Source of the DNA: Devosia submarina
Lineage (GTDB): Bacteria > Pseudomonadota > Alphaproteobacteria > Rhizobiales > Devosiaceae
Length of the DNA stretch: 64,000 bases
Direction: 5' to 3'
NCBI RefSeq assembly: GCF_003056345.1
Contig: NZ_PYWB01000001.1
Location: 1 to 64,000 of the forward strand
Below the pieces are notes generated by a model. That model was not told the DNA's origin, ran no database searches, and worked only from the letters and a program-made list of their open reading frames with translations. Every line of letters begins with the position of its first letter. Position 1 is the first letter of the stretch. Positions 1 through 64,000 of the stretch are shown here, piece by piece. A program made the position numbers and the translations under genes.

Positions 1-98
1 AGGTTGGATCTGGAGACGCCTAATGTTCTTGCTACGGCACTCATTGGGTATCGTCCTCGGGATTGCTCCACGACAGCAACGGCGAGGTCCGTTTTTTT
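1..98 (-). CDS. IS3-family transposase OrfB, N-terminal fragment running off the window
   Basis: In the -1 frame after the A7 run the reverse strand reads KKTDLAVAVVEQSRGRYPMS followed by AVARTLGVSRSNL, which is the characteristic beginning of IS3 OrfB before its HTH_21 and DDE integrase core. It has no obvious start of its own and is presumably made as the OrfAB frameshift product. Only about 32 codons are visible, so whether the catalytic DDE residues are intact cannot be seen. Confidence 0.75.
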
Positions 99-460
99 GG
101 GCGCGCGAGATCAAGGGCTTCCTTGAGGATCTCGGCTTCCATGGTCTTTTTGCCCAACATGCGCTCGAGATCACGCACGCGCTTCTCCAGCTCGCGAACC
201 TGGGATGCGCCCACAACATCTTCATCAGCCTGAACGGCCGCATGGCCACCTTCAAGCATGCGGCGCTTCCAGGCAAAGAGTTGAGAGGGGGAAATGCCGG
301 CTTGGCGTGCCACATAGGAAACACTCATGCCCGGCTGCATGGCTTCCTCTACCAGCCGCACCTTCTCGGCCACTGACCAGCGTCGGCGGCGCTGCACGGA
401 AGTAATCACTTCGACCCGTCGAAACGGCTCATCGGCACTCTTGGACATAGTCGTACTCAT
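41..460 (-). CDS. IS3-family transposase OrfA (helix-turn-helix subunit)
   Basis: 139 residues. The N-terminal half is the usual OrfA DNA-binding helix-turn-helix (RRRWSVAEKVRLVEEA, then SVSYVARQAGISPSQLFAWK); residues about 85-115 form a leucine-zipper-like coiled coil (VRELEKRVRDLERMLGKKTM) used for dimerisation. OrfA alone binds IS ends and modulates transposition; the OrfAB fusion is the active transposase. The fusion would arise by slipping back one base on the A7 run at 92-98 (reverse strand CCA AAA AAA C). Without slippage OrfA ends about 17 residues later. The start codon lies inside an inverted repeat (458-475). Family assignment is secure; the exact IS name is not. Confidence 0.9.
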   Translation of the reverse strand: MSTTMSKSADEPFRRVEVITSVQRRRRWSVAEKVRLVEEAMQPGMSVSYVARQAGISPSQLFAWKRRMLEGGHAAVQADEDVVGASQVRELEKRVRDLERMLGKKTMEAEILKEALDLARPKKRTSPLLSWSNPEDDTQ

Positions 461-475
461 AGGCGTATGCCTATG
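458..475. repeat. Perfect inverted repeat over the orfA start codon
   Basis: CATAGGC, a 4-base spacer GTAT, then GCCTATG. The left arm contains the orfA start codon (458-460, reverse strand). In RNA read into the element from outside, the stem would hide the start region, a device known from other insertion sequences (IS10, IS50) to prevent transposase synthesis from neighbouring promoters. The function here is inferred. Confidence 0.6.
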
Positions 476-584
476 CCTTATCAGCTATGCCACATGTCCG
501 GTCAAAATAGGGTGCGCTCCACTTAGCTTATATTGTTTGTGTAAGTACTCGCGGCTAGATTGGCGCCGAACGAAGGTAAATATC

Positions 585-1334
585 ATGCGTATAGCATCTA
601 GCTTATCGATTTTGGTCATAAGCACGGGCTTGGCTTCGGCTGCCACTTTGGACCTCAATATAGCTGCCGAACTCTACGAAGGAGGAGCGAATTTCGTGGT
701 ATTGGCAGATGGCCAACAGATTGGAAAAGGCACTGCACAAAACCCTGACGGAGAGACATTTTCTTTCGAATTTCCGGATGAAGCAACATCCATTGGGATT
801 CGCTTCACCAACGACGCGGCAGGGCCCAAGGACCAGGCTGGAAACCGAGCGCCCGGCACAGATCGGAACCTGGTGATCATTTCGGCCGGCATCAGCGGTC
901 AGGAATGGTCTGGCATCGAATTCGTCGGCGAAAGCACCTCTGCTCGCGATCAGAGGCTAGTTCTTTTCAACAACACTACAGCCACTCTGCAGATTGCAGC
1001 ACCTGAGGTGGCTCAGCAGTCAGCGTGTGATCTTACTGTTGAGGTAACAAACTTCTCCAGTGGCATTGTGAACCTTTCGGCTGATCAGCAGACCCTTCTG
1101 GTTCCTGTTCTGGAAAAAGAAAACTGCAACGTCACAGTAACGGGATACAGTAGCACGTCTGGACCCTCATATATCAATGATCAGGTAGCACTCGATCGAG
1201 CGCAGAAAGTTTTGGATTATCTAATCGCTCAAGGTGGCGATTTCAGTACGCGAGAGGCAATTAGTGGCGGCGAGACAGACCAGTTCGGATCTGCTCAGGC
1301 AGATAACCGCCGTGTAGTGGTCCAGACTAAATAG
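585..1334 (+). CDS. Secreted protein: CBM60-like domain joined to an OmpA-like tail
   Basis: 249 residues from ATG 585; an upstream in-frame start would read through the insertion-sequence end and is rejected. Residues 1-20 are a Sec signal peptide (cut near ASA-ATL). Residues about 25-110 look like the calcium-dependent xylan-binding module CBM60 (FVVLADGQQIGKGT, IRFTNDAAG, DRNLVIISAGISGQEW). Residues about 165-249 resemble the OmpA peptidoglycan-associated domain (NVTVTGYSST, ALDRAQKVLDYL, ending NRRVVVQTK), though the first strand is weak. It may hold a glycan at the cell envelope. Base composition is lower in GC than the genes further right, suggesting acquisition together with the adjacent mobile DNA. 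The domain calls rest on motif recognition only. Confidence 0.6.
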   Translation: MRIASSLSILVISTGLASAATLDLNIAAELYEGGANFVVLADGQQIGKGTAQNPDGETFSFEFPDEATSIGIRFTNDAAGPKDQAGNRAPGTDRNLVIISAGISGQEWSGIEFVGESTSARDQRLVLFNNTTATLQIAAPEVAQQSACDLTVEVTNFSSGIVNLSADQQTLLVPVLEKENCNVTVTGYSSTSGPSYINDQVALDRAQKVLDYLIAQGGDFSTREAISGGETDQFGSAQADNRRVVVQTK

Positions 1335-1353
1335 GCTAGAACCTAGCAATTAG

Positions 1354-1386
1354 AAAAGGGCCAGGCTCGCTTTGGCGGGCCTTTTC
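1354..1386 (+). terminator. Rho-independent-like terminator after the CBM60/OmpA gene
   Basis: AAAAGGGCC and GGGCCTTTT flank a 15-base centre that can pair further; the stem ends in a T run about 20 bases beyond the stop codon. Confidence 0.6.
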
Positions 1387-1571
1387 ATCCGAGGTCCCCA
1401 GATTGGATGGGGGTTAAGCGTTATCGGCTATTTCCTCTACCCGTAACGTCGCTCTTCACTGTAGGCGAGGCTAGCGATTGGTCGCAGACTACGAAGCTAA
1501 ACATGCTGCTCGAATAGTGTCAAAGAAGCACCTTACAGTGCAGCACGACAAAATAGCTAAGTAGCTCTTAG

Positions 1572-1829
1572 ATGAGTGTCGTAGACCCCAGCGACTGCTT
1601 GAATAAAGAAGAAGCAGAATGCGCTCTACCAGATGTGTTGATGCTAGGGGGTGTCCCGCGAACGGCTGTTGCGCCCTACATAGGTGTTAGCCCAAGCTTG
1701 TTCGACGAAATGGTAAGTGATGGCCGAATGCAGGGCCTTGGCTCGCCAGCCTTCGAACTACTTAGGACGTTCTGGGAGCTAGCTGCTGCGTTCGACCTGC
1801 GGTCAGCAAAGGGCGATGCGAGCCCTTGA
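1572..1829 (+). pseudogene. Probable remnant of an AlpA-like helix-turn-helix regulator
   Basis: The 85-residue frame contains RTAVAPYIGVSPSLFDEMVS, like the helix-turn-helix of short AlpA/excisionase-like proteins that sit beside phage-type integrases in Rhizobiales. The expected following segment (a basic turn, then a W-D-x-x-x-L-D helix) is replaced by unrelated sequence, so the gene looks decayed or frameshifted. The ATG at 1572 lacks a clear ribosome-binding site. No integrase is visible nearby. It could instead be an intact, divergent small protein. Confidence 0.35.
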
Positions 1830-2561
1830 ACATTGCAGACGGCTAGGGACCGGACCGGTATGTGCAGTGCGCCCACAGCTTGTTCGCTAACTGGCATTCC
1901 ATGGAAGTGTACCCGTTGCTCTAAAGTAAACTCGGTAGACTTGCATTCACGGACAGCGGAGTACACCGCGGCTATGTTGTCCACGACGATCAATTCTGTG
2001 AGCCACCCACCGGATGCAGACGTCAACCGTTGACTGACACTGTGAAACCCTATGACCGCAATAAGCCGCATCCTCCTTGACTGCACCGAACATAGCTCTT
2101 TGCACCGTTAGACGCCGACTTACAAAACCTCAATGCTTAGTAGAACATTTGTGAATCTAACATTAGCATAAACTACTGAAGGAAAAGGCTTATTGTACTT
2201 CGGTCCCGGGCACCATTTTCTTGATCAGAGATGGCGATCTGCGGTGTTGGTGGGCGTCTTAGCGTCCTGCCTTTCCAGCGGCTTGGCTTTGGGTGGTAAG
2301 TCTCACTTCAGGGCATTGATGGTTGCTCTTTTTAGGTGCACCGCCACGCAGTCGTTGGATCAAACGATCCGCTGGAACGAGCTGACAGACAATGCCACGA
2401 CGGATTTGCGGTTTGTTGCGCTTCGATTGCGTCCGCATGTCCAAGCTTTCCCGCACATGTGTTGTTGACACTGGCTTCGTCCTTGCTGCAAAAAGAAGGC
2501 AATCGCAAAAAATCGCAACGAACCGGAAGAGAAGGCGATAGCGGGAGGGGAGTTTTGCGGC
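1830..2561. other. 732-base stretch without a recognisable gene
   Basis: Frames here are short and give no recognisable protein. GC is lower than in the sugar-uptake genes to the right. A TTGACA hexamer at 2465-2470 lacks a good -10 partner at normal spacing (GCAAAA). Two direct AATCGCAA copies occur near 2502-2518, just before the DUF2291 gene, and could be a regulator site. Most likely decayed mobile DNA plus the promoter region of the following operon. Confidence 0.4.
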
Positions 2562-3188
2562 ATGTTCGACCGGCGCTTTGTCCTGCTAGCTCTGGTTTTC
2601 CCGCTTCTCCCCCTTGCCGGGTGCAAAATAGTGCCGATCGCGGAAGAGCAGGCTGCGGCACCTGCTGGTTTCGATGCGGCAAGCTATGCGGATGGTATCT
2701 GGACAACGCAGGCGCTTCCCTTTTTCTCCGAAACGGCTCGGCCTGTGGCGGAAGTTCTTCCGGCTGTTATAGCTGACCTGCAAGCGGCGGGAACACAGTT
2801 CGGGTATCGGGCGGGCGAGGGATCGCCCTGGAGCTTTGTGGTCAACGGCACGGGCGAGGTGATCGCCAAGAACACCGAGTCGCGGGCGGGGACCCTGAAA
2901 GTGGCGGTGGAGGGCCTTGCCGAGCCGGTGCTGGTGCAGATCGGGCCCGTGATCCGCGGCAATGCCGTGCGCGACGCGCTGCCCTTTGTGTCGTTCAAGG
3001 ATTTCGTCAATCAGATCGAGTACGCCAATGCCGGCAAGGCTTTGACTGCACTTGCCTATGCGGCGATCACGCAAAGTGCCGAGGCAGTTGCGGTTGGCGA
3101 TGTGGTGACCTTCACCGGCGCCATTGCAATCAGCCGTGCTGGGGATCCCGTCATGGTGACGCCGGTGAGCCTCGAGGTGGCGCCGTGA
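2562..3188 (+). CDS. DUF2291 lipoprotein accompanying a CUT2 sugar importer
   Basis: 208 residues. A lipoprotein signal ends in the lipobox LAGC (Cys about residue 21), so the mature protein should be anchored facing the periplasm. The remainder matches the DUF2291 family (SYADGIWTTQALPFF, VDFKD-like SFKDFVNQIEYANAGKAL, DVVTFTGAI). Members of this family recur beside ribose/polyol-type ABC importers, but their biochemical role is unknown. The stop overlaps the GTG start of the ATPase gene (GTGA), so the two are translationally coupled. A good AGGGG ribosome-binding site precedes the ATG. Confidence 0.85.
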   Translation: MFDRRFVLLALVFPLLPLAGCKIVPIAEEQAAAPAGFDAASYADGIWTTQALPFFSETARPVAEVLPAVIADLQAAGTQFGYRAGEGSPWSFVVNGTGEVIAKNTESRAGTLKVAVEGLAEPVLVQIGPVIRGNAVRDALPFVSFKDFVNQIEYANAGKALTALAYAAITQSAEAVAVGDVVTFTGAIAISRAGDPVMVTPVSLEVAP

Positions 3189-4708
3189 GTGACGTCGTCC
3201 TCGGCGCCCGGGCCATCACCAAGACCTTTCCTGGGACGATTGCCCTGCAGGACGTGGATTTCGATGTCCATGCCGGCTCGGTTAATGTGCTGATCGGCGA
3301 AAACGGCGCGGGCAAGTCGACGCTGATGAAGATTCTTGCCGGGGTGGAGCGGCCAACGCGGGGCACGATCACCATGGCGGACAAGCCTGTGAGCTTTGCC
3401 TCAGTCCGGGACGCTGCGCGGCAGGGGATCGGCATCGTGTTCCAGGAGCTCAATCTCTGCCCAAACCTGAGCGTCACCGAGAACATCTTCCTTGGTCGTG
3501 ATCTCACCAGGGCGGGGTTCCACATCGACCGGGCCGCGCAGCGGGCGCGTACCGTGGAGCTCATGCGGCTCCTGGAGCACGAGATCGACGCCGATGCGCT
3601 AGTTGGTGATCTGATGATTGGGCAGCAGCAGATCGTCGAGATCGCCAAGGCTTTGGCAGAGGACGCCCGCATCCTGATCATGGACGAGCCCACTTCGGCG
3701 TTGTCGGCCTCGGAAGTGGAGGTGTTATTCAAGGTGATAGGCGAGCTCAAGCGTGCGGGCGTTGCCATCATCTACATCTCTCATCGCCTTGAAGAGCTGA
3801 TCCGCATCGGCGATCACTTCACCGTTCTGCGCGATGGACGCCTGGCGGCCGCGGCGACACGCGACCAAGTCAGCATTCCCTGGATCATTGAAAAAATGCT
3901 GGGATCAGGGGAGGTGGTTTCCAGGCGTGCGCCCGCTATTCCTGCAGGTCCTGCTATCCTCGAAGTCAGCAATTTGACGCTGCCCCGCCGCGGCACGCTC
4001 CTGGCGGTGGATGACGTTTCCGTGTCCTTTCGCACCGGTGAAATCACAGCCATTTACGGGCTTCTGGGGGCTGGCAGGACGGAGCTTTTCGAAAGCCTTT
4101 ATGGTCTGCGTCCTGGCGCAACAGGCTCGGTGAAGCTTGCAGGTACGGAACTGTCCGGCCGTTCAGTCAGCCGTCGCATGAAGGCGGGACTGCTGCTGGT
4201 GCCAGAGGATCGTCAGCGTGATGGCTTGGTGCAGAACCTGTCTGTTGGCGGCAATCTGGGCCTTGCGAGCCTTCGCCGTTTTACCAGGTTCTTTTCCATA
4301 TCTAAGGCCGATGAAACCCCGCTCCTGCAGCAGGTGATCAGGCAACTGCACATCAAGACGGCCGGACCAGATGCGCCGATCACCTCGCTTTCGGGCGGCA
4401 ATCAGCAGAAAGTTGTGATCGGCAAATCACTCCTGACGGAACCGCGTGTGCTGCTGCTCGATGAGCCCAGCCGTGGCATCGATATTGGCGCCAAGGCGGA
4501 GGTGTTTTCGACAATGCGGGACTTGGCTGACCAGGGTCTCGCCATTGTCTACACCACCTCCGACCTCAAGGAGACCCATGCCGTGGCTGACCGTATTCTG
4601 GTTATGGCCTATGGCCGGATTACTGCAGATCTACGGGCAGAAGACGCCACTGACGAGGCGCTGGTGCGCGCTTCAACCCTCAAGCTCGACGAACCCGCTT
4701 TCGCCTAA
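3185..4708 (+). CDS. Sugar ABC importer ATPase, RbsA/MglA type (two nucleotide-binding domains)
   Basis: 507 residues, GTG start overlapping the upstream stop. The N-terminal domain has Walker A GENGAGKST, a signature region with LMIGQQQIVEIAKAL, and Walker B ILIMDEPTSAL. The C-terminal domain has the degenerate P-loop usual for the second half (YGLLGAGRTE), signature LSGGNQQKV and Walker B LLLDEPSRGID. This tandem form energises CUT2 importers of pentoses, hexoses and polyols. It is followed 9 bases later by the permease. Substrate is not determined by sequence; context (rhamnosidase, apiose-type genes) suggests a monosaccharide from plant glycosides. Confidence 0.92.
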   Translation: MSDVVLGARAITKTFPGTIALQDVDFDVHAGSVNVLIGENGAGKSTLMKILAGVERPTRGTITMADKPVSFASVRDAARQGIGIVFQELNLCPNLSVTENIFLGRDLTRAGFHIDRAAQRARTVELMRLLEHEIDADALVGDLMIGQQQIVEIAKALAEDARILIMDEPTSALSASEVEVLFKVIGELKRAGVAIIYISHRLEELIRIGDHFTVLRDGRLAAAATRDQVSIPWIIEKMLGSGEVVSRRAPAIPAGPAILEVSNLTLPRRGTLLAVDDVSVSFRTGEITAIYGLLGAGRTELFESLYGLRPGATGSVKLAGTELSGRSVSRRMKAGLLLVPEDRQRDGLVQNLSVGGNLGLASLRRFTRFFSISKADETPLLQQVIRQLHIKTAGPDAPITSLSGGNQQKVVIGKSLLTEPRVLLLDEPSRGIDIGAKAEVFSTMRDLADQGLAIVYTTSDLKETHAVADRILVMAYGRITADLRAEDATDEALVRASTLKLDEPAFA

Positions 4709-4717
4709 GGAGCCATT

Positions 4718-5767
4718 ATGTCATCTGCTGTCGCGACCGCAAAACAGAGCTCCCAGGGCAATACTTCAGCGCTGCTGATCCTGCTCAAGCTGCGCACATT
4801 CATTGCATTGATCGTGGTGACGCTGTTCTTTGCCTTCATGGCGCCGAACTTCGTGTCGGTTGCCAACGCGATCATTATTTCCAAGCATGTGGCGATCAAC
4901 GCGATCCTGGCCATCGGCATGACCTATGTGATCCTGACAGGGGGCATCGACTTGTCCGTCGGCTCGATCGTGGGCCTGACAGGCATGGTGGCAGGTGGTC
5001 TTCTCGCCCATGGCCTGCAGCTGCCTATGCTGGGCGTCATTATCTATCCCAATGTGCCCGAAGTCATCGGGATTGCCTTGCTGGTCGGCACGGCGATCGG
5101 AGCGATCAACGGTTTACTCGTCACCAAGCTTGGTGTTGCGCCCTTTATCGCCACCTTGGGCACGCTCTACGTCGCCCGGGGCGCTGCATTGCTGCTGTCG
5201 GGTGGCTCGACTTTTTCCAACCTCGTCGGCAAGGAAGAGTTGGGCAATCAAGGCTATCCAATCATCGGCTCGGGCAATGTCTTGGGCATTCCCGTGTCTG
5301 TCATCATCCTTGTCGTGCTGGCGCTGATCGCTGCCTATGTGGCGCAAAGGACGCCTTTTGGGCGCAAGGTTTATGCGGTAGGCGGCAATGAACGCGCCGC
5401 GGCGTTGAGCGGAGTTCAGGTCGACCGCGTCAAGATTGCCGTCTACATGATCTCGGGCTTTTGCGCGGCTGTGGTGGGGCTGATTGTTTCTTCCCAGCTC
5501 GTTGCGAGCCATCCGGCGAGTGGGGAAACCTTTGAGCTCAATGCCATTGCCGCCGCAGTGCTCGGCGGCACATCGCTCTCTGGTGGGCGGGGTCTGATCG
5601 GGGGCACCATTATCGGCGCCTTTGTTATCGGGGTTCTCTCGGACGGCCTTGTGATGATGGGGGTGTCGGAATTCTGGCAGATGGTCATTAAGGGACTGGT
5701 GATCATTGCTGCCGTGGTGCTCGACCAGTTGCAGCGTCGGCTCGCTGCAAACAGCCGTCAAGGCTGA
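4718..5767 (+). CDS. Sugar ABC importer permease, RbsC type
   Basis: 349 residues with about 8-10 hydrophobic membrane segments. It carries family motifs such as GMTYVILTGGIDLSVGSIVG near residue 70 and the late cytoplasmic loop AAAVLGGTSLSGGRG near residue 280. It pairs with the upstream ATPase and the downstream binding protein. An AAGGAG site lies before the ATG. A 236-base gap separates it from the binding-protein gene, unusual for such operons, and may hold a second promoter. Confidence 0.92.
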   Translation: MSSAVATAKQSSQGNTSALLILLKLRTFIALIVVTLFFAFMAPNFVSVANAIIISKHVAINAILAIGMTYVILTGGIDLSVGSIVGLTGMVAGGLLAHGLQLPMLGVIIYPNVPEVIGIALLVGTAIGAINGLLVTKLGVAPFIATLGTLYVARGAALLLSGGSTFSNLVGKEELGNQGYPIIGSGNVLGIPVSVIILVVLALIAAYVAQRTPFGRKVYAVGGNERAAALSGVQVDRVKIAVYMISGFCAAVVGLIVSSQLVASHPASGETFELNAIAAAVLGGTSLSGGRGLIGGTIIGAFVIGVLSDGLVMMGVSEFWQMVIKGLVIIAAVVLDQLQRRLAANSRQG

Positions 5768-5832
5768 GCCGAACGGGGAGCCGAGGTGTCGGTCGCATCC
5801 TTGCCGCGTGTCAGCATCTGGGTCGAATAGGT

Positions 5833-5925
5833 TAGCAGACTGCTATCGTTGAGCGTCGCATAGTCGCTGATAAAGGGGCTTTTGCGTCAGGCTCGTTGAC
5901 TCCCACGATTTTGTTTGCATACATC
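5833..5925 (+). promoter_or_regulatory. Candidate operator and promoter ahead of the CUT2 binding-protein gene
   Basis: TAGCAG-A-CTGCTA (5833-5845) is a perfect 13-base palindrome, the size of a regulator half-site pair. About 50 bases on, TTGACT (5896-5901) is followed after 17 bases by ATACAT (5919-5924), a plausible sigma-70 promoter. An independent promoter would let the binding protein be made in excess over the membrane parts. No expression evidence is available. Confidence 0.45.
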
Positions 5926-5973
5926 AATAAACAAAAAAAAAGCGCAATAGACGAAAAAGCGTTGCAGGGATAA

Positions 5974-6951
<978 letters not shown>

Positions 6952-6970
6952 GTTCTTGCGCTAGACGTGG

Positions 6971-7000
6971 AGGCTGGGCCTTCGGGCTCGGCCTTCGCGT
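6971..7000. terminator. Hairpin terminator between converging genes
   Basis: AGGCTGGGCC-TTCG-GGCTCGGCCT forms a 10-base-pair stem (two G-U pairs) with a stable TTCG loop, followed by a short T-rich stretch. It separates the binding-protein gene (+) from the lacI-type gene (-) and may work in both directions. Confidence 0.7.
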
Positions 7001-7018
7001 TTGTGCAATGGGCGCCCC

Positions 7019-8038
7019 TCACGGGCGGCGCGAGCTGGCCCGGGCAACAATTCGGGGGGTAACAACGAAATGCTCGGCCTCGGTGCGCCCTTCGATGCGC
7101 TCGATCAGGAGGCGCGCAGCCTGCAAGCCCAGGAGTTCACCGGACTGATCGACGCTGGTCAGCCGGTTCTGCGCGAGATCACAATACATGGTGTTGTCAT
7201 AACCAACCACGGCGATGTCCTGCGGGATGGAAAGGCCCAGCTCGGTTGCGACGCTGATCGCCTCTATGGCAATGAGATCCGTCCAGCAGAAAAGGGCGTC
7301 CGGGCGGTGCGGGCTTTCCAGCAGCTTGCGGACGGCCACCTGGACATCGCGCAGCACTTGGGAGCAGCGGATAATGTTGATAGCCGTGCCCAGCCCCTGT
7401 TCCATCATTTCGAGCCGGTAGCCGAGCTCGCGCTGTGTGATCACAGTGGAGGCCTTTGCCAGGCTCATCATGGCGATGCGACGATGGCCCTGGGCATGAA
7501 GATGACGCACGACGAGACGAGCCCCGAGTTGGTCATCATTGTTGACAGTGTCGAAAAGGTTGTCGACTGGCTCATGGTGGCCAATCAGCACCAGGGGCAC
7601 ACGGTTCGCAATGTCGGACAGCCGAGAGGCAACCTCATTGGGGCCGATCAGGATCAAGCCGTCCATCTGTCGGTCGATCATGGCATCAACAAGCTCGTTG
7701 GCATGGACGGAAATGCCCTGCATGGCCTGGTACTGGGTGCGGGCAAGGGCTGAATTCACTCCATCGAAGATGTCGGCAAAGAAGGGGTTGCGCAGATCGG
7801 GCAGGAGAAGCCCCAAGGTATAGGTGCGGCCCCGCAGCCCGCGCGCGGAGGCAAGGGGCCGGTAATTGAGCTTGCCCATGGAGAGCAGGACTTTTTCGCG
7901 CAAGCTGTCGCTGACCCCATAGGCATTGCGCAGCACCTTGGATACGGCAGCCACAGATACCCCGGCGTCTTGCGCAACGTCCCGGATGGTGACGCGGCCC
8001 GCTCGCTTTGGTGCTTTGATCTCGCTCATATCAACCAT
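7019..8038 (-). CDS. LacI-family transcriptional regulator
   Basis: 339 residues. The N-terminal LacI helix-turn-helix (TIRDVAQDAGVSVAAVSKVL) and hinge (NYRPLASARGLRG) are intact, followed by a sugar-sensing periplasmic-binding-like core (LLLPDLRNPFFADIFDGVN, DGLILIGPNEV, IAVVGYDNTMY). It is divergent from the alpha-L-rhamnosidase gene, with a palindrome in the shared 121-base gap, and convergent with the CUT2 importer operon. The simplest reading is that it represses the rhamnosidase/CUT1 operon and possibly itself, with a sugar as inducer. The effector cannot be read from sequence. Confidence 0.92.
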   Translation of the reverse strand: MVDMSEIKAPKRAGRVTIRDVAQDAGVSVAAVSKVLRNAYGVSDSLREKVLLSMGKLNYRPLASARGLRGRTYTLGLLLPDLRNPFFADIFDGVNSALARTQYQAMQGISVHANELVDAMIDRQMDGLILIGPNEVASRLSDIANRVPLVLIGHHEPVDNLFDTVNNDDQLGARLVVRHLHAQGHRRIAMMSLAKASTVITQRELGYRLEMMEQGLGTAINIIRCSQVLRDVQVAVRKLLESPHRPDALFCWTDLIAIEAISVATELGLSIPQDIAVVGYDNTMYCDLAQNRLTSVDQSGELLGLQAARLLIERIEGRTEAEHFVVTPRIVARASSRRP

Positions 8039-8094
8039 TCTCCAGTGCGCTCCCGATTATCCGGCACGAAAAGCTATTGCAATTCGCACAAGAA

Positions 8095-8116
8095 TGTAGA
8101 ACGCTACACGTAGAAC
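8095..8116. promoter_or_regulatory. Candidate operator in the lacI-rhamnosidase divergent region
   Basis: TGTAG-AACG-CTACA (8095-8108) is a 5-base-arm inverted repeat; GTAGAAC also repeats directly at 8096-8102 and 8110-8116. The site lies 44-65 bases before the rhamnosidase GTG, where a LacI-family repressor would be expected to bind. Confidence 0.45.
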
Positions 8117-8159
8117 AGTTTACATCCGCGTAAAGCGGTGTCCAGAGGGAGGTTTCCGC

Positions 8160-10523
8160 GTGTACGACGCAGCACTTGCGCATGGCTCGGCATCGGCCAT
8201 TTCAGGCTGGGAAGCTCAGATGGTTCGCCCGCTGGCGGATCAAGGGGTCGGCACGCCGGCGAGCTTCTTGCGCAAGCGGTTCTCCCTTGATGATGTGGGC
8301 GGTGAGGAGGCGCTGCGCGTTTCCGCGCTGGGCCTTTATCTTTGCTTCATCAATGGCAAACGCGTCGGCAATGACCTTCTGACGCCGGGCTGGACCAGCT
8401 ATGACAAGCGACTGAGTTTCCAGACCTATAGGGTCGCGGACCTGCTGGTGGCCGGCGAGAACGTTATCGAGATTTGGCTGGCGGATGGCTGGTATCGATC
8501 GCAACTGATGTGGGGCAAGTTCCCCATCGTCAATACTTATGGCGACCAGATCGCGGCCATTGCCGAACTGCGCGGCCAAGGCGCGGTGATCGTTGCGACG
8601 GATGCGAGCTGGGAAAGCGGCGAGCTGCCGGTGCGCAAGTCCGGTATTTATTTCGGCGAGATCTTTGATGCGCGCGTGGCGGCGGAGGCAACGAGCGGCA
8701 GCGCCGTGATGGAGTTTGATCTCGGGCGGCTCGTTGCTGCCGAAGCAGCGGCGGTGCGCGAGCTCGATGCTTTGCAGCCGCTCAAGCAGTGGACAGATGC
8801 CGAGGGCCGGACCGTTTATGATTTCGCACAGAATGTGGGGGGCTATGTTGCGTTTACGGTCCGGGGCGAGGCCGGCGCTCGGGTGATTGTCGAGCATGCC
8901 GAAATTCTCGACAAAGCGGGCAATTTCTACAACGTCAATTATCGCACTGCAGAAGCGCGGGTTGAATATACGCTTTCGGGGCAGGGCGAGGAGGGCTATC
9001 GCCCCCACTTCACGTTCCACGGCTTCCGCTATGCGCGCGTGACCATCGAAGGCCAAGCGGAAATCACCAGCATTGTTTCGGTGCCGATCAGCTCCGTGAC
9101 CGAACTCAAGGCCGGGTTCACATCTGGCAACAAGCTGGTGGACCGGTTGTTCCTCAACACTGTTTGGTCGCAGCGTGGCAATTTCATTGATGTGCCGACC
9201 GATTGTCCGCAGCGCGACGAGCGTTTGGGTTGGACCGGTGACGCGCAGGTTTTTGCTGGCACGGCCATGTATCTGGCCGAAGCGCAGGATTTCTTCCGCA
9301 AGTGGATGCGCGATTTGATGGCGGACCAGCGTGAGGATGGCGCCGTGCCTCATGTGGTGCCGGACCCCACGCGTTTGCAGCCCGAGTATTATCCGGGCTT
9401 TTATGGCTCCACCGGCTGGGGCGATGCCGTATGGGTCGTGCCCTGGCAGATGTATCTCCATTATGGCGATGCCGAATTCCTCCGCGAAGCGCTGCCAAAC
9501 ATGGTGCGCTGGGTGGATTTCGTGTGGTCGATCAGCGATGGCCCGGTGGTGCAGCCGCCGCGCGAATGGGGCGCCCGCGGCTTTTCCTTTGGCGACTGGC
9601 TGCAGCCCAGCGGGCCTAGCGCCAAGCCGTTGCCGACTATTAGCGACGAGGCATCAGCGACGATCTATCTTTATATAGCGGCAAGCCATGTGGCGCGGAT
9701 TGCTCGTCTTGTGGGTCAGGCTGAAGAGGCTGAGCGCCTCGAGGCGATGGCAGGCCAGGTGCGCGAGGCGTTCCAGCGTGAGTTCATCACGCCATCGGGT
9801 CGCGTCGGCAGCGATGACCAGACTTCCTATGCGCTTGCCTTCCTTCACGATCTGATCCCTGCTGACCAGCAGGATGCGGCCAAAAGATATTTCAAGAATG
9901 CCATTGCGCGCAGCGACGGGCGCATTGGCACTGGTTTCATCGGTACCCCGGCGCTGTTGCCCGCGCTTGTCAAGATCGGCGAATGGGCGCTGGTGGCCGA
10001 TGTATTCCTCCAGGAGGAGGTACCCGGGTGGCTCTATCAGGTGAAAATGGGCGCCACCACGATCTGGGAGCGCTGGGACGCGATCCAGGCGGATGGCTCC
10101 ATCTATAATCCGCAAATGAACTCCTACAATCACTATGCCTATGGCGCAGTGTGCCAGTGGCTGCTGGAAGGGGTTGCAGGATTTAGGCCTGATCCGGAAG
10201 CGCCGGGGTTCGAGCACATCATTTTCGAGCCCACTGTGCTGGATGGCCTGTCGCCTGTGCAGGCGCACCACGAAAGCCCAAAGGGCGTGATCCGCGCAAG
10301 TTGGAGCGTGGAGGGGGATCAGGTGCGCTACGAAATCGAGGTGCCTGAAGGCACACGCGGCACGCTTCGGCTCGCGCCGGTCTATCGCAATGCCAAGCTG
10401 GGCGGCTCTGCTGTTGCCGATGGGGCATCGCTCACGCCGGGCAAGCACAGCATCAGCTTCACCTATGAGCCAACCAGGCGCCAAGTTCGGATCAAGCCGC
10501 ACGTCAATGCCAATACGCCATAA
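8160..10523 (+). CDS. Alpha-L-rhamnosidase, glycoside hydrolase family 78
   Basis: 787 residues from a GTG start with GAGGGAGG upstream. Order of parts: N-terminal beta domain (about 30-180, with DGWYRSQLMWG), a second beta domain (to about 310), the (alpha/alpha)6 catalytic barrel (about 320-670) and a C-terminal beta domain. The GH78 hallmark DCPQRDERLGWTGD lies near residue 348 and the proposed catalytic base is in GATTIWERWDA near residue 638. There is no signal peptide, so it should act in the cytoplasm on imported rhamnosides, releasing L-rhamnose. It heads an operon with a CUT1 importer. No rhamnose catabolic genes are visible in the window. Confidence 0.93.
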   Translation: MYDAALAHGSASAISGWEAQMVRPLADQGVGTPASFLRKRFSLDDVGGEEALRVSALGLYLCFINGKRVGNDLLTPGWTSYDKRLSFQTYRVADLLVAGENVIEIWLADGWYRSQLMWGKFPIVNTYGDQIAAIAELRGQGAVIVATDASWESGELPVRKSGIYFGEIFDARVAAEATSGSAVMEFDLGRLVAAEAAAVRELDALQPLKQWTDAEGRTVYDFAQNVGGYVAFTVRGEAGARVIVEHAEILDKAGNFYNVNYRTAEARVEYTLSGQGEEGYRPHFTFHGFRYARVTIEGQAEITSIVSVPISSVTELKAGFTSGNKLVDRLFLNTVWSQRGNFIDVPTDCPQRDERLGWTGDAQVFAGTAMYLAEAQDFFRKWMRDLMADQREDGAVPHVVPDPTRLQPEYYPGFYGSTGWGDAVWVVPWQMYLHYGDAEFLREALPNMVRWVDFVWSISDGPVVQPPREWGARGFSFGDWLQPSGPSAKPLPTISDEASATIYLYIAASHVARIARLVGQAEEAERLEAMAGQVREAFQREFITPSGRVGSDDQTSYALAFLHDLIPADQQDAAKRYFKNAIARSDGRIGTGFIGTPALLPALVKIGEWALVADVFLQEEVPGWLYQVKMGATTIWERWDAIQADGSIYNPQMNSYNHYAYGAVCQWLLEGVAGFRPDPEAPGFEHIIFEPTVLDGLSPVQAHHESPKGVIRASWSVEGDQVRYEIEVPEGTRGTLRLAPVYRNAKLGGSAVADGASLTPGKHSISFTYEPTRRQVRIKPHVNANTP

Positions 10524-10583
10524 GGCCGCGAGGAAGTCAGTTTCAACAATGGTCCGCAAGGCGGGCCGCAAGGGAGGTAGACA

Positions 10584-11873
10584 ATGACCAAAACAAGGAT
10601 TTCGGCCCTCTTGGGGGCCAGCGTGCTCGGCATGCTGCTAACGGCCAATGCCGTTCAGGCACAGCAATCGGGCAATCTGCAGTTCCTGATCGACAACGGC
10701 CCACAATCGGTTGCCGTGGCCGAGGCGTGGGTTGCGGCTTACACCGAGCAAAACCCCGATGTGACCATCGACATCGAGGTGCGTCCGGGTGGCGGCGAGG
10801 GCGACAACATCGTCAAGACGCGCCTTGCCACCGGCGCCATGGCCGATGTGTTTTTCTACAATTCCGGTTCGCTGTTCCAGGCGATCAACCCCGTGCAGAA
10901 CCTCCTTCCTGTTACCAACGAGCCCTGGCAGGCCGGTATCCAGGAAAGCTTCAAATCGGTGGTGAGCGCAGGCGGGGAAGTCTATGGCACGCCCTTCGCC
11001 CCCGCCATGGGCGGCGGCATTTTCTACAACAAGCCCATCTATGAAGAGCTTGGCCTCCAAGTTCCCAAGAGCTGGGACGAGTTCATGGCCAACAATGAAA
11101 AGATCAAGGCCGCCGGCAAGGTCGCCGTGATCCAGACCTATGGCGAAACCTGGACCTCGCAGCTGTTCGTTCTGGCAGACTTCTTCAACGTCCTTGCCGC
11201 CGAGCCGGACTTTGCCGAACGCTTCACCGCCAACCAGGCCAAGTTCGCGACTTCCCCGGCAGCTCTGCGCGGCTTTGAAAAGCTGCAGGAAGTTTATGAA
11301 GGCGGCTATCTCAATGCCGATTTCGGCGCCGCGACCTATCCCGATGGTTTGCGCATGGTGGCGACCGGTGAGGGCGCACACTATCCGATGCTGACCTTCG
11401 GCGTCGGCGCTATTGCCGAAACCGTGCCGGACAATTTGCAGGATGTGGGGTTCTTCGCCCAGCCGGGCGACAGCGCGGACAGCAATGGCCTGACCACCTG
11501 GATGCCGGACTCCATCTACATCGCCAAGACCACGCAGAACCCCGAACTCGCTAAAGATTTCGTGGGCTTTATCGGCTCGCCCGAAGGTTGCGACATCCGC
11601 AATGAAGCCGTAGGCGCCACGGGTCCCTACATGATCGAAGGTTGCGAACTGCCCGAAGACGTGCCGCCGGCTGTCGCCGACATGCTGCCCTATTTTCAGG
11701 AAGGCGGCCAGAACGCCCCGGCGCTCGAGTTCTTGTCTCCGGTCAAGGGCCCCGCTCTCGAGCAAATCACGGTTGAAGTCGGCTCTGGCATTCGCCCGGC
11801 TGCCGAAGGCGCTGCGCTCTATGATGAGGACGTGCGCAAGCAGGCCCAGCAGCTCGGGCTTGAAGGCTGGTAA
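10584..11873 (+). CDS. CUT1-type ABC importer, extracellular solute-binding protein
   Basis: 429 residues with a signal peptide (cut near VQA-QQS) and the family 1 solute-binding fold: QNPDVTIDIEVRPGGGEGDN, TRLATGAMADVFFYNSGS, PKSWDEFMANNEKIKAAGK. It belongs to importers of di- and oligosaccharides. It lies 60 bases after the rhamnosidase gene, so the cargo is probably a rhamnose-containing saccharide (inference). GGGAGGT precedes the ATG. A strong hairpin follows the gene. Confidence 0.9.
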   Translation: MTKTRISALLGASVLGMLLTANAVQAQQSGNLQFLIDNGPQSVAVAEAWVAAYTEQNPDVTIDIEVRPGGGEGDNIVKTRLATGAMADVFFYNSGSLFQAINPVQNLLPVTNEPWQAGIQESFKSVVSAGGEVYGTPFAPAMGGGIFYNKPIYEELGLQVPKSWDEFMANNEKIKAAGKVAVIQTYGETWTSQLFVLADFFNVLAAEPDFAERFTANQAKFATSPAALRGFEKLQEVYEGGYLNADFGAATYPDGLRMVATGEGAHYPMLTFGVGAIAETVPDNLQDVGFFAQPGDSADSNGLTTWMPDSIYIAKTTQNPELAKDFVGFIGSPEGCDIRNEAVGATGPYMIEGCELPEDVPPAVADMLPYFQEGGQNAPALEFLSPVKGPALEQITVEVGSGIRPAAEGAALYDEDVRKQAQQLGLEGW

Positions 11874-11884
11874 GCTGATGTGAG

Positions 11885-11921
11885 TGGCGGCTCGGGCTGG
11901 ATCATCCATCCCGAGCCGCCA
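11885..11921 (+). terminator. Intercistronic hairpin between binding-protein and permease genes
   Basis: TGGCGGCTCGGG / CCCGAGCCGCCA, a perfect 12-base-pair stem with a 13-base loop and no T run after it. Such hairpins after binding-protein genes usually protect the upstream mRNA or attenuate read-through so that binding protein exceeds permease. The same arrangement recurs at 23251-23283. Confidence 0.7.
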
Positions 11922-11945
11922 CACTTTGGTCGAGGGGTCGAACCG

Positions 11946-12860
11946 ATGGCTGTTTCCAGCATGGGAAATGTTGCAGGCGCGCCAAGCCAGCGCGCTCAAG
12001 CGCAAAAACGGTCGCCCTATCCGGGCTGGTTCTACCTGCCTGCGGCCATCATCTATGCGGTGCTGTTTCTGGCACCAACCTTTGCCTCCCTTTATTTCAG
12101 CCTGACACGCTGGACGCTGTTCGACAGCGTCTTTATCGGCTTCGACAATTTCGCGCAGTTCTTCCGCGAGCCCTTCCTCGTCAAGGGTCTCGTCAACACG
12201 CTGATTTATGCGGTGGTGACATCGGGGCTGAAGGTCGTGATCGGCATGGCGCTGGCCATCATGCTCACCAGCCAGATCGTCGCTCGCGGTTATCTGCGCT
12301 CGGTCATCTTTTTCCCCGTCCTGGTGTCGACCGTCGGCGTGGGCATCACCTTCACGGTGCTGATGCACCCGACGCAAGGCATGATCAACGAAACGCTGGC
12401 GCTGTTCGGCATTGCCGGGCCGGGCTGGCTAGTGGATCCAAGGCTCGCGCTGTTTTCGGTTGCGCTGGTCGATGTGTGGAAGGGCGTGGGGCTGGCGACT
12501 GTCATCTATATCGCTGGTGTTGTGGCAATTCCCAAGGACTACTACGAGGCCGCGCGGATCGATGGCGCGACCAAATGGCAGAACTTCCGCTACGTGACGC
12601 TCCCGTTGATGCGGCCGGCGACCGCGACGGTGATCACTCTCTCCTTTATTGGGGGCCTGAGGACCTTTGATTTGATCTGGGCTATGACTAAGGGCGGGCC
12701 GGGCTTTGCTTCCGATACAATCGCTTCGGTGATCTACAAGCAGTACCAGGCGGGCTTTTATGGCCTATCGACGGCCGGCAACGTGGTGCTGTTCGTGCTG
12801 ATCGCCGTGTTGGTTGTGCCGCTCACCATGCTTCTCAACCGCAAGCAGGGCCACGAATGA
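11946..12860 (+). CDS. CUT1 ABC importer permease, MalF/UgpA type
   Basis: 304 residues from ATG 11946; an earlier in-frame GTG at 11880 would place translation through the hairpin and is rejected. Six membrane segments are visible, and the coupling loop near residue 200 reads YYEAARIDGATKWQNFRYVT LP (EAA motif). It forms the heterodimeric channel with the next gene product, whose ATG overlaps its stop (ATGA). Confidence 0.9.
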   Translation: MAVSSMGNVAGAPSQRAQAQKRSPYPGWFYLPAAIIYAVLFLAPTFASLYFSLTRWTLFDSVFIGFDNFAQFFREPFLVKGLVNTLIYAVVTSGLKVVIGMALAIMLTSQIVARGYLRSVIFFPVLVSTVGVGITFTVLMHPTQGMINETLALFGIAGPGWLVDPRLALFSVALVDVWKGVGLATVIYIAGVVAIPKDYYEAARIDGATKWQNFRYVTLPLMRPATATVITLSFIGGLRTFDLIWAMTKGGPGFASDTIASVIYKQYQAGFYGLSTAGNVVLFVLIAVLVVPLTMLLNRKQGHE

Positions 12861-13684
12861 AACAGCGGGCATCCCTTCTTGGCGGCGTGGCCGCCATTGT
12901 CGCGACCTTTGTGGTCTTCGTAATACCGTTCCTGTTCATCATCCTGATGGCGTTCAAGGACCGGCAGCAATCGGCGCTGCGGGATTTCTCCTGGCCGACG
13001 GGCTTTCACCTCTGGGACAATGTCTTTGAGGTGGTGAAAACTCGCAACTGGATGATGATCACGGCCTTCATCAATTCCAGCATCATCACCGTGGCGAGTG
13101 TTAGCCTACTTGTGGTTTTCGCGGCCATGGTCGGCTTCATCCTGGCGCGGCGCAAGACGCGCTGGAATCCGCTTATCGAGTTCCTGATCCTGGCTGGGCT
13201 CATGGTGCCGCCAGCGGTGGTGCCCACGATTTGGGTGCTGCAGGGACTCAAGCTATTTGGCACGCTGCACGGCATGATCCTGATCGAAGTTGCGTATAAT
13301 CTGCCGTTCTCGATCATCCTTTATCGGGCTTTCATCGCCACTATTCCCAAGGACATGGATGAGGCCGCGATCATTGATGGCGCGCGCCCGCTCGATGTGT
13401 TCTTCAGGATTATCCTCCCCATGCTCTGGCCGGTGACGGTGACCAACATCGTGGTGCAGTCAGTTGGCATCTTCAACGATTTCACCAACCCCCTCTATTA
13501 TCTGCCGGGCAATGCCAATGCGACGGTGCAGCTGACGCTGTTCAACTTCCAGTCGCAGTTCAGCACGGCCTACAATCTGCTTTTCACCAATATCCTGCTG
13601 ATTACCATCCCGCCGCTGATCGTCTTCCTGTTCTTCAACCGGCAGATCGTGGCGGGCATGACTGCAGGTGCCGTCAAGGGATAG
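12857..13684 (+). CDS. CUT1 ABC importer permease, MalG/UgpE type
   Basis: 275 residues, six membrane segments, EAA coupling motif [20 protein letters not shown] near residue 170. Start overlaps the previous stop by four bases. It is the second half of the channel for the saccharide bound by the protein encoded at 10584-11873. Confidence 0.9.
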
Positions 13685-13688
13685 GGAC

Positions 13689-14762
<1,074 letters not shown>

Positions 14763-14771
14763 CTCTTGGTG

Positions 14772-14808
14772 CAATCGGGACGCCAGCAAGAGCCGGCGTC
14801 CCGCATTG
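14772..14808. terminator. Strong bidirectional terminator between converging operons
   Basis: CGGGACGCC (14776-14784) pairs perfectly with GGCGTCCCG (14795-14803), and flanking CAAT/ATTG extends the stem after one bulged base. It sits between the CUT1 ATPase gene (+) and the nucleoside-hydrolase-like gene (-). Confidence 0.75.
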
Positions 14809-14810
14809 GC

Positions 14811-15716
14811 TCAGCCGAAATTGGCGAGTTCCTGCACACCGCGATTGAAGCGGGCGAGCTTGGCATAGAAGTCCTCAAGAATATAGCGCACATCGATCGT
14901 GTCATAGACCTTGATCGGGCGATTTTGCCCATTGTGGATGTAGTGCATCTGTGGCGAGAACTCGGGCGCCGGACGCCATTCCGAAACGCCACCCATTGGG
15001 TTGAGGATAACCGAAAGGGCTGGCGTATCACCCAATGAGCGATGCTCGATGGGGCCCTGGTGGACGCGCAGATTCCACTCGATCAGCTGGTCAACAAGGT
15101 ATTTGCCAATCGGGCCCTTGTCTTCGCAGCGCTCCTGCAGCTCGGCATAGCTCACCGCCATCATGCGATAAACGGTTGAAGGAATCTGCCAGACTTGGAT
15201 CTTGGAGCGCATCACCACATTGGCCGCGGCAATGTCGTTCATGAGGTTGAATTCGCGGCCACCTGATGGCCAAACACCGCCGCCGATCCAGACGCAGATC
15301 ACATCGCGCTCGTTAAGGCGCGGCTCCAGAAGGAGGGCCGAAGCCATGTCGGTCAGAGGACCTAGGAAGGCGACATAGAGCGGGCGATCATCATCGCTCA
15401 TGGCCTGGTCGATAATGAGCTGGGCGCCGGGTGAAGGGACTGGCGTGTCCTCGTCAGGCAACGCCTTAGCCGCGCCGTTGGCGACGGGGATTTTGCCCGA
15501 AAGGTTCATGAGATCGAGGAGGTGATCGATCTCCGCGCGACTGTCTTCCATGGACGTCATCGAGCGGTGAGCGCCAAAATGGGCCGCGATGATGCCATGG
15601 AAATCGAAGGTGGGTGTCAGGAGGGCATGAACGATTGTGAACTGATCGTCCGCTTCGTTCTTGGCGTCAGTATTGAGAATAAGACGCGCGCGCTTCTCAC
15701 GAGGCAAATTGGTCAT
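14811..15716 (-). CDS. Nucleoside-hydrolase-like protein, last gene of the apiose-type operon
   Basis: 301 residues. The start LILNTDAKNEADDQFTIVHA corresponds to the D-x-D-x-x-x-D-D calcium-binding cluster of inosine/uridine hydrolases, with an insertion; FNLMNDIAAANVV corresponds to the later pocket (FN-x-x-x-D). These enzymes hydrolyse N-glycosidic bonds of beta-ribofuranosides. The ATG overlaps the isomerase stop (ATGA), so it is firmly part of that operon. No purine or pyrimidine genes are near, so the substrate is likely unusual; an intracellular furanoside (for example apiofuranoside) is a speculation from context. Confidence 0.75.
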   Translation of the reverse strand: MTNLPREKRARLILNTDAKNEADDQFTIVHALLTPTFDFHGIIAAHFGAHRSMTSMEDSRAEIDHLLDLMNLSGKIPVANGAAKALPDEDTPVPSPGAQLIIDQAMSDDDRPLYVAFLGPLTDMASALLLEPRLNERDVICVWIGGGVWPSGGREFNLMNDIAAANVVMRSKIQVWQIPSTVYRMMAVSYAELQERCEDKGPIGKYLVDQLIEWNLRVHQGPIEHRSLGDTPALSVILNPMGGVSEWRPAPEFSPQMHYIHNGQNRPIKVYDTIDVRYILEDFYAKLARFNRGVQELANFG

Positions 15717-16705
15717 GGCTGGTCTCCCATGGCGCCGAAGAGGGCTTTCTGTGCAATTTTAAGGGCGCCAATGGCGTCATGCCGGCCTTGAGCTTCCTCA
15801 AGCGCCGCTATGTCGAGGCGGTCGAGACCTTTGGCAGCAGCCTTGAGGAAGTCGATGGCGTGGGTGGCCGTCGCGACGCTGTCCTCGCGGAACGGAAACT
15901 GGTCGAGCTGCCAGACGCCTTCCCATTTGTTTTTCTTAAGGACATAGAAAAACTCGAAAAGTTCAATCGGGTGAAGGCTGCCGGCGACGAGGTCATCGTC
16001 CCAGGAGCGGTAATTGTCATTGACGTCCATGCCGAAGAGCCGGCCGTGGTCGATGGCGAGCTGGGCCGAGTCCGCCGCGGACTCGCCGCCCATGATGGCG
16101 TGGCCGAAATCGAGGAGAATGCCGATGTTGGGCAGGCCAATCTTTTCGATGCCGAGAATGGTACGGGCGACCGAACCGAAGCTCATGCGCACGCGTGGTT
16201 CGCGCGGCTTGTATTCGATGACGAATTTAAGGTCGGGGTTTTCCGAGGCGAGCTGGCCGACGCCATCCAGCGAGCGCTGCCACTGGGTGGAGTAGTCGAC
16301 CTGGAAGGGATAGTCCCAGCCATCCTGCCCGGGCCAGAGTTTTACGTAGTCAGCCTTGTGGAAGCGCACGACGTCGCAGGCGGCCGTGATGAGTTCATGC
16401 GCCTTGCGGCGAATACCAGCGTCAGGATTGGTGAAGGCGCCCTTGACGAAGTCGCGGGTGTAGATTTCGGGCGTGATGCCGATGACGCCCAGATTGTTGC
16501 GCTCGAGCGCTTCCTTGATCTGCGCGTCGGAATATTCGCCGCCGAAGTAGGGCCAGTTAAGGTCCACAACGCTGAGATCCTTGACCTGACCGGCAAGGTC
16601 GATCGCTTCGATGATGTTGCGCGGAATGCCGTAGCCATCGGTCGCATAGCGGTCGAGATAGGTGGCAAAATGCCAGATGCCAGCGCCGAAGCGTGGGGTG
16701 GTCAT
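15713..16705 (-). CDS. TIM-barrel sugar isomerase; candidate D-apiose isomerase (apsI-like)
   Basis: 330 residues from ATG 16705, which overlaps the kinase stop (ATGA). The fold is xylose-isomerase-like: FVIEYKPREPRVRMS carries the first metal Glu, NIGILLDFGHAIMGG the Asp/His pair, FGMDVNDNY and WQLDQFPFRED later ligands. It sits between an FGGY kinase and a nucleoside-hydrolase-like gene and downstream of a split transketolase. In the known transketolase route for D-apiose, an isomerase makes D-apulose, a kinase makes apulose 4-phosphate and a two-part transketolase cleaves it. The isomerase assignment is solid; apiose as substrate is inferred from neighbours. L-rhamnose or another pentose is an alternative. 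Confidence 0.7.
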   Translation of the reverse strand: MTTPRFGAGIWHFATYLDRYATDGYGIPRNIIEAIDLAGQVKDLSVVDLNWPYFGGEYSDAQIKEALERNNLGVIGITPEIYTRDFVKGAFTNPDAGIRRKAHELITAACDVVRFHKADYVKLWPGQDGWDYPFQVDYSTQWQRSLDGVGQLASENPDLKFVIEYKPREPRVRMSFGSVARTILGIEKIGLPNIGILLDFGHAIMGGESAADSAQLAIDHGRLFGMDVNDNYRSWDDDLVAGSLHPIELFEFFYVLKKNKWEGVWQLDQFPFREDSVATATHAIDFLKAAAKGLDRLDIAALEEAQGRHDAIGALKIAQKALFGAMGDQP

Positions 16706-18195
16706 GGGGTTCCTCCTCTGTTCTGATTGTTTTGTGTCGCCAGAGCTTGCGTTATGGCGGACCGCCAGCGCTGACGATGTCTGGTGCGGCTCGCATCGTT
16801 TATCTGCGGCGTGAAATGCTGGGCGGCGGGAACGGCCGGCATGCTGATGCCGAGAGCCGAAAAGGCCAGGGCTGCGGCGCCAAGGGCGCTCACTTCCGGG
16901 GCGGCAGCAACTGCGACAGGGCGATCGAGAATATCGGCTTCGAACTGCATGATGGTCCCGTTGCGCGAGGCGCCGCCATCGGCGCGTAGCTCGCTCAAGG
17001 CCGAGCCCATGTCGGCTTCCATCGCCGCGTAAACGTCGGCGACCTGAAACGCGATGGCTTCCAGAGCGGCACGCGCGAGGTGTGCCGGCTTGGTGCCGAG
17101 CGTCATGCCCGTGATGGTGCCGCGCGCGTCGGCACGCCAATAGGGAGCGCCAAGGCCTACGAGGGCTGGAACGAAAGCGACGCCATTGCTGTCATCAACG
17201 GTTTCGGCGAGCGCCGAAAGCGCGGCGGCGTCGGCAAGGCCCAGGAGTTCGGCAGTGAAAGCGGCGGTTTGCCCCGAGACGGAGATATTGCCTTCAAGCG
17301 CGTGCTGTACCTGGCCGCCCTGGCTCCAGGCGATGGTGCTTGACAAGCCGTGGGTTGAGCGAACGCGACCGGGTGTCAGCGCCATAAGCGAGGTGCCGGT
17401 GCCATAGGTGGCTTTCACCGTGCCGGGTGTGCGCACGCCGTGGCCGAACAGGGCAGCGTGGGAATCGCCGATCATGGCAAGGATCGGGGTGCCAGCGGGA
17501 AGGGCTGTGGTGCCCTCCGCAGTGATGCCAAAGCAAGCATCGGAGGATCGGACCTCGCCTAGCAGGGTTTGGGGCACGGTAAAGAGCGCGCAGAGATCGG
17601 TATCCCATTGCAGTGTTTGGGTGTTGAACAACTGCGTGCGCGAAGCATTGGAATGATCGGTGGCATGCACCTGCCCGCCAGTTAAGTTCCAAAGGAGCCA
17701 GGAATCAACCGTGCCGGCGCGAAGCTCGCCGGCTTCGGCGCGGGCACGGGCGCCAGGCGTGTTGTCGAGGAGCCAAGCGACCTTGGCGGCGGGAAAGAGC
17801 GGGTCGAGCGCAAGGCCCGTCCTGGCTTCGATTGCGTCGGCACGGCCGGCGGCATGCAGGGCGTCGCACTGGGGAGCGGAGCGGCGGCACTGCCAGATGA
17901 TGACGGGACCGATGGGCTCGCCGGTGGCCGTATCCCAGACAAGGATGGATTCGCGCTGGTTGGAGATGCCGATGCCGGTGATTTCCGCAGCACCAGCTTT
18001 GGACACGACCTCAGCGATCACCTGCTTGACGCCCTGAACCAACGCCGTGGCCGACTGCTCGGCCCAGCCGGCTTGGGGATAGGTGACGATGTTTGGCACA
18101 GAGGCCTGGTGCAGCACGCGGCCGGAGGCATCCACCAGCAGGGCCTTGGTGTTGGTGGTGCCCTGGTCGATGGCCAGGATCAGCTCGCGGCTCAT
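16702..18195 (-). CDS. FGGY-family sugar kinase; candidate D-apulose kinase (apsK-like)
   Basis: 497 residues, full FGGY length. The N-terminal phosphate-binding loop AIDQGTTNTKALLVD, the sugar-pocket segment ISNQRESILVWD, YGTGTSLMAL and the C-terminal LRADGGASRNGTIMQF motif are intact. It is close to the glycerol-kinase branch of FGGY, as expected for kinases of small ketoses and polyols. It overlaps both neighbours by four bases. In this operon it should phosphorylate the isomerase product before transketolase cleavage. Kinase identity is strong; the substrate is inferred. Confidence 0.8.
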   Translation of the reverse strand: MSRELILAIDQGTTNTKALLVDASGRVLHQASVPNIVTYPQAGWAEQSATALVQGVKQVIAEVVSKAGAAEITGIGISNQRESILVWDTATGEPIGPVIIWQCRRSAPQCDALHAAGRADAIEARTGLALDPLFPAAKVAWLLDNTPGARARAEAGELRAGTVDSWLLWNLTGGQVHATDHSNASRTQLFNTQTLQWDTDLCALFTVPQTLLGEVRSSDACFGITAEGTTALPAGTPILAMIGDSHAALFGHGVRTPGTVKATYGTGTSLMALTPGRVRSTHGLSSTIAWSQGGQVQHALEGNISVSGQTAAFTAELLGLADAAALSALAETVDDSNGVAFVPALVGLGAPYWRADARGTITGMTLGTKPAHLARAALEAIAFQVADVYAAMEADMGSALSELRADGGASRNGTIMQFEADILDRPVAVAAAPEVSALGAAALAFSALGISMPAVPAAQHFTPQINDASRTRHRQRWRSAITQALATQNNQNRGGTP

Positions 18196-19151
18196 TTCTT
18201 TCGCGCGATGGTCAGGCGAACGGCGTCGACAATGCCGGCTTCGTTGAGCCCGAAATGGTCAAACAGCCATTCGGCCGAGCCCGTGGGTACGAAGCCGGGG
18301 AAGCCCAGAATGCGCATCGGCACCGGACTGGTTGTGGACACCACTTCGGCAATGGCGCCGCCGAGGCCGCCCCTGACGGAATGTTCTTCGACGGTGACGA
18401 TGGCGCCGGTGTCGGCAGCGGCTGCGATGGCGGCTTCATCGAGCGGATTGACCGTGGCCATGTTGACGACGCGAACAGAAATGCCATCGGAGGCGAGCGC
18501 CTTGGCAGCAGCGACGGCGCGATGCACCATTGTGCCATTGGCGATGATGGTGGCGTCGTTGCCTTGGACCAACGTTTCGCTTTTGCCGATCTCGAAGACC
18601 GCGTCTTCTGGGCGCTCGAGCGCCGGGACCGCCATGCGGCTGACCCGGACGAAGACCGGGCCATCATGGGCCGCGGCGGCCTTGATTGCTTCGGCCGTCT
18701 GCCAGGGATCGGCCGGCACGATCAGCTTCATGTTGTTGAAGAGCCTGAGCCAGGCGAGATCTTCAATGGAGTGATGGGTAGGGCCGAGCTCGCCATAGGC
18801 GACGCCGCTCGACTGGCCGATCAGCTTCACATTGACATTGCTGTAGGCGATATCGGCCTTGACCTGTTCCAGGGCACGGCCCGTGATGAAGCAGGAGGCA
18901 GCCGACACAAACGGCACCTTGCCGCCATTGGCCAAGCCTGCACCCACTGCAACAAGCGTTTGTTCGGCGATGCCGACATTGACCATGCGTTCGGGGAATT
19001 TCTTGCGGAAGCCGGCCAGCTTGGACGAGCCGACGCTGTCGCTGACCACGGTGACGATGCGAGGGTCGCTCTCGGCGAGGGCCTCGATGGTGGTGGCGAA
19101 ACTGTCGCGGCAGTCGAAAAAACCGCTCTTGGAAGGGGCAGCAGCGCTCAT
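18192..19151 (-). CDS. Transketolase, C-terminal subunit (candidate apulose-4-phosphate transketolase B)
   Basis: 319 residues covering the pyrimidine-binding and C-terminal transketolase domains. The motif MVNVGIAEQTLVAVGAGLA near residue 60 contains the Glu that activates thiamine diphosphate. It is read in the TGATG overlap after the N-terminal subunit and overlaps the kinase start by four bases. Split transketolases of this kind serve specialised routes (D-apiose; sulfoquinovose); the adjacent FGGY kinase favours the apiose type over the sulfo-transketolase type, which uses no kinase. Confidence 0.85.
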   Translation of the reverse strand: MSAAAPSKSGFFDCRDSFATTIEALAESDPRIVTVVSDSVGSSKLAGFRKKFPERMVNVGIAEQTLVAVGAGLANGGKVPFVSAASCFITGRALEQVKADIAYSNVNVKLIGQSSGVAYGELGPTHHSIEDLAWLRLFNNMKLIVPADPWQTAEAIKAAAAHDGPVFVRVSRMAVPALERPEDAVFEIGKSETLVQGNDATIIANGTMVHRAVAAAKALASDGISVRVVNMATVNPLDEAAIAAAADTGAIVTVEEHSVRGGLGGAIAEVVSTTSPVPMRILGFPGFVPTGSAEWLFDHFGLNEAGIVDAVRLTIARKK

Positions 19152-19990
19152 CAGACGAGTTCCCGCATGGCTTGTTCGAATTGCTCTTTGTTGGGCACGC
19201 CATGATGCCAGAAGACGTTGTCGTGCATGAAGCTGACGCCCTTGCCCTTGAAGGTGTTTGCAATGACGCAGAGCGGTTTGCCACGGCCCCTCGGGGAGGC
19301 GGAGAGGATGTCCAGAAGCTGGCCGTGATTATGCCCATCGACCATTTCGACATGCCAGCCGAAGGCGCGCCATTTCTCATCGAGCGGATCGAGTGAGGCC
19401 GTGTCCTCGGTCCCGGCGCCCTGCTGCAGGCGGTTGCGGTCAATGATCAGGGTGAGGTTTTCCAGCTTGCGATGCGCCGCCGTCAACGCTGCTTCCCAAT
19501 TGCTGCCTTCCTGCAGTTCGCCGTCGCCGGTGAGCACAAAGGTGCGGAAATCGGCCTTGTCCATCTGGCCGGCAATGGCGATGCCCGTCGCAACCGGCAG
19601 GCCATGGCCGAGTGGCCCGGTATTGGTTTCAACGCCTGGCAAATAGTTGCGGTTGGGATGGCCGTTAAGGGCGGAGAGCGGCTCCATATAGGTCGAGAGA
19701 TCCGTTTCGGGGAAAAAGCCCGCCCGCGCCAGGACCGAATAAAAGGCGCCGGTGCAATGGCCCTTGCTCATCACGAAGCGGTCGCGCTTGGGATCGCGCG
19801 CATTCTTCGGGTCGAATTGCATCACGCCGAAATAAAGGGTCGCCAGGATGTCGGCTGCGCTGAAATCGCCGCCTGGATGGCCCTGTTGCGCTTCATAGAC
19901 CATCTGGAAGCTACGGCGGCGGATCCACAGCGCCTGTGCAGCGATGTCGCTGACCAGATCGTTCTTGAGGGGTGTGGCGGGCGATGGCAA
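19151..19990 (-). CDS. Transketolase, N-terminal subunit (candidate apulose-4-phosphate transketolase A)
   Basis: 279 residues if started at TTG 19990, which has GGGAGG five bases upstream; a longer 306-residue form from TTG 20071 is possible but lacks that site. The thiamine-diphosphate motif GDGELQEGSNWEAAL through LIIDRNRLQ (GDG ... NR) is intact, as are GHPGGDFSAADILA and SKGHCTGAFYS. It is the first gene of the reverse-strand operon and requires the next gene product to form an active enzyme. The start is uncertain; the identity is not. Confidence 0.85.
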   Translation of the reverse strand: MPSPATPLKNDLVSDIAAQALWIRRRSFQMVYEAQQGHPGGDFSAADILATLYFGVMQFDPKNARDPKRDRFVMSKGHCTGAFYSVLARAGFFPETDLSTYMEPLSALNGHPNRNYLPGVETNTGPLGHGLPVATGIAIAGQMDKADFRTFVLTGDGELQEGSNWEAALTAAHRKLENLTLIIDRNRLQQGAGTEDTASLDPLDEKWRAFGWHVEMVDGHNHGQLLDILSASPRGRGKPLCVIANTFKGKGVSFMHDNVFWHHGVPNKEQFEQAMRELV

Positions 19991-20090
19991 GGCGGCCTCC
20001 CAGAGCTCGGTGGCCGCATCAAGCAGCCCTGTTTGCCGATGATTGGTACAGGGCGATCCGCTAACGTGCAATAAGGAAAATCTTTGATTA

Positions 20091-20123
20091 TTTTCGTTTC
20101 ATGTTCCGAATGGTCTCGGAACA
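20091..20123. promoter_or_regulatory. Candidate DeoR-type operator between transketolase operon and its regulator
   Basis: TGTTCCGA (20102-20109), six bases, TCGGAACA (20116-20123): a perfect 8-base-arm palindrome in the middle of the divergent gap. Immediately left lies TTTTCGTTTC (20091-20100), the kind of T-rich CG repeat bound by DeoR-family proteins such as GlpR. The adjacent DeoR gene is the obvious partner. Confidence 0.55.
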
Positions 20124-20226
20124 CAGCGCAATCGCTGCTAGCGGTTTCACCTCAATGGCCTTAGAGAGCTTGCGAAATGGCTGTGATCCCGCGCTATGAT
20201 GGCGAGATCGGTTTGGGGGAAACAAG

Positions 20227-21054
20227 GTGCAAAAACCACGGGCGAAGGGCAGGGCAAAGAGCGAAAGCCAAGCTGGCGGGCAGCCGCAATTGCTGGCCGA
20301 ACCGCGCCGCATGCGCATCCTGGAATGGCTGCAGGAAGAGGGCAGTGCACGGGTGCGCGATCTTTCCGCAGCATTCGGCGTTTCGGAGGCGACTATCCGC
20401 CAGGACCTCGAGCGCCTGGACGGTGACGGCTTTATCACGCGCGAACATGGCGGGGCCTATCTCAAATCCATCCCGCAGCAGGTGCAGTCCATGACGCTGC
20501 AGCATGTGCAGAACATGGAGATGAAGCGCGCCATTGGCGCTGCGGCCGCGGCGCTGGTTTCGGACAATGATACACTGATCATCGATTCAGGTACGACAAC
20601 CACCCAGTTTGCCGAGAATTTGAAGGCGCGGCACAACCTCAACATCATCACCAATGCGCTCAATATCGCATTGATCCTGGGTGCCATTCCCTCCAATACG
20701 GTGCATATGCCTGCCGGTCAGTTCAAGGCGCCCACCCTGAGCCTGAGCGGGGAAAAGTCCGTTGAATTCTTTGTCGGCATCTATGCGCAAAAGCTCTTCT
20801 TGGCCACCGCCGGCGTGTCCTTCGGAGTGGGCCTCACCTATCCGGCCATTGGGGACATCTATGTGAAGCGCGCCATGATCAAGGCGGCCTCGCATGTCTA
20901 TCTTCTGGCCGATTCGACCAAGATCGGCCGAGTGTCCTTCTCTGCCCTTGGCGGCGTCGAGATGGTCAACACGCTGATCACGGATGAAGGTATCTCCGAC
21001 GCTGATCGGGCCGAATTCGAAAGACGTGGCGTTGAAGTGCTGATTGCCCGCTAA
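20227..21054 (+). CDS. DeoR-family regulator of the apiose-type operon
   Basis: 275 residues from GTG 20227. A basic 25-residue leader precedes the DeoR helix-turn-helix (RILEWLQEEGSARVRDLSAA, then VSEATIRQDLERL) and the sensor domain with DSGTTTTQFAENL, the loop that binds a phosphorylated sugar in this family. It is divergent from the transketolase operon across a perfect palindrome and upstream of the oligosaccharide importer. Expected action: repression relieved by a sugar phosphate intermediate of the pathway. Confidence 0.9.
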   Translation: MQKPRAKGRAKSESQAGGQPQLLAEPRRMRILEWLQEEGSARVRDLSAAFGVSEATIRQDLERLDGDGFITREHGGAYLKSIPQQVQSMTLQHVQNMEMKRAIGAAAAALVSDNDTLIIDSGTTTTQFAENLKARHNLNIITNALNIALILGAIPSNTVHMPAGQFKAPTLSLSGEKSVEFFVGIYAQKLFLATAGVSFGVGLTYPAIGDIYVKRAMIKAASHVYLLADSTKIGRVSFSALGGVEMVNTLITDEGISDADRAEFERRGVEVLIAR

Positions 21055-21071
21055 GGCGGGCCTGCCTTTTC
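21046..21071 (+). terminator. Terminator overlapping the deoR stop codon
   Basis: GCCCGC-TAAG-GCGGGC, with the TAA stop in the loop, followed by CTGCCTTTTC. The stem is short but GC-only and T-followed. Confidence 0.6.
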
Positions 21072-21099
21072 GAGCTTTCATGATTGATGCGGAAGGTCA

Positions 21100-21155
21100 T
21101 TGACAAGGCGCTTATCCCTCCATAATCGTTAGTAACCGCAAGAAATCGAAAAAAC
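21100..21155 (+). promoter_or_regulatory. Candidate promoter and regulator site for the oligosaccharide importer
   Basis: TTGACA (21100-21105) with CATAAT 15 bases later (21121-21126; shorter than ideal) would give a leader of about 200 bases. GAAATCGAAAAAAC (21142-21155) is, on the other strand, GTTTTTTCGATTTC, similar to the TTTTCGTTTC element in the deoR divergent region, so the same regulator may act on both. The leader contains GC-rich stems but no riboswitch I recognise. Confidence 0.35.
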
Positions 21156-21335
21156 ATAACAAGCTTGCGGCCGTTGCGGGAGCACACGGGAGTGATGGAC
21201 GTCGAGCGGCCGGACTGGTCGTGCCCAGGCAAAAAGCTTGGGCGCGAGGCTGCAAACTCGCCCCTATTCTCTGGAGCGCCTCGCGTTCGTGGGTTGATCG
21301 GCCAGAGGGGCCGACAGCCGGCAAAGGAGGAGAAT

Positions 21336-23240
21336 ATGGTTCGGCTTCGCCGTACTTTCGTTGCGTCCGTCCTGGGCGCCATGCTGACGACCACCGCATT
21401 GGCACAATCGATGACCGATGTGGGCACGCCCCGCGCGGAAACGCTGATCGTGCAAACCTTCGATGGTCGCGCCGCCAATGCTTCGGCGCAAAATCCGATG
21501 AATTCCTACGCCATCTGGCGCGGTTTCCGCGAACTGGGCTGGAGCTGGTTGTGGGAGATGGACACCGCAACGGGTCAGTCCTATCCCGAACTCGCTGCCG
21601 GGCCGGTGGAAGTGCTCAATGACGAGCATACCCAGTTCCGGGTGAAGCTGCGTGAGGGCGTTTTTTGGAGCGATGGTGTCGAATTCACCGCCGATGACGT
21701 CATCTACTCGCTTGATACCTACAACAAATATCGCAGCCAGCTCGGCCGTGTGGCGGTGATCGCCAATTTTGCCAAAAGCTGGAAGAAGATCGACAACTAC
21801 ACCTTCGAGGTCGAGACCACCCGTCCGTCCTATGACTTCCAAACGGTGATGGGTGTTTACACCTGGGGTTCGCAGTTCGTGATCGTGCCCAAGCACATCT
21901 TCGAACCGCAGGGCGACAATGTCGTCACCTTCCAGAACACCAATGCGGTGACGCTTGGGCCCTACAAGATCAAGGAATTCGATCCCAACGGCGCCTGGCA
22001 ATTGTGGGAGCTGCGCGAGGATTGGGAGCGCTCCGGCTGGGGCAATCTCGGCCAGCCCAAGCCTAAATACGTCCTTTACAAGGATTTCGGCGCTGAAGAG
22101 ACGCGTGCGCTGGCGTTCGTTCAGAATCAGTACGACGTCGACACCTTCATGAGCCCGGACTCGATCCAGGCTGCCAAGGGGCGCAATCCCAATGTGGAGA
22201 GCTTCTCGCCGGTTTTTCCTTATCATGACATGAACGATGCCTGCTCCTATGGCATCTACATCAATCTGCAAAAGCCCCCCTATGACAAGGAAGAGGTCCG
22301 TTGGGCCCTGGCCCTGGCGCTCAACATGCAGCAGGTCGGCATTTCCTCGATGAGCGGGCAGTTTAAGGCCGGTGCCCTGCCGTTGGCGGACACGCCGATC
22401 ACCAATCCGCTTTACTATGCGCCGCTCCAGACCTGGCTCGAAGACCTCACGCTCGAGGACGGCTACAAGCCCTACAACACCAATTTCGCGGCCGAGCTCA
22501 ACGAAACACTTGCTTCGCAAGGTGTTGATGCATCGCAGCTGCCGACGGGCGAGGGGATCGAGCAGGGCTTCGGCATGGGCTGGTGGAAGCATGACCCCGC
22601 GCAAGCCGCAAAGCTGCTTGAATCCGTGGGCATGAAGAAGGGGGCCGACGGCTTCTTCACCCTCGAAGACGGTTCGCCCTGGGTGATCGAGTTCGTCATT
22701 CCCGGCGACTGGAACAAGGTTATCCAGCGCATCGGCTTCTCGATCGCCGATAGTTGGCGCCAGGCGGGTTTCAACATCAATACCCGCCAGGTGGACAATG
22801 GCGAATGGACGACCGTCCAGAACACCAATGCCCGCAACGAGCTGATGATCAACTGGGGTCAATCCTGCACCTATAACGCGAACTGGCAGAATTCCTGGCG
22901 TCAGTTCGATGCAAGCTATGTGCTGCCGCCGGACTCTACCGATCCGCTCAACGGCAACATCATGCGCGTTACCGACCAGCGCATTTTCGACCTGGTAGCT
23001 GACAGCGCTCAACTGCCGATCGAGGACGAGCAGTTCCTCGAGAACGGCCGGCAGATCGCGAAATACCTGACGGAAGACATGCAGATGATCAATCTGATGA
23101 ACATTCCGACCACGATCCCGACCAACAAGACTTATTGGACTAACTTCCCCAAGCAGGACAATTTCTACGCTGCGCCCTACACCTGGTGGAGTTCTTTCAA
23201 GAAGACTGTCGTGTCGATCGAGCCAACCGGCCAGCAATAG
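21336..23240 (+). CDS. Family 5 solute-binding protein of an oligosaccharide/peptide-type importer
   Basis: 634 residues from ATG 21336 with a perfect AAAGGAGG site six bases upstream; longer in-frame starts are rejected. A signal peptide (cut near ALA-QSM) is followed by the SBP_bac_5 fold (REGVFWSDGVEFTADDVIYS, GPYKIKEF). Although this class is named for peptides, many members in soil and plant bacteria bind oligosaccharides, and binding proteins of this length are typical of that branch. Flanking glycosidases make an oligosaccharide the likely ligand. Confidence 0.88.
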   Translation: MVRLRRTFVASVLGAMLTTTALAQSMTDVGTPRAETLIVQTFDGRAANASAQNPMNSYAIWRGFRELGWSWLWEMDTATGQSYPELAAGPVEVLNDEHTQFRVKLREGVFWSDGVEFTADDVIYSLDTYNKYRSQLGRVAVIANFAKSWKKIDNYTFEVETTRPSYDFQTVMGVYTWGSQFVIVPKHIFEPQGDNVVTFQNTNAVTLGPYKIKEFDPNGAWQLWELREDWERSGWGNLGQPKPKYVLYKDFGAEETRALAFVQNQYDVDTFMSPDSIQAAKGRNPNVESFSPVFPYHDMNDACSYGIYINLQKPPYDKEEVRWALALALNMQQVGISSMSGQFKAGALPLADTPITNPLYYAPLQTWLEDLTLEDGYKPYNTNFAAELNETLASQGVDASQLPTGEGIEQGFGMGWWKHDPAQAAKLLESVGMKKGADGFFTLEDGSPWVIEFVIPGDWNKVIQRIGFSIADSWRQAGFNINTRQVDNGEWTTVQNTNARNELMINWGQSCTYNANWQNSWRQFDASYVLPPDSTDPLNGNIMRVTDQRIFDLVADSAQLPIEDEQFLENGRQIAKYLTEDMQMINLMNIPTTIPTNKTYWTNFPKQDNFYAAPYTWWSSFKKTVVSIEPTGQQ

Positions 23241-23250
23241 GCTGGAATCT

Positions 23251-23283
23251 GCGGGGCGGCCAATGTCCTCCTGGCCGCCCCGC
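23251..23283 (+). terminator. Intercistronic hairpin after the family 5 binding-protein gene
   Basis: GCGGGGCGGCCA / TGGCCGCCCCGC, a perfect 12-base-pair stem with a 9-base loop, 10 bases after the stop and without a following T run. It parallels the hairpin at 11885-11921 and probably stabilises the binding-protein mRNA or attenuates the permease genes. Confidence 0.7.
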
Positions 23284-23391
23284 TTCCATGCTGCGCTCAA
23301 GCACGGCGCTCCCATCGGCCCCGTCCATGCTGGGCGTGGTGACGAGGCAAGCGCCAGCCGGACCGGCAACACACTATCCAAGGACTGACCA

Positions 23392-24393
23392 ATGGGTGTT
23401 CTCGCCTACGTCGCCAAGCGTTTCGGACTTTATCTTGCAGTCCTGTTTATCGGGCTGACGATCACGTTCATGCTGCCGCGCCTCATGCCGATCAATCCGG
23501 TGGATGGCTATATTGGACAGATCCAGTCACGCGCTAATGGCACGCTGACGCCCGAGGCGATCGCAGAGATGCGCGCGAACCTTGAGGTGCTCTATGGGCT
23601 GCAGGGCGATATTTTCACCCAATACTTGTCCTATCTCAAGCGCGTCATCATCGACTTCGATTTCGGGCCGTCCTTTACCTATTACCCCACTGAAGTCTCG
23701 ACCATGATCGTGACGGCTCTGCCCTGGACGCTGGGGCTGCTGCTGACCTCGACGGTGATCGCGTGGCTGCTGGGCAATATGGTGGGGCTGGTGGCCGGCT
23801 ATTTCCATAAGCAAAAAGCCGCTTCGATCCTCGAATTCATCGGCATCCTGCTTTACCCCATCCCCTATTATATCCTGGCCGTATCGGTGCTGCTGATCCT
23901 GGCCTATATCTTCCCGATCTTCCCGCTCTCCCCGACCTTTCCGGTGGGCGAGATGACCTGGCCCAAGGTGGGCATGATCATCTACAATTCGCTTTTGCCG
24001 GCGATCACCCTGGTTCTGGCGGGCTTTGGCTGGAACATCCTGTCGATGAAGGCCCTGGCGGTTGCCACCACCGAAGAGCCTTATGTCACCTATGCCCGGC
24101 TTAAGGGCGCTTCGAACTGGACGCGGATGACGCGCTATGTGTTCCGCAATGCGCTCTTGCCGCAGGTGACGGCGCTGGCGCTCTCGCTGGGCATGATCTT
24201 CAATGGCGCGCTGCTGACCGAGATCATTTTCTCCTATCCCGGCATCGGGCTGATCATGCGCACGGCCTCCACGGGCGGCGACTACAACGTGCTTTATGGC
24301 GCGATCACGCTGTCGATCCTGGCCGTGGCCACAGCGGGTCTCGTGATCGACCTCATCTATCCTCTTCTTGACCCACGGATCCGCACCAAATGA
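23392..24393 (+). CDS. DppB-type permease of the oligosaccharide importer
   Basis: 333 residues with the N-terminal FGLYLAVLFIGLTITFMLPR segment of DppB-like permeases, six membrane spans and the coupling loop EEPYVTYARLKGASNWTRMT near residue 225. It forms the channel with the next gene product, whose ATG overlaps its stop. Confidence 0.9.
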   Translation: MGVLAYVAKRFGLYLAVLFIGLTITFMLPRLMPINPVDGYIGQIQSRANGTLTPEAIAEMRANLEVLYGLQGDIFTQYLSYLKRVIIDFDFGPSFTYYPTEVSTMIVTALPWTLGLLLTSTVIAWLLGNMVGLVAGYFHKQKAASILEFIGILLYPIPYYILAVSVLLILAYIFPIFPLSPTFPVGEMTWPKVGMIIYNSLLPAITLVLAGFGWNILSMKALAVATTEEPYVTYARLKGASNWTRMTRYVFRNALLPQVTALALSLGMIFNGALLTEIIFSYPGIGLIMRTASTGGDYNVLYGAITLSILAVATAGLVIDLIYPLLDPRIRTK

Positions 24394-25307
24394 GCACGGA
24401 TATCAACAATGCCGATCCGGTGGCGCTGGTCGTTGCGCCGCCCGTGGCCGGCAAGAAGGGGCGCCGCAAGGGCGGGCTGCTCTGGCTGCTGAACGCCCGG
24501 CTGGCCGTGGGTCTGGTCATCCTCCTCGTCATGGGGCTGGGAAGCTTCATCCTGCCGCTCTTTGCGCCGGCGGACCCGTCCCTCCAGGCGACCTATATGC
24601 GCAATTTGCCCATGTCGAACGTTCATTGGCTAGGGACCAACTCGCTGGGGCAGGACATTTTCTGGTTCCTGGTCTTTGCCATCAAGAACTCGCTTATGCT
24701 CGGAGTGCTGGTGGCTGTCGGCGTGACCATCGTTGCGACCATCGTCGGCCTTAGCGCCGGCTATATCGGTGGCGCTTTCGAGCGCGTGGTGATGCTGTTT
24801 GTGGACACGTTTATCACCATTCCCTTGCTGCCGATCCTGATCATCCTCGGCGCGCTGATCCGCGGGAACACGTCGTTCTTCACCGTTGGATTGATCATCA
24901 TCATCTTTGGCTGGGCTTGGGATGCGCGCACGGTTCGCGCCATGGCGCTGTCGCTGCGCGAGCGCGAATTCATCAACATGGCGCGCTTCTCGGGGGCCAA
25001 CACGATCGACATCCTGGCCAAGGAAATCTTCCCCTATGTGTCGGCCTATATCCTTGTGGGATTCATCAACACGGTGCTCTTCGCCATAAACACCGAGGCG
25101 ACGCTGGCGGTGATCGGCCTTTCCAAGGTGGAAGTGCCGACGCTGGGCTCCATTATCTTCTGGGCGCTGAGCTATAATGCGCTCTTTACCGGGCAATATG
25201 CGTGGATCGTGGCGCCGATCATTGCGACCGTGACCCTGTTTCTTGGGCTTTTCCTCACCTCGACCGGCTTTAACCAGGCCTTTGCCAGCAGACGGGGTGT
25301 CTCATGA
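24390..25307 (+). CDS. DppC-type permease of the oligosaccharide importer
   Basis: 305 residues. The N-terminal cytoplasmic tail is basic and is followed by a first membrane segment and the large periplasmic loop LAPADPSLQ with HWLGTNSLGQDIFW, a DppC hallmark. The coupling loop reads EREFINMARFSGANTIDILA. It overlaps both neighbours by four bases (ATGA). Confidence 0.9.
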   Translation: MSTDINNADPVALVVAPPVAGKKGRRKGGLLWLLNARLAVGLVILLVMGLGSFILPLFAPADPSLQATYMRNLPMSNVHWLGTNSLGQDIFWFLVFAIKNSLMLGVLVAVGVTIVATIVGLSAGYIGGAFERVVMLFVDTFITIPLLPILIILGALIRGNTSFFTVGLIIIIFGWAWDARTVRAMALSLREREFINMARFSGANTIDILAKEIFPYVSAYILVGFINTVLFAINTEATLAVIGLSKVEVPTLGSIIFWALSYNALFTGQYAWIVAPIIATVTLFLGLFLTSTGFNQAFASRRGVS

Positions 25308-26218
25308 TCCGCCTCAACGACCTCAAGATCAGCTACAGGCTGGGCACACGGACGATCGATGCCGTGGATGGCGTGACTCTGACCATTCCCGACAATTGCG
25401 TCGTAGGCATTGCGGGGGAATCCGGGTCAGGCAAGTCGACGCTGATGAAGGCGATCTATGGGGATATTCAATCGCCCATGTACCTGTCCCGCGGCTCGAT
25501 CGATTATGGGCTCAAGGGGGCGGACGGCAGCCCGGTCACTGCTGAAAACGTACGCAAGGAATGGTTCAAGACCATTTCCTATATTCCGCAATCTTCCATG
25601 AACTCGCTTAACCCGGTGATCCGCATCCGCGAGCAGTTCATCGATTTCCCCGGCACGGACAGCAACAAGAAGCGGGTGCTGGAGCGGGCGCGCGACTATA
25701 TCGGCAAGCTAGGCCTGCCGGCCGAAGCCATGGATTCCTACCCGCATCAGCTTTCGGGCGGCATGCGGCAGCGCATGATGATTGCGCTCGCAACGTTCTT
25801 TCAGCCCGAACTGATCATCGCCGACGAGCCGACTACGGCGCTCGATGTGGTGGTGCAAAAAGACATTCTCATGCTGCTCATGGAGCTGCAGGAGAAAATG
25901 GGCAACACCATCCTCGTGGTCTCGCACGACATGGGCGTCCATTATCAGGTCACCCACAAGATGCTGATCATGTATGCGGGAAGGGTGGTCGAATATGGGG
26001 ACACGGACAGTGTCTTCGCGGACCCGCAGCACCCTTATACCAAGATGCTGATCGACTCCCTGCCCACCATTGGCGACGATTCCATGCGTGGCGTGATGGC
26101 GAGCCAAGCCGGGGCGGGGGGCGACCGAGCTTACAGGGTCGAGCCCAATCTCATCGAGGTGAAGCCGGGCCATTTCGTTGCCCAGCCAGCGCGGCAAAAG
26201 GAAGAGGTTCTGGCATGA
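25304..26218 (+). CDS. DppD-type ATPase of the oligosaccharide importer
   Basis: 304 residues. Walker A GESGSGKST, signature LSGGMRQRMMIA, Walker B ELIIADEPTTALD and the OppD-type C-terminal segment DPQHPYTKMLIDSLP are present. It has fewer cysteines in the C-terminal extension than OppD proteins that carry an iron-sulfur site; none is obvious. Confidence 0.9.
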   Translation: MIRLNDLKISYRLGTRTIDAVDGVTLTIPDNCVVGIAGESGSGKSTLMKAIYGDIQSPMYLSRGSIDYGLKGADGSPVTAENVRKEWFKTISYIPQSSMNSLNPVIRIREQFIDFPGTDSNKKRVLERARDYIGKLGLPAEAMDSYPHQLSGGMRQRMMIALATFFQPELIIADEPTTALDVVVQKDILMLLMELQEKMGNTILVVSHDMGVHYQVTHKMLIMYAGRVVEYGDTDSVFADPQHPYTKMLIDSLPTIGDDSMRGVMASQAGAGGDRAYRVEPNLIEVKPGHFVAQPARQKEEVLA

Positions 26219-27045
26219 CGCTCATCCTCAAGACCGAAAACCTCAACAAGGTTTATCGCCTCGGCGGCTTCATGCGGGCCAAGCCCATCCAGGCTCTGAA
26301 CGAGGTCAACATCACTGTCGAAAGCGACAAGCCAGTGGTGATCGCCGTTGTCGGCGAGTCGGGCAGTGGCAAGACGACCCTGGCAAAGACGCTGCTGCGG
26401 CTCGAAGCACCCACAAGCGGACGGGTGATCGTTTATGATGATGTCGTTGCCGGGCCCGGAGCCATTCCATCCAGGAAGAGTTTTTTAGGGCTGGTGCAGC
26501 CCATTTTCCAGAACCCCTTCGAAGCGTTCAGCCGCTATCGGCCGGTGGACATCTATCTCGAAGAGACTGCTAGGCGCGTGGCCGGCATGGACGGGGAGGC
26601 GGCGGAGGTCGCAGTGGCTGACGCGCTCAAAAGCGTGGGCTTGGATTACGATCAGGTGCGCGGCAAATATACCGCGCAGTTCTCGGGCGGCGAATTGCAG
26701 CGCATCTCCGTGGCTCGGGCTTTGATCCCGAACCCCAAGCTGATCGTTGCTGACGAGCCGGTCAGCATGATCGACGCTTCGCGCCGCATGATCATCATCA
26801 ATCTTTTCAAGCGGCTGCGCGACGAGGCAGGGCGGAGCTTTGTCTACATCACCCACGACCTTGCCACAGCCTATTACATCTCCGACTTCGTAGCCGTGAT
26901 GAACAAGGGGAGGGTGGTGGAGTTCGGGCCCGCGCGGCAGGTGATGTCCGATCCACAGCATGACTATACCCGCCTGCTGCTGTCTTCCATCCCGACCACA
27001 ACGAGCCGCTGGCGCGAACGCCCGCGCCGCGTCGCCAACGGCTAG
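26215..27045 (+). CDS. DppF-type ATPase of the oligosaccharide importer
   Basis: 276 residues. Walker A GESGSGKTTLAKTLLRLE, signature FSGGELQRISVARAL, Walker B KLIVADEPVSMIDAS and the end motif DPQHDYTRLLLSSIP are present. It completes a five-gene importer (binding protein, two permeases, two ATPases) directly upstream of two glycosidase genes. Confidence 0.9.
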   Translation: MTLILKTENLNKVYRLGGFMRAKPIQALNEVNITVESDKPVVIAVVGESGSGKTTLAKTLLRLEAPTSGRVIVYDDVVAGPGAIPSRKSFLGLVQPIFQNPFEAFSRYRPVDIYLEETARRVAGMDGEAAEVAVADALKSVGLDYDQVRGKYTAQFSGGELQRISVARALIPNPKLIVADEPVSMIDASRRMIIINLFKRLRDEAGRSFVYITHDLATAYYISDFVAVMNKGRVVEFGPARQVMSDPQHDYTRLLLSSIPTTTSRWRERPRRVANG

Positions 27046-27097
27046 GCTCCACAAGCCATCCTTTCTCGCAATTCGTTTCAGATTACGGAACAACACG

Positions 27098-28696
27098 ATG
27101 ACCAATCAGGCCAAAGCCAACGGCGACCCGTCGCTGTGGGCCACCTATGAACTCACGCTTGAGGGGCCGAGCCAAGGCAATCCATTCGCCGATGTGAAAC
27201 TGCGTGCTGTTTTCAGCCAGGGTGAGCGGCAGGTGCGGGTAAACGGCTTTTATGATGGAGACGGTCAATACAAGCTGCGCTTCCTGCCCGAAACGACCGG
27301 CGCCTGGTCATACGAGACCTCTAGCAATGTCCCAGCGCTCGATGGTGTGGCTGGCAGCTTTGAAGTGGGCCCGGCGCAGCCGGGGCATCATGGGCCGGTG
27401 CGCGTCTCCAACCGGCACCATTTCCGCTATGCCGACGGCACGCGCTTCATCAATATCGGCACCACGGCCTATGTGTGGAATTTGCAGGGCGATGAGTTGG
27501 AGGAGGAAACGCTCCGCACCCTCAAGGACGCGCCCTTTACCAAGATCCGCATGTGCGTGTTCCCCAAGCACTATCGCTATAATCAGAACGAACCCGAGCG
27601 CTACCCTTTCCGCCTGGTAAAGAAAGGAACCAGCGAATGGACCGGCAGCTTCCGTGGGGATTTTGGCTGGGAATTCGACTTCACACGGTTTGAGCCGGGC
27701 TATTTTCAACATTTGGAGCAGCGCATCAACCAGCTCGCCGAAATCGGTGTCGAGGCCGACCTCATCATCTTCCATCCTTATGATCGTTGGGGCTTTTCGC
27801 GCATGAGCCCGGCCGAAGATGACCACTATCTGAAGTACCTCGTCGCGCGCCTAGCGGCACTTCCCAATGTCTGGTGGTCCATGGCCAATGAATATGACCT
27901 CATGCCCTCAAAAAGCATGGCGGATTGGGAACGGTTCATTCACATCACCTCGGACAATGATCCCTTCGGGCATCTCCTCAGTATTCATAATTGCTTCGGC
28001 TTCTACGATCACAACCATCCCTGCATTACTCACGCCAGTATCCAGCGCTCCACGGCAAATCTCGCCGCGGTGTGGCGCGAGCAATATGGCAAACCGGTCT
28101 CGATCGATGAGTGCTGCTATGAGGGCGACATTGCCGAGCTCTGGGGCAACATCTCAGCCAAAAAAATGGTGCGGCGGTTCTGGGATGGCACAGTAAATGG
28201 CGGCTATGTCACCCATGGCGAAGCCTACTACAATGAAGAGGAAACGCTTTGGTGGGCCAAAGGCGGCAGGCTGACGGGCGAGAGCGTCGCGCGTATTGCC
28301 TTTCTCCGGCGCATTCTCGAAAAGGGACCGGACGAGGGGCTTGATCCGGTTAAGTCTACGGTCGCCTATCGCACAAGCATGGCGGGTGGACTCGACAAGG
28401 TCGTCATGGCGCAGCTGTTTCAGCCGACGCCAGGCGAAGAGGATTGGCCACGCGCACAGGCCTGGTTCGCTACCGCAGGCCAGCCGCATCGCTATTACCT
28501 CACCTATCTCGGCGAGAACCAGCCCAGCGAATTTACTGTGGCGACGCCGCCGGGCGAGCACTATTCCGCCACGCTGATCGACACCTGGGAAATGACGGAA
28601 AAGACGCTCGCCGAAAGCGTCGAGCGCGGTGATGTGCTGCACTTTGCGCCCAAGCCCTATCAGGCGCTCCTGTTCCGGCGCGTGGATGGAGAATGA
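27098..28696 (+). CDS. Apiosidase-like glycosidase 1 (DUF5060-DUF4038-DUF5605)
   Basis: 532 residues from ATG 27098. Residues about 15-92 are a DUF5060 beta-sandwich (ELTLEGPSQGNPFADVKLRA, GFYDGDGQYKLRFLP). Residues about 100-410 are a TIM barrel of the DUF4038 apiosidase-like catalytic family, related to GH140. Residues about 420-530 are a DUF5605-like beta domain. Probable catalytic pair: Glu265 in WWSMANEYD (acid/base) and Glu338 in PVSIDECCYEG (nucleophile), the usual strand-4/strand-7 positions. There is no signal peptide, so it acts on imported saccharides. Apiosidase activity is inferred from family and from the neighbouring apiose-type pathway. Confidence 0.75.
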   Translation: MTNQAKANGDPSLWATYELTLEGPSQGNPFADVKLRAVFSQGERQVRVNGFYDGDGQYKLRFLPETTGAWSYETSSNVPALDGVAGSFEVGPAQPGHHGPVRVSNRHHFRYADGTRFINIGTTAYVWNLQGDELEEETLRTLKDAPFTKIRMCVFPKHYRYNQNEPERYPFRLVKKGTSEWTGSFRGDFGWEFDFTRFEPGYFQHLEQRINQLAEIGVEADLIIFHPYDRWGFSRMSPAEDDHYLKYLVARLAALPNVWWSMANEYDLMPSKSMADWERFIHITSDNDPFGHLLSIHNCFGFYDHNHPCITHASIQRSTANLAAVWREQYGKPVSIDECCYEGDIAELWGNISAKKMVRRFWDGTVNGGYVTHGEAYYNEEETLWWAKGGRLTGESVARIAFLRRILEKGPDEGLDPVKSTVAYRTSMAGGLDKVVMAQLFQPTPGEEDWPRAQAWFATAGQPHRYYLTYLGENQPSEFTVATPPGEHYSATLIDTWEMTEKTLAESVERGDVLHFAPKPYQALLFRRVDGE

Positions 28697-28697
28697 C

Positions 28698-30209
28698 ATG
28701 ACCGAAGTCGCGCAGTGGGATGTGTTTGAAGCCAGCTTTGAGGGGCCGTCGGGCGGCAATTCGTTCCTGGATGTTCGACTGGAAGCTTTTGTTCAACACA
28801 AGAGCCGCCAAATGCGCGTGCCTGGCTTTTATGATGGAGAGGGCATTTTCCGCATCCGCTTCATGCCGGACACCGAAGGGGAGTGGCTTTTTTCAACGCG
28901 ATCGAATGCAGCTGAGCTCGATGGGAAGACCGGTAGCTTTATGGTGACTCCGGCGCGCCCGGGGGTGCATGGACCGGTGCGGGTCGCCAACAAGTTTCAC
29001 TTCGCCCATGCTGATGGGACGCCATTCCTGCCGTTTGGAACCACCTGCTACGCCTGGACGCATCAGCCGCTGGAGGAGCAGGGCAAGACGCTGGAAAGCC
29101 TCAAGAAGGCCCGCTTCAACAAGCTGCGCATGGGCGTTTTTCCCAAGGACTATCCCTATAATGTCAACGAGGCGCTACACGACGTTTACCAGAAGGACAG
29201 CGATGGGCAATATGACTTTGACCGGCCCAATCCCGAAAGCTTCCGCCACTTCGAAAATCAGGTGAAAGCACTGGGGGAGATGGGGATCGAAGCTGATATC
29301 ATCATCTTCCACCCTTATGACCGCTGGGGCTATTCGGACATGAGTGAAAGGCAGGATTATGCCTATGTCCAATATCTCGCTGCTCGGCTCTCAGCTTATC
29401 GCAATGTCTGGTGGTCGCTGGCCAACGAATACGATTTTCTTCTGAACACCAAGCCGATGCACCAATGGAACCGCTATTTCCACATTCTGGAAGAGAACGA
29501 CCCCTATGGGCATCTGCGCTCGATCCACAATGGCGATCCCGAGGCGAACTACGATCACCGCAAAGCCTGGGTGACCCATGTCTGCATCCAGAACTGGGAT
29601 GTGAAACGGACGGGCGAATGGCGGCTGGCCTATGGCAAGCCGGTGGTCAATGACGAGCCTGAATATGAGGGTAGTATCATCCAGGTCTGGGGCAATATCT
29701 CAGCACAGGAATTGGTGCACCGGTTCTGGATAACGACGATGCGTGGAGGCTATGCCGGCCATGGCGAAACCTTCTCCCATCCCGACGACCTCATCTGGTG
29801 GGCCAAGGGGGGAGAATTGCGTGGAGAAGCCTGGAAGCGCATCGGCTTTCTGCGCGATTTGCTGGAACAGGATGTGAGTAACGGTTTCGAGCCGATCGAT
29901 CCCCAGACGCGCTATCCCTGGAACCGGGTCTCGGGCGCGCGGGATGGCGACACGACCATCATCTATTTGGGTGAACACCAGCCGCTAATCTGGGCTGCGG
30001 GTTTGCCGCAGGAGCCGGGTGACTACCAAGTTGATCTGATCGACACTTGGAACATGACGGTGGAGCCGGCGAAGGTCGTACCGGCACCGGCAAACCATCC
30101 TACCCGCCATGGAGCGGTGGTGATGCAGCGCAAGCCTGATGCAGCATTTGCAGTTGAGTTGCCGGGCAGACCTCACCTCGCCATCCGCGTTCGGCCCGCG
30201 TCCGCATAA
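28698..30209 (+). CDS. Apiosidase-like glycosidase 2 (DUF5060-DUF4038-DUF5605), tandem paralogue
   Basis: 503 residues from ATG 28698, one base after the previous stop; an earlier in-frame ATG inside the upstream gene is rejected. Same architecture as its neighbour: DUF5060 (FEASFEGPSGGNSFLDVRLE), apiosidase-like barrel with IIIFHPYDRWGYSDMSERQD, probable catalytic Glu244 (NVWWSLANEYD) and Glu320 (KPVVNDEPEYEG), then a beta domain. The two copies are clearly divergent, implying different linkages or aglycones rather than recent duplication. Cytoplasmic, as no signal peptide is seen. Confidence 0.75.
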   Translation: MTEVAQWDVFEASFEGPSGGNSFLDVRLEAFVQHKSRQMRVPGFYDGEGIFRIRFMPDTEGEWLFSTRSNAAELDGKTGSFMVTPARPGVHGPVRVANKFHFAHADGTPFLPFGTTCYAWTHQPLEEQGKTLESLKKARFNKLRMGVFPKDYPYNVNEALHDVYQKDSDGQYDFDRPNPESFRHFENQVKALGEMGIEADIIIFHPYDRWGYSDMSERQDYAYVQYLAARLSAYRNVWWSLANEYDFLLNTKPMHQWNRYFHILEENDPYGHLRSIHNGDPEANYDHRKAWVTHVCIQNWDVKRTGEWRLAYGKPVVNDEPEYEGSIIQVWGNISAQELVHRFWITTMRGGYAGHGETFSHPDDLIWWAKGGELRGEAWKRIGFLRDLLEQDVSNGFEPIDPQTRYPWNRVSGARDGDTTIIYLGEHQPLIWAAGLPQEPGDYQVDLIDTWNMTVEPAKVVPAPANHPTRHGAVVMQRKPDAAFAVELPGRPHLAIRVRPASA

Positions 30210-30356
30210 CCGACATAGGTGACGCTTTCTCTGCCCTGTGGCGTCAGCGGGAACGGTTCGGAGTCTTCGCTTTCGCCTTGGTCTGCAGCGATCCCACTCA
30301 AACGAGTGGTTCGGGCGGGTCTCGGCCGTTTTATAGGCGGCTATCAATGTTTATGC

Positions 30357-30539
30357 ATGAGCAGAAACTTGCGCCAACACCTGCGGAAACTCGGTGAGAT
30401 CCTTGTCGTTCTCGTGGCGCTCTTTGTTGCGCTGGGGCCGCGACTGGATGAGGTGGGCCTTACCCATGTGATCGGCCTGTCGCTAGACGCCTGGGAAGGG
30501 CATGGATTGCAGGCACCGCCGGAGGCACGCTCACCATGA
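30357..30539 (+). CDS. Possible small membrane protein
   Basis: 60 residues from ATG 30357: a basic N-terminus (SRNLRQHLRKLG) and one hydrophobic helix (EILVVLVALFVALG), then a hydrophilic tail. No clear ribosome-binding site and no recognised family. Its end lies inside a large hairpin (30517-30557). It could be spurious. Confidence 0.3.
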   Translation: MSRNLRQHLRKLGEILVVLVALFVALGPRLDEVGLTHVIGLSLDAWEGHGLQAPPEARSP

Positions 30540-30557
30540 GCGGGCGTTCCTCCGGCG
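30517..30557. terminator. Long inverted repeat between converging reading frames
   Basis: CGCCGGAGG (30517-30525) pairs with CCTCCGGCG (30549-30557), and inside it CGCTCA pairs with TGAGCG around a three-base loop. It probably ends transcription of the VOC gene (-) and of whatever reads in from the left. Confidence 0.55.
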
Positions 30558-30574
30558 TAGCTTGGTTCAGCCAC

Positions 30575-30958
30575 CTATTCTGGCGAATGGCAGACCGCTT
30601 CGATGTTGTTGCCGTCTGGATCCCGAACGAAGGCGCCATAATAGGTGGCATGGTAGTGTGGCCGCAGGCCGGGGGCGCCATTGTCCTCGCCGCCCGCTGC
30701 CATGGCTGCGGCATAGAACTGGTCGACTTCGGCCCGGTTCTTCGCTGAAAACGCAAAATGGGCCGGCGGCTTTTGCGCGCCGGCTTCGGTCAGCCAGAAC
30801 GCGGCGCTGTCGCGGCCAAAGCCACCCACTTTGACCCCGCCTGTGTGCTCGAGCGGAATTTGCACCAGAAATGAAGCACCCAAGGGCGCCAGAGCCTGTT
30901 CATAAAAGGCTTTGGCCTTATCAAAATCGCTCACGCTAATGCCGCTATGGTCTATCAT
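30575..30958 (-). CDS. VOC-family (glyoxalase/bleomycin-resistance fold) protein
   Basis: 127 residues from ATG 30958; a longer upstream frame is not supported. Two beta-alpha-beta-beta-beta modules are visible: MIDHSGISVSDFDKAKAFYE begins the first, HFAFSAKNRAEVDQFY the second, and the end FVRDPDGNNIEAVCH is the classic VOC tail carrying a metal-ligand Glu. Members include metal-dependent dioxygenases, lyases and resistance proteins; the substrate is unknown. Confidence 0.85.
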   Translation of the reverse strand: MIDHSGISVSDFDKAKAFYEQALAPLGASFLVQIPLEHTGGVKVGGFGRDSAAFWLTEAGAQKPPAHFAFSAKNRAEVDQFYAAAMAAGGEDNGAPGLRPHYHATYYGAFVRDPDGNNIEAVCHSPE

Positions 30959-31136
30959 TGTTGTCCCCGTTCGATTGATGATGTCTGCCCATAAACATCG
31001 ATGCTGACAGCGCACGTCAGCATCTCGATGCGGGCCATCCACTTCGTTCGGGATGCCGGCGCTAAACCGAGCTGCTCGGGCACCAAGCTTTAACAATGAG
31101 AAGGTAAGTTGAACCGCAATCTACTGGCAGGTCGGT

Positions 31137-33548
31137 ATGTTAACGGTTCTTGAGAAACTTCTGTTTGCCCATGACTTGCGGCTTGTGCTGCTGGCGGCAC
31201 TGGTTTGCACCCTATCGGCCTTTGCCGGGTTTGGCCTCCTGGTCCGCGCCCGTACCGCGCAAGGCAGGCACCGGCTGATCTGGCTGGGCGTTGCTGCCAT
31301 CGCCGTTGGTTTTGGGATCTGGTCTACCCATTTCATCGGCATGCTGGCCTTCCATGCGGAAGTTCCGCTTGGCTATGATCCAGCGATCACGGCCTTGTCC
31401 TTGGCCGTAGCCATTCTGGGATGTGGCCTTGGTTTCTTCCTGGCAACCCATGGCAATGGCCGCTCCGATCACCTGCTCGCCGGCACTGTTGTCGGGCTAA
31501 GTATTACTGGAATGCACTATATCGGCATGGCAGCCTTGGTTGTCGGCGGCGAGATCGGGTGGGACAGCGCGCTGGTGATCGCTTCAGTGCTGCTGGGCGC
31601 CTGCTTGGCAGCGCTGGCGCTTATGGTCGGCGCCACCAGCAGCCATGCGGGGCATCGGCTCACTGCGGTGGGCCTTCTCACCCTGGCGATCTGTTCCATG
31701 CATTTCACCGCCATGGCGGCGGTGGACCTCAGCAATTGCTTTGCTGTCACGACCGTTGGTGAACTGTCTGCTAGCCAGCTCTCGATCAATGTCGGCCTGG
31801 CGAGCGTCCTTATTCTGCTTGCGGTGCTGGGTGGGCTTTATCTGGATGCGCGAGACGCTATGCGCCCCCACGCCGATGCTGCGCGGATTTCGGCTATTTC
31901 AACCAAGCTCGAGCTGGCGCTTACACATATGAGCCAGGGTCTGGTCCTGTTCGACGGAGAGGAGCGCGTGGTCCTGGTGAATGCGCAGCTCAAAGCCATT
32001 TTCGGCATTCCGGACCATCACGCGATGGAAGGCATGCAACTGCGTGAACTCTGCGGTTTGATCCTCCAATCCCGCGGCGATGCGCCGACCACTGAGCAGA
32101 TTGATGCGGTTTACCAAACGCACAAGCACCTCATGGCCAGCGAGGCAGGGGGCGAGATTGTCCAAGATCTTGCCTCAAAGCACACGGTCCGCATCATCCA
32201 TCGTCCGGCTTACCCCAAAGGATGGGTGTCGACCGTTGAAGACATCAGCGAGCGGCGCAAATCCGAAGCGCGCATCGCCCACATGGCGAAGCACGATGAC
32301 CTGACCGGCTTGCCCAACCGCGTTCATTTCAGCGACGCTGCCGCCGCCGCGATCGAAACAGCCGATGCCGAACAGCTCCGCCTCGCCGTACTGGGGATCG
32401 ATCTGGATCGCTTCAAGGAAGTCAACGACAACCACGGCCACGCTATTGGCGACACAGTGCTGCGCATGGTGGCAGATCGCGTCGCCGCGGGCTTGCAGGA
32501 CGGCGAGTTTTTTGCGCGGGTGGGCGGAGATGAATTCGCCGCGTTCAAGCTGTTTAAGGACGAAGCCGATCTTTATAGCTTTATCAGCCGGCTTGAAGAT
32601 TGCATTCGCACCAGTCTTGCGTTTGGTGAGCTCAATATTTCCGTGGGCGCCAGCATCGGGCTTGCCATTTATCCCCAGGATGGCGGCACGCTCGAAAAGC
32701 TCAACAGCAATGCCGATCTTGCCATGTATCGCGCCAAGGAAAGCGTCCTGGAGAGCGTCTGCTTTTACCAGGCGTCCATGGATGAGATCGCGCGTGAACG
32801 CCGCTCCATTGCGCGCGATCTTTGGAACGCTACCGAAAACGGGCAGATGTTCCTCCATTACCAGGTGCAGAAATCAGTCTCGACGAACCAGATCATGGGC
32901 TACGAGGTTTTGCTGCGCTGGAACCATCCTGAGCGCGGCCCGATTTCGCCTGCAGAGTTCATCCCGATCGCTGAAACCTGTGGCGCCATCCTGCCGATCG
33001 GTGAATGGGTCCTGCGCACGGCCTGCCGCGCCGCTGCAAGTTGGCCCGAGCCGCACAAGATTGCCGTTAATTTATCGGCCGTCCAGCTCGCCAATGCCGA
33101 TCTGGCGCAACTCGTCGCGGCGATCCTGGTGGAAACCGGCCTCAACCCAAGCAGGCTCGAACTTGAAGTCACCGAAAGCGCGATCATCGGCGACAAGCAA
33201 CGTGCCCTCCATATTCTGCGGCAGATACGATCCCTTGGCGTCACCATTGCCATAGACGATTTCGGCACTGGCTATTCCTCGCTCGAAACGCTGCGCTCAT
33301 TCCCCTTCGACAGGATCAAGCTGGACCGCTCCTTCATGGTCGATGTGGAGAGCAACCGGCAGTCAAAGGCAATTGTCCGCGCCATTTTGGCCCTGGGACG
33401 GAGCCTTGAAGTTCCGGTGCTTGCTGAAGGTGTTGAAACAAGCGCCCAGCTTGAGCTCTTGTCTGCTGAAGGGTGCGATGAAGCTCAGGGCTATTTCCTT
33501 GGGCGCCCAGGCGAATGGCTTGAAAACAAGGCAGCGTCTGCCGCCTAG
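31137..33548 (+). CDS. MHYT-PAS-GGDEF-EAL cyclic-di-GMP signalling protein
   Basis: 803 residues. Residues 1-220 form the seven-span MHYT sensor with its repeats STHFIGMLAFH, GMHYIGMAALVV and SMHFTAMAAVD, whose His/Met residues are proposed to bind copper. A PAS-like segment follows (about 255-370). The GGDEF domain has an intact GGDEF site (RVGGDEFAAF, about 462). The EAL domain has EVL instead of EAL (YEVLLRWNHPERG, about 588) but keeps the N, E, DDFGTGYSS and K residues needed for phosphodiesterase activity. Thus both cyclic-di-GMP synthesis and breakdown are possible. It is monocistronic. Confidence 0.92.
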   Translation: MLTVLEKLLFAHDLRLVLLAALVCTLSAFAGFGLLVRARTAQGRHRLIWLGVAAIAVGFGIWSTHFIGMLAFHAEVPLGYDPAITALSLAVAILGCGLGFFLATHGNGRSDHLLAGTVVGLSITGMHYIGMAALVVGGEIGWDSALVIASVLLGACLAALALMVGATSSHAGHRLTAVGLLTLAICSMHFTAMAAVDLSNCFAVTTVGELSASQLSINVGLASVLILLAVLGGLYLDARDAMRPHADAARISAISTKLELALTHMSQGLVLFDGEERVVLVNAQLKAIFGIPDHHAMEGMQLRELCGLILQSRGDAPTTEQIDAVYQTHKHLMASEAGGEIVQDLASKHTVRIIHRPAYPKGWVSTVEDISERRKSEARIAHMAKHDDLTGLPNRVHFSDAAAAAIETADAEQLRLAVLGIDLDRFKEVNDNHGHAIGDTVLRMVADRVAAGLQDGEFFARVGGDEFAAFKLFKDEADLYSFISRLEDCIRTSLAFGELNISVGASIGLAIYPQDGGTLEKLNSNADLAMYRAKESVLESVCFYQASMDEIARERRSIARDLWNATENGQMFLHYQVQKSVSTNQIMGYEVLLRWNHPERGPISPAEFIPIAETCGAILPIGEWVLRTACRAAASWPEPHKIAVNLSAVQLANADLAQLVAAILVETGLNPSRLELEVTESAIIGDKQRALHILRQIRSLGVTIAIDDFGTGYSSLETLRSFPFDRIKLDRSFMVDVESNRQSKAIVRAILALGRSLEVPVLAEGVETSAQLELLSAEGCDEAQGYFLGRPGEWLENKAASAA

Positions 33549-33685
33549 TTCAGGCCATGCTTGTTTGTTGATCGGCGCAGTCCTTAAACTTCACTTGTAC
33601 GGCTTATTGGCATGCAGGCCACCTTTGTCGGAACAGAGGAGGGGGGCTGTCGTTCTGTAGGGGTTAGCTTGGAGGCCTCAATAGA

Positions 33686-34651
33686 ATGCCGATCATCGGA
33701 TATCACGCTTCCCACGAGCAGGTAGATCCCGCTTCGCTCCTCAAGGCCGTTGTCTGGGCAGAGCAGGCCGGGTTTGACGCCGCCATGTGCTCGGATCATT
33801 TTGCGCCCTGGAGTGAACGGCAAGGTCAGTCCGGCTTTGCATGGTCCTGGCTGGGGGCGGCTCTGCAGGCGACGTCACTCCCCTTTGGCGTGGTGAATGC
33901 GCCGGGGCAGCGATACCATCCCGCCATCATCGCCCAGGCCGGCGCCACGCTGGCGCAGATGTTTCCGGGGCGATTCTGGATGGCGCTGGGCTCGGGTGAG
34001 GCCGCCAACGAACACATCACCGGGGATCGCTGGCCTGAAAAGGCTGTCCGCAATGCCCGTCTGGGCGAATGCGTCGACGTCATGCGCCAGCTGTTTGCCG
34101 GCGAAACAGTGACGCACCACGGCCTTGTCACCGTTGATCGGGCCAAGCTGTGGACAAGGCCGGAAGAGCCGCCCAAACTGATCGGCGCTGCAGTAAGCCC
34201 CAAAACGGCCCAATGGGTTGGAGGCTGGGCCGACGGCCTCATCACCATCAACCAGCCCCACGATGCCCTTAAGCAAATCATCGACGCCTTCCGGGCAGGC
34301 GGCGGGGAAGGCAAGCCCATTTACCTTCAAATTCACCTTTCCTACGCAGCGGACGCGGAGGCTGCGCTCGAGACCGCTTTCGAGCAATGGCGGTCAAACG
34401 TCTTTTCGCCACCGGTCTGCTGGGATCTGGAGCTTCCCGAGCATTTCGACGAAGCCTCCAAGTTCGTGCGCCGGGAGGACATGCATGACTCCGTGCTGAT
34501 TTCCCATGAACCATCTCGTTTTGTGGACCTCCTCGGCGCCTTCGCGGGCCTGGGGTTCGACGGCCTTTACTTGCACCATGTCGGTCAGGAGCAGCAGCCC
34601 TTCATCGACGTCTTTGGCGAGCGGGTGCTGCCGCATCTTAAAAGGATCTAG
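33686..34651 (+). CDS. LLM-class flavin oxidoreductase, TIGR03885-like
   Basis: 321 residues of the luciferase-like TIM barrel: GYHASHEQVDPASLLKAV, FDAAMCSDHFAPWSERQGQS, RFWMALGSGEAANEHITGDR and GWADGLITIN are typical of the non-F420 subgroup TIGR03885. The gene ends two bases before a GH13 gene, a pairing I recall as recurrent in related bacteria. The reaction is unknown. A GGAGG site precedes the ATG. Confidence 0.8.
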   Translation: MPIIGYHASHEQVDPASLLKAVVWAEQAGFDAAMCSDHFAPWSERQGQSGFAWSWLGAALQATSLPFGVVNAPGQRYHPAIIAQAGATLAQMFPGRFWMALGSGEAANEHITGDRWPEKAVRNARLGECVDVMRQLFAGETVTHHGLVTVDRAKLWTRPEEPPKLIGAAVSPKTAQWVGGWADGLITINQPHDALKQIIDAFRAGGGEGKPIYLQIHLSYAADAEAALETAFEQWRSNVFSPPVCWDLELPEHFDEASKFVRREDMHDSVLISHEPSRFVDLLGAFAGLGFDGLYLHHVGQEQQPFIDVFGERVLPHLKRI

Positions 34652-34653
34652 CA

Positions 34654-36303
34654 ATGGATATTTCCCAGACCAGTGATCTCTGGTGGAAGAATGCTGTCTT
34701 TTATTGCCTCGACGTGGAGACCTTCCGCGACGGCAATGGCGATGGAACCGGCGACTTCCAGGGCCTGACGGACCGTATCGACTATCTGGCCGGGCTCGGC
34801 GTCACCTGCATCTGGCTGATGCCGTTCTATCCCACGGCCAACCGGGACGATGGATATGACATCATCGACTACTACGCAGTCGACCCACGCTACGGCTCAT
34901 TGGGAGATTTCGTCGAATTCCTCAGGACCGCAAGCGACAGGGGCATCCGGGTCATTGCCGACCTCGTCGTCAATCATACCTCGGCCGAGCACCCCTGGTT
35001 CAAGGCATCGCGGTCTAGCAAGTCATCGCCGTTCCGCGACTGGTATGTCTGGCAGGAGGAGATACCCGAAGGGGCGTCCGAGAGCCTGGTTTTCCCTGAC
35101 AAGGAGACCAGCAATTGGGAGTTGGATAAAAAGACCGGTGAATATTACCTGCACCGTTTCTACAAGCACCAGCCCGATCTCAACATCGCCAATCCAGACG
35201 TGCGCGATGAAATCCGCAAGATCATCGGTTTTTGGCTAGAGCTGGGTCTTTCCGGCTTCCGCGTTGATGCCGTTCCGTTTCTGCTCGAAACAGAGGGCAT
35301 CTCCAAGGCGATGGAACTCGCTCCCCATGATTGGCTGCGTAAAGTGCGCAGCTTTCTTGGCCGCAGAAGGGGTGACGCCCTGCTGATGGGCGAGGTCAAT
35401 CTCGAGTACGAAGCGGTCCGCGAATTCTTCGGGGATGACGGCGGCGACGAACTCCACATGTGCCTCAACTTCAATCTCAACCAGGCATTCGCCCTTGCAC
35501 TCGTCCGGGAAGATGCAGGGGCGCTGGTGCACAGCCTTCGGGCCATGCCGACGCTGCCGGAGAGTGCGGCCTGGGCGAACTTTATTCGCAACCATGATGA
35601 ATGGTCTCTGGACAAGCTCACCGAGGCCGAGCGGCAGGAGGTTTTCAAGGCCTTTGGGCCCAAGCCCGAAATGCAGCTGTTTGGACGTGGGCTCCGCCGG
35701 CGCCTGCCCACCATGCTGGATGGCGACCAGGCGCGACTGCGAATGGCCTACAGCCTGATGTTCGCCCTACCGGGCGCGCCGGTCCTTTTCTATGGAGAAG
35801 AGATCGGCATGGCGGAAAATCTTGAGATCGAAGGCCGCATGAGCGTACGCGCACTCATGCAGTGGTCCGACCGGGAGAATGGCGGCTTTTCGGAGGCGCC
35901 TTCCGATGCGCTCTGTCGTCCGCTCATGAAGTCCAGGAAGTGGGGGCCTTCGGGTATCAACGTCTGGGATCAGGAGGGGGATGGGGATTCGCTGCTGAGA
36001 TGGATGGAGAACCTTATCCGCCACAGGCGCGAAATGCCTGAGATCGCCTTCGGCAAATGGAGCCTCTTGCCCATTGCTGACCCGGCAGTACTGGCTCTGA
36101 GCTACCAATGGGGTGAGCGCAAGTCGATCGTCATTCATAATCTTGGCTCGGGTGCGAAGAACATCGAATTTCAACTGGGATCCCGGTCTGAAAAGCAGTC
36201 GATCGTGGATCGTTTCGGCGATGGCGACATGGATGTTCGGGCCGACGGCACCGTCGCCCTTGGTCTGAGGGGCTATGGATATAAATGGCTCAGAATGCTC
36301 TGA
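34654..36303 (+). CDS. GH13 alpha-amylase-family enzyme, trehalose-synthase-like
   Basis: 549 residues. GH13 conserved regions are intact: DLVVNHTS (region I), GFRVDAVPF with the nucleophile Asp (II), LLMGEVN with the acid/base Glu (III) and FIRNHDE with the stabilising Asp (IV). WWKNAVFYCLDVETFRDGNG at the start and GDFQGLTDRIDYLAGLGVT are close to trehalose synthase (maltose-trehalose interconversion). It is shorter than bacterial trehalose synthases fused to maltokinase. It is cytoplasmic, and coupled to the LLM oxidoreductase gene. Exact specificity is uncertain. Confidence 0.85.
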   Translation: MDISQTSDLWWKNAVFYCLDVETFRDGNGDGTGDFQGLTDRIDYLAGLGVTCIWLMPFYPTANRDDGYDIIDYYAVDPRYGSLGDFVEFLRTASDRGIRVIADLVVNHTSAEHPWFKASRSSKSSPFRDWYVWQEEIPEGASESLVFPDKETSNWELDKKTGEYYLHRFYKHQPDLNIANPDVRDEIRKIIGFWLELGLSGFRVDAVPFLLETEGISKAMELAPHDWLRKVRSFLGRRRGDALLMGEVNLEYEAVREFFGDDGGDELHMCLNFNLNQAFALALVREDAGALVHSLRAMPTLPESAAWANFIRNHDEWSLDKLTEAERQEVFKAFGPKPEMQLFGRGLRRRLPTMLDGDQARLRMAYSLMFALPGAPVLFYGEEIGMAENLEIEGRMSVRALMQWSDRENGGFSEAPSDALCRPLMKSRKWGPSGINVWDQEGDGDSLLRWMENLIRHRREMPEIAFGKWSLLPIADPAVLALSYQWGERKSIVIHNLGSGAKNIEFQLGSRSEKQSIVDRFGDGDMDVRADGTVALGLRGYGYKWLRML

Positions 36304-36478
36304 CGCAGACTATTGACCCCGTCATCATTGCTGGATGCCACAAGGCGCCTCTTCAAGGCTGGAACAATCTGCACGAAGGCCCGCACGTACCCAAGCGGGG
36401 AACGATGGTGCGACTTGTAAGCGCGCCCGAGCGGTTCTCGATAGATTATCGCCGCATCCATTGATGCACGCGGCGTAA

Positions 36479-37207
36479 CTAAGCCAATTGCTTGCGGTCC
36501 AGGGCGCAGCATTCCGCAAGGATGCCGGCAGCGTCCCCAGGCATGCGCAGCTCGATGGCCGAGACAAGCCGCGTAAAGAGCAAGGCTGATTGCGTGCGAT
36601 ATTGGCTGCCGTTTGCTTCGGCATTGCGGGTCAGCGCCAAGGCCAGGATCAGTTCCACCACGCCGGTGACCGAGCGCAGTAAAAAGTCCTGGGCAGCTTC
36701 GGCGATCACCGAATGAACTTCGAGGCACGCCAGCCCAAACTGCTCGACGCTGTCGTCCGCGGTTTCCATCTTGTGGGCCCAGTATTTCAAAAGGCGCACC
36801 TGCTCGGCCGTGCGGTGCTGCGCAGCAAGCTTTACCATGGGGATTTCCATCAGCTCACGCACCCGAAACAGGCTTTCGTTGAAGGCTGGATCGGGCGGGG
36901 CATCGAAGTGCCATGCGAGTAGCTGCGGATCAAAAAAGTTCCAGCGGCTGCGAGGCGAAACGCGGGTGCCGACCTTGGGCCGGGCCTCGACGAGCCCTTT
37001 TGACTCCAGGGTCTTGAGGGCCTCGCGCAATACGGTGCGCGATACGCCATATTGCTCCATCATTACCGCATCGCTGGCCAGCACCGAGCCGATGGGAAAC
37101 TGGCCGGTGACAATGCCCCGGCCGATTTCGTTGATAACGAAAGTATGGAAGTTGCGTGCAGCGTGCCGCCCGGAAAGGGAACGGATAAGGCTGCCGGTCT
37201 CGATCAT
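36479..37207 (-). CDS. GntR/FadR-family regulator (FCD domain) of the galactofuranose importer
   Basis: 242 residues. Winged helix-turn-helix at 30-95 (LASDAVMMEQYGVSRTVLRE, ALKTLESKGLVEARPKVGT) and an all-helical FCD effector domain (about 110-235). It is the last gene of the ytfQRT-yjfF operon on the same strand, 53 bases after yjfF, so it probably controls that operon in response to a sugar acid or sugar. Confidence 0.88.
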   Translation of the reverse strand: MIETGSLIRSLSGRHAARNFHTFVINEIGRGIVTGQFPIGSVLASDAVMMEQYGVSRTVLREALKTLESKGLVEARPKVGTRVSPRSRWNFFDPQLLAWHFDAPPDPAFNESLFRVRELMEIPMVKLAAQHRTAEQVRLLKYWAHKMETADDSVEQFGLACLEVHSVIAEAAQDFLLRSVTGVVELILALALTRNAEANGSQYRTQSALLFTRLVSAIELRMPGDAAGILAECCALDRKQLA

Positions 37208-37260
37208 TTATGCCCTTCTCGAGCCTGTGCGACGCTCAAGCGCTGCTAGTGCTTCCACAC

Positions 37261-38229
37261 TTATGACGACTTCTCTCCCGGTGTCGATGCGGCAAAAATC
37301 AACCGCTGCAACACGATAAACAGGAACAGCAGCCCGCCGATTACGATCTTGGTCCACCAGCTCGAGAGCGAACCATCGAAGATGATATAGGTCTGGACCA
37401 GGCCAAGCAGCATCACGCCAATAAAGGTGCCAAGGACGAACCCATAGCCTCCGGTCAGAAGCGTGCCGCCGATGACCACCGCACTGATCGCATCGAGCTC
37501 CACGCCAACAGCTGCCAGCGGATAGCCGGCCGAGGTGTAGAGCGAAAAAACAATGCCGGCTAGGGCAGCAAGGACCGAGGAAAGCATGTAGACGCCTACT
37601 GTGGTGCGCGCCACGGGCACGCCCATCAGCGAGGCCGAAGTTTCGTTGCCGCCAAGCGCATAGACATAGGAGCCGAACTTGGTGCGATGCGCCACCAGGG
37701 CGCCAATAATGAAAACGGCGATCATCAGAATTCCGATGACGCTGAGGCGACCACCGCCGGGAAGGCGGATCAGGAGGCTGGAGATCCAGCTATAGAATTC
37801 GTGGTTAACCGGAATGGAATCGCGGGTGATCACCGAAGCGCCACCCCGCGCCAGGAACATGCCAGCCAGGGTGACGATAAAGGCGGGCACCTGGAGAAAA
37901 TGGATCGCCAGCCCCATCGTGCCGCCAAAAGCTGCAGCGATGGCGAGCGCCATGGCGAAGGCTGCAAGCGGATGCCAGCCAGCCCATGCGATCAGCACGG
38001 CGATGAGGATTCCCGTGAAGCCGATCACGGCTCCAACCGAAAGATCAATTCCACCCGACAGGATAACAAAGGTCATGCCCACGGCGGTAATGCCAAGGAA
38101 AGCATTGTCCGTGAGGAAATTGCCCAAGACTCGCGTCGAGAACATGGTGGGGAACTGCATTACGGCCAAGCCATAGGCGATGGCAAAAATAACGGCTGTA
38201 GCAACGAGCGGACGAAGCGAGCGGCTCAT
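37261..38229 (-). CDS. yjfF: Galactofuranose-type ABC importer permease YjfF
   Basis: 322 residues from ATG 38229, which overlaps the ytfT stop (ATGA). Eight or more membrane spans; VILSGGIDLSVGAVIGFTGI and VIGGTLLTGGYGFVLGTFIG are the RbsC-type coupling segments. It partners the YtfT-like permease in a heterodimer, as in the E. coli YtfQRT-YjfF importer of galactofuranose. Confidence 0.88.
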   Translation of the reverse strand: MSRSLRPLVATAVIFAIAYGLAVMQFPTMFSTRVLGNFLTDNAFLGITAVGMTFVILSGGIDLSVGAVIGFTGILIAVLIAWAGWHPLAAFAMALAIAAAFGGTMGLAIHFLQVPAFIVTLAGMFLARGGASVITRDSIPVNHEFYSWISSLLIRLPGGGRLSVIGILMIAVFIIGALVAHRTKFGSYVYALGGNETSASLMGVPVARTTVGVYMLSSVLAALAGIVFSLYTSAGYPLAAVGVELDAISAVVIGGTLLTGGYGFVLGTFIGVMLLGLVQTYIIFDGSLSSWWTKIVIGGLLFLFIVLQRLIFAASTPGEKSS

Positions 38230-39224
38230 TTGCGTGCCTCCGGAGCAGCCACGCGCACCGGCACGATGCGGGTCGCAAGCGGCGACTGGATGATCAAGAC
38301 CAGCAGGATCAGCGCCGCCTTGACGATGAGATTGAATTCCGGAGGAAAGCCGGAAACGAGGATGCCGGTGTTCATCGCCTGGATGATCAGCGCACCAACA
38401 ACTGCCAGCGGCACCGAGAACCTGCCGCCCAGAAGGGAAGTGCCGCCGATCACCACGGCAAGTATGGCATCGAGTTCGAGCCACAGGCCCGCATTATTGG
38501 CATCGGCGCCGCGGATATCACCAGCAACGATAATGCCGGCCACGGCGGCGCATAGCCCCGAAAGGCCATAAACGAGGAACAGCAGCATGCGGCTGCGAAT
38601 GCCGGCAAGGCTGGCAGCGGCGCGATTGACGCCCACGGCTTCGATGAAGAGCCCGATCGCGGTGCGCCGAACAAGCAGCGTCACAAGCACCATCAGCACC
38701 AGTGCAATGACTGCAGCCATGGGGAAACCGAGAAAGGAGCCAGTGCCGATGAAAACCAGCACTGGGTCGTTGAAGGTGATGATGAAGCCTTCGGTGATGA
38801 GCTGGGCGATGCCGCGGCCGGCAACCATCAACACAAGCGTTGCAATAATGGGCTGGATATCGAGCACGGCAACAAGAAAGCCGTTCCACAAGCCGCAAAG
38901 CAGGCCCACCGCAAGCGCGGCAAGCACTGCCACTGGCGCGGGATAGCCGGCAACCACCAATGTGGCCGCGACAGCGCCTGCCACCGCCATGATGGCGCCC
39001 ACGGAGAGATCGACACCCTTGGTGGCGATGACTCCGGCCATGCCGATGGCTAGGATTGCCACTGGCGCGCCGCGGTTAAGTACGTCGATGAGGGATCCAA
39101 ACAGCCGCCCATCCTGCCAGGTGATGCGGAAGAAATTGGGAAACAAAATCCAGTTGATCAGAAGTACGCCGGCGAGAGCCAGAAGCTGTGGATTGGCCAG
39201 GCGGGAAAGTGCGCGCCGCATCAT
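38226..39224 (-). CDS. ytfT: Galactofuranose-type ABC importer permease YtfT
   Basis: 332 residues, RbsC-type permease: IATKGVDLSVGAIMAVAGAV near residue 70 and AVVIGGTSLLGGRFSV near residue 260. It overlaps ytfR upstream and yjfF downstream by four bases each, so the operon is translationally coupled. Confidence 0.88.
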   Translation of the reverse strand: MMRRALSRLANPQLLALAGVLLINWILFPNFFRITWQDGRLFGSLIDVLNRGAPVAILAIGMAGVIATKGVDLSVGAIMAVAGAVAATLVVAGYPAPVAVLAALAVGLLCGLWNGFLVAVLDIQPIIATLVLMVAGRGIAQLITEGFIITFNDPVLVFIGTGSFLGFPMAAVIALVLMVLVTLLVRRTAIGLFIEAVGVNRAAASLAGIRSRMLLFLVYGLSGLCAAVAGIIVAGDIRGADANNAGLWLELDAILAVVIGGTSLLGGRFSVPLAVVGALIIQAMNTGILVSGFPPEFNLIVKAALILLVLIIQSPLATRIVPVRVAAPEARK

Positions 39225-40738
39225 GCAGGTGGCCCTTCGCGGTGATTGGCGATCGCCTGCACGATGACGCCAGGGTTGATGTTTTCGCCGGTGAGTTCAG
39301 CGACCATTTCGCGATCGCGCATCACCACGATACGGGTGGAATAAGCAACCACTTCATCAAGTTCGGAAGAGATGACGACCAGCGCCAGGCCTTCGTCCCG
39401 CAGCCGATTGATGGTGCGGACGATCTCGGCATGGGCGCCGACATCGATGCCGCGGGTGGGCTCATCCAGAATAAGAAAAGTGGGGTCGGTGGCGAGCCAG
39501 CGCGAAAGGATGACCTTTTGCTGGTTGCCGCCGGAAAGGAGCTTGATTGGCATATCCAGCGACGCCGCGCGGATATCCATGGATTCGCCGAACCGCCCGG
39601 CAATCTCGAGCTGCTCGTCGCGGTTGAGCGCGCTGAACCAGCCAAGCTTGCCCTGAAGCGCGATGACGATGTTCTCGCGCACCGAGAGATCGCCAAATAT
39701 GCCCTCCACCTTGCGATCTTCGGGCAGGAAGCCGAAGCCATGCGCAATGGCGTCGGTTGGGCGATTGATCTTGATCGGCTTGCCCCGGAAAACGACGCTG
39801 CCTTCATCTGCCGCATCGGCACCGAACATGATGCGGGCCATTTCCGTGCGGCCGGAGCCCAGGAGCCCCGCAACGCCCACCACCTCGCCCTTGTGAATGG
39901 TGAGGTTGAACGGGTGTATGCTGCGCTTCTTGCCGTAATCGCGGAAATCGAGCAGAACTTCGCCCACGGCACGTTCATCCTCAACCCCGGTTGCGCCGGA
40001 AAAGGCGACATCCTTACCCAGCATGAGCCGTACCACGTCCGTTCGGGTGGTTCCTTCGAGCGGGCGCGTCTCGATCAGCTTGCCGTTGCGCAGGATGGTG
40101 ACCCGGTCGGAAACGGCAAATACCTGGTCAAGGAAATGGGTGATGAAAACGACGGCCAGTCCGCGCGCCTTGAGGTCGCGGATGATCTCGAACAGCCGCT
40201 CGACCTCGTTGCGGTCGAGGCTGGCCGTGGGTTCGTCGAGAATAAGGACCTTGCCTGAAAGCTCGACCGCGCGAGCGATGGCGACGATCTGCTGGACGGC
40301 CACGGAATGGGCGCCCAGTTCGCTTGATGGATCGAGGTCGAGACCGTAGCGCTGCAACACCGCCCGGGATTCCCGCTCCATTTTGCGGCGGTCAACAAGG
40401 CCGAAACGGGTGGGCTGGTGCCCAAGGAAAAGATTTTCAGCGACCGACCGGTTGGGCAGGAGATTGACCTCCTGATAGACCGTGCCGATGCCGTACCTCT
40501 GGGCATGCTGGGGATTGTCGAGCGTGATCGGCGTTCCTTCGGCGACCACCTGGCCTTCGGTGGCCTGATAGACACCGGTTAGAATCTTGATCAGGGTAGA
40601 TTTGCCCGCGCCATTTTCGCCCAGCAGGGCGTGAACTTCGCCGGCTCGTAGGCCAAAATTCACCCCGTCGAGCGCAATGTGATTGCCGAAGACCTTGGTG
40701 ATACCCCGCGCCTCGAGCGCAAATTGTTCATCAGCCAT
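39221..40738 (-). CDS. ytfR: Galactofuranose-type ABC importer ATPase YtfR (two nucleotide-binding domains)
   Basis: 505 residues. First domain: Walker A LLGENGAGKST, signature LGAHSVAVQQIVAIARAV (degenerate LSGGQ, as usual in this class), Walker B VLILDEPTASLD. Second domain: GLLGSGRTEMARIM, LSGGNQQKVILSRWL, ILDEPTRGIDVG. It lies between the binding-protein and permease genes in the same order as in E. coli. Confidence 0.9.
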   Translation of the reverse strand: MADEQFALEARGITKVFGNHIALDGVNFGLRAGEVHALLGENGAGKSTLIKILTGVYQATEGQVVAEGTPITLDNPQHAQRYGIGTVYQEVNLLPNRSVAENLFLGHQPTRFGLVDRRKMERESRAVLQRYGLDLDPSSELGAHSVAVQQIVAIARAVELSGKVLILDEPTASLDRNEVERLFEIIRDLKARGLAVVFITHFLDQVFAVSDRVTILRNGKLIETRPLEGTTRTDVVRLMLGKDVAFSGATGVEDERAVGEVLLDFRDYGKKRSIHPFNLTIHKGEVVGVAGLLGSGRTEMARIMFGADAADEGSVVFRGKPIKINRPTDAIAHGFGFLPEDRKVEGIFGDLSVRENIVIALQGKLGWFSALNRDEQLEIAGRFGESMDIRAASLDMPIKLLSGGNQQKVILSRWLATDPTFLILDEPTRGIDVGAHAEIVRTINRLRDEGLALVVISSELDEVVAYSTRIVVMRDREMVAELTGENINPGVIVQAIANHREGPPA

Positions 40739-40785
40739 GTGCGCGATCCCCGGTTCTCTTCGATGGCGTGATCCAGCCGCAGAAT

Positions 40786-40853
40786 GTCACCCCGGCAACA
40801 GCCGGGACCCGCCTCAATATTCGTGGCGAATCCCGGCTACGCCGGAATGACGT
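40786..40853. repeat. Two-lobed palindromic (REP-like) repeat between ytfQ and ytfR
   Basis: CCCGGC-AACA-GCCGGG (40791-40806) and CCGGC-TAC-GCCGG (40833-40845) are two perfect hairpins. The outer ends GTCACCCCGGC and GCCGGAATGAC are imperfect inverted copies, so the whole 68 bases can fold into a long two-lobed structure. Its CG-rich consensus resembles dispersed palindromes of alphaproteobacterial genomes. It may also stabilise the upstream ytfQ mRNA. Confidence 0.65.
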
Positions 40854-40873
40854 GGCAGGCGATGGCTCTGGAC

Positions 40874-41845
40874 TTAGTAGCCGAGATCCTTGCGGCGCTC
40901 GTATTCGCCCTGCGGATCGTCTTCAGCCGTATAGAGCTTGGACTCGGTGATGATGAACTTTTCGGGTTCGGTACCGTCAGCCCAATAAGCAGCCAGGGCG
41001 TCGAATGCCGGGCCAGCCATGTTCGGGGTCAGTTCCACCGTTGCATTGGCTTCGCCGGCCGCGATGGCGCTGAAGATGTCCGGAACGGCATCGATGGAGA
41101 CAACCTTGATGTCGCTGCCGGGCTTGAGGCCCGCATCCTTGATCGCCTGGATGGCGCCAACAGCCATGTCGTCGTTATGAGCATAAACAGCGCAGATATC
41201 GGCGCCATTGTTGGACGACTTAAGGAAGGCTTCCATCACTTCCTTGCCCTTGGCACGGGTGAAGTCACCAGTCTGGCTCTGGGAAATGGTGATGTTGGAG
41301 GCGCTGGCAATCGCTTCTTCGAAGCCCTGCTTGCGGTTGATGGCAGGCGTGGAGCCAACAGTGCCCTGCAGTTCCACCACGTTGCAGTCTTCGCTACCCA
41401 CTTCATCAACCAGCCACTGGCCAGCGACGCGGCCTTCCTCGACCTGATCGGAGGCAACAGAGGTCAGGTACAGATCTTCTGGCGCATCGACACCACGGTC
41501 TAGCAGCACGACGGGAATTTCGGCTTCCTTGGCTTCGGCCAATACGTCATCCCAGCCGGTGGCAACAACGGGTGCCACCAGAATGGCATCCACGCCCTGC
41601 GCGATGAAGCCACGAATGGCCTTGATCTGGTTTTCCTGCTTCTGCTGTGCGTCGGCGAACTTCAGGTCGACGCCGCGCTCTTCGGCCTCCTGGCGGGTCA
41701 CGGCCGTTTCGGCAGCGCGCCAGCCAGATTCAGAACCGATCTGAGAAAAACCAATTACCTTGCCGGAAAGGTCCTGAGCGAGGGCGCCGGCGGACAAAGC
41801 AGTAGTAAGGCCTGCCGCAAGGGCAAGCTTTGCAATGATGTTCAC
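40874..41845 (-). CDS. ytfQ: Galactofuranose-type sugar-binding protein YtfQ
   Basis: 323 residues with a signal peptide (cut near ALA-QDL). The mature start KVIGFSQIGSESGWRAAETA and the segments ILVAPVVATGWDDVLAEAKE, PVVLLDRGVD and YAHNDDMAVGAIQAIKDAG closely follow E. coli YtfQ, which binds galactofuranose. It is the first gene of the operon and is transcribed away from the dehydrogenase gene. A separate 136-base gap with a palindromic repeat follows it. Confidence 0.88.
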   Translation of the reverse strand: MNIIAKLALAAGLTTALSAGALAQDLSGKVIGFSQIGSESGWRAAETAVTRQEAEERGVDLKFADAQQKQENQIKAIRGFIAQGVDAILVAPVVATGWDDVLAEAKEAEIPVVLLDRGVDAPEDLYLTSVASDQVEEGRVAGQWLVDEVGSEDCNVVELQGTVGSTPAINRKQGFEEAIASASNITISQSQTGDFTRAKGKEVMEAFLKSSNNGADICAVYAHNDDMAVGAIQAIKDAGLKPGSDIKVVSIDAVPDIFSAIAAGEANATVELTPNMAGPAFDALAAYWADGTEPEKFIITESKLYTAEDDPQGEYERRKDLGY

Positions 41846-41908
41846 GATGTAATCCTCCCAATACCCGCCGGGCGTATTCGCTTCCGACGTATGGGGAGGC
41901 TAGAACAA

Positions 41909-41929
41909 GTACTATTATATGTAAAGTAC
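41909..41929 (-). promoter_or_regulatory. Promoter -10 of the ytfQ operon inside a candidate GntR operator
   Basis: Reverse strand: a perfect TATAAT (41919-41914) lies 69 bases before the ytfQ ATG. It is framed by GTACT and AGTAC (41909-41913 and 41925-41929), an inverted repeat with 11 bases between arms. A repressor bound here would cover the -10 element; the operon's own GntR-type protein is the natural candidate. No convincing -35 is seen. Confidence 0.5.
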
Positions 41930-42079
41930 CATTCCCAAGCGTCACGAGAGGCGCATCAGCTTTGCACCCTGCTGCGGGTGGTAAAGCTTCGCGCGGCTCC
42001 CTACCTCATTGCTGCTAGCTGACCCCATCCTCCTTCAACGACTTTCAAGATCAATCCAAATTCAACTGGAGCCTTGCCA

Positions 42080-43072
42080 ATGAAAAGCGCCGTCTATTCG
42101 CAGATCGGTTCCCCCGCGGAAGTCCTTTTCAGCGAGGACCGACCTAAGCCGCAGCTTGGTGCTGGACAGGTGCTGATCAAGATGGTGCTCTCGCCGATAC
42201 ACAACCACGATCTGATGACCATCGCCGGCCAGTACGCGCACAAGCCCGCCTTGCCCTCCGTGCCAGGCACCGAAGCCGTGGGTGTTGTCGAGGCGCTGGG
42301 GGAGGGCGTCAGCAATCTTGAAGTGGGGCAGCGTGTTGCCGGCGGCGCCATGGGTACATGGGCCGAGTATTACCTGGCCGATGCGGCTCATCTTGTTCCG
42401 GTTCCAGACGCTGTCGGGGATGAAACAGCCTGCCAGCTGGTCTCCATGCCATTAAGCGCCAAGATGCTGCTGGAAAGCCTTGATGTCCAAGCGGGTGACT
42501 GGATCGTGCAGAACGCCGCCAATGGCGCAGTTGGTAAGCTGGTGGCCCAATACGGCGCCGAACGCGGCATCAAGGTTCTGGGCCTTGTTCGCCGACGCGA
42601 TGCGGTGGATTCGCTCAAGGCGCTGGGAATAAGCAATGTGGTTGCCACCGACAACCCCGACTGGGTCGAAGAGGCAAAGAGGCTGACGGGCGGAGCTCCC
42701 GTTATACGGGCTATCGACTCCCTGGGCGGAAACGGACCCGAGCAGTTGCTCAAGATAGCCAGCGATGGCGCTGAGCTCATCAGCTTCGGTGCCATGACCG
42801 AGCAGCCCCTGGTGATCTCCGCGGCAGATCTGCTGTTCCGCCAGATCACCGTTAAAGGTTTTTGGGGGTCAAAGCCTCCCGTCAAGCCTCAGCGGATCGG
42901 GGAATTGCTGGGAGAATTGATCCGCGATGCGGAGGCAGGCAAGCTGGTGCTGCCGATAGAAGCGACCTACTCGATCGAGCAGATAGCCGAGGCCGCTCGA
43001 GCAAGTGGCGAACCTGGTCGTAAGGGGAAAGTGGCTGTCCGGGGTAGTGACCGGGCCGAGCGGCATCGCTGA
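42080..43072 (+). CDS. Zinc-free quinone-reductase/MECR-like alcohol-dehydrogenase-family oxidoreductase
   Basis: 330 residues from ATG 42080 (a TTG two codons earlier is possible). The N-terminal GroES-like domain has LSPIHNHDLMTIAGQY and VPGTEAVGVVEALGEGVSNL; the Rossmann domain has QNAANGAVGKLVAQYGAERG as its NADPH loop. Catalytic-zinc cysteine and structural-zinc cysteines are absent, as in quinone reductases and enoyl-thioester reductases. It stands alone, divergent from ytfQ. Confidence 0.85.
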   Translation: MKSAVYSQIGSPAEVLFSEDRPKPQLGAGQVLIKMVLSPIHNHDLMTIAGQYAHKPALPSVPGTEAVGVVEALGEGVSNLEVGQRVAGGAMGTWAEYYLADAAHLVPVPDAVGDETACQLVSMPLSAKMLLESLDVQAGDWIVQNAANGAVGKLVAQYGAERGIKVLGLVRRRDAVDSLKALGISNVVATDNPDWVEEAKRLTGGAPVIRAIDSLGGNGPEQLLKIASDGAELISFGAMTEQPLVISAADLLFRQITVKGFWGSKPPVKPQRIGELLGELIRDAEAGKLVLPIEATYSIEQIAEAARASGEPGRKGKVAVRGSDRAERHR

Positions 43073-43080
43073 GCAGCAGG

Positions 43081-43112
43081 GGGGCGAGGCGTCTTATCGA
43101 CAAACTCGCCCC
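43081..43112. terminator. Hairpin between converging genes
   Basis: GGGGCGAG (43081-43088) pairs with CTCGCCCC (43105-43112) across a 16-base loop. It lies 8 bases after the dehydrogenase stop and 11 before the end of the permease gene on the other strand. Confidence 0.55.
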
Positions 43113-43122
43113 AATGCCCAGG

Positions 43123-44775
43123 TCAGAGCAAAGCTTGCTCGTTTCTGCCCATGAAGCGAAAGGCGATATAAACGGCGCAGCCACTTAAGAGCAGCAATAT
43201 GGTTGAAAGGGCTGCCGCCACGCCGAAGTCGCCATCAAGGATCAGCAGATAGATGCGCACGGGCATGGTCATGGTGCTGCCGACATAGAGCACCAGCGAC
43301 GACGAGAGCTCATTGATGGCGGTAACGAAGCTCAGCATGCCCCCGGCAATGATGCCGGGCACGATCAGCGGTACCGTGATGCGCAGGAAAGCCTGGAACG
43401 GGCTGTAGCCAAGCGAGATTGCGGCTTCTTCCATGCTCGGTGAAATCTGCCGCAACGAGGATGCGGTGGTACGCACCGTGTAGGGAAGGCGGCGGATAAA
43501 GATCGACAGGATGATGATGGCCGCAGTGCCGGTCAGCACGATCGGGCCGGTGTTGAAGGCGGCAATAAACGCGATGCCGATGACGATGCCCGGCATCACG
43601 TAAGGCACCATGAAGGCACCATCCAGAAGGGCCGTGTTAAGGTTGGTGCGGCGGGCCACAAGAACGCCCACGACGGTACCGATCATGACAATCAGCGCTA
43701 CCGCCACAAAGGAGAACGTCAGCGAGTTGCGGACCACATCGCCGAGGTTGAACAGGATGCGCTCATAGCTTTGCAGCGCAAAGCCTTGCTGGAACACCGG
43801 ACCGCTGGTTTTGCGGAACGAGTAGATAACCGAAATGATGACTGGCAACGCCCCGCAAAGCCCGATGAAGTAGACAGCGAAATGGGCCAGCACATTGCGC
43901 CAGCCCTTGAGCTGGATGCGGGCCGGCTTGTTGATCATGTTGCCGTGGTAAACGTTGCGGCGCGACATGTAGCGCTGCAGCAGCACAAACACCATCGAGA
44001 CCACGATCAGCACAACGCTGATCGTGGTGGCCATGGACATGTTTGACCCTACTTCGGCCGAGTAGAGCGTGAATGCCTCCGTGGCCAAAACATTGTAGCC
44101 ACGGCCAAGCAGGCGCGGCGTGCCGAAATCGGCAATGGCGTGGATCAGGGCGAGCAGGCCGCTGGCGGTCAAAGCCGGAAACACCATCGGAAACGAAATC
44201 CGGAAAGTGCGCTGCAAGGGCGTAAGCCCAAGCCCTTCGGCTGCTTCTTCCAGGGACCGGTTGACGTTGCTCAGCGCCCCCGAAACCATCAGGTAAACAT
44301 AGGGGTAGAATTTGAGGGAGAAGACGATGAGGATGCCGCCCACGCCATAGATTGGAGGCATGCTAATACCCAGATCGCGCAGGAAGCCCCGCACCACCCC
44401 ACCGGCACCAAACAACACGATCCAGGAATAGGCGCCGATAAACGGCGGCGACACCAGGGCGAGGATGGCCAGCAGGGACACGAATCTGCCGCCTCGAATT
44501 GCAAAGCGCGAAACGCAGAATGCCATGATGGAGCCAAGCAGCAGCGCTCCAAACAGGCCGCCAAAGCCGACCACCAGCGTGTTGAGAAAGGCTTGGCGGA
44601 AGCGAGGCTCGCCAAGGAATTTTAGGTAATTGGCAAAGGTGAAATTGCCGCTCTGATCGTAAAGGCTCGAGATAAGTACCGAGCCGACGGGGATAAACAG
44701 CAGCACGAACAGCAGGACCCAGGTGAGAATCATCACCACAGTCCAGAAATTGAAGCGCGGCATGGCCATCCTCAT
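43123..44775 (-). CDS. AfuB/FbpB-type ABC importer permease (fused, two halves)
   Basis: 550 residues with about 12 membrane spans in two homologous halves, each with a coupling loop (SLEEAAEGLGLTPLQRTF near residue 175; SMEEAAISLGYSPFQAFLRI near residue 455). This fused form is usual for FbpB/AfuB permeases for iron, thiamine, phosphonates or sugar phosphates. ATG 44775 overlaps the ATPase stop; ATGs at 44769 and 44763 have better ribosome-binding spacing. Operon with the ATPase, divergent from the binding-protein gene. Confidence 0.88.
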   Translation of the reverse strand: MRMAMPRFNFWTVVMILTWVLLFVLLFIPVGSVLISSLYDQSGNFTFANYLKFLGEPRFRQAFLNTLVVGFGGLFGALLLGSIMAFCVSRFAIRGGRFVSLLAILALVSPPFIGAYSWIVLFGAGGVVRGFLRDLGISMPPIYGVGGILIVFSLKFYPYVYLMVSGALSNVNRSLEEAAEGLGLTPLQRTFRISFPMVFPALTASGLLALIHAIADFGTPRLLGRGYNVLATEAFTLYSAEVGSNMSMATTISVVLIVVSMVFVLLQRYMSRRNVYHGNMINKPARIQLKGWRNVLAHFAVYFIGLCGALPVIISVIYSFRKTSGPVFQQGFALQSYERILFNLGDVVRNSLTFSFVAVALIVMIGTVVGVLVARRTNLNTALLDGAFMVPYVMPGIVIGIAFIAAFNTGPIVLTGTAAIIILSIFIRRLPYTVRTTASSLRQISPSMEEAAISLGYSPFQAFLRITVPLIVPGIIAGGMLSFVTAINELSSSLVLYVGSTMTMPVRIYLLILDGDFGVAAALSTILLLLSGCAVYIAFRFMGRNEQALL

Positions 44776-45827
44776 CCTCCCATTCGAGCGCCATTGGCGC
44801 TGAACGACATGGGCGCGGTGCGCGGCACCAGAACTGAGACGGCTTCACCAGCTTCACGCGTCGCCGCCATGCCGGGATTGGGCAATTGCACGACGAGCCT
44901 CCCCGCCGGCGTTTCGACCTGCACATGCGCTTCGCGTCCGAGATAGGTGTATTTGGACACAGTACCTGGCAGTGTCGCCGACCCGTTGCCGTCGCTGTCC
45001 GGTCCTGCAAGGTCGAGGTGCTCGGGACGCACCGCCCAGGTCGCTGCGCCCGCGTGGGCAAGGCCCAGCTTGCCTAGCATGGCGTCTAGCGCCGCGCCTG
45101 GCTGAAAAATGTTGAGCGTGCCAACAAACTCGGCCACGAACCGGGTCTGTGGATTGCCGTAGATTTCCTGCGGCGTGCCGATCTGTTCGATCTTCCCCGA
45201 ATTCATCACGCAAATGCGGTCGGAAATGGCGAGCGCTTCTTCCTGGTCGTGTGTCACATAAATTGTGGCGATATCGACCTGCTTCTGGATGTCGCGGATT
45301 TCCTCGCGCAGCTCAATGCGAAGCTTTGCGTCGAGGTTGGAAAGCGGCTCATCCATGAGCAGCAGCCGCGGATTGATGACCATGGCGCGGGCAAGCCCGA
45401 TGCGCTGCTGCTGCCCGCCCGACATGGCGGCCGGCAGGCGCTCGGCCATGGCGCCTAGGCGAACGGCTTCCAGAGCCTGCGTCACCCGCGTCTTGATCTG
45501 AGCCGCAGGCACTTTGCGCGGCTTCAAGCCAAAGGCAACATTGTCGAAAACGCTAAGATGGGGAAACACGGCATAGTCCTGGAACACCATGCCGATGTCG
45601 CGCTGATGCGGCGGAACGACGCGAAGATTGGAGCCATCCAGCGTAATTTCGCCTGAGGTCAGGTCATTGAAACCCGCAATCGCGCGCAACAGCGTGGTCT
45701 TGCCGCAGCCGCTCGGGCCCAACAGCGTGAAGAACTCTCCGCGCTCCACCGACAGGGACACCCCGTTCAATGCCATGAAGCTCGGGCCAAACTGCTTGGC
45801 CGCATCGGTGACCACCAGATAGCTCAT
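44772..45827 (-). CDS. AfuC/FbpC-type ABC importer ATPase
   Basis: 351 residues from ATG 45827 (a TTG three codons earlier is possible). Walker A GPSGCGKTTLLRAIAG, signature MSGGQQQRIGLARA, Walker [13 protein letters not shown] and switch THDQEEAL are intact; residues about 240-351 form an OB/TOBE-type regulatory domain. First gene of the two-gene reverse-strand unit, 131 bases from the divergent binding-protein gene. Confidence 0.9.
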   Translation of the reverse strand: MSYLVVTDAAKQFGPSFMALNGVSLSVERGEFFTLLGPSGCGKTTLLRAIAGFNDLTSGEITLDGSNLRVVPPHQRDIGMVFQDYAVFPHLSVFDNVAFGLKPRKVPAAQIKTRVTQALEAVRLGAMAERLPAAMSGGQQQRIGLARAMVINPRLLLMDEPLSNLDAKLRIELREEIRDIQKQVDIATIYVTHDQEEALAISDRICVMNSGKIEQIGTPQEIYGNPQTRFVAEFVGTLNIFQPGAALDAMLGKLGLAHAGAATWAVRPEHLDLAGPDSDGNGSATLPGTVSKYTYLGREAHVQVETPAGRLVVQLPNPGMAATREAGEAVSVLVPRTAPMSFSANGARMGG

Positions 45828-45958
45828 GTGTGGCAACTCCCCCTGTCCCTAGTGTTGATCCCATATGACACTGACAAAGTTTCGTATTGCAACATTTTTT
45901 CCGGCGGTTCAGGATTGGTTTGATCGCAGGATGATCAAAAACGAACCGGAGGATTCGA

Positions 45959-46951
45959 ATGAACATTCGCAGACGTACATTTATCGCAGCATCGGCTGCC
46001 GCACTGATTGCAACGACCAGCCTCACCGTCGGCCCCTTGGCGCAGGATGGCTCGGTGGTGGTCTACACCGCCCACAAATCATCCATCGTTGACACGCTGT
46101 TGCCGATCTTTGAGCAGGAAACGGGCCTCAAGGCCGAAGTGGTCAAGCTGGGTTCAGGCGATATTGCCAAGCGCGTACAGGCCGAAGCCGGTGCTCCGGC
46201 GGCCGATGTGATCTGGTCTATTTCCGGTAGCCAGCTAACCGAGCTCAAGGATCTGCTGGAGCCCTATACACCGCCCGAAGCCGACCAGATCGATCCCCAG
46301 TTCGTAAAGGATCCGAGCTGGACCCCTTACACCGCAGTGGTCTATGTGCTGGCGGTCAACACCGATCTGCAGCCTCTCGATAGCGCGCCCAAGACCTGGG
46401 CCGAGCTCGCCGATCCGCAATGGTCAGGCCAGATCGCCAGTGCACGTGCAGACGGTTCAGGCTCAGCCCTGCAGCAGCTGCAAACGGTTCTGACCGTTTT
46501 TGGCGACGAAGGCTGGGACAAATACGCCGAGATCGCCAAGAACTTCGTTTTTGCCGATTCCTCGGGTGCCGTACCGCGCTTCGTGGCTGACGGGGAAACG
46601 TCCATGGGGCTGACCCTGGAAGACAACGCCCTTGAATATGTCCAGGGCGGCGCACCGATCTCGATCGTGCACCTGTCGGACGGTACGGCGGCAACGCCCG
46701 ATGGCGTTGGCCTCGTGAAGGGTAGCCCCAATCCCGAGGGCGGCAAGGCCTTCATCGATTGGGCGATGTCCAAGTCGACACAGGAAAAGCTCGCCCGCGA
46801 TATCGGCCGCCGTTCTGTGCGGCTAGATGTGGAGGGTCCTGCAGGCACGCCGAACCTCGCCGATCTGCAGCTCGTGGACGTAAAGCCGCTGAGCGAGTTC
46901 GGCGGCGCCGAGGCTGTGCTCGCCCAGTGGCGAACTGCCATCGGCGAATAA
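45959..46951 (+). CDS. AfuA/FbpA-type periplasmic binding protein
   Basis: 330 residues; twin-Arg-like basic start (MNIRRRTFIA) and a hydrophobic signal ending near LAQD. The mature part VVVYTAHKSSIVDTLLPIFE, GDIAKRVQAEAGAPAADVIW and PKTWAELADPQWSGQI is the iron-type (family 8) binding fold. That fold also includes binders of hexose 6-phosphates (AfuA), phosphonates and polyamines. The tandem tyrosines that FbpA uses to bind iron are not obvious. Next genes are for amino-sugar phosphate catabolism, so a sugar-phosphate ligand is favoured over iron. Confidence 0.82.
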   Translation: MNIRRRTFIAASAAALIATTSLTVGPLAQDGSVVVYTAHKSSIVDTLLPIFEQETGLKAEVVKLGSGDIAKRVQAEAGAPAADVIWSISGSQLTELKDLLEPYTPPEADQIDPQFVKDPSWTPYTAVVYVLAVNTDLQPLDSAPKTWAELADPQWSGQIASARADGSGSALQQLQTVLTVFGDEGWDKYAEIAKNFVFADSSGAVPRFVADGETSMGLTLEDNALEYVQGGAPISIVHLSDGTAATPDGVGLVKGSPNPEGGKAFIDWAMSKSTQEKLARDIGRRSVRLDVEGPAGTPNLADLQLVDVKPLSEFGGAEAVLAQWRTAIGE

Positions 46952-46988
46952 GCCTGGCATCTCGTGCAAAACAGATAAGCAGGACTAA

Positions 46989-48005
46989 ATGAGGCAGCTT
47001 GAAGCATTCACGTTGGGCAAGAAGTTTGCCCACCCAGAAGCCAATGAAGACAGCCTCGTGGTCATGCCGAACCGAGGTTACGCCGTTATTGACGGCGTAA
47101 CCGACCGCAATGGCACCCGCTACGGCGGCATGCTTTCCGGTCAGTTTGCCTCGCGCACCGTGCAGCGGGCAGTTGAGCAGTTCCTTTTGGCACAAGGCGA
47201 TCGCGGCAAGCCCGACCTGCAGTTCCAGGGGGGCGAGCACTTCGTGGAATATCTCGGCAAGGCGATCTATGCCGGCTATGTCGCCAACAACGCCGCGAAA
47301 GCCGTGGAAGCCGATTGGAAACTGCGCGGCGGCTGCACCATCATGGCCGCATTGATCATCGGTGACCGGCTTGAAATCGTCGCCGTCGGCGATAGCGGCC
47401 TGCGCCTCAACGGCACGGAAACCCTTCAGGTTCTCAAGCCGCTCGACGACGTTACGGCTATCCTGCGCCGCGAAGCGTGGACCTATTACGCAAACCTTGG
47501 CCATTCGCTTGCCGATTGCGACGCCTTCTCGGCCGCCTTCACCTGGCAAGGAACCAGAAATCAGCAGCCGGGCACCATTACCAGCGATCCGGAAATTGTT
47601 GACGCCATAGAATTCCGAGCGCTGGCAGCTTGCCGCCAGCACCTGCCTTCGGTGCCCGAGCAGGAACTTCTGCTGCTGATCCACCACGGCATTGCCCATG
47701 GTCAGGGCCATTTCCAGAATGTCACCGAGCCTGTGCTTGGCTATGGCGGCATTGACGGCTTCGCCGTTCCCTCACGTTTCATTGAGACGCGCAGCTATCC
47801 ATTGGCCGACATCGACACTATCGAGCTATTCTCCGACGGCTATTTCAGGCCCGGCGCGGAGTTTGGCATCGCCGCCTGGGAAGCTGCATTCGCGGAAGTG
47901 GAAGCTGAGGATCTGCACAAGATCGGCCGCTACATGAGCACCAAGGGCACGACGGACACTCAATTAACGGACGATCGCAGTTATCTCGGTGTGCGCCTTA
48001 AATGA
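46989..48005 (+). CDS. PP2C-like (PPM) metal-dependent phosphatase in an amino-sugar operon
   Basis: 338 residues. PPM-type motifs in order: ANEDSLVVMPNRGYAVIDGV (metal-binding E-D and D-G), GGCTIMAALIIGDRLEIVAV followed by GDSGLRL, TIELFSDGYFRPG, and DDRSYLGVRL at the end (final D-D metal site). This family usually dephosphorylates proteins in signalling. Here it lies between a binding-protein gene and a DeoR-type gene (ATGA overlap), so it may instead act on a sugar phosphate or tune the importer. Its role is not known. Confidence 0.75.
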   Translation: MRQLEAFTLGKKFAHPEANEDSLVVMPNRGYAVIDGVTDRNGTRYGGMLSGQFASRTVQRAVEQFLLAQGDRGKPDLQFQGGEHFVEYLGKAIYAGYVANNAAKAVEADWKLRGGCTIMAALIIGDRLEIVAVGDSGLRLNGTETLQVLKPLDDVTAILRREAWTYYANLGHSLADCDAFSAAFTWQGTRNQQPGTITSDPEIVDAIEFRALAACRQHLPSVPEQELLLLIHHGIAHGQGHFQNVTEPVLGYGGIDGFAVPSRFIETRSYPLADIDTIELFSDGYFRPGAEFGIAAWEAAFAEVEAEDLHKIGRYMSTKGTTDTQLTDDRSYLGVRLK

Positions 48006-48820
48006 GTGGCCAGGCCGCTCCCGGGCTGCTCGGTTCTGCTGAGGACCCGCCAGCGGAGGGCGGACGCGCAGGCGAACGCCGCCAGGCTATCCTCGCTGCC
48101 GTACGGGCCAATGGTGCCGCTTCCGTGGCGGAGCTCGCGGCGCGCTTCGATGTCACCTACCAGACTATCAGGCGCGATCTAAAGGCACTGGAAAACCGGG
48201 GTCTGCTGCAAAAGGGTTTCGGAGGCGCCTTTGCTTCTCCCGGCGTAGCGCACCACACCTATGGCGAACGGCACGCCAGCCAGGTCGCGGTGAAGCGGCA
48301 ATTGGTGGCGGCCTTGGAGGAGTTCCTCACCCCCGGCGCAACCATTTTCGTGGGTCTGGGCACGACCTTTGACTCGCTGCACGAAGTTCTGGTCCGCCAT
48401 CCTGAAGTGCTTGTCGCTACGCCCAATCTTGAAGTCGCTCATTCCTGCGCGCTCAAGACCAACGCAACCGTTTATGTTTATGGCGGCTATGTGCGGAACA
48501 AGGACTCCTCGGTCCTCACAGTCAGCGGCGATCTACGGCAGCGCTTCAAGTTCGACCTCGCAATAATCGGTGCCAGTGCCATCGACCGCGAAGGGACTGT
48601 GCAGGAGTTCGACCCAATGGAAGTGGAACTGGTGCGTTCGGTCCTCTCCAATTCGCGCCAGGTGATCCTTGTGGCCCATGACGAAAAGTTCGGCCGGCGC
48701 GCTCCTCATCTCGTTACGCAACTGGCCGATGTGGACGTGTTGATCACCAATGGTGATCCCTCCCCACGGTTCGACGACCCCACCATTCTTTCAGCCTTGC
48801 GCATTATCGCCTTGCCCTAG
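48002..48820 (+). CDS. DeoR-family regulator of the amino-sugar operon
   Basis: 272 residues. After a 25-residue leader comes the helix-turn-helix (RRQAILAAVRANGAASVAEL, then DVTYQTIRRDLKALENRG), then a DeoR sensor with GLGTTFDSLHEVL and IIGASAIDREGTVQEFD. It is embedded between the PP2C-like gene and nagB, so it probably responds to glucosamine 6-phosphate or a related ester and controls both the operon and the divergent transporter unit. Confidence 0.88.
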   Translation: MSGQAAPGLLGSAEDPPAEGGRAGERRQAILAAVRANGAASVAELAARFDVTYQTIRRDLKALENRGLLQKGFGGAFASPGVAHHTYGERHASQVAVKRQLVAALEEFLTPGATIFVGLGTTFDSLHEVLVRHPEVLVATPNLEVAHSCALKTNATVYVYGGYVRNKDSSVLTVSGDLRQRFKFDLAIIGASAIDREGTVQEFDPMEVELVRSVLSNSRQVILVAHDEKFGRRAPHLVTQLADVDVLITNGDPSPRFDDPTILSALRIIALP

Positions 48821-48835
48821 CTACGGGAGCCCATC

Positions 48836-49582
48836 ATGAAGATTTCCGTTCATCCGGATAAGCAAGCTCTTGGCGCAGCTGCGGCTGCACAAGGCGTGGC
48901 GTTGATCAACCAGGCGATTGCCCAGTTCGGGCAAGCCAATGTCATCATCGCTACTGGTGCCAGCCAGTTTGAAATGCTGGAGCATTTGCGCCGCGCCCCG
49001 GTGGACTGGTCCAAGGTGGCATTTTTCCACCTCGACGAATATGTCGGCCTGCCATCATCGCACGGTGCAAGTTTCCGCCGCTATCTGCATGAGCGGTTTC
49101 TCGATCTTCTGCCGTCTTACCGCTCTTTCCTGCCGGTGAATGGCGATGCCGCGGATCTCCAGGCGGAGCTGGAGCGCCTCAACACTGGGCTTGGGGATTT
49201 GCGCATCGACGTTTGCTTTGCCGGCATTGGGGAGAATTGTCATCTGGCTTTCAACGATCCGCCGGCCGATTTCGACTACGACAAGCCCTACCTCCTTGTG
49301 GATCTGGACGCCCAGTGCCGGCAGCAGCAATTTGGCGAAGGCTGGTTTGAGACCATCGATGCCGTGCCGACCAAGGCGATCTCGATGAGCATCAAGCGTA
49401 TCATGGCCAGTCGCACCTTGATCCTGTCGGTGCCCGATGAACGCAAGGCGAGGGCGGTCCAGGCCGCCGTCGATGGGCCTGTCACCAATCTTGCACCGGC
49501 CTCGATCGTGCAGCAGCACCCTGATGCGACGCTATACCTCGACCCCGCTTCCGCTTCCTTGCTGGATCGGACAACGGCCTGA
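48836..49582 (+). CDS. nagB: Glucosamine-6-phosphate deaminase (NagB family)
   Basis: 248 residues. NagB motifs: VIIATGASQFEMLEHL (phosphate loop), AFFHLDEYVGL (catalytic Asp/Glu), GIGENCHLAFNDPPADF (the GIGxxxHxAFN motif). It converts glucosamine 6-phosphate to fructose 6-phosphate and ammonia. Its stop overlaps the nagA ATG (TGATG). No kinase for free amino sugars is encoded in the operon. Confidence 0.9.
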   Translation: MKISVHPDKQALGAAAAAQGVALINQAIAQFGQANVIIATGASQFEMLEHLRRAPVDWSKVAFFHLDEYVGLPSSHGASFRRYLHERFLDLLPSYRSFLPVNGDAADLQAELERLNTGLGDLRIDVCFAGIGENCHLAFNDPPADFDYDKPYLLVDLDAQCRQQQFGEGWFETIDAVPTKAISMSIKRIMASRTLILSVPDERKARAVQAAVDGPVTNLAPASIVQQHPDATLYLDPASASLLDRTTA

Positions 49583-50580
49583 TGACCACGACCCTGGGTC
49601 TGTTTGACCTGCAGGTGAATGGTTATGCCGGGGTCGATTTCAACGATCCTGCCATCTCTGCCGATGCCCTGGACCATGCCCTTTCTGCCATGCTCCGGGA
49701 CGGTGTAACGGGCTGCCTTCCCACCATCATCACAGCCCACCCATGGGAACTCGAAGAGCGCTTCGCTGCTCTCGACGATGCCGTGACAAGGAGCCGGCTC
49801 GGGCCCATAATGGTTCCCGGCTATCATCTCGAGGGGCCGTTTCTACGTGCCGAGCCCGGCTATGCCGGATGCCATCCAATAGCGGCCATGCGTGACCCGG
49901 ATGCCCGCTCGGTGCTTGAGCTCTCCAAAACCCTCTCGCGCCCTATCCTTATGGTAACACTGGCGCCCGAGCTCCCCGGCGCCCTTGCAGCTATTCGAAA
50001 ACTACGCGAGTACGGCATTACCATCTGCATCGGTCACAGCGCGGCCCTGTTCAGAGATGTCGCAGATGCGGTACAAGCTGGAGCCAGCTGCTCGACCCAT
50101 TTGGGCAACGGGCTGCCGCAAAACATGCCGAAGCTCGAAAATACGCTCCTGGCGCAATTGGCGGCGCCTGGGCTTGCCGGCTGCTTTATCGCCGATGGCC
50201 ACCACATTTCCCCCGATGCGCTTGGCGCGTTGATCCGGCTGAAAGGTATCGACAACTCCATCCTCGTAACCGATGCCGTCCTCGCAGCAGCCGCACCCGC
50301 CGGCGCCTATCGCTTTGCAGGGCTCCAAATTTCCCTGGACGAGCACGGCGTCGTCCGGGTTCCCGGGCAAAGCAATCTGGCCGGCTCGGCCTTGCGCCTC
50401 GATCAGGCGGTGCGCAACATCGTCAAGTGGAACATCGCGTCCTTCCCCCAAGCCATAACGATGGCCGCCAACAATCCCCGGAAGGCCATTGCGGAATCCG
50501 CCAAACATCATGGCATCTCGCTACCCATTTCCAACATTGAATGGGACGATTTGCTGAGGCCACGCTACCTGACCAGCTAA
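49582..50580 (+). CDS. nagA: N-acetylglucosamine-6-phosphate deacetylase (NagA family), short form
   Basis: 332 residues, shorter than the usual 380 or so because the N-terminal beta strands are missing: the barrel starts at once with GLFDLQVNGYAGVDFND (the E. coli-type D-x-Q-x-N-G metal site). YHLEGPFLRAEPGYAGCHP, GHSAALFRD, GASCSTHLGN and LVTDAVLA carry the remaining metal and catalytic residues. It removes acetate from N-acetylglucosamine 6-phosphate for NagB. Confidence 0.88.
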   Translation: MTTTLGLFDLQVNGYAGVDFNDPAISADALDHALSAMLRDGVTGCLPTIITAHPWELEERFAALDDAVTRSRLGPIMVPGYHLEGPFLRAEPGYAGCHPIAAMRDPDARSVLELSKTLSRPILMVTLAPELPGALAAIRKLREYGITICIGHSAALFRDVADAVQAGASCSTHLGNGLPQNMPKLENTLLAQLAAPGLAGCFIADGHHISPDALGALIRLKGIDNSILVTDAVLAAAAPAGAYRFAGLQISLDEHGVVRVPGQSNLAGSALRLDQAVRNIVKWNIASFPQAITMAANNPRKAIAESAKHHGISLPISNIEWDDLLRPRYLTS

Positions 50581-50685
50581 CCCTGCGACCTCCATTCCCG
50601 TCAATACTATCCCAAAGGCCCTTTCTATTAACACTTGATCGATCTACCATCACCCGAATACGCCGGTCATGCGCCGCCGCGTTTC

Positions 50686-52467
50686 ATGTGCACCCTGCCC
50701 ATCGGATGCTCCTGTGCCGATCCAAGCCGCCTCCGGGAGCGGCTGCGCCAAGAAGTTGCGAGGGCAGATATGGTGATTGACGAAGTCCTGAATGCAAATG
50801 CAGGCGGGGTCGCACAAGCCGCACTCCGCATTGCCCAAGCAGATTCCGTCGATGCTGTTGCCCAAGCGCTCCGTTCCGCGGCCCGATCATTGCTTGGCGG
50901 TCATGGCATCGCCCTGATCCGTCGCGAAGGTGATCTTTGTCGCTGTGAAGAAGAGGACGGCGCGGGTGCCCTATGGAAGGGGCACAAATTTCCGATGACC
51001 ACTTCCGTCAGCGGCTGGTCGATGCTGAACCACCAAACAGTGGTCATCCCGGACGTCACTGACGATGAGCGTATTCCTTCCGGGCTCTACCAGCAAAGTT
51101 TGGTAACGTCGCTGGCCGTGGCACCCATTCGCCGCTCAAATCCCTTGGGCGCGGTGGGCGTTTACTGGGCGGAGCGTCATCAACCGACACCGGAGCAGAT
51201 CGAGATTCTGGAAACCCTTGCCGACGCTGCGGCCAACGGAATGCAGGATCTTGCTTCCCCGCCCGCCGTGCCGGCGGAGGCTGTTGATAAAGGATCCCAA
51301 GGTTTCTCCCGGGACATTGAAGATGTGGCGAGCATTGCCGCCGTCCCGCTCATTCTCGATATAGCCTTGCAGATGACCGGCATGGGCTTCGCCGCAATTG
51401 CCCGGGTGACTGAAGACCGTTGGATCACTTGCCAAGCCCTGGACCATGTTGCCTTCGGCTTGAAGCCGGGGGACGAGTTGCCCATCGCAAGCACGATCTG
51501 CAACGAAATTCGTGGACACCGCACGCCAGTGGTCATCGATGATGTCGACGATGATCCGGCTTATCGTAATCATCACACCCCGCAGATTTATGGCCTCAAG
51601 AGCTATATCTCCTATCCCATCATCCTTGCCGACGGGCGCTTCTTTGGCACGCTATGCGCGATCGACACCAGGCCTGCCAAGGTGCGCACGCCTGTTGTGA
51701 TGGGCACGTTCAAGCTTTTTGCCGAACTCATCGGCCAGCACCTCGACACTGGCGACAGGCTGCGCGCCACCCAAGCCGACTTGGTACACGAGCAAGAGCT
51801 CTCCGAACTGCGCGAGCAGTTCATCGCCGTGCTCGGTCATGACCTGCGCAATCCGATTGCTGCACTTGATGCAGGAACATCCAGGCTGATCAAGGAAGGC
51901 TGGACATCACGCAGCCCACTTGTTCTGCAGCTCATGAAGACCAGCATCGGGCGAATGTCCACGCTGGTGAGCAATGTGCTGGACCTCGCAAGAACCCGTC
52001 TGGGGGACGGCTTGGTCCTCGACATGCAAAAGGCAGATGCGGTCCAAACCCTCGTCCATGTCATGGACGAGCTGCGCCTTTCACATCCGGATCGAACAAT
52101 CGTCGCGCAGCTGCCGCCCCAAGCTCCCATTCTCGCCGATCACAACAGGCTGGCGCAGCTCTTTTCCAACCTCCTCTCCAATGCCTTGACGCATGGATCA
52201 ATGGACGCGCCCGTTCGCGTCGAGGCTCGGCTGGAAGGTGATCAACTCCAAATCCAGGTCAGCAATGCTGGAAAGCCCATGGCCGCTGACCAGATCGACA
52301 AGCTCTTCCTGCCGTTCCGTCGTGGCGCCTCGCAATCGCAAGGCTTGGGGCTGGGGCTATTTATCGCGTCCCAGATTGCTCTGGCCCATGGCGGAACATT
52401 GTCCGCCCGCTCTGATGAGTGCGAAACCTGCTTCAGCTTCCAGATGCCGTGCACAACATCGCCCTAG
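50686..52467 (+). CDS. GAF-domain sensor histidine kinase
   Basis: 593 residues from ATG 50686; TTG 50635 or ATG 50770 are alternatives (the latter has GAGGGC upstream). Two GAF domains (about 45-190 and 215-375), a coiled linker, the HisKA dimerisation box with the phospho-accepting His (FIAVLGHDLRNPIAALDAG) and the HATPase domain (NRLAQLFSNLLSNALTHGS, GLGLGLFIASQIALAHGG). No membrane segment, so it senses a cytoplasmic signal. No response regulator is adjacent. Confidence 0.85.
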   Translation: MCTLPIGCSCADPSRLRERLRQEVARADMVIDEVLNANAGGVAQAALRIAQADSVDAVAQALRSAARSLLGGHGIALIRREGDLCRCEEEDGAGALWKGHKFPMTTSVSGWSMLNHQTVVIPDVTDDERIPSGLYQQSLVTSLAVAPIRRSNPLGAVGVYWAERHQPTPEQIEILETLADAAANGMQDLASPPAVPAEAVDKGSQGFSRDIEDVASIAAVPLILDIALQMTGMGFAAIARVTEDRWITCQALDHVAFGLKPGDELPIASTICNEIRGHRTPVVIDDVDDDPAYRNHHTPQIYGLKSYISYPIILADGRFFGTLCAIDTRPAKVRTPVVMGTFKLFAELIGQHLDTGDRLRATQADLVHEQELSELREQFIAVLGHDLRNPIAALDAGTSRLIKEGWTSRSPLVLQLMKTSIGRMSTLVSNVLDLARTRLGDGLVLDMQKADAVQTLVHVMDELRLSHPDRTIVAQLPPQAPILADHNRLAQLFSNLLSNALTHGSMDAPVRVEARLEGDQLQIQVSNAGKPMAADQIDKLFLPFRRGASQSQGLGLGLFIASQIALAHGGTLSARSDECETCFSFQMPCTTSP

Positions 52468-52591
52468 CACCGCGTGCCAAACACCTGCTCGGGCAGGCCA
52501 TGCAAGCGAATAATGTCCGGCAGCCTGTAGAAATCACCATTCGCCGTTCGTCACTCTCACATCACTCAAGCGATTTGTGAAGGAAAAGAGA

Positions 52592-52960
52592 ATGGCGATT
52601 GCAGGTTGGATTATGTCGGCGCTGGTGGTGTTATTTCTGCTAGGGGCATCGGCCGCCCCCAAGCTGATAGGCTCCCAATTGGCGGCCGATCCGCTCGCGG
52701 TTGTGGGCTGGCCAGCAAAGTACATGGTCCTGATCGGGATCATCGAGCTTTTCTGCGCGGTCCTCTATATCATCCCCAAGACTTCGCTGCTTGGCGCTGT
52801 GTTGCTGACCGGCCTGCTCGGCGCAGCATTGGCGGCAAATCTGAGGGTAGACAATCCCCTGTTCAGCCATACCCTGTTCAGTGTCTATCTTGGCGTGTTC
52901 GCCTGGGCCGGTCTTTGGCTCCGCGAGCCCAAGATTCGCGATGTTTTTCCCTTTACCTGA
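52592..52960 (+). CDS. DoxX-like small membrane protein
   Basis: 122 residues from ATG 52592 with AAGGA upstream. Four hydrophobic helices in the DoxX-like pattern (GWIMSALVVLFLLGASAAPK, then YMVLIGIIELFCAVLYIIPK). Function unknown; relatives are linked to thiol/oxidative stress. It is 9 bases upstream of the DUF2161 gene. Confidence 0.75.
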   Translation: MAIAGWIMSALVVLFLLGASAAPKLIGSQLAADPLAVVGWPAKYMVLIGIIELFCAVLYIIPKTSLLGAVLLTGLLGAALAANLRVDNPLFSHTLFSVYLGVFAWAGLWLREPKIRDVFPFT

Positions 52961-52969
52961 GCAGTCCTG

Positions 52970-53608
52970 ATGGCCGAGAGCGACCTCTATCTCCCGATCA
53001 AAGCGTTCATGGAGAGCCTTGGTTTTTCCGTCAAAGGCGAGGTCAATGGCTGTGACCTGCTGGGGGTAAAGGATGGTGATGCGCCTGTTCTGGTGGTTTG
53101 CGAAATGAAGCTCAGCTTCAATTTGGAGCTGCTTCTCCAGGGTGTGGACAGGGCTGCAGCATGCGATGAGGTTTGGCTTTCAGCGCGCCTTTCCAAAACG
53201 GGAAAGGGCCGGGAGCATGACAGCAGATATCGCAATTTGTGCCGGCGCCTGGGCTTCGGCCTGCTCGGCGTTGCCCCTAATGGGCAGGTCGAGGTCATCG
53301 TTGCGCCATCTGCGCCGATGCCCCGTCGGGACCCCAAGCGCCGCTCGCGGCTGCTCGACGAACACAGACGCCGTATGGGTGATCCGAACAAGGGTGGAGG
53401 CAGCCGCCAACCCATCATGACCGCCTATAGGCAAGATTGTATTGCCTGCGCGAAAGCCCTGCTAGATGGGCCGTCTACCCCCAAGCAGCTCAAGACCCTT
53501 GTAGGGCGTGCTCCAGCGATTTTGAGCCGCAATGTTTATGGCTGGTTCGTGCGCGAGGCGCGGGGCATTTACGGGCTGACAGAGCTTGGAAGAAAAGCTG
53601 TCGCTTAG
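52970..53608 (+). CDS. DUF2161 protein, PD-(D/E)xK nuclease-like N-terminus
   Basis: 212 residues. The N-terminal third has NGCDLLGVKD then LVVCEMKLSFNLELLLQGVD, a D ... E-x-K arrangement typical of PD-(D/E)xK nuclease folds; the C-terminal part (about 145-212) looks like a winged helix (LLDGPSTPKQLKTLVGR). It matches the DUF2161 family, which has been annotated as putative phosphodiesterases. Substrate unknown. Confidence 0.75.
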   Translation: MAESDLYLPIKAFMESLGFSVKGEVNGCDLLGVKDGDAPVLVVCEMKLSFNLELLLQGVDRAAACDEVWLSARLSKTGKGREHDSRYRNLCRRLGFGLLGVAPNGQVEVIVAPSAPMPRRDPKRRSRLLDEHRRRMGDPNKGGGSRQPIMTAYRQDCIACAKALLDGPSTPKQLKTLVGRAPAILSRNVYGWFVREARGIYGLTELGRKAVA

Positions 53609-53619
53609 GCAGCCCCGCA

Positions 53620-53644
53620 GGCGGCTCGGCACAACCAAGCCGCC
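53620..53644. terminator. Hairpin between converging genes
   Basis: GGCGGCT (53620-53626) pairs with AGCCGCC (53638-53644), with GG/CC pairing further in around a small loop, between the DUF2161 gene (+) and the small secreted-protein gene (-). Confidence 0.6.
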
Positions 53645-53659
53645 AAGATTTACCGAACG

Positions 53660-53986
53660 CTAGTCCGTGAAATCGAATTCGGACAGTTCACAAACATTGT
53701 TGTCGGCGGAGATCGCTTGATCACCGTCATCGAACACAGCGAGGAAGTCGAATTTGCAGTAGCCGGTGCCGTCATCGATGTTGACCATCGCGCTTGAACC
53801 GGAGGGCAGGATGTTCTCGCCAAGAATGTCTTCTTGCCAGTCCTGGGTGCCGGTGTTGGAAGCGTAGAATTCCACGATGTCATAGGACGACACATTGTTG
53901 ATCTGAACGCGGCGGTCCAGGGCCGAAGCGTTCACAACGCCAGCAGCCAAAAAGACAAGCGCAAGGCTTGCCACAGTCTTATTCAT
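53660..53986 (-). CDS. Small secreted protein of unknown function
   Basis: 108 residues: signal peptide (cut near ASA-LDR), then an acidic, probably all-beta domain (VQINNVSSYDIVEFYASNTG, MVNIDDGTGYCKFDFLAVFD) with two Cys that could form a disulfide. Similar small periplasmic proteins occur in other alphaproteobacteria without assigned role. Monocistronic. Confidence 0.7.
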   Translation of the reverse strand: MNKTVASLALVFLAAGVVNASALDRRVQINNVSSYDIVEFYASNTGTQDWQEDILGENILPSGSSAMVNIDDGTGYCKFDFLAVFDDGDQAISADNNVCELSEFDFTD

Positions 53987-54205
53987 GAATAACCCTCAAA
54001 GGCGATATATGCCCAAGCGCGACTTACTTCCAAACCCGTGCGCACGGCAAGTGCCGCCAAGAAAGAAGTACGGCGCGTGGTGAACAGTGCAGAACTGCCA
54101 AGGGAGGGTCGAGGAACCGGCAAGCTGCCTCTCTTTTGCGCCATTTCGGCTTCAGGTGCCACCATGCCCGGCGATGGCACCGGTGCAATCCAAGAGGACG
54201 CTTTC

Positions 54206-55069
54206 ATGCCCAGAACGACTGCGCTTTTCCTGGCGATGAGCCTGGGCCTTTTTGTATCTAGCCCCGGCCTTTCGCAAGAAGGATCGCATTCCCTGGTTGA
54301 AGTGGCAGCTGCGCTCGAGGAAAAGCTCGACGCGCGGATAGGGCTGACGGTCTACGATCTGGATAACCAGAACACGTGGGATTATCGCGCTGATGAGCGG
54401 TTTCCCATGGCCAGCACCTTCAAGGCGATGGCCTGTGCGGCTCTGCTGAGCAGGGGGGAGACCGTGATGAACACTGCGGTCGAGATCGCCGCCTCGGACC
54501 TGGTTACCTACTCACCCGTGACCGAAGCTTTGGTCGGCCAATCCGTGCCTGCATCAGAACTCTGCGACGCCACCATGCGGACCAGCGACAATACCGCCGC
54601 CAACAAGGTGCTCCAGGTTCTGGGTGGTCCCGAGGCAGTAACGCAATTCCTGCAAACAATTGGCGATGTGACGACGCGCCTCGACCGGTGGGAACCGGAC
54701 TTGAACCAGGGAACCCCTGGGGATCTGCGCGACACCACGACGCCCAAGGCAATCGCCCGTTCCTTGCACGATCTGGTACTTGGCAACAAGCTGGACGGGG
54801 TTGCCCGCAAACAATTCACCGCCTGGCTACTGTCCAACAAGGTTGGCGATCCGCTTCTGCGGGCTGGCATTCCCCCCGATTGGCGCATTGCCGATCGGAC
54901 CGGCGCCGGAGGCCACGGCACCCGCGGCATCATCGCGGTGATGTGGCCACCCAACCGCGCGCCGCTGGTCGCCGCGATATACATCACGGAAACTGCGGCC
55001 TCAATGGAGGAACGCAACACAGCAATAGCGGAAATTGGAGCGGCTCTTGCCGCATCAGTGATCGACTAA
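54206..55069 (+). CDS. Class A beta-lactamase, carbenicillinase-like (Arg at position 234)
   Basis: 287 residues from ATG 54206 (AGGA upstream); a longer frame from 54038 lacks a signal sequence. Signal peptide cut near GLS-QEG. Catalytic motifs in order: S70-TFK (70-73), SDN (127-129), E163 in EPDLNQ (the Ambler 166 Glu), and RTG (231-233) in place of the usual KTG. Arg at Ambler 234 is characteristic of CARB/PSE carbenicillinases. Two cysteines (77 and 120) sit at the class A disulfide positions. It should hydrolyse penicillins in the periplasm. No mobile element or AmpR-type regulator is adjacent, so it looks like a resident chromosomal gene. Confidence 0.9.
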   Translation: MPRTTALFLAMSLGLFVSSPGLSQEGSHSLVEVAAALEEKLDARIGLTVYDLDNQNTWDYRADERFPMASTFKAMACAALLSRGETVMNTAVEIAASDLVTYSPVTEALVGQSVPASELCDATMRTSDNTAANKVLQVLGGPEAVTQFLQTIGDVTTRLDRWEPDLNQGTPGDLRDTTTPKAIARSLHDLVLGNKLDGVARKQFTAWLLSNKVGDPLLRAGIPPDWRIADRTGAGGHGTRGIIAVMWPPNRAPLVAAIYITETAASMEERNTAIAEIGAALAASVID

Positions 55070-55120
55070 GCGCTCGACAACGCGCCAACGATCTTATCCT
55101 CCGTCCTGAAAGCATTGTGC

Positions 55121-55471
55121 ATGAAACGCGCCAGCATAATTTTGCTCCTCATCACGGCCGTCCTACCCTTCTTAACGACATTCGCTATTGGGGAGGAAGC
55201 AGAGAGATCACAATGGCAACAGGAGAAGTGCCGGATCTATGGGGAAGCCTGGGAAAAGGCGCTCGACTTCTTCGGCTCCGACGACATGAACTACAACTTC
55301 ATGGCTGGAAACGAGAACTTCATCGCGGGCGGCTGCACCGAACAGGCCAATGTCTGTCCGCGCTCTGCCCAGGAGCTAGAGATCGCTAACGCCCTCACCA
55401 TAGCGCTCATGAACGCTGGTGCTGCAAGCACTTTCCTGCCGTTCAGATGTGCGGCCCAAGATCAGCTATGA
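55121..55471 (+). CDS. Small secreted hypothetical protein
   Basis: 116 residues from ATG 55121 (GTG 55115 possible). A signal peptide (IILLLITAVLPFLTTFAIG) precedes a short domain with four Cys (EKCRIYGEAWEKALDFFG, GGCTEQANVCPRSAQELEIA, FRCAAQ), suggesting two disulfides. No family recognised. Its end overlaps the fcl gene end by six bases on the opposite strand. Confidence 0.6.
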   Translation: MKRASIILLLITAVLPFLTTFAIGEEAERSQWQQEKCRIYGEAWEKALDFFGSDDMNYNFMAGNENFIAGGCTEQANVCPRSAQELEIANALTIALMNAGAASTFLPFRCAAQDQL

Positions 55472-56413
55472 GCCTGGCGCCGCATGGTTGTGGAGAAACC
55501 AATCATAGGTCGCAGCAATACCGTCCTTGAGAGCGATACGCGGCTTCCACCCCATGGAACGCAGTTTGTCCGCGCTCATGAGTTTGCGCGGCGTGCCGTC
55601 AGGCTTGGACAGATCGTGGACCAGCTCGCCTTTGAACCCGACGAGCTCGCACACTATTTCAGCCAGTTCAAGGATCGTCACATCCTCACCGGAGCCCACA
55701 TTGACGTGCTCCTCGCCCGAATAATGCTTGAGGAGAAAGACCAAGGCGTCCGCACAATCGTCCACGTGCAGAAACTCGCGCCGCGGCGTGCCCGTGCCCC
55801 ATAGGGTGATCGATGGCGCATTGCTGAGCTTGGCCTCATGCGCCTTGCGGATCAGGGCAGGCAGAACATGGCTCGACTGTAGCTCGAAATTGTCTCCCGG
55901 CCCGTAAAGATTGGTCGGCATGGCGGAGATATAATTGCACCCATATTGCCTGCGGAATGCCTGGGCCAGCTTGATGCCGGCGATCTTGGCGATCGCATAC
56001 CACTCATTGGTGGGCTCGAGCGGCCCGGTCAGGAGGGCATCTTCCGTGATCGGCTGCTGGGCAAGCTTGGGATAGATGCAGGAAGTGCCCAAGAAGAGGA
56101 GTTTTTCCACCTCAAGCTCATGGGCGGCGGCGATGATGTTCGCCTCGATCATGATGTTGTCGTACAAAAATTCTGCTGGCTCGGTGTCATTGGCCAAAAT
56201 GCCGCCCACCTTTGCCGCCGCGATGATGATGGCATCCGGGCGGGCGTCCTCGAGGAATGCCTCGACCTCGTTTTGCCGCTTGAGGTCTACCAGCTCCCGA
56301 CTGGCCGAAACAATCTCGCAGCCTTCGCTTGCGAGACGCCGCACCAGTGCCGAGCCTACCATCCCGCGATGACCGGCAACCCAGACGCGCTTGCCCCCGA
56401 GATCAAAGCTCAT
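55466..56413 (-). CDS. fcl: GDP-L-fucose synthase
   Basis: 315 residues, short-chain dehydrogenase fold: NADP loop VAGHRGMVGSALVRRL, catalytic Ser in LFLGTSCIYPKLAQQPI, Tyr-Lys in EWYAIAKIAGIKL, and PTNLYGPGDNFELQSSHVLP typical of the epimerase-reductase WcaG/Fcl. It converts the GDP-4-keto-6-deoxymannose made by Gmd into GDP-L-fucose for surface polysaccharide. It lies 26 bases after gmd on the same strand. Confidence 0.93.
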   Translation of the reverse strand: MSFDLGGKRVWVAGHRGMVGSALVRRLASEGCEIVSASRELVDLKRQNEVEAFLEDARPDAIIIAAAKVGGILANDTEPAEFLYDNIMIEANIIAAAHELEVEKLLFLGTSCIYPKLAQQPITEDALLTGPLEPTNEWYAIAKIAGIKLAQAFRRQYGCNYISAMPTNLYGPGDNFELQSSHVLPALIRKAHEAKLSNAPSITLWGTGTPRREFLHVDDCADALVFLLKHYSGEEHVNVGSGEDVTILELAEIVCELVGFKGELVHDLSKPDGTPRKLMSADKLRSMGWKPRIALKDGIAATYDWFLHNHAAPGS

Positions 56414-56439
56414 AACTCAGCCTCCTGAACCGGTCACAA

Positions 56440-57564
56440 TCATTCCAGCGTAACCGGAAGATCCAGTCCATGCGACTTCAGCAGCGCATAGCGGCGGGCA
56501 GCCTTATGGTCTGCCTCAACCATCTCCCTGCACATTTCGCGCGCTGTGATCTCCGGGACCCAACCTAGCTTCTCCCTTGCCTTGGTTGGATCGCCGAGCA
56601 GCGAGTTCACTTCGGCAGGCCTGAAATACTTGGGATCGATCCTTACGATCACATCGCCAATGGCGACGCCCGGCGCCAGATCGCCTTCCACATCAGCGAC
56701 AACACCCACTTCCTCATCGCCCGAGCCTTGGAACTGGAGAGTAATGCCCAGATCCGAAGCAGCCCAGATAATGAACTGGCGAACGGAATATTGCTTTCCA
56801 GTCGCAATCACGAAATCTTCTGCATGATCCTGCTGCAACATCATCCATTGCATCCGGACATAGTCCTTCGCGTGTCCCCAATCACGCAGCGCGTCGATAT
56901 TGCCCATGTAGAGGCAGCGCTCGAAACCTAATGCGATGTTTGCCAGTCCGCGTGTAATCTTGCGCGTGACGAAGGTTTCGCCACGGCGAGGACTCTCGTG
57001 ATTGAACAGGATGCCGTTGCAGGCATAGATTCCATATGCTTCCCGATAATTCACCGTGATCCAATAGGCATAGAGCTTGGCAACAGCATAGGGCGAGCGC
57101 GGATGAAACGGCGTTGTCTCGCGCTGCGGCGTTTCCTGCACCAGCCCGTAAAGCTCGGATGTGGAAGCCTGATAAAAGCGCGTCTTTCCCTCAAGGCGCA
57201 AAAAGCGAATAGCCTCAAGCATCCTCAGCGTGCCAACGCCATCCACATCGGCGGTATATTCGGGCGCTTCAAACGACACTTTCACATGCGATTGCGCGCC
57301 AAGATTGTAGATCTCGTCAGGATCAATGTCCCGCATCAGCCGCGTCAGATTGGATGTGTCAGACAGGTCGCCATAGTGGAGGACCATTCGGGCGCCATCC
57401 ACATGTTGATCTTGGTAAAGGTGATCGATGCGTTGGGTGTTGAACGAGGACGCGCGGCGCTTGATGCCGTGTACGAAATAGCCCTTCTCAAGGAGCAGTT
57501 CTGCCAAATACGAGCCATCCTGGCCCGTTATGCCGGTAATCAGCGCGACCTTACCCGAACTCAC
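56440..57564 (-). CDS. gmd: GDP-mannose 4,6-dehydratase
   Basis: 374 residues from GTG 57564 with AAGGTAG upstream. NADP loop [20 protein letters not shown], the Gmd-specific [20 protein letters not shown], catalytic STSELYG and Tyr-Lys in [15 protein letters not shown], plus [17 protein letters not shown] are intact. First step of GDP-L-fucose synthesis from GDP-mannose. No glycosyltransferase or polysaccharide export gene is adjacent. Confidence 0.95.
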
Positions 57565-57707
57565 GAGCTACCTTGCTTGTACTTGCTGGCTGGCCCTGGA
57601 CGAGCTCAACACCCCCCACTTCCTTGAAGCAGTAAATGTACGTAGGTCAACAAGCATGTTGCTGCTGGCCGCACTTAAGGCCGCGCCAGCTACTGAGGGA
57701 GCGCCTC

Positions 57708-58190
57708 CTAGATGACGATCCCTCGGCCCGCCAGATAGTTCATCAATGAGCGATTGATCTCGACGACATGGGCAATGGTGGTTTCGAGACTGTTGAGTTC
57801 CGCCTCGTCGAGATCCTCCATCTTGCCGTAGCGCAGGTCGTCGCCAAAATCGGCGATGCGCATGAGCTGGGTACTCTCGATCTCGCCATTGCTGTCAAAG
57901 GAATAAACGCAATGGGTGTACTTGTTGCGCACCTTGGCTTCCCGCCGCATGGCGGCAACTATGCCCAGCGCATCGGCGCGCGATTTCGGGTCAGTGCGGG
58001 CCATCTTGGCCAGGCGCTCGATCAGGTCAAGACGCGCGCGTGTTGTGTTGAGCGTCAGGAAAATGACAATGGCGCTTTCCTTGTCGGTCCCGATCAAATG
58101 CGAGATCAGGTAGATCAGAAGGCTTTCCGTATTGGACCAGACATAGTTGAGCTTGCCGACCAGAGCAAACAGGCGCTCGGTCTTGCTCAT
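57708..58190 (-). CDS. Hypothetical helical protein coupled to the LuxR-type regulator
   Basis: 160 residues, predicted mostly helical, no signal peptide and no recognised family. KLNYVWSNTESLLIYLISHL and RREAKVRNKYTHCVYSFDS resemble small HEPN-like helical proteins only loosely (a possible R-x-x-x-x-H: RNKYTH). Its ATG overlaps the stop of the upstream LuxR-type gene (ATGA), so the two are co-translated. Confidence 0.6.
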   Translation of the reverse strand: MSKTERLFALVGKLNYVWSNTESLLIYLISHLIGTDKESAIVIFLTLNTTRARLDLIERLAKMARTDPKSRADALGIVAAMRREAKVRNKYTHCVYSFDSNGEIESTQLMRIADFGDDLRYGKMEDLDEAELNSLETTIAHVVEINRSLMNYLAGRGIVI

Positions 58191-58948
58191 CTGGGAGAAA
58201 GGTGCAGCTGAGCGCCGTTCCCCCGCATGGGGTCACCAGCTGCGTCATACCTGCTGTCCCCAATCCAGTCGCGGCATTTGGCAACGGCCTGGGTGCGATT
58301 GCTGACCCGGAGCTTGGCGAAAAGATTGCGGACATGCGCCTTCACCGTGTGTTCGGAAAGGCCCATCTGCGCTGCGATGATCTTGTTCTGGAGGCCCTTG
58401 GAAAGCAGACCCATGATCTGCGTTTCGCGCGGGGTCAGCCGGTGTGCGGCATAGTTCCGCCCATCCTCCCGTTCCCCGGTCTGGACCACGCCGGGCTTGG
58501 GGAACCGCATGGCAAGGTCCGGTGGGCAATACTCGCCTCCCGCCACAAGGATGCCCAGCACCGCTGCCAGTACGCCAATATCCATGTTCAACGGCACCAG
58601 CCCCCTGACCAGCCCGGATTGCAGCAGCTCAACGCTGCCCGACAGCAGCCTGCCACCCACCAGAAGGCCCATGGCGGCATTGGGATAGAGCCGCCGACCC
58701 GCAACAAGGTAGCGGGTCACGTCACTTTCAACCATGGGGCGCATCAGCACGAGGTCGACCATCTGGTCCGTCTCAAAGCGCGCGAAAGGATCGTGCAGCT
58801 CTACGGCAAAATTGGGCATTCTTTGGCTTGATAAATCCACCAGGACATCGAGCCCGGCTTCAGCGGTTGCGAGGAAAACAATCTTGGGCTTTCCCTGTCC
58901 GGCGCGCAATTCGGCCGGTTTTCCTAACCCGTGCATCCCGTTCTCCAT
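58187..58948 (-). CDS. LuxR/NarL-type regulator with degenerate receiver domain
   Basis: 253 residues from ATG 58948 (ATG 58936 possible). The C-terminal LuxR helix-turn-helix is clear (LTPRETQIMGLLSKGLQNKI, then MGLSEHTVKAHVRNLFAKL). The N-terminal 130 residues follow the response-regulator fold, but where the phospho-accepting Asp is expected the sequence reads VDLVLMRPM, and the conserved Lys is absent. It is therefore probably not controlled by phosphorylation, as in VpsT/CsgD-like matrix regulators. It is divergent from the Asp-Asn-Ser repeat gene, which it may control. Confidence 0.8.
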   Translation of the reverse strand: MENGMHGLGKPAELRAGQGKPKIVFLATAEAGLDVLVDLSSQRMPNFAVELHDPFARFETDQMVDLVLMRPMVESDVTRYLVAGRRLYPNAAMGLLVGGRLLSGSVELLQSGLVRGLVPLNMDIGVLAAVLGILVAGGEYCPPDLAMRFPKPGVVQTGEREDGRNYAAHRLTPRETQIMGLLSKGLQNKIIAAQMGLSEHTVKAHVRNLFAKLRVSNRTQAVAKCRDWIGDSRYDAAGDPMRGNGAQLHLSPR

Positions 58949-59290
58949 GGGGGCTGAGCGCGAAAGGATCTGGCTGGTCCTTGCGACTGGATGGCTGGCG
59001 CCCCCTCGTTCTAACACCAGCCTTCGGCATAGCTGCGGGCACTGCTCCTGCTTGAGGCAGAGTTCTATGTGCCAGGTGCGGCCAACATATTTTCGCAAGG
59101 GCAGCAGTCAAATAAGCCGAAAAGTCTAGCTAAAATGCCTGTCTATAAAATGGGCATCGGCGCGCTCAAGGTTTCGGTGCTCGCCGAACTGGTTCGCAGA
59201 TTCGGGGGCAAAACCAGGGACTGACGGCGCAGGACCCTTTCATAGAAGATTGAGGGCCGCGCCTGATTTCCCTTCTTGGGAGCAACCATC
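58949..59290. promoter_or_regulatory. 342-base divergent intergenic region
   Basis: No gene seen. ATGCC (59135-59139) and GGCAT (59153-59157) form an inverted repeat around TATAAA (59144-59149), a possible -10 with operator for the repeat-protein gene, though no good -35 is seen. GGGAG precedes the ATG at 59291. Confidence 0.35.
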
Positions 59291-60847
59291 ATGCCAGTCG
59301 AAAACCAAGGCGTCCTCCAGGACGACGGCTTTGTTAATCAGCAGAATGACGTCAACAATGACAACTCGATCGGGATCGGAGTTGCCGACAGCCTCAACGA
59401 CAACTCCGACAGTTCCACGAACGATTCCGGCAACAACAGTTCCGATAATTCTGTTGCTGATAGCTTCAATGACAACAGCGATAACTCGCTCGACGTAGCA
59501 CTCGAAAATATCGCGAACGACTCGTCCGACAATTCCCTCACCGACAGCGGAAACGACAACTCGGATAACTCAACCAATGATTCAGGGAACGACAGTTCAG
59601 ATAACTCGATAGACGTCGCTCTCGATAATGTTGCCAATAATTATTCTGACAATTCCGTTTCGGACTCAGGCAACGACAACAGCGACAATTCGCTCGATGT
59701 CGATCTCGACAACGTCGCAAATGATTACTCGGACAATTCCGATAATTCCGACAATTCGGACAACTCGGATAACTCGCTCGACGTAGCCCTGGACAACGTC
59801 GCGAACGACTACTCCGACAATTCTGATAATTCCGATAACTCGGACAATTCCGATAATTCAGACAATTCGGATAATTCGATCGACGTCGCTCTGGACAATG
59901 TCGCTAACGATTACTCGGACAATTCCAACAACTCCACTAACGACAGCAACAACAACAACAGCCGCAACTGGTCCAATCAGGAGACATTCCAACTCGATGC
60001 CTCTATGACCAATAGCGGCAACTCCGATGATGACGTCAGCGACAGCGGAAACATCACGGATGCGTTCAAAGATCAGTCCATCGACATGGCCGACTCGAAC
60101 AATGACAACTCCGATAACTCGGATAATTCGGACAATTCGGACAATTCGATCGACGTCGCACTCGACAATGTCGGCAATGACTCATCGAACAATTCCACCA
60201 ACGACTCCAACAACGACAACTCGGATAATTCCGATAATTCCGACAATTCGGTGAGCTATGCCGACGCCTTCAACGACAAGTCGGATAACTCCATCAACGA
60301 CTCGTTCAACGATAATTCGGACAACTCCGACAATTCCGATAACTCGGACAACTCCACCAACGACTCATATAATGACAACTCTACGGCCTTCGACCTCGAT
60401 GTCGACATAGCCGACGCCTTCAACACGATCACCGACGCCTACAATGACTCGAGCCAAAGTTTCGGCGAGATCAGCGTCAACTTCGAGAATGTGTTCAGCG
60501 GTGCCTCCTTTGATGGCGGCATGGGCTTTGCCATGAACCAGGTGGCCGACATCGTCGACAACGACAGCCTGAACAATGTCAGCCAGAACAACCAGGGCAA
60601 TTTCCAGGTCTGGGCCAACGCAGCGGAAAGCACGCTGGGATCGGACTGGGACGGCGTTGGCGGAAACCCGTTCTCCAGCAGCAGCGGCGGTGTTACCGCG
60701 GCAGCGGACAGCGATGCGACCGTTTCGGCAAGTGCCTTCAACCTCGATATCGCCATGGGCGCCAACCTGCAGCAGAACGCGGTGGACATTACTGTTATTG
60801 GCGGCGACTCCGACAGCTCGGTTGGCGACAGCGTCGACAACGGCTGA
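59291..60847 (+). CDS. Asp-Asn-Ser repeat protein, probable type I secretion substrate
   Basis: 518 residues from ATG 59291. Residues about 20-390 are built from D-N-S tripeptides in runs of up to seven, broken by about six copies of a unit like (L/I)DVALDNVANDYSDNS. The last 130 residues are less repetitive and richer in Gly, Ala and hydrophobics (NQVADIVDNDSLNNVSQNNQ, FNLDIAMGANLQQNAVDITV). There is almost no Lys or Arg and no Cys, so it is extremely acidic and probably calcium-dependent in folding. No Sec signal. The type I exporter gene two genes downstream suggests export by that route. No named family recognised. Confidence 0.7.
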   Translation: MPVENQGVLQDDGFVNQQNDVNNDNSIGIGVADSLNDNSDSSTNDSGNNSSDNSVADSFNDNSDNSLDVALENIANDSSDNSLTDSGNDNSDNSTNDSGNDSSDNSIDVALDNVANNYSDNSVSDSGNDNSDNSLDVDLDNVANDYSDNSDNSDNSDNSDNSLDVALDNVANDYSDNSDNSDNSDNSDNSDNSDNSIDVALDNVANDYSDNSNNSTNDSNNNNSRNWSNQETFQLDASMTNSGNSDDDVSDSGNITDAFKDQSIDMADSNNDNSDNSDNSDNSDNSIDVALDNVGNDSSNNSTNDSNNDNSDNSDNSDNSVSYADAFNDKSDNSINDSFNDNSDNSDNSDNSDNSTNDSYNDNSTAFDLDVDIADAFNTITDAYNDSSQSFGEISVNFENVFSGASFDGGMGFAMNQVADIVDNDSLNNVSQNNQGNFQVWANAAESTLGSDWDGVGGNPFSSSSGGVTAAADSDATVSASAFNLDIAMGANLQQNAVDITVIGGDSDSSVGDSVDNG

Positions 60848-60867
60848 TCTTCCAACCCGTAAGATGG

Positions 60868-60897
60868 AGGCACGCGGCTTAACCCGCGTGCCTTTCT
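60868..60897 (+). terminator. Hairpin after the Asp-Asn-Ser repeat gene
   Basis: AGGCACGCGG-CTTAAC-CCGCGTGCCT, a perfect 10-base-pair stem followed by TTCTCC. It may end the repeat-gene transcript partly, leaving lower expression of the next genes. Confidence 0.7.
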
Positions 60898-60921
60898 CCG
60901 CTGGGAGGAGGGGAAGAGCAG

Positions 60922-62874
60922 ATGCATCAAGACAGCATAAGCGAGACGATTGCCCACTTCATTGGCCTGTTCGAAACCCAGGCAGAAATAGCGCGGCTCC
61001 GACACGGATATGATGAGTTCTCCCATGTGGTGAAGAACCCGAACCCCGAGCCGCTGCCCGATGCCCATTCTCCTCTTCCGCGTCAGGTTCTGGAACTGAC
61101 GCCCAACAATCCCCTCATCGAATATACGCCCGAGGCCACGCAGGCCCATGTGATCGCATCAACGCCGCCGCTCGCCATCAAATTGATGCCGATGCGCATG
61201 CCCGAGCCGGACTGGAGTCCCAAGCTTCCCTCGCTCATGCAAGGCGCGTCCCCTGGTGTGCCGGTCGAACCCACGCCGCTGATCGGTCCCGTGCCAGGCT
61301 CGGTCGGGATGATCGTGGCGCAATATGTCGAGCTCTCCGACAATGATGTCGTCGTGATTGGCGGCTATTCAGGACCGCTTCCAAATCACCAGCACGATAA
61401 TGCAGCCCTCAACGGCATGATTGGCGATCTCGACGCCTTCTCGGCGCCCTTAACCGATCTGTCTTCCAACGACATTTTCCACACCATCCCTGAGTTCATG
61501 GCTGCAGCTGCCGACGCTGCGATGGAGATGGCGCAGTACCAGGCGCCCGGCATGTCGGTGTCCTCAGCCGTAGGCTCGGAAACCCAAGGCACGCATGTCA
61601 ATGGTGAGCAGGTCACCGAGCTGCCGGTGCTCGAGGATTGGCTTCCTCCTGAACCTAGCGAGGAAGCGCCGGTGACCACAGGATCTGTGTCGCTGCAGAC
61701 CGGCGACGACAGCATCACCGTTGCGACAGGGAACAATGTTCTCGCCAATCAGGCAACGATCATCGACGCGGGCCTTGCCCCTGCCATCGTTGCGGTTTTG
61801 GGCGATCATTTCCAGCTCGATCTCATCGCCCAGGCCAATGCCTTTATCGATATCGACCACGTAGACGCCGGCTTCCCCGGCGCTTCCACCGGCGGAGCAA
61901 CGGCTGCCTTCAACATCGCGAGTTTCACAAACAACACGCTTGATGCGCAGGGCGCGGCTATCGCCGCCAACCCCGAGGCCATGCCAACAAACTGGACGGT
62001 CAGCATCCTTGAGGGAGATCTGGTTTTCCTCCAATGGGTCGCGCAATACACCTTTGCGTCCGACAATGATCTTGTGGTCATGACGGCAACCGGTTCGACC
62101 ACCAATATCGACACGGGCAACAATGGCATCCACAACGATCTGTCGTTCGCCAATCTCGGCCTTTACTACGACATCGTCATCATCGGCGGAAATCTCTACG
62201 ATGCCAATCTGATCTGCCAGACCAATATCCTTTACGACAATGATACGCTGCAGATGCTGGCCGATGCGCAGCTATCAGGGTCCTCCGAAACATCGGGCAA
62301 TCTGCTCTGGAACCAGGCAAGCATCCTAAAATATGGCCCGCAAGGATCAACGGGCGCCTTGCCAGATCATTATTCCGGCGCTGCCGAAGCGCTGGGCCGC
62401 GGCGACTTGGGCATGCCGGACGGCTTCTCCGGCGATCCCGCGCTCGCAGGTCTGGGGCATCTGCGGGTGCTCTATGTCACCGGCAATGTCTACGACCTGC
62501 GCTATGTCGAGCAGACCAATGTATTGACTGACGCAGACACTCTTGCCGTCTACGCTCAAGGGGCAGAGGCGCTTGCCGGAAGCGAGTGGACGGTCAGCAC
62601 GGGCCAGAATGCCCTGACCAATATCGCGAGCATCGTGGACTACGCCTCCGCCAGTGACACTTTTTACGTGGGCGGCGGCAGCTATTCAGACGCCGTCCTG
62701 ATCCAGGCTGATTTGATGGACGCCACCTCTTCCAGCGCAACGGGCCTGCCCAATGAACTTGTGGCCTTCCTCGAACAGGAACCCGCCCTGCAGGTCACGC
62801 CCGATTTCTACCACGCGCCGATTTCCCATGCCGACTCTGCACCGGCAGACGTCATGCAATCCGTTCTCGCCTAA
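60922..62874 (+). CDS. Beta-repeat protein next to type I exporter, probable secreted or biogenesis partner
   Basis: 650 residues with no Sec signal or membrane span. A helical start (MHQDSISETIAHFIGLFETQ) and a proline-rich linker precede at least four imperfect units of about 70-110 residues after residue 240. Each has a GNNxLxN-A-I start and a V-GG-YD-LI-Q-N core ending in D-x-D-x-L; examples are TGNNVLANQATIIDAG, IVIIGGNLYDANLICQTNIL, VLYVTGNVYDLRYVEQTNVL and TGQNALTNIASIVDYA. An isolated core-like segment (VELSDNDVVVIGGYSGPLPN) occurs near residue 140. The pattern suggests a beta-solenoid or beta-sandwich array. The gene ends 17 bases before the exporter gene, implying one operon. Function unknown. 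Confidence 0.65.
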   Translation: MHQDSISETIAHFIGLFETQAEIARLRHGYDEFSHVVKNPNPEPLPDAHSPLPRQVLELTPNNPLIEYTPEATQAHVIASTPPLAIKLMPMRMPEPDWSPKLPSLMQGASPGVPVEPTPLIGPVPGSVGMIVAQYVELSDNDVVVIGGYSGPLPNHQHDNAALNGMIGDLDAFSAPLTDLSSNDIFHTIPEFMAAAADAAMEMAQYQAPGMSVSSAVGSETQGTHVNGEQVTELPVLEDWLPPEPSEEAPVTTGSVSLQTGDDSITVATGNNVLANQATIIDAGLAPAIVAVLGDHFQLDLIAQANAFIDIDHVDAGFPGASTGGATAAFNIASFTNNTLDAQGAAIAANPEAMPTNWTVSILEGDLVFLQWVAQYTFASDNDLVVMTATGSTTNIDTGNNGIHNDLSFANLGLYYDIVIIGGNLYDANLICQTNILYDNDTLQMLADAQLSGSSETSGNLLWNQASILKYGPQGSTGALPDHYSGAAEALGRGDLGMPDGFSGDPALAGLGHLRVLYVTGNVYDLRYVEQTNVLTDADTLAVYAQGAEALAGSEWTVSTGQNALTNIASIVDYASASDTFYVGGGSYSDAVLIQADLMDATSSSATGLPNELVAFLEQEPALQVTPDFYHAPISHADSAPADVMQSVLA

Positions 62875-62891
62875 ACCGGAGCACCGGGCCT

Positions 62892-64000
62892 ATGCTTCAC
62901 CAAGCCTTTTCGAAAACGCCTGTTGCCGATCCAGACCTCGAAAGAAGCGGCAGCACGATCCAGGACGTCCTGGATGATATAGACGCCGCTGTCAGCAAGC
63001 TCGACCGTCTTGCAACAGAACAGCCAAGTCCTGCTGAAAGACCAAGGCAAGCCGCACGGCAGGAGCAGCCTGCCGCCGAGGCGAAGCAACCTTTGCACGC
63101 CCCGTCGGTGCCGCCCGAGCCCAGCGCAGAAGCGCCGCTGAACAAGCCTTTTCCCGGCACCGGACCCAAACCAATCCCGCCAGTAATTGACGTGGAACGC
63201 GGCCTCCTGCGCCCTGGTGACCGGAGCCCCTCCAAAGGCGCGCAGGTCCCACCAAAGCCACCGGGCGGCGGGTTTCACCGGCGCACACCAACGCCGGATT
63301 TCGCCGAAAGCTTCCGCAACGGCATCAACGCAGTCCGGCGCAATCTGGCTGTGGTTATGGCCTTCACGATCGTCATCAACGTGCTGGTCCTCGCCATACC
63401 CGTCTACCTTTTCCAGATCTCCGATCGCGTGCTCACCAGCCGGTCCATCGACACGCTCGTCATGCTGACCGCTGTTGTGATCGGTGCCGTGGTGCTGCAA
63501 GCCATGATCGACGCGATCCGGCGCTTTATCCTGATGCGCACGGCCGTTGAAGTTGAAGCCCAACTCGGTGCGCCCATCTTGTCGGCCGCAGCGCGTGCTT
63601 CGCTCCATGGCACAGGCCGTGAATACCAGGTTCTGGGTGATCTGCAGCAGGTGCGCTCCTTTATCACCTCCGGAACGCTGCTGTCCTTTCTTGATGCCCC
63701 CATCGCGCCGCTCTTCGTGTTCGCCGTTTTCCTTGTGCACCCCCATCTGGGCTCAATTGTTGTCGCGGCCTCGATCGTCCTCGTCATCATCGCCTTCATC
63801 AACCAGAAGCTGACGGCCGGACATTTCGCCGACTCATCGGGCTTCCTGGGCCGGGCAACAGCGCATCTCGACTCCATGTCGCGCAATGCGCAGATCATCA
63901 ACGCCCTGGCCATGATCCCAGAAGCCGTCCGCATCTGGGGGCGCGACACCGCCTTTTCCCTGCGCTCCCAGGTCATGGCGCAAGACCGCAACATCATCAT
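62892..64000 (+). CDS. Type I secretion ABC transporter, PrsD/HlyB-like (truncated by window end)
   Basis: The frame from ATG 62892 stays open to the last base (about 369 codons) and is cut by the window. Residues 1-150 are an unusual proline- and alanine-rich extension. From about 160 the transmembrane domain of type I exporters begins (VINVLVLAIPVYLFQISDRV, LTSRSIDTLVMLTAVVIG, LGDLQQVRSFITSGTLLSFL, DAPIAPLFVFAVFLVHPHLG). The ATP-binding domain lies beyond position 64000. It should export the acidic repeat proteins encoded just upstream, together with a membrane-fusion protein expected downstream. Confidence 0.85.
   Translation, partial: MLHQAFSKTPVADPDLERSGSTIQDVLDDIDAAVSKLDRLATEQPSPAERPRQAARQEQPAAEAKQPLHAPSVPPEPSAEAPLNKPFPGTGPKPIPPVIDVERGLLRPGDRSPSKGAQVPPKPPGGGFHRRTPTPDFAESFRNGINAVRRNLAVVMAFTIVINVLVLAIPVYLFQISDRVLTSRSIDTLVMLTAVVIGAVVLQAMIDAIRRFILMRTAVEVEAQLGAPILSAAARASLHGTGREYQVLGDLQQVRSFITSGTLLSFLDAPIAPLFVFAVFLVHPHLGSIVVAASIVLVIIAFINQKLTAGHFADSSGFLGRATAHLDSMSRNAQIINALAMIPEAVRIWGRDTAFSLRSQVMAQDRNII

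Follow-up and report, generated by a model that had tools for sequence, protein, structure and literature searches.

A conserved gene cluster of Devosia submarina with a candidate non-RTX type I secretion system for two repeat proteins

Introduction

Which proteins are exported by the type I system encoded at the right-hand end of the Devosia submarina sequence studied here, and what might they do outside the cell? The window, the whole stretch of 64,000 nucleotides that was analysed, is the first part of a contig of 570,501 bases (C1) in a genome of 3.98 Mb. The original prediction placed a candidate surface system of a new type at 58187-64000, in which a LuxR-type regulator stands opposite the genes for two repeat proteins and a type I exporter. 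The cluster is real, its extent was given too small: the gene of a small protein (h160), which begins the cluster at 57708, was missed, and the gene for an HlyD-type protein continues it to 66346 on the contig. The closest named relative that we encountered is Devosia crocina.

Results

Organization of the cluster

The features of the cluster are as follows.

57708-58190, minus strand: h160, a cytoplasmic protein of 160 amino acids with an RN-x3-H region and conserved residues
58187-58948, minus strand: LuxR-type regulator with a pseudo-receiver, that is, a GerE match and a receiver-like N-terminus
58949-59290, no strand: divergent intergenic region, presumed to be regulatory from its position
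59291-60847, plus strand: Protein A, 518 amino acids, an Asp/Asn/Ser repeat chain with a C-terminal domain
60734-60805, plus strand: C-terminal signature of A, AFNLDIAMGANLQQNAVDITVIGG
60922-62874, plus strand: Protein B, 650 amino acids, with Asn/Gln/Asp repeats
61723-62721, plus strand: repeat region of B, with copies at residues 268-314, 397-443, 456-541 and 558-600
62892-64000 in the window, to 65012 on the contig, plus strand: PrtD-type ABC exporter
62892-63326, plus strand: N-terminal extension of the exporter
65009-66346 on the contig, beyond the window, plus strand: HlyD-type membrane-fusion protein

The longest open reading frame of the regulator gene spans 58187-59098, and the ATG at 58948 is the more likely start. 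The h160 gene overlaps the stop of the regulator gene by 4 bp; because of this overlap, and because h160 is conserved with the cluster, the start of the module was set at 57708. As predicted, the regulator gene is divergent from the gene for A and the exporter gene begins within 17 bp of the stop of B. The membrane-fusion gene, which had been expected to the right of the window, was found there and overlaps the exporter gene by 4 bp. The ATG of A at 59291 is preceded by GGGAG nine bases upstream. A comparison with A of Devosia crocina over 472 aligned codons gave 102, 78 and 212 differences at codon positions 1, 2 and 3, which supports the view that A behaves as a coding gene and is translated.

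Conservation and distribution

A total of 49 loci with a match to B were inspected; 48 were kept and one (L087, with B at E 1e-11 and no h160) was set aside. A, B, the ABC exporter and the HlyD protein occur together at all 48 kept loci, though this and the other counts over the 48 are not independent because the loci are related. A was recognised with a C-terminal profile made from genus members at 42 of them and from position and composition at six (L067, L069, L077, L079, L080 and L091). It is incomplete at L065, where the contig ends, and at L093, where it is frameshifted; at L070 B is split between open reading frames. Thus a conserved cluster of an undescribed type was rightly proposed. 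The opposite case, an exporter that belongs to an unrelated substrate and repeat genes that are not conserved with it, is contradicted, because the HlyD gene follows and the four genes stay together at every kept locus.

B is encoded in 10 of 31 genomes of the genus (D. submarina included) and in 33 of 397 genomes of the order, which represent 18 of 141 genera. The class-wide sample contained B in two of 385 genomes, one of them our own, and the phylum-wide sample in eight of 398 (seven from the order, among them our own, and one from another part of the class). A second order was entered through a genome (G902) that had been picked because it had a B match, and here 21 of 148 genomes encode B. 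The gene is also present on 32 plasmid or megaplasmid records, including those of Ensifer, Sinorhizobium, Shinella, Rhizobium, Paracoccus, Sulfitobacter, Cereibacter and Rhodobacter.

The exporter forms a separate clade

The exporter scores 714.5 bits with TIGR01842 (cut-off 510.15), which places it in the PrtD subfamily, and the HlyD protein 387.1 bits with TIGR01843 (cut-off 208.65). The genome encodes two TolC-type proteins over the cut-off, both outside the cluster; their genes are on contigs C6 and C45.

A tree was calculated from 16 module exporters and 14 of the 25 other PrtD exporters of the same 16 genomes, four of the 14 being long branches. The module exporters make up one side of a branch that has a support of 100/99 and is present in all 200 bootstrap trees. 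All 16 carry extra N-terminal residues (76-318, median 137), compared with -14 to +22 in the 14 others. The extension may not be exclusive to the module, because among the 11 non-module PrtD exporters left out of the tree there are two with open frames 682 and 768 amino acids long. By its position in the tree the module exporter is a dedicated one, set apart from the other exporters of the same genomes that were compared.

Type I exporters often serve unlinked substrates, for example PrsDE with Rap proteins. The exporter could in principle be a generic one for RTX substrates encoded elsewhere, with A and B as incidental neighbours. Yet A and B accompany it at every kept locus, Hyphomicrobiales and Rhodobacterales included, and the separate clade likewise points to an exporter of the module's own. 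This explanation is already disfavoured, and we give it hardly any weight.

The D. submarina genome encodes a second PrtD exporter with an HlyD protein on contig C44 (L029:6231-12030), which lacks the N-terminal extension. An adjoining open reading frame of 592 amino acids may encode the substrate of that exporter.

Proteins A and B

A was described as rich in aspartate and asparagine, which is correct: 60% of its residues are Asp, Asn or Ser, it contains three Lys and Arg against 110 Asp and Glu, it has no cysteine, and its calculated pI is 4.05, the floor of the calculator. The same description does not hold for B, which contains 7.2% Asp and 5.5% Asn and is ordinary next to A. Hydropathy agrees with the proposed absence of a Sec signal from both proteins: the 15-residue Kyte-Doolittle maximum within the first 50 residues is 0.21 in A and 0.90 in B, so that neither has a hydrophobic stretch there, as judged by hydropathy only and not by a signal-peptide predictor. 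Because the genes are linked, the exporter clade is separate and Sec-type N-termini are lacking, A and B are likely to be the substrates of the ABC-HlyD pair of the module.

Neither protein of the window has a Pfam match at E 0.1 or any match over an NCBIfam cut-off, and RTX nonapeptide calcium-binding repeats were found in neither (Pfam, E 0.1). A single Pfam match, below the cut-off and not to an RTX family, came from six A and two B homologues of other loci. Searches of PDB sequences with the A profile, the A C-terminus alone and the B profile returned nothing significant. An AlphaFold2 model of B, made from two sequences, had a pLDDT of 26.7 and could not be used.

The signature at the end of A has the form AFNxxIxxGANxxxNxVDxxVxGG, and 45 of 49 A proteins contain G[AQSEL][NQ]xxxN within their last 80 residues; the motif is missing in L067-L069 and L087. 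Outside the C-terminal domain A is variable. Among 13 genus-level loci the repeats are of a DNS type in 10 and of a QDQ type in three (L027, L028 and L060), and glycine-rich repeats are present in Shinella, Paracoccus and Sulfitobacter. In two genomes that belong to one genus A is a giant protein in which the C-terminal domain recurs in tandem, 11 and 12 times, at a spacing of about 134 residues.

At two loci a tandem pair of A-like genes lies before B (L066:5218-6814 and L068:4712-6732).

The repeats of B have the form GxNxxxNxAxI ... QxNxLxDxD, and at positions 134, 304, 375, 433, 531 and 595 glutamine is conserved, with 44-45 of 45 sequences having it. With a model of the first half-repeat, 35 of 47 C-termini of A scored higher than the 99th percentile of 940 composition-preserving shuffles; with a model of the second half-repeat just six of 47 did so. 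The motif GxNxxxN was counted 161 times in the 47 B proteins, where shuffles give 7.4, and 89 times in the 47 A proteins, where they give 32.8. Compared directly, the A domain and the B profile align over 34 columns at the repeat with an E of 3.9e-4 and a probability of 36% (controls E 0.51-0.97). These results argue with moderate strength for a repeat motif common to B and the C-terminal domain of A.

They also bear on the question whether both proteins belong to the matrix. If the exported matrix consists of A alone, B might be an export accessory or a surface anchor, and its likeness to A a convergence of repeat composition. The ordinary composition of B, its length, which is less variable among genus members, and the moderate repeat relation would fit such a division of labour. 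On the other hand, B lacks a hydrophobic N-terminus and sits between A and the exporter, its extreme C-terminus is conserved, and the motif that it has in common with A exceeds what composition-preserving shuffles yield. We therefore consider an A-only matrix unlikely, and prefer both proteins as matrix components.

A candidate fusion of A and B in Rhodobacter sp. CZR27 (L093) was dropped as evidence, because the single CDS loses the frame and the signature of A before B begins, which looks like a frameshift. In another locus (L096:8380-10488) and in records of Sulfitobacter sp. W074, B is labelled 'type I secretion protein ATPase'; B of the window has no ATPase match.

h160 is a near-obligate partner

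h160 is encoded at 46 of the 48 loci. At L065, one of the two exceptions, the contig ends and h160 is found on a different contig; at L079, the other, the gene is cut by the edge of the examined stretch. In the 397 genomes of the order h160 is found in 35 and both genes in 32, that is, in 32 of the 33 genomes with B (Fisher p 1.4e-42, relatedness ignored). The exceptions are G317, which has a weak B only, and G321, G365 and G378, which have h160 without B; G276 and G131 carry the two genes on separate contigs. The h160 gene is divergent and upstream at 38 loci, co-directional and downstream at five and co-directional and upstream at three. It thus changes place, outlasts the LuxR gene and remains with the cluster, which makes it the more constant, near-obligate partner.

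Eleven residues are invariant in the 46 homologues (G12, W18, N20, E22, S23, R51, R53, R59, H93, T107 and G122), and R88 and N89 are kept in 45. For h160 of the window there was no Pfam match at E 0.1 and nothing over an NCBIfam cut-off, and its profile had no significant match among PDB sequences. The structure model has a pLDDT of 58.8, and none of its 169 Foldseek matches reaches E 0.001.

HEPN proteins carry an R-x4-6-H motif. The RN-x3-H arrangement of h160 (R88, H93) fits it, and this region is the likeness to HepT-like HEPN proteins. Against it stands that profiles of h160 and of HepT-like proteins from within the order gave no significant match (probability 0.78%, E 0.072), barely exceeding controls of 0.07-0.23%. 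The HEPN-like region and the near-obligate presence of h160 would suit a toxin-type system with a toxic repeat protein as the secreted substrate and h160 as a toxin or an immunity protein. Apart from the non-significant profile match, PADLOC reports nothing for h160 or B, and neither A nor B has a match to a catalytic or RTX family. A toxin system is thus improbable, and an export system for matrix proteins remains our preferred reading.

A pseudo-receiver regulator in some lineages

A GerE match was found in 10 of 10 LuxR homologues and Response_reg in none; the regulator of the window is not among the 65 receiver matches of the genome. Its N-terminal domain can nevertheless be aligned with receivers along 108 columns, with an E of 4.5e-5 and a probability of 69% (controls E 0.16-0.53). 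None of 27 homologues retains the receiver lysine or the first acidic residue, and the phospho-Asp column contains Asp in five of the 27 and Arg in the window, so that the protein was correctly recognised as a pseudo-receiver without the phospho-Asp. The regulator is present at 28 of the 48 loci, divergent at 26 of them, and missing at 20, including that of D. crocina. Its proposed control of the cluster is thus supported in part. No common dyad or operator was found in 12 LuxR-A intergenic regions, in which the best 10-mer occurs in seven of 12 compared with four of 12 in one shuffled set.

Discussion

A working model

Judged from sequence, the cluster is more probably than otherwise a dedicated non-RTX type I system that exports a two-protein surface matrix. 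The ABC exporter with its N-terminal extension and the HlyD protein, with a TolC protein encoded elsewhere, would carry A and B out of the cell, neither of them having a Sec signal. Once exported, A would be a long, acidic and flexible chain that ends in a structured repeat unit, and A and B, which has several related Asn/Gln/Asp repeats, might assemble through the shared repeat into an adhesive matrix or a surface fibre. Assembly outside the cell is favoured because the two proteins share repeats and A expands into tandem arrays. Inside, h160 might hold A or B ready for export or control their synthesis. In some lineages the pseudo-receiver LuxR protein, encoded divergently by a gene that overlaps h160, may set expression without phosphorylation.

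A reading to which we assign a rather low probability has A and B, with neither Sec signal nor RTX repeats, as a two-protein extracellular polymer of a kind not recognised before, formed through the same Asn/Gln/Asp repeat, while an HEPN-like, RNA-acting h160, which would have become nearly indispensable to a secretion machine, polices its production and the LuxR protein is a phosphorylation-free switch in some lineages.

Relation to known systems

Passages from two reports describe BapA of Paracoccus denitrificans as an acidic simple-repeat protein that adjoins its type I exporter and is needed for surface attachment (PMC5588039, PMC13235738), and the dependence of this acidic-repeat adhesin on the type I system is stated in one of them (PMC5588039). 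An acidic-repeat protein exported by a type I system can thus serve as a surface adhesin, as BapA shows. BapA contains 891 Asp-Ala repeats, and bapBCD includes an outer-membrane gene, which the present module lacks in the cluster; a counterpart of B or h160 is not mentioned in these passages (PMC5588039, PMC13235738). BapA/BapBCD is a cluster different from ours. P. denitrificans HAMBI_2443 (L088) carries our six-gene module on a replicon of 1.73 Mb; the published analysis, according to the passage, predicts bapBCD as the single type I system (PMC5588039), a comparison at species level.

PrsDE of Rhizobium leguminosarum is like the module a type I exporter with matrix-associated substrates. 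The Rap proteins there carry Ra/CHDL domains, whereas A and B of the window match no Pfam family, and within the set of PrtD exporters compared, which included no sequence named PrsD, those of the module make up a clade by themselves. Regularly spaced Asn and Gln in repeats are also a property of curli and other Asn/Gln-ladder amyloids. The curli genes lie beside that of the LuxR-type regulator CsgD, and export proceeds via CsgG. In contrast, A and B have no Curlin match (Pfam) and no Sec-type N-terminus, and the module has a type I exporter instead of CsgG. No paper on the module was found among the top-ranked literature matches, in a coverage that leaves out most subscription journals. The machine is of a known kind; the presumed substrates A and B as well as h160 are undescribed in the libraries searched.

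If the preferred reading is correct, a conserved gene set probably builds an adhesive coat from two unusual exported repeat proteins, and Devosia, rhizobia and relatives of Paracoccus and Rhodobacter would gain two secreted families that have not been described, along with a dedicated clade of exporters. The near-obligate h160 raises the question why an exporter of repeat proteins needs a small protein. P. denitrificans HAMBI_2443, which has the whole set, is a tractable host.

Polysaccharide genes near the module

The neighbouring gmd and fcl genes had been linked to the module as the source of a fucose donor. This link is not upheld, because no gmd or fcl orthologue was found at the 47 other loci, where just four matches to distant epimerases of 26-27% identity occur at three loci; the adjacency is local. 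Among 76 flanking open reading frames from 20 loci, GH10 and Acetyltransf_6 were each found four times and Glycos_transf_1 twice. All three are absent among the 25 families listed for 80 control frames from 20 stretches of the same genomes, a weak contrast because the control families are known only among those listed, down to one-member families. A polysaccharide linkage of the module was not accepted on these counts, and the weak polysaccharide neighbourhood, like the lack of the regulator at 20 of 48 loci, speaks against the working model.

Upstream of fcl, an open reading frame at 54038-55069 on the plus strand contains STFK and SDN motifs, which we take to be class A beta-lactamase-like. 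After the module, contig C1 carries an apparent run of polysaccharide-type genes (66449-73447), the first of which, the only one scanned, matches Glycos_transf_1. B of D. crocina is 52% identical to B of the window.
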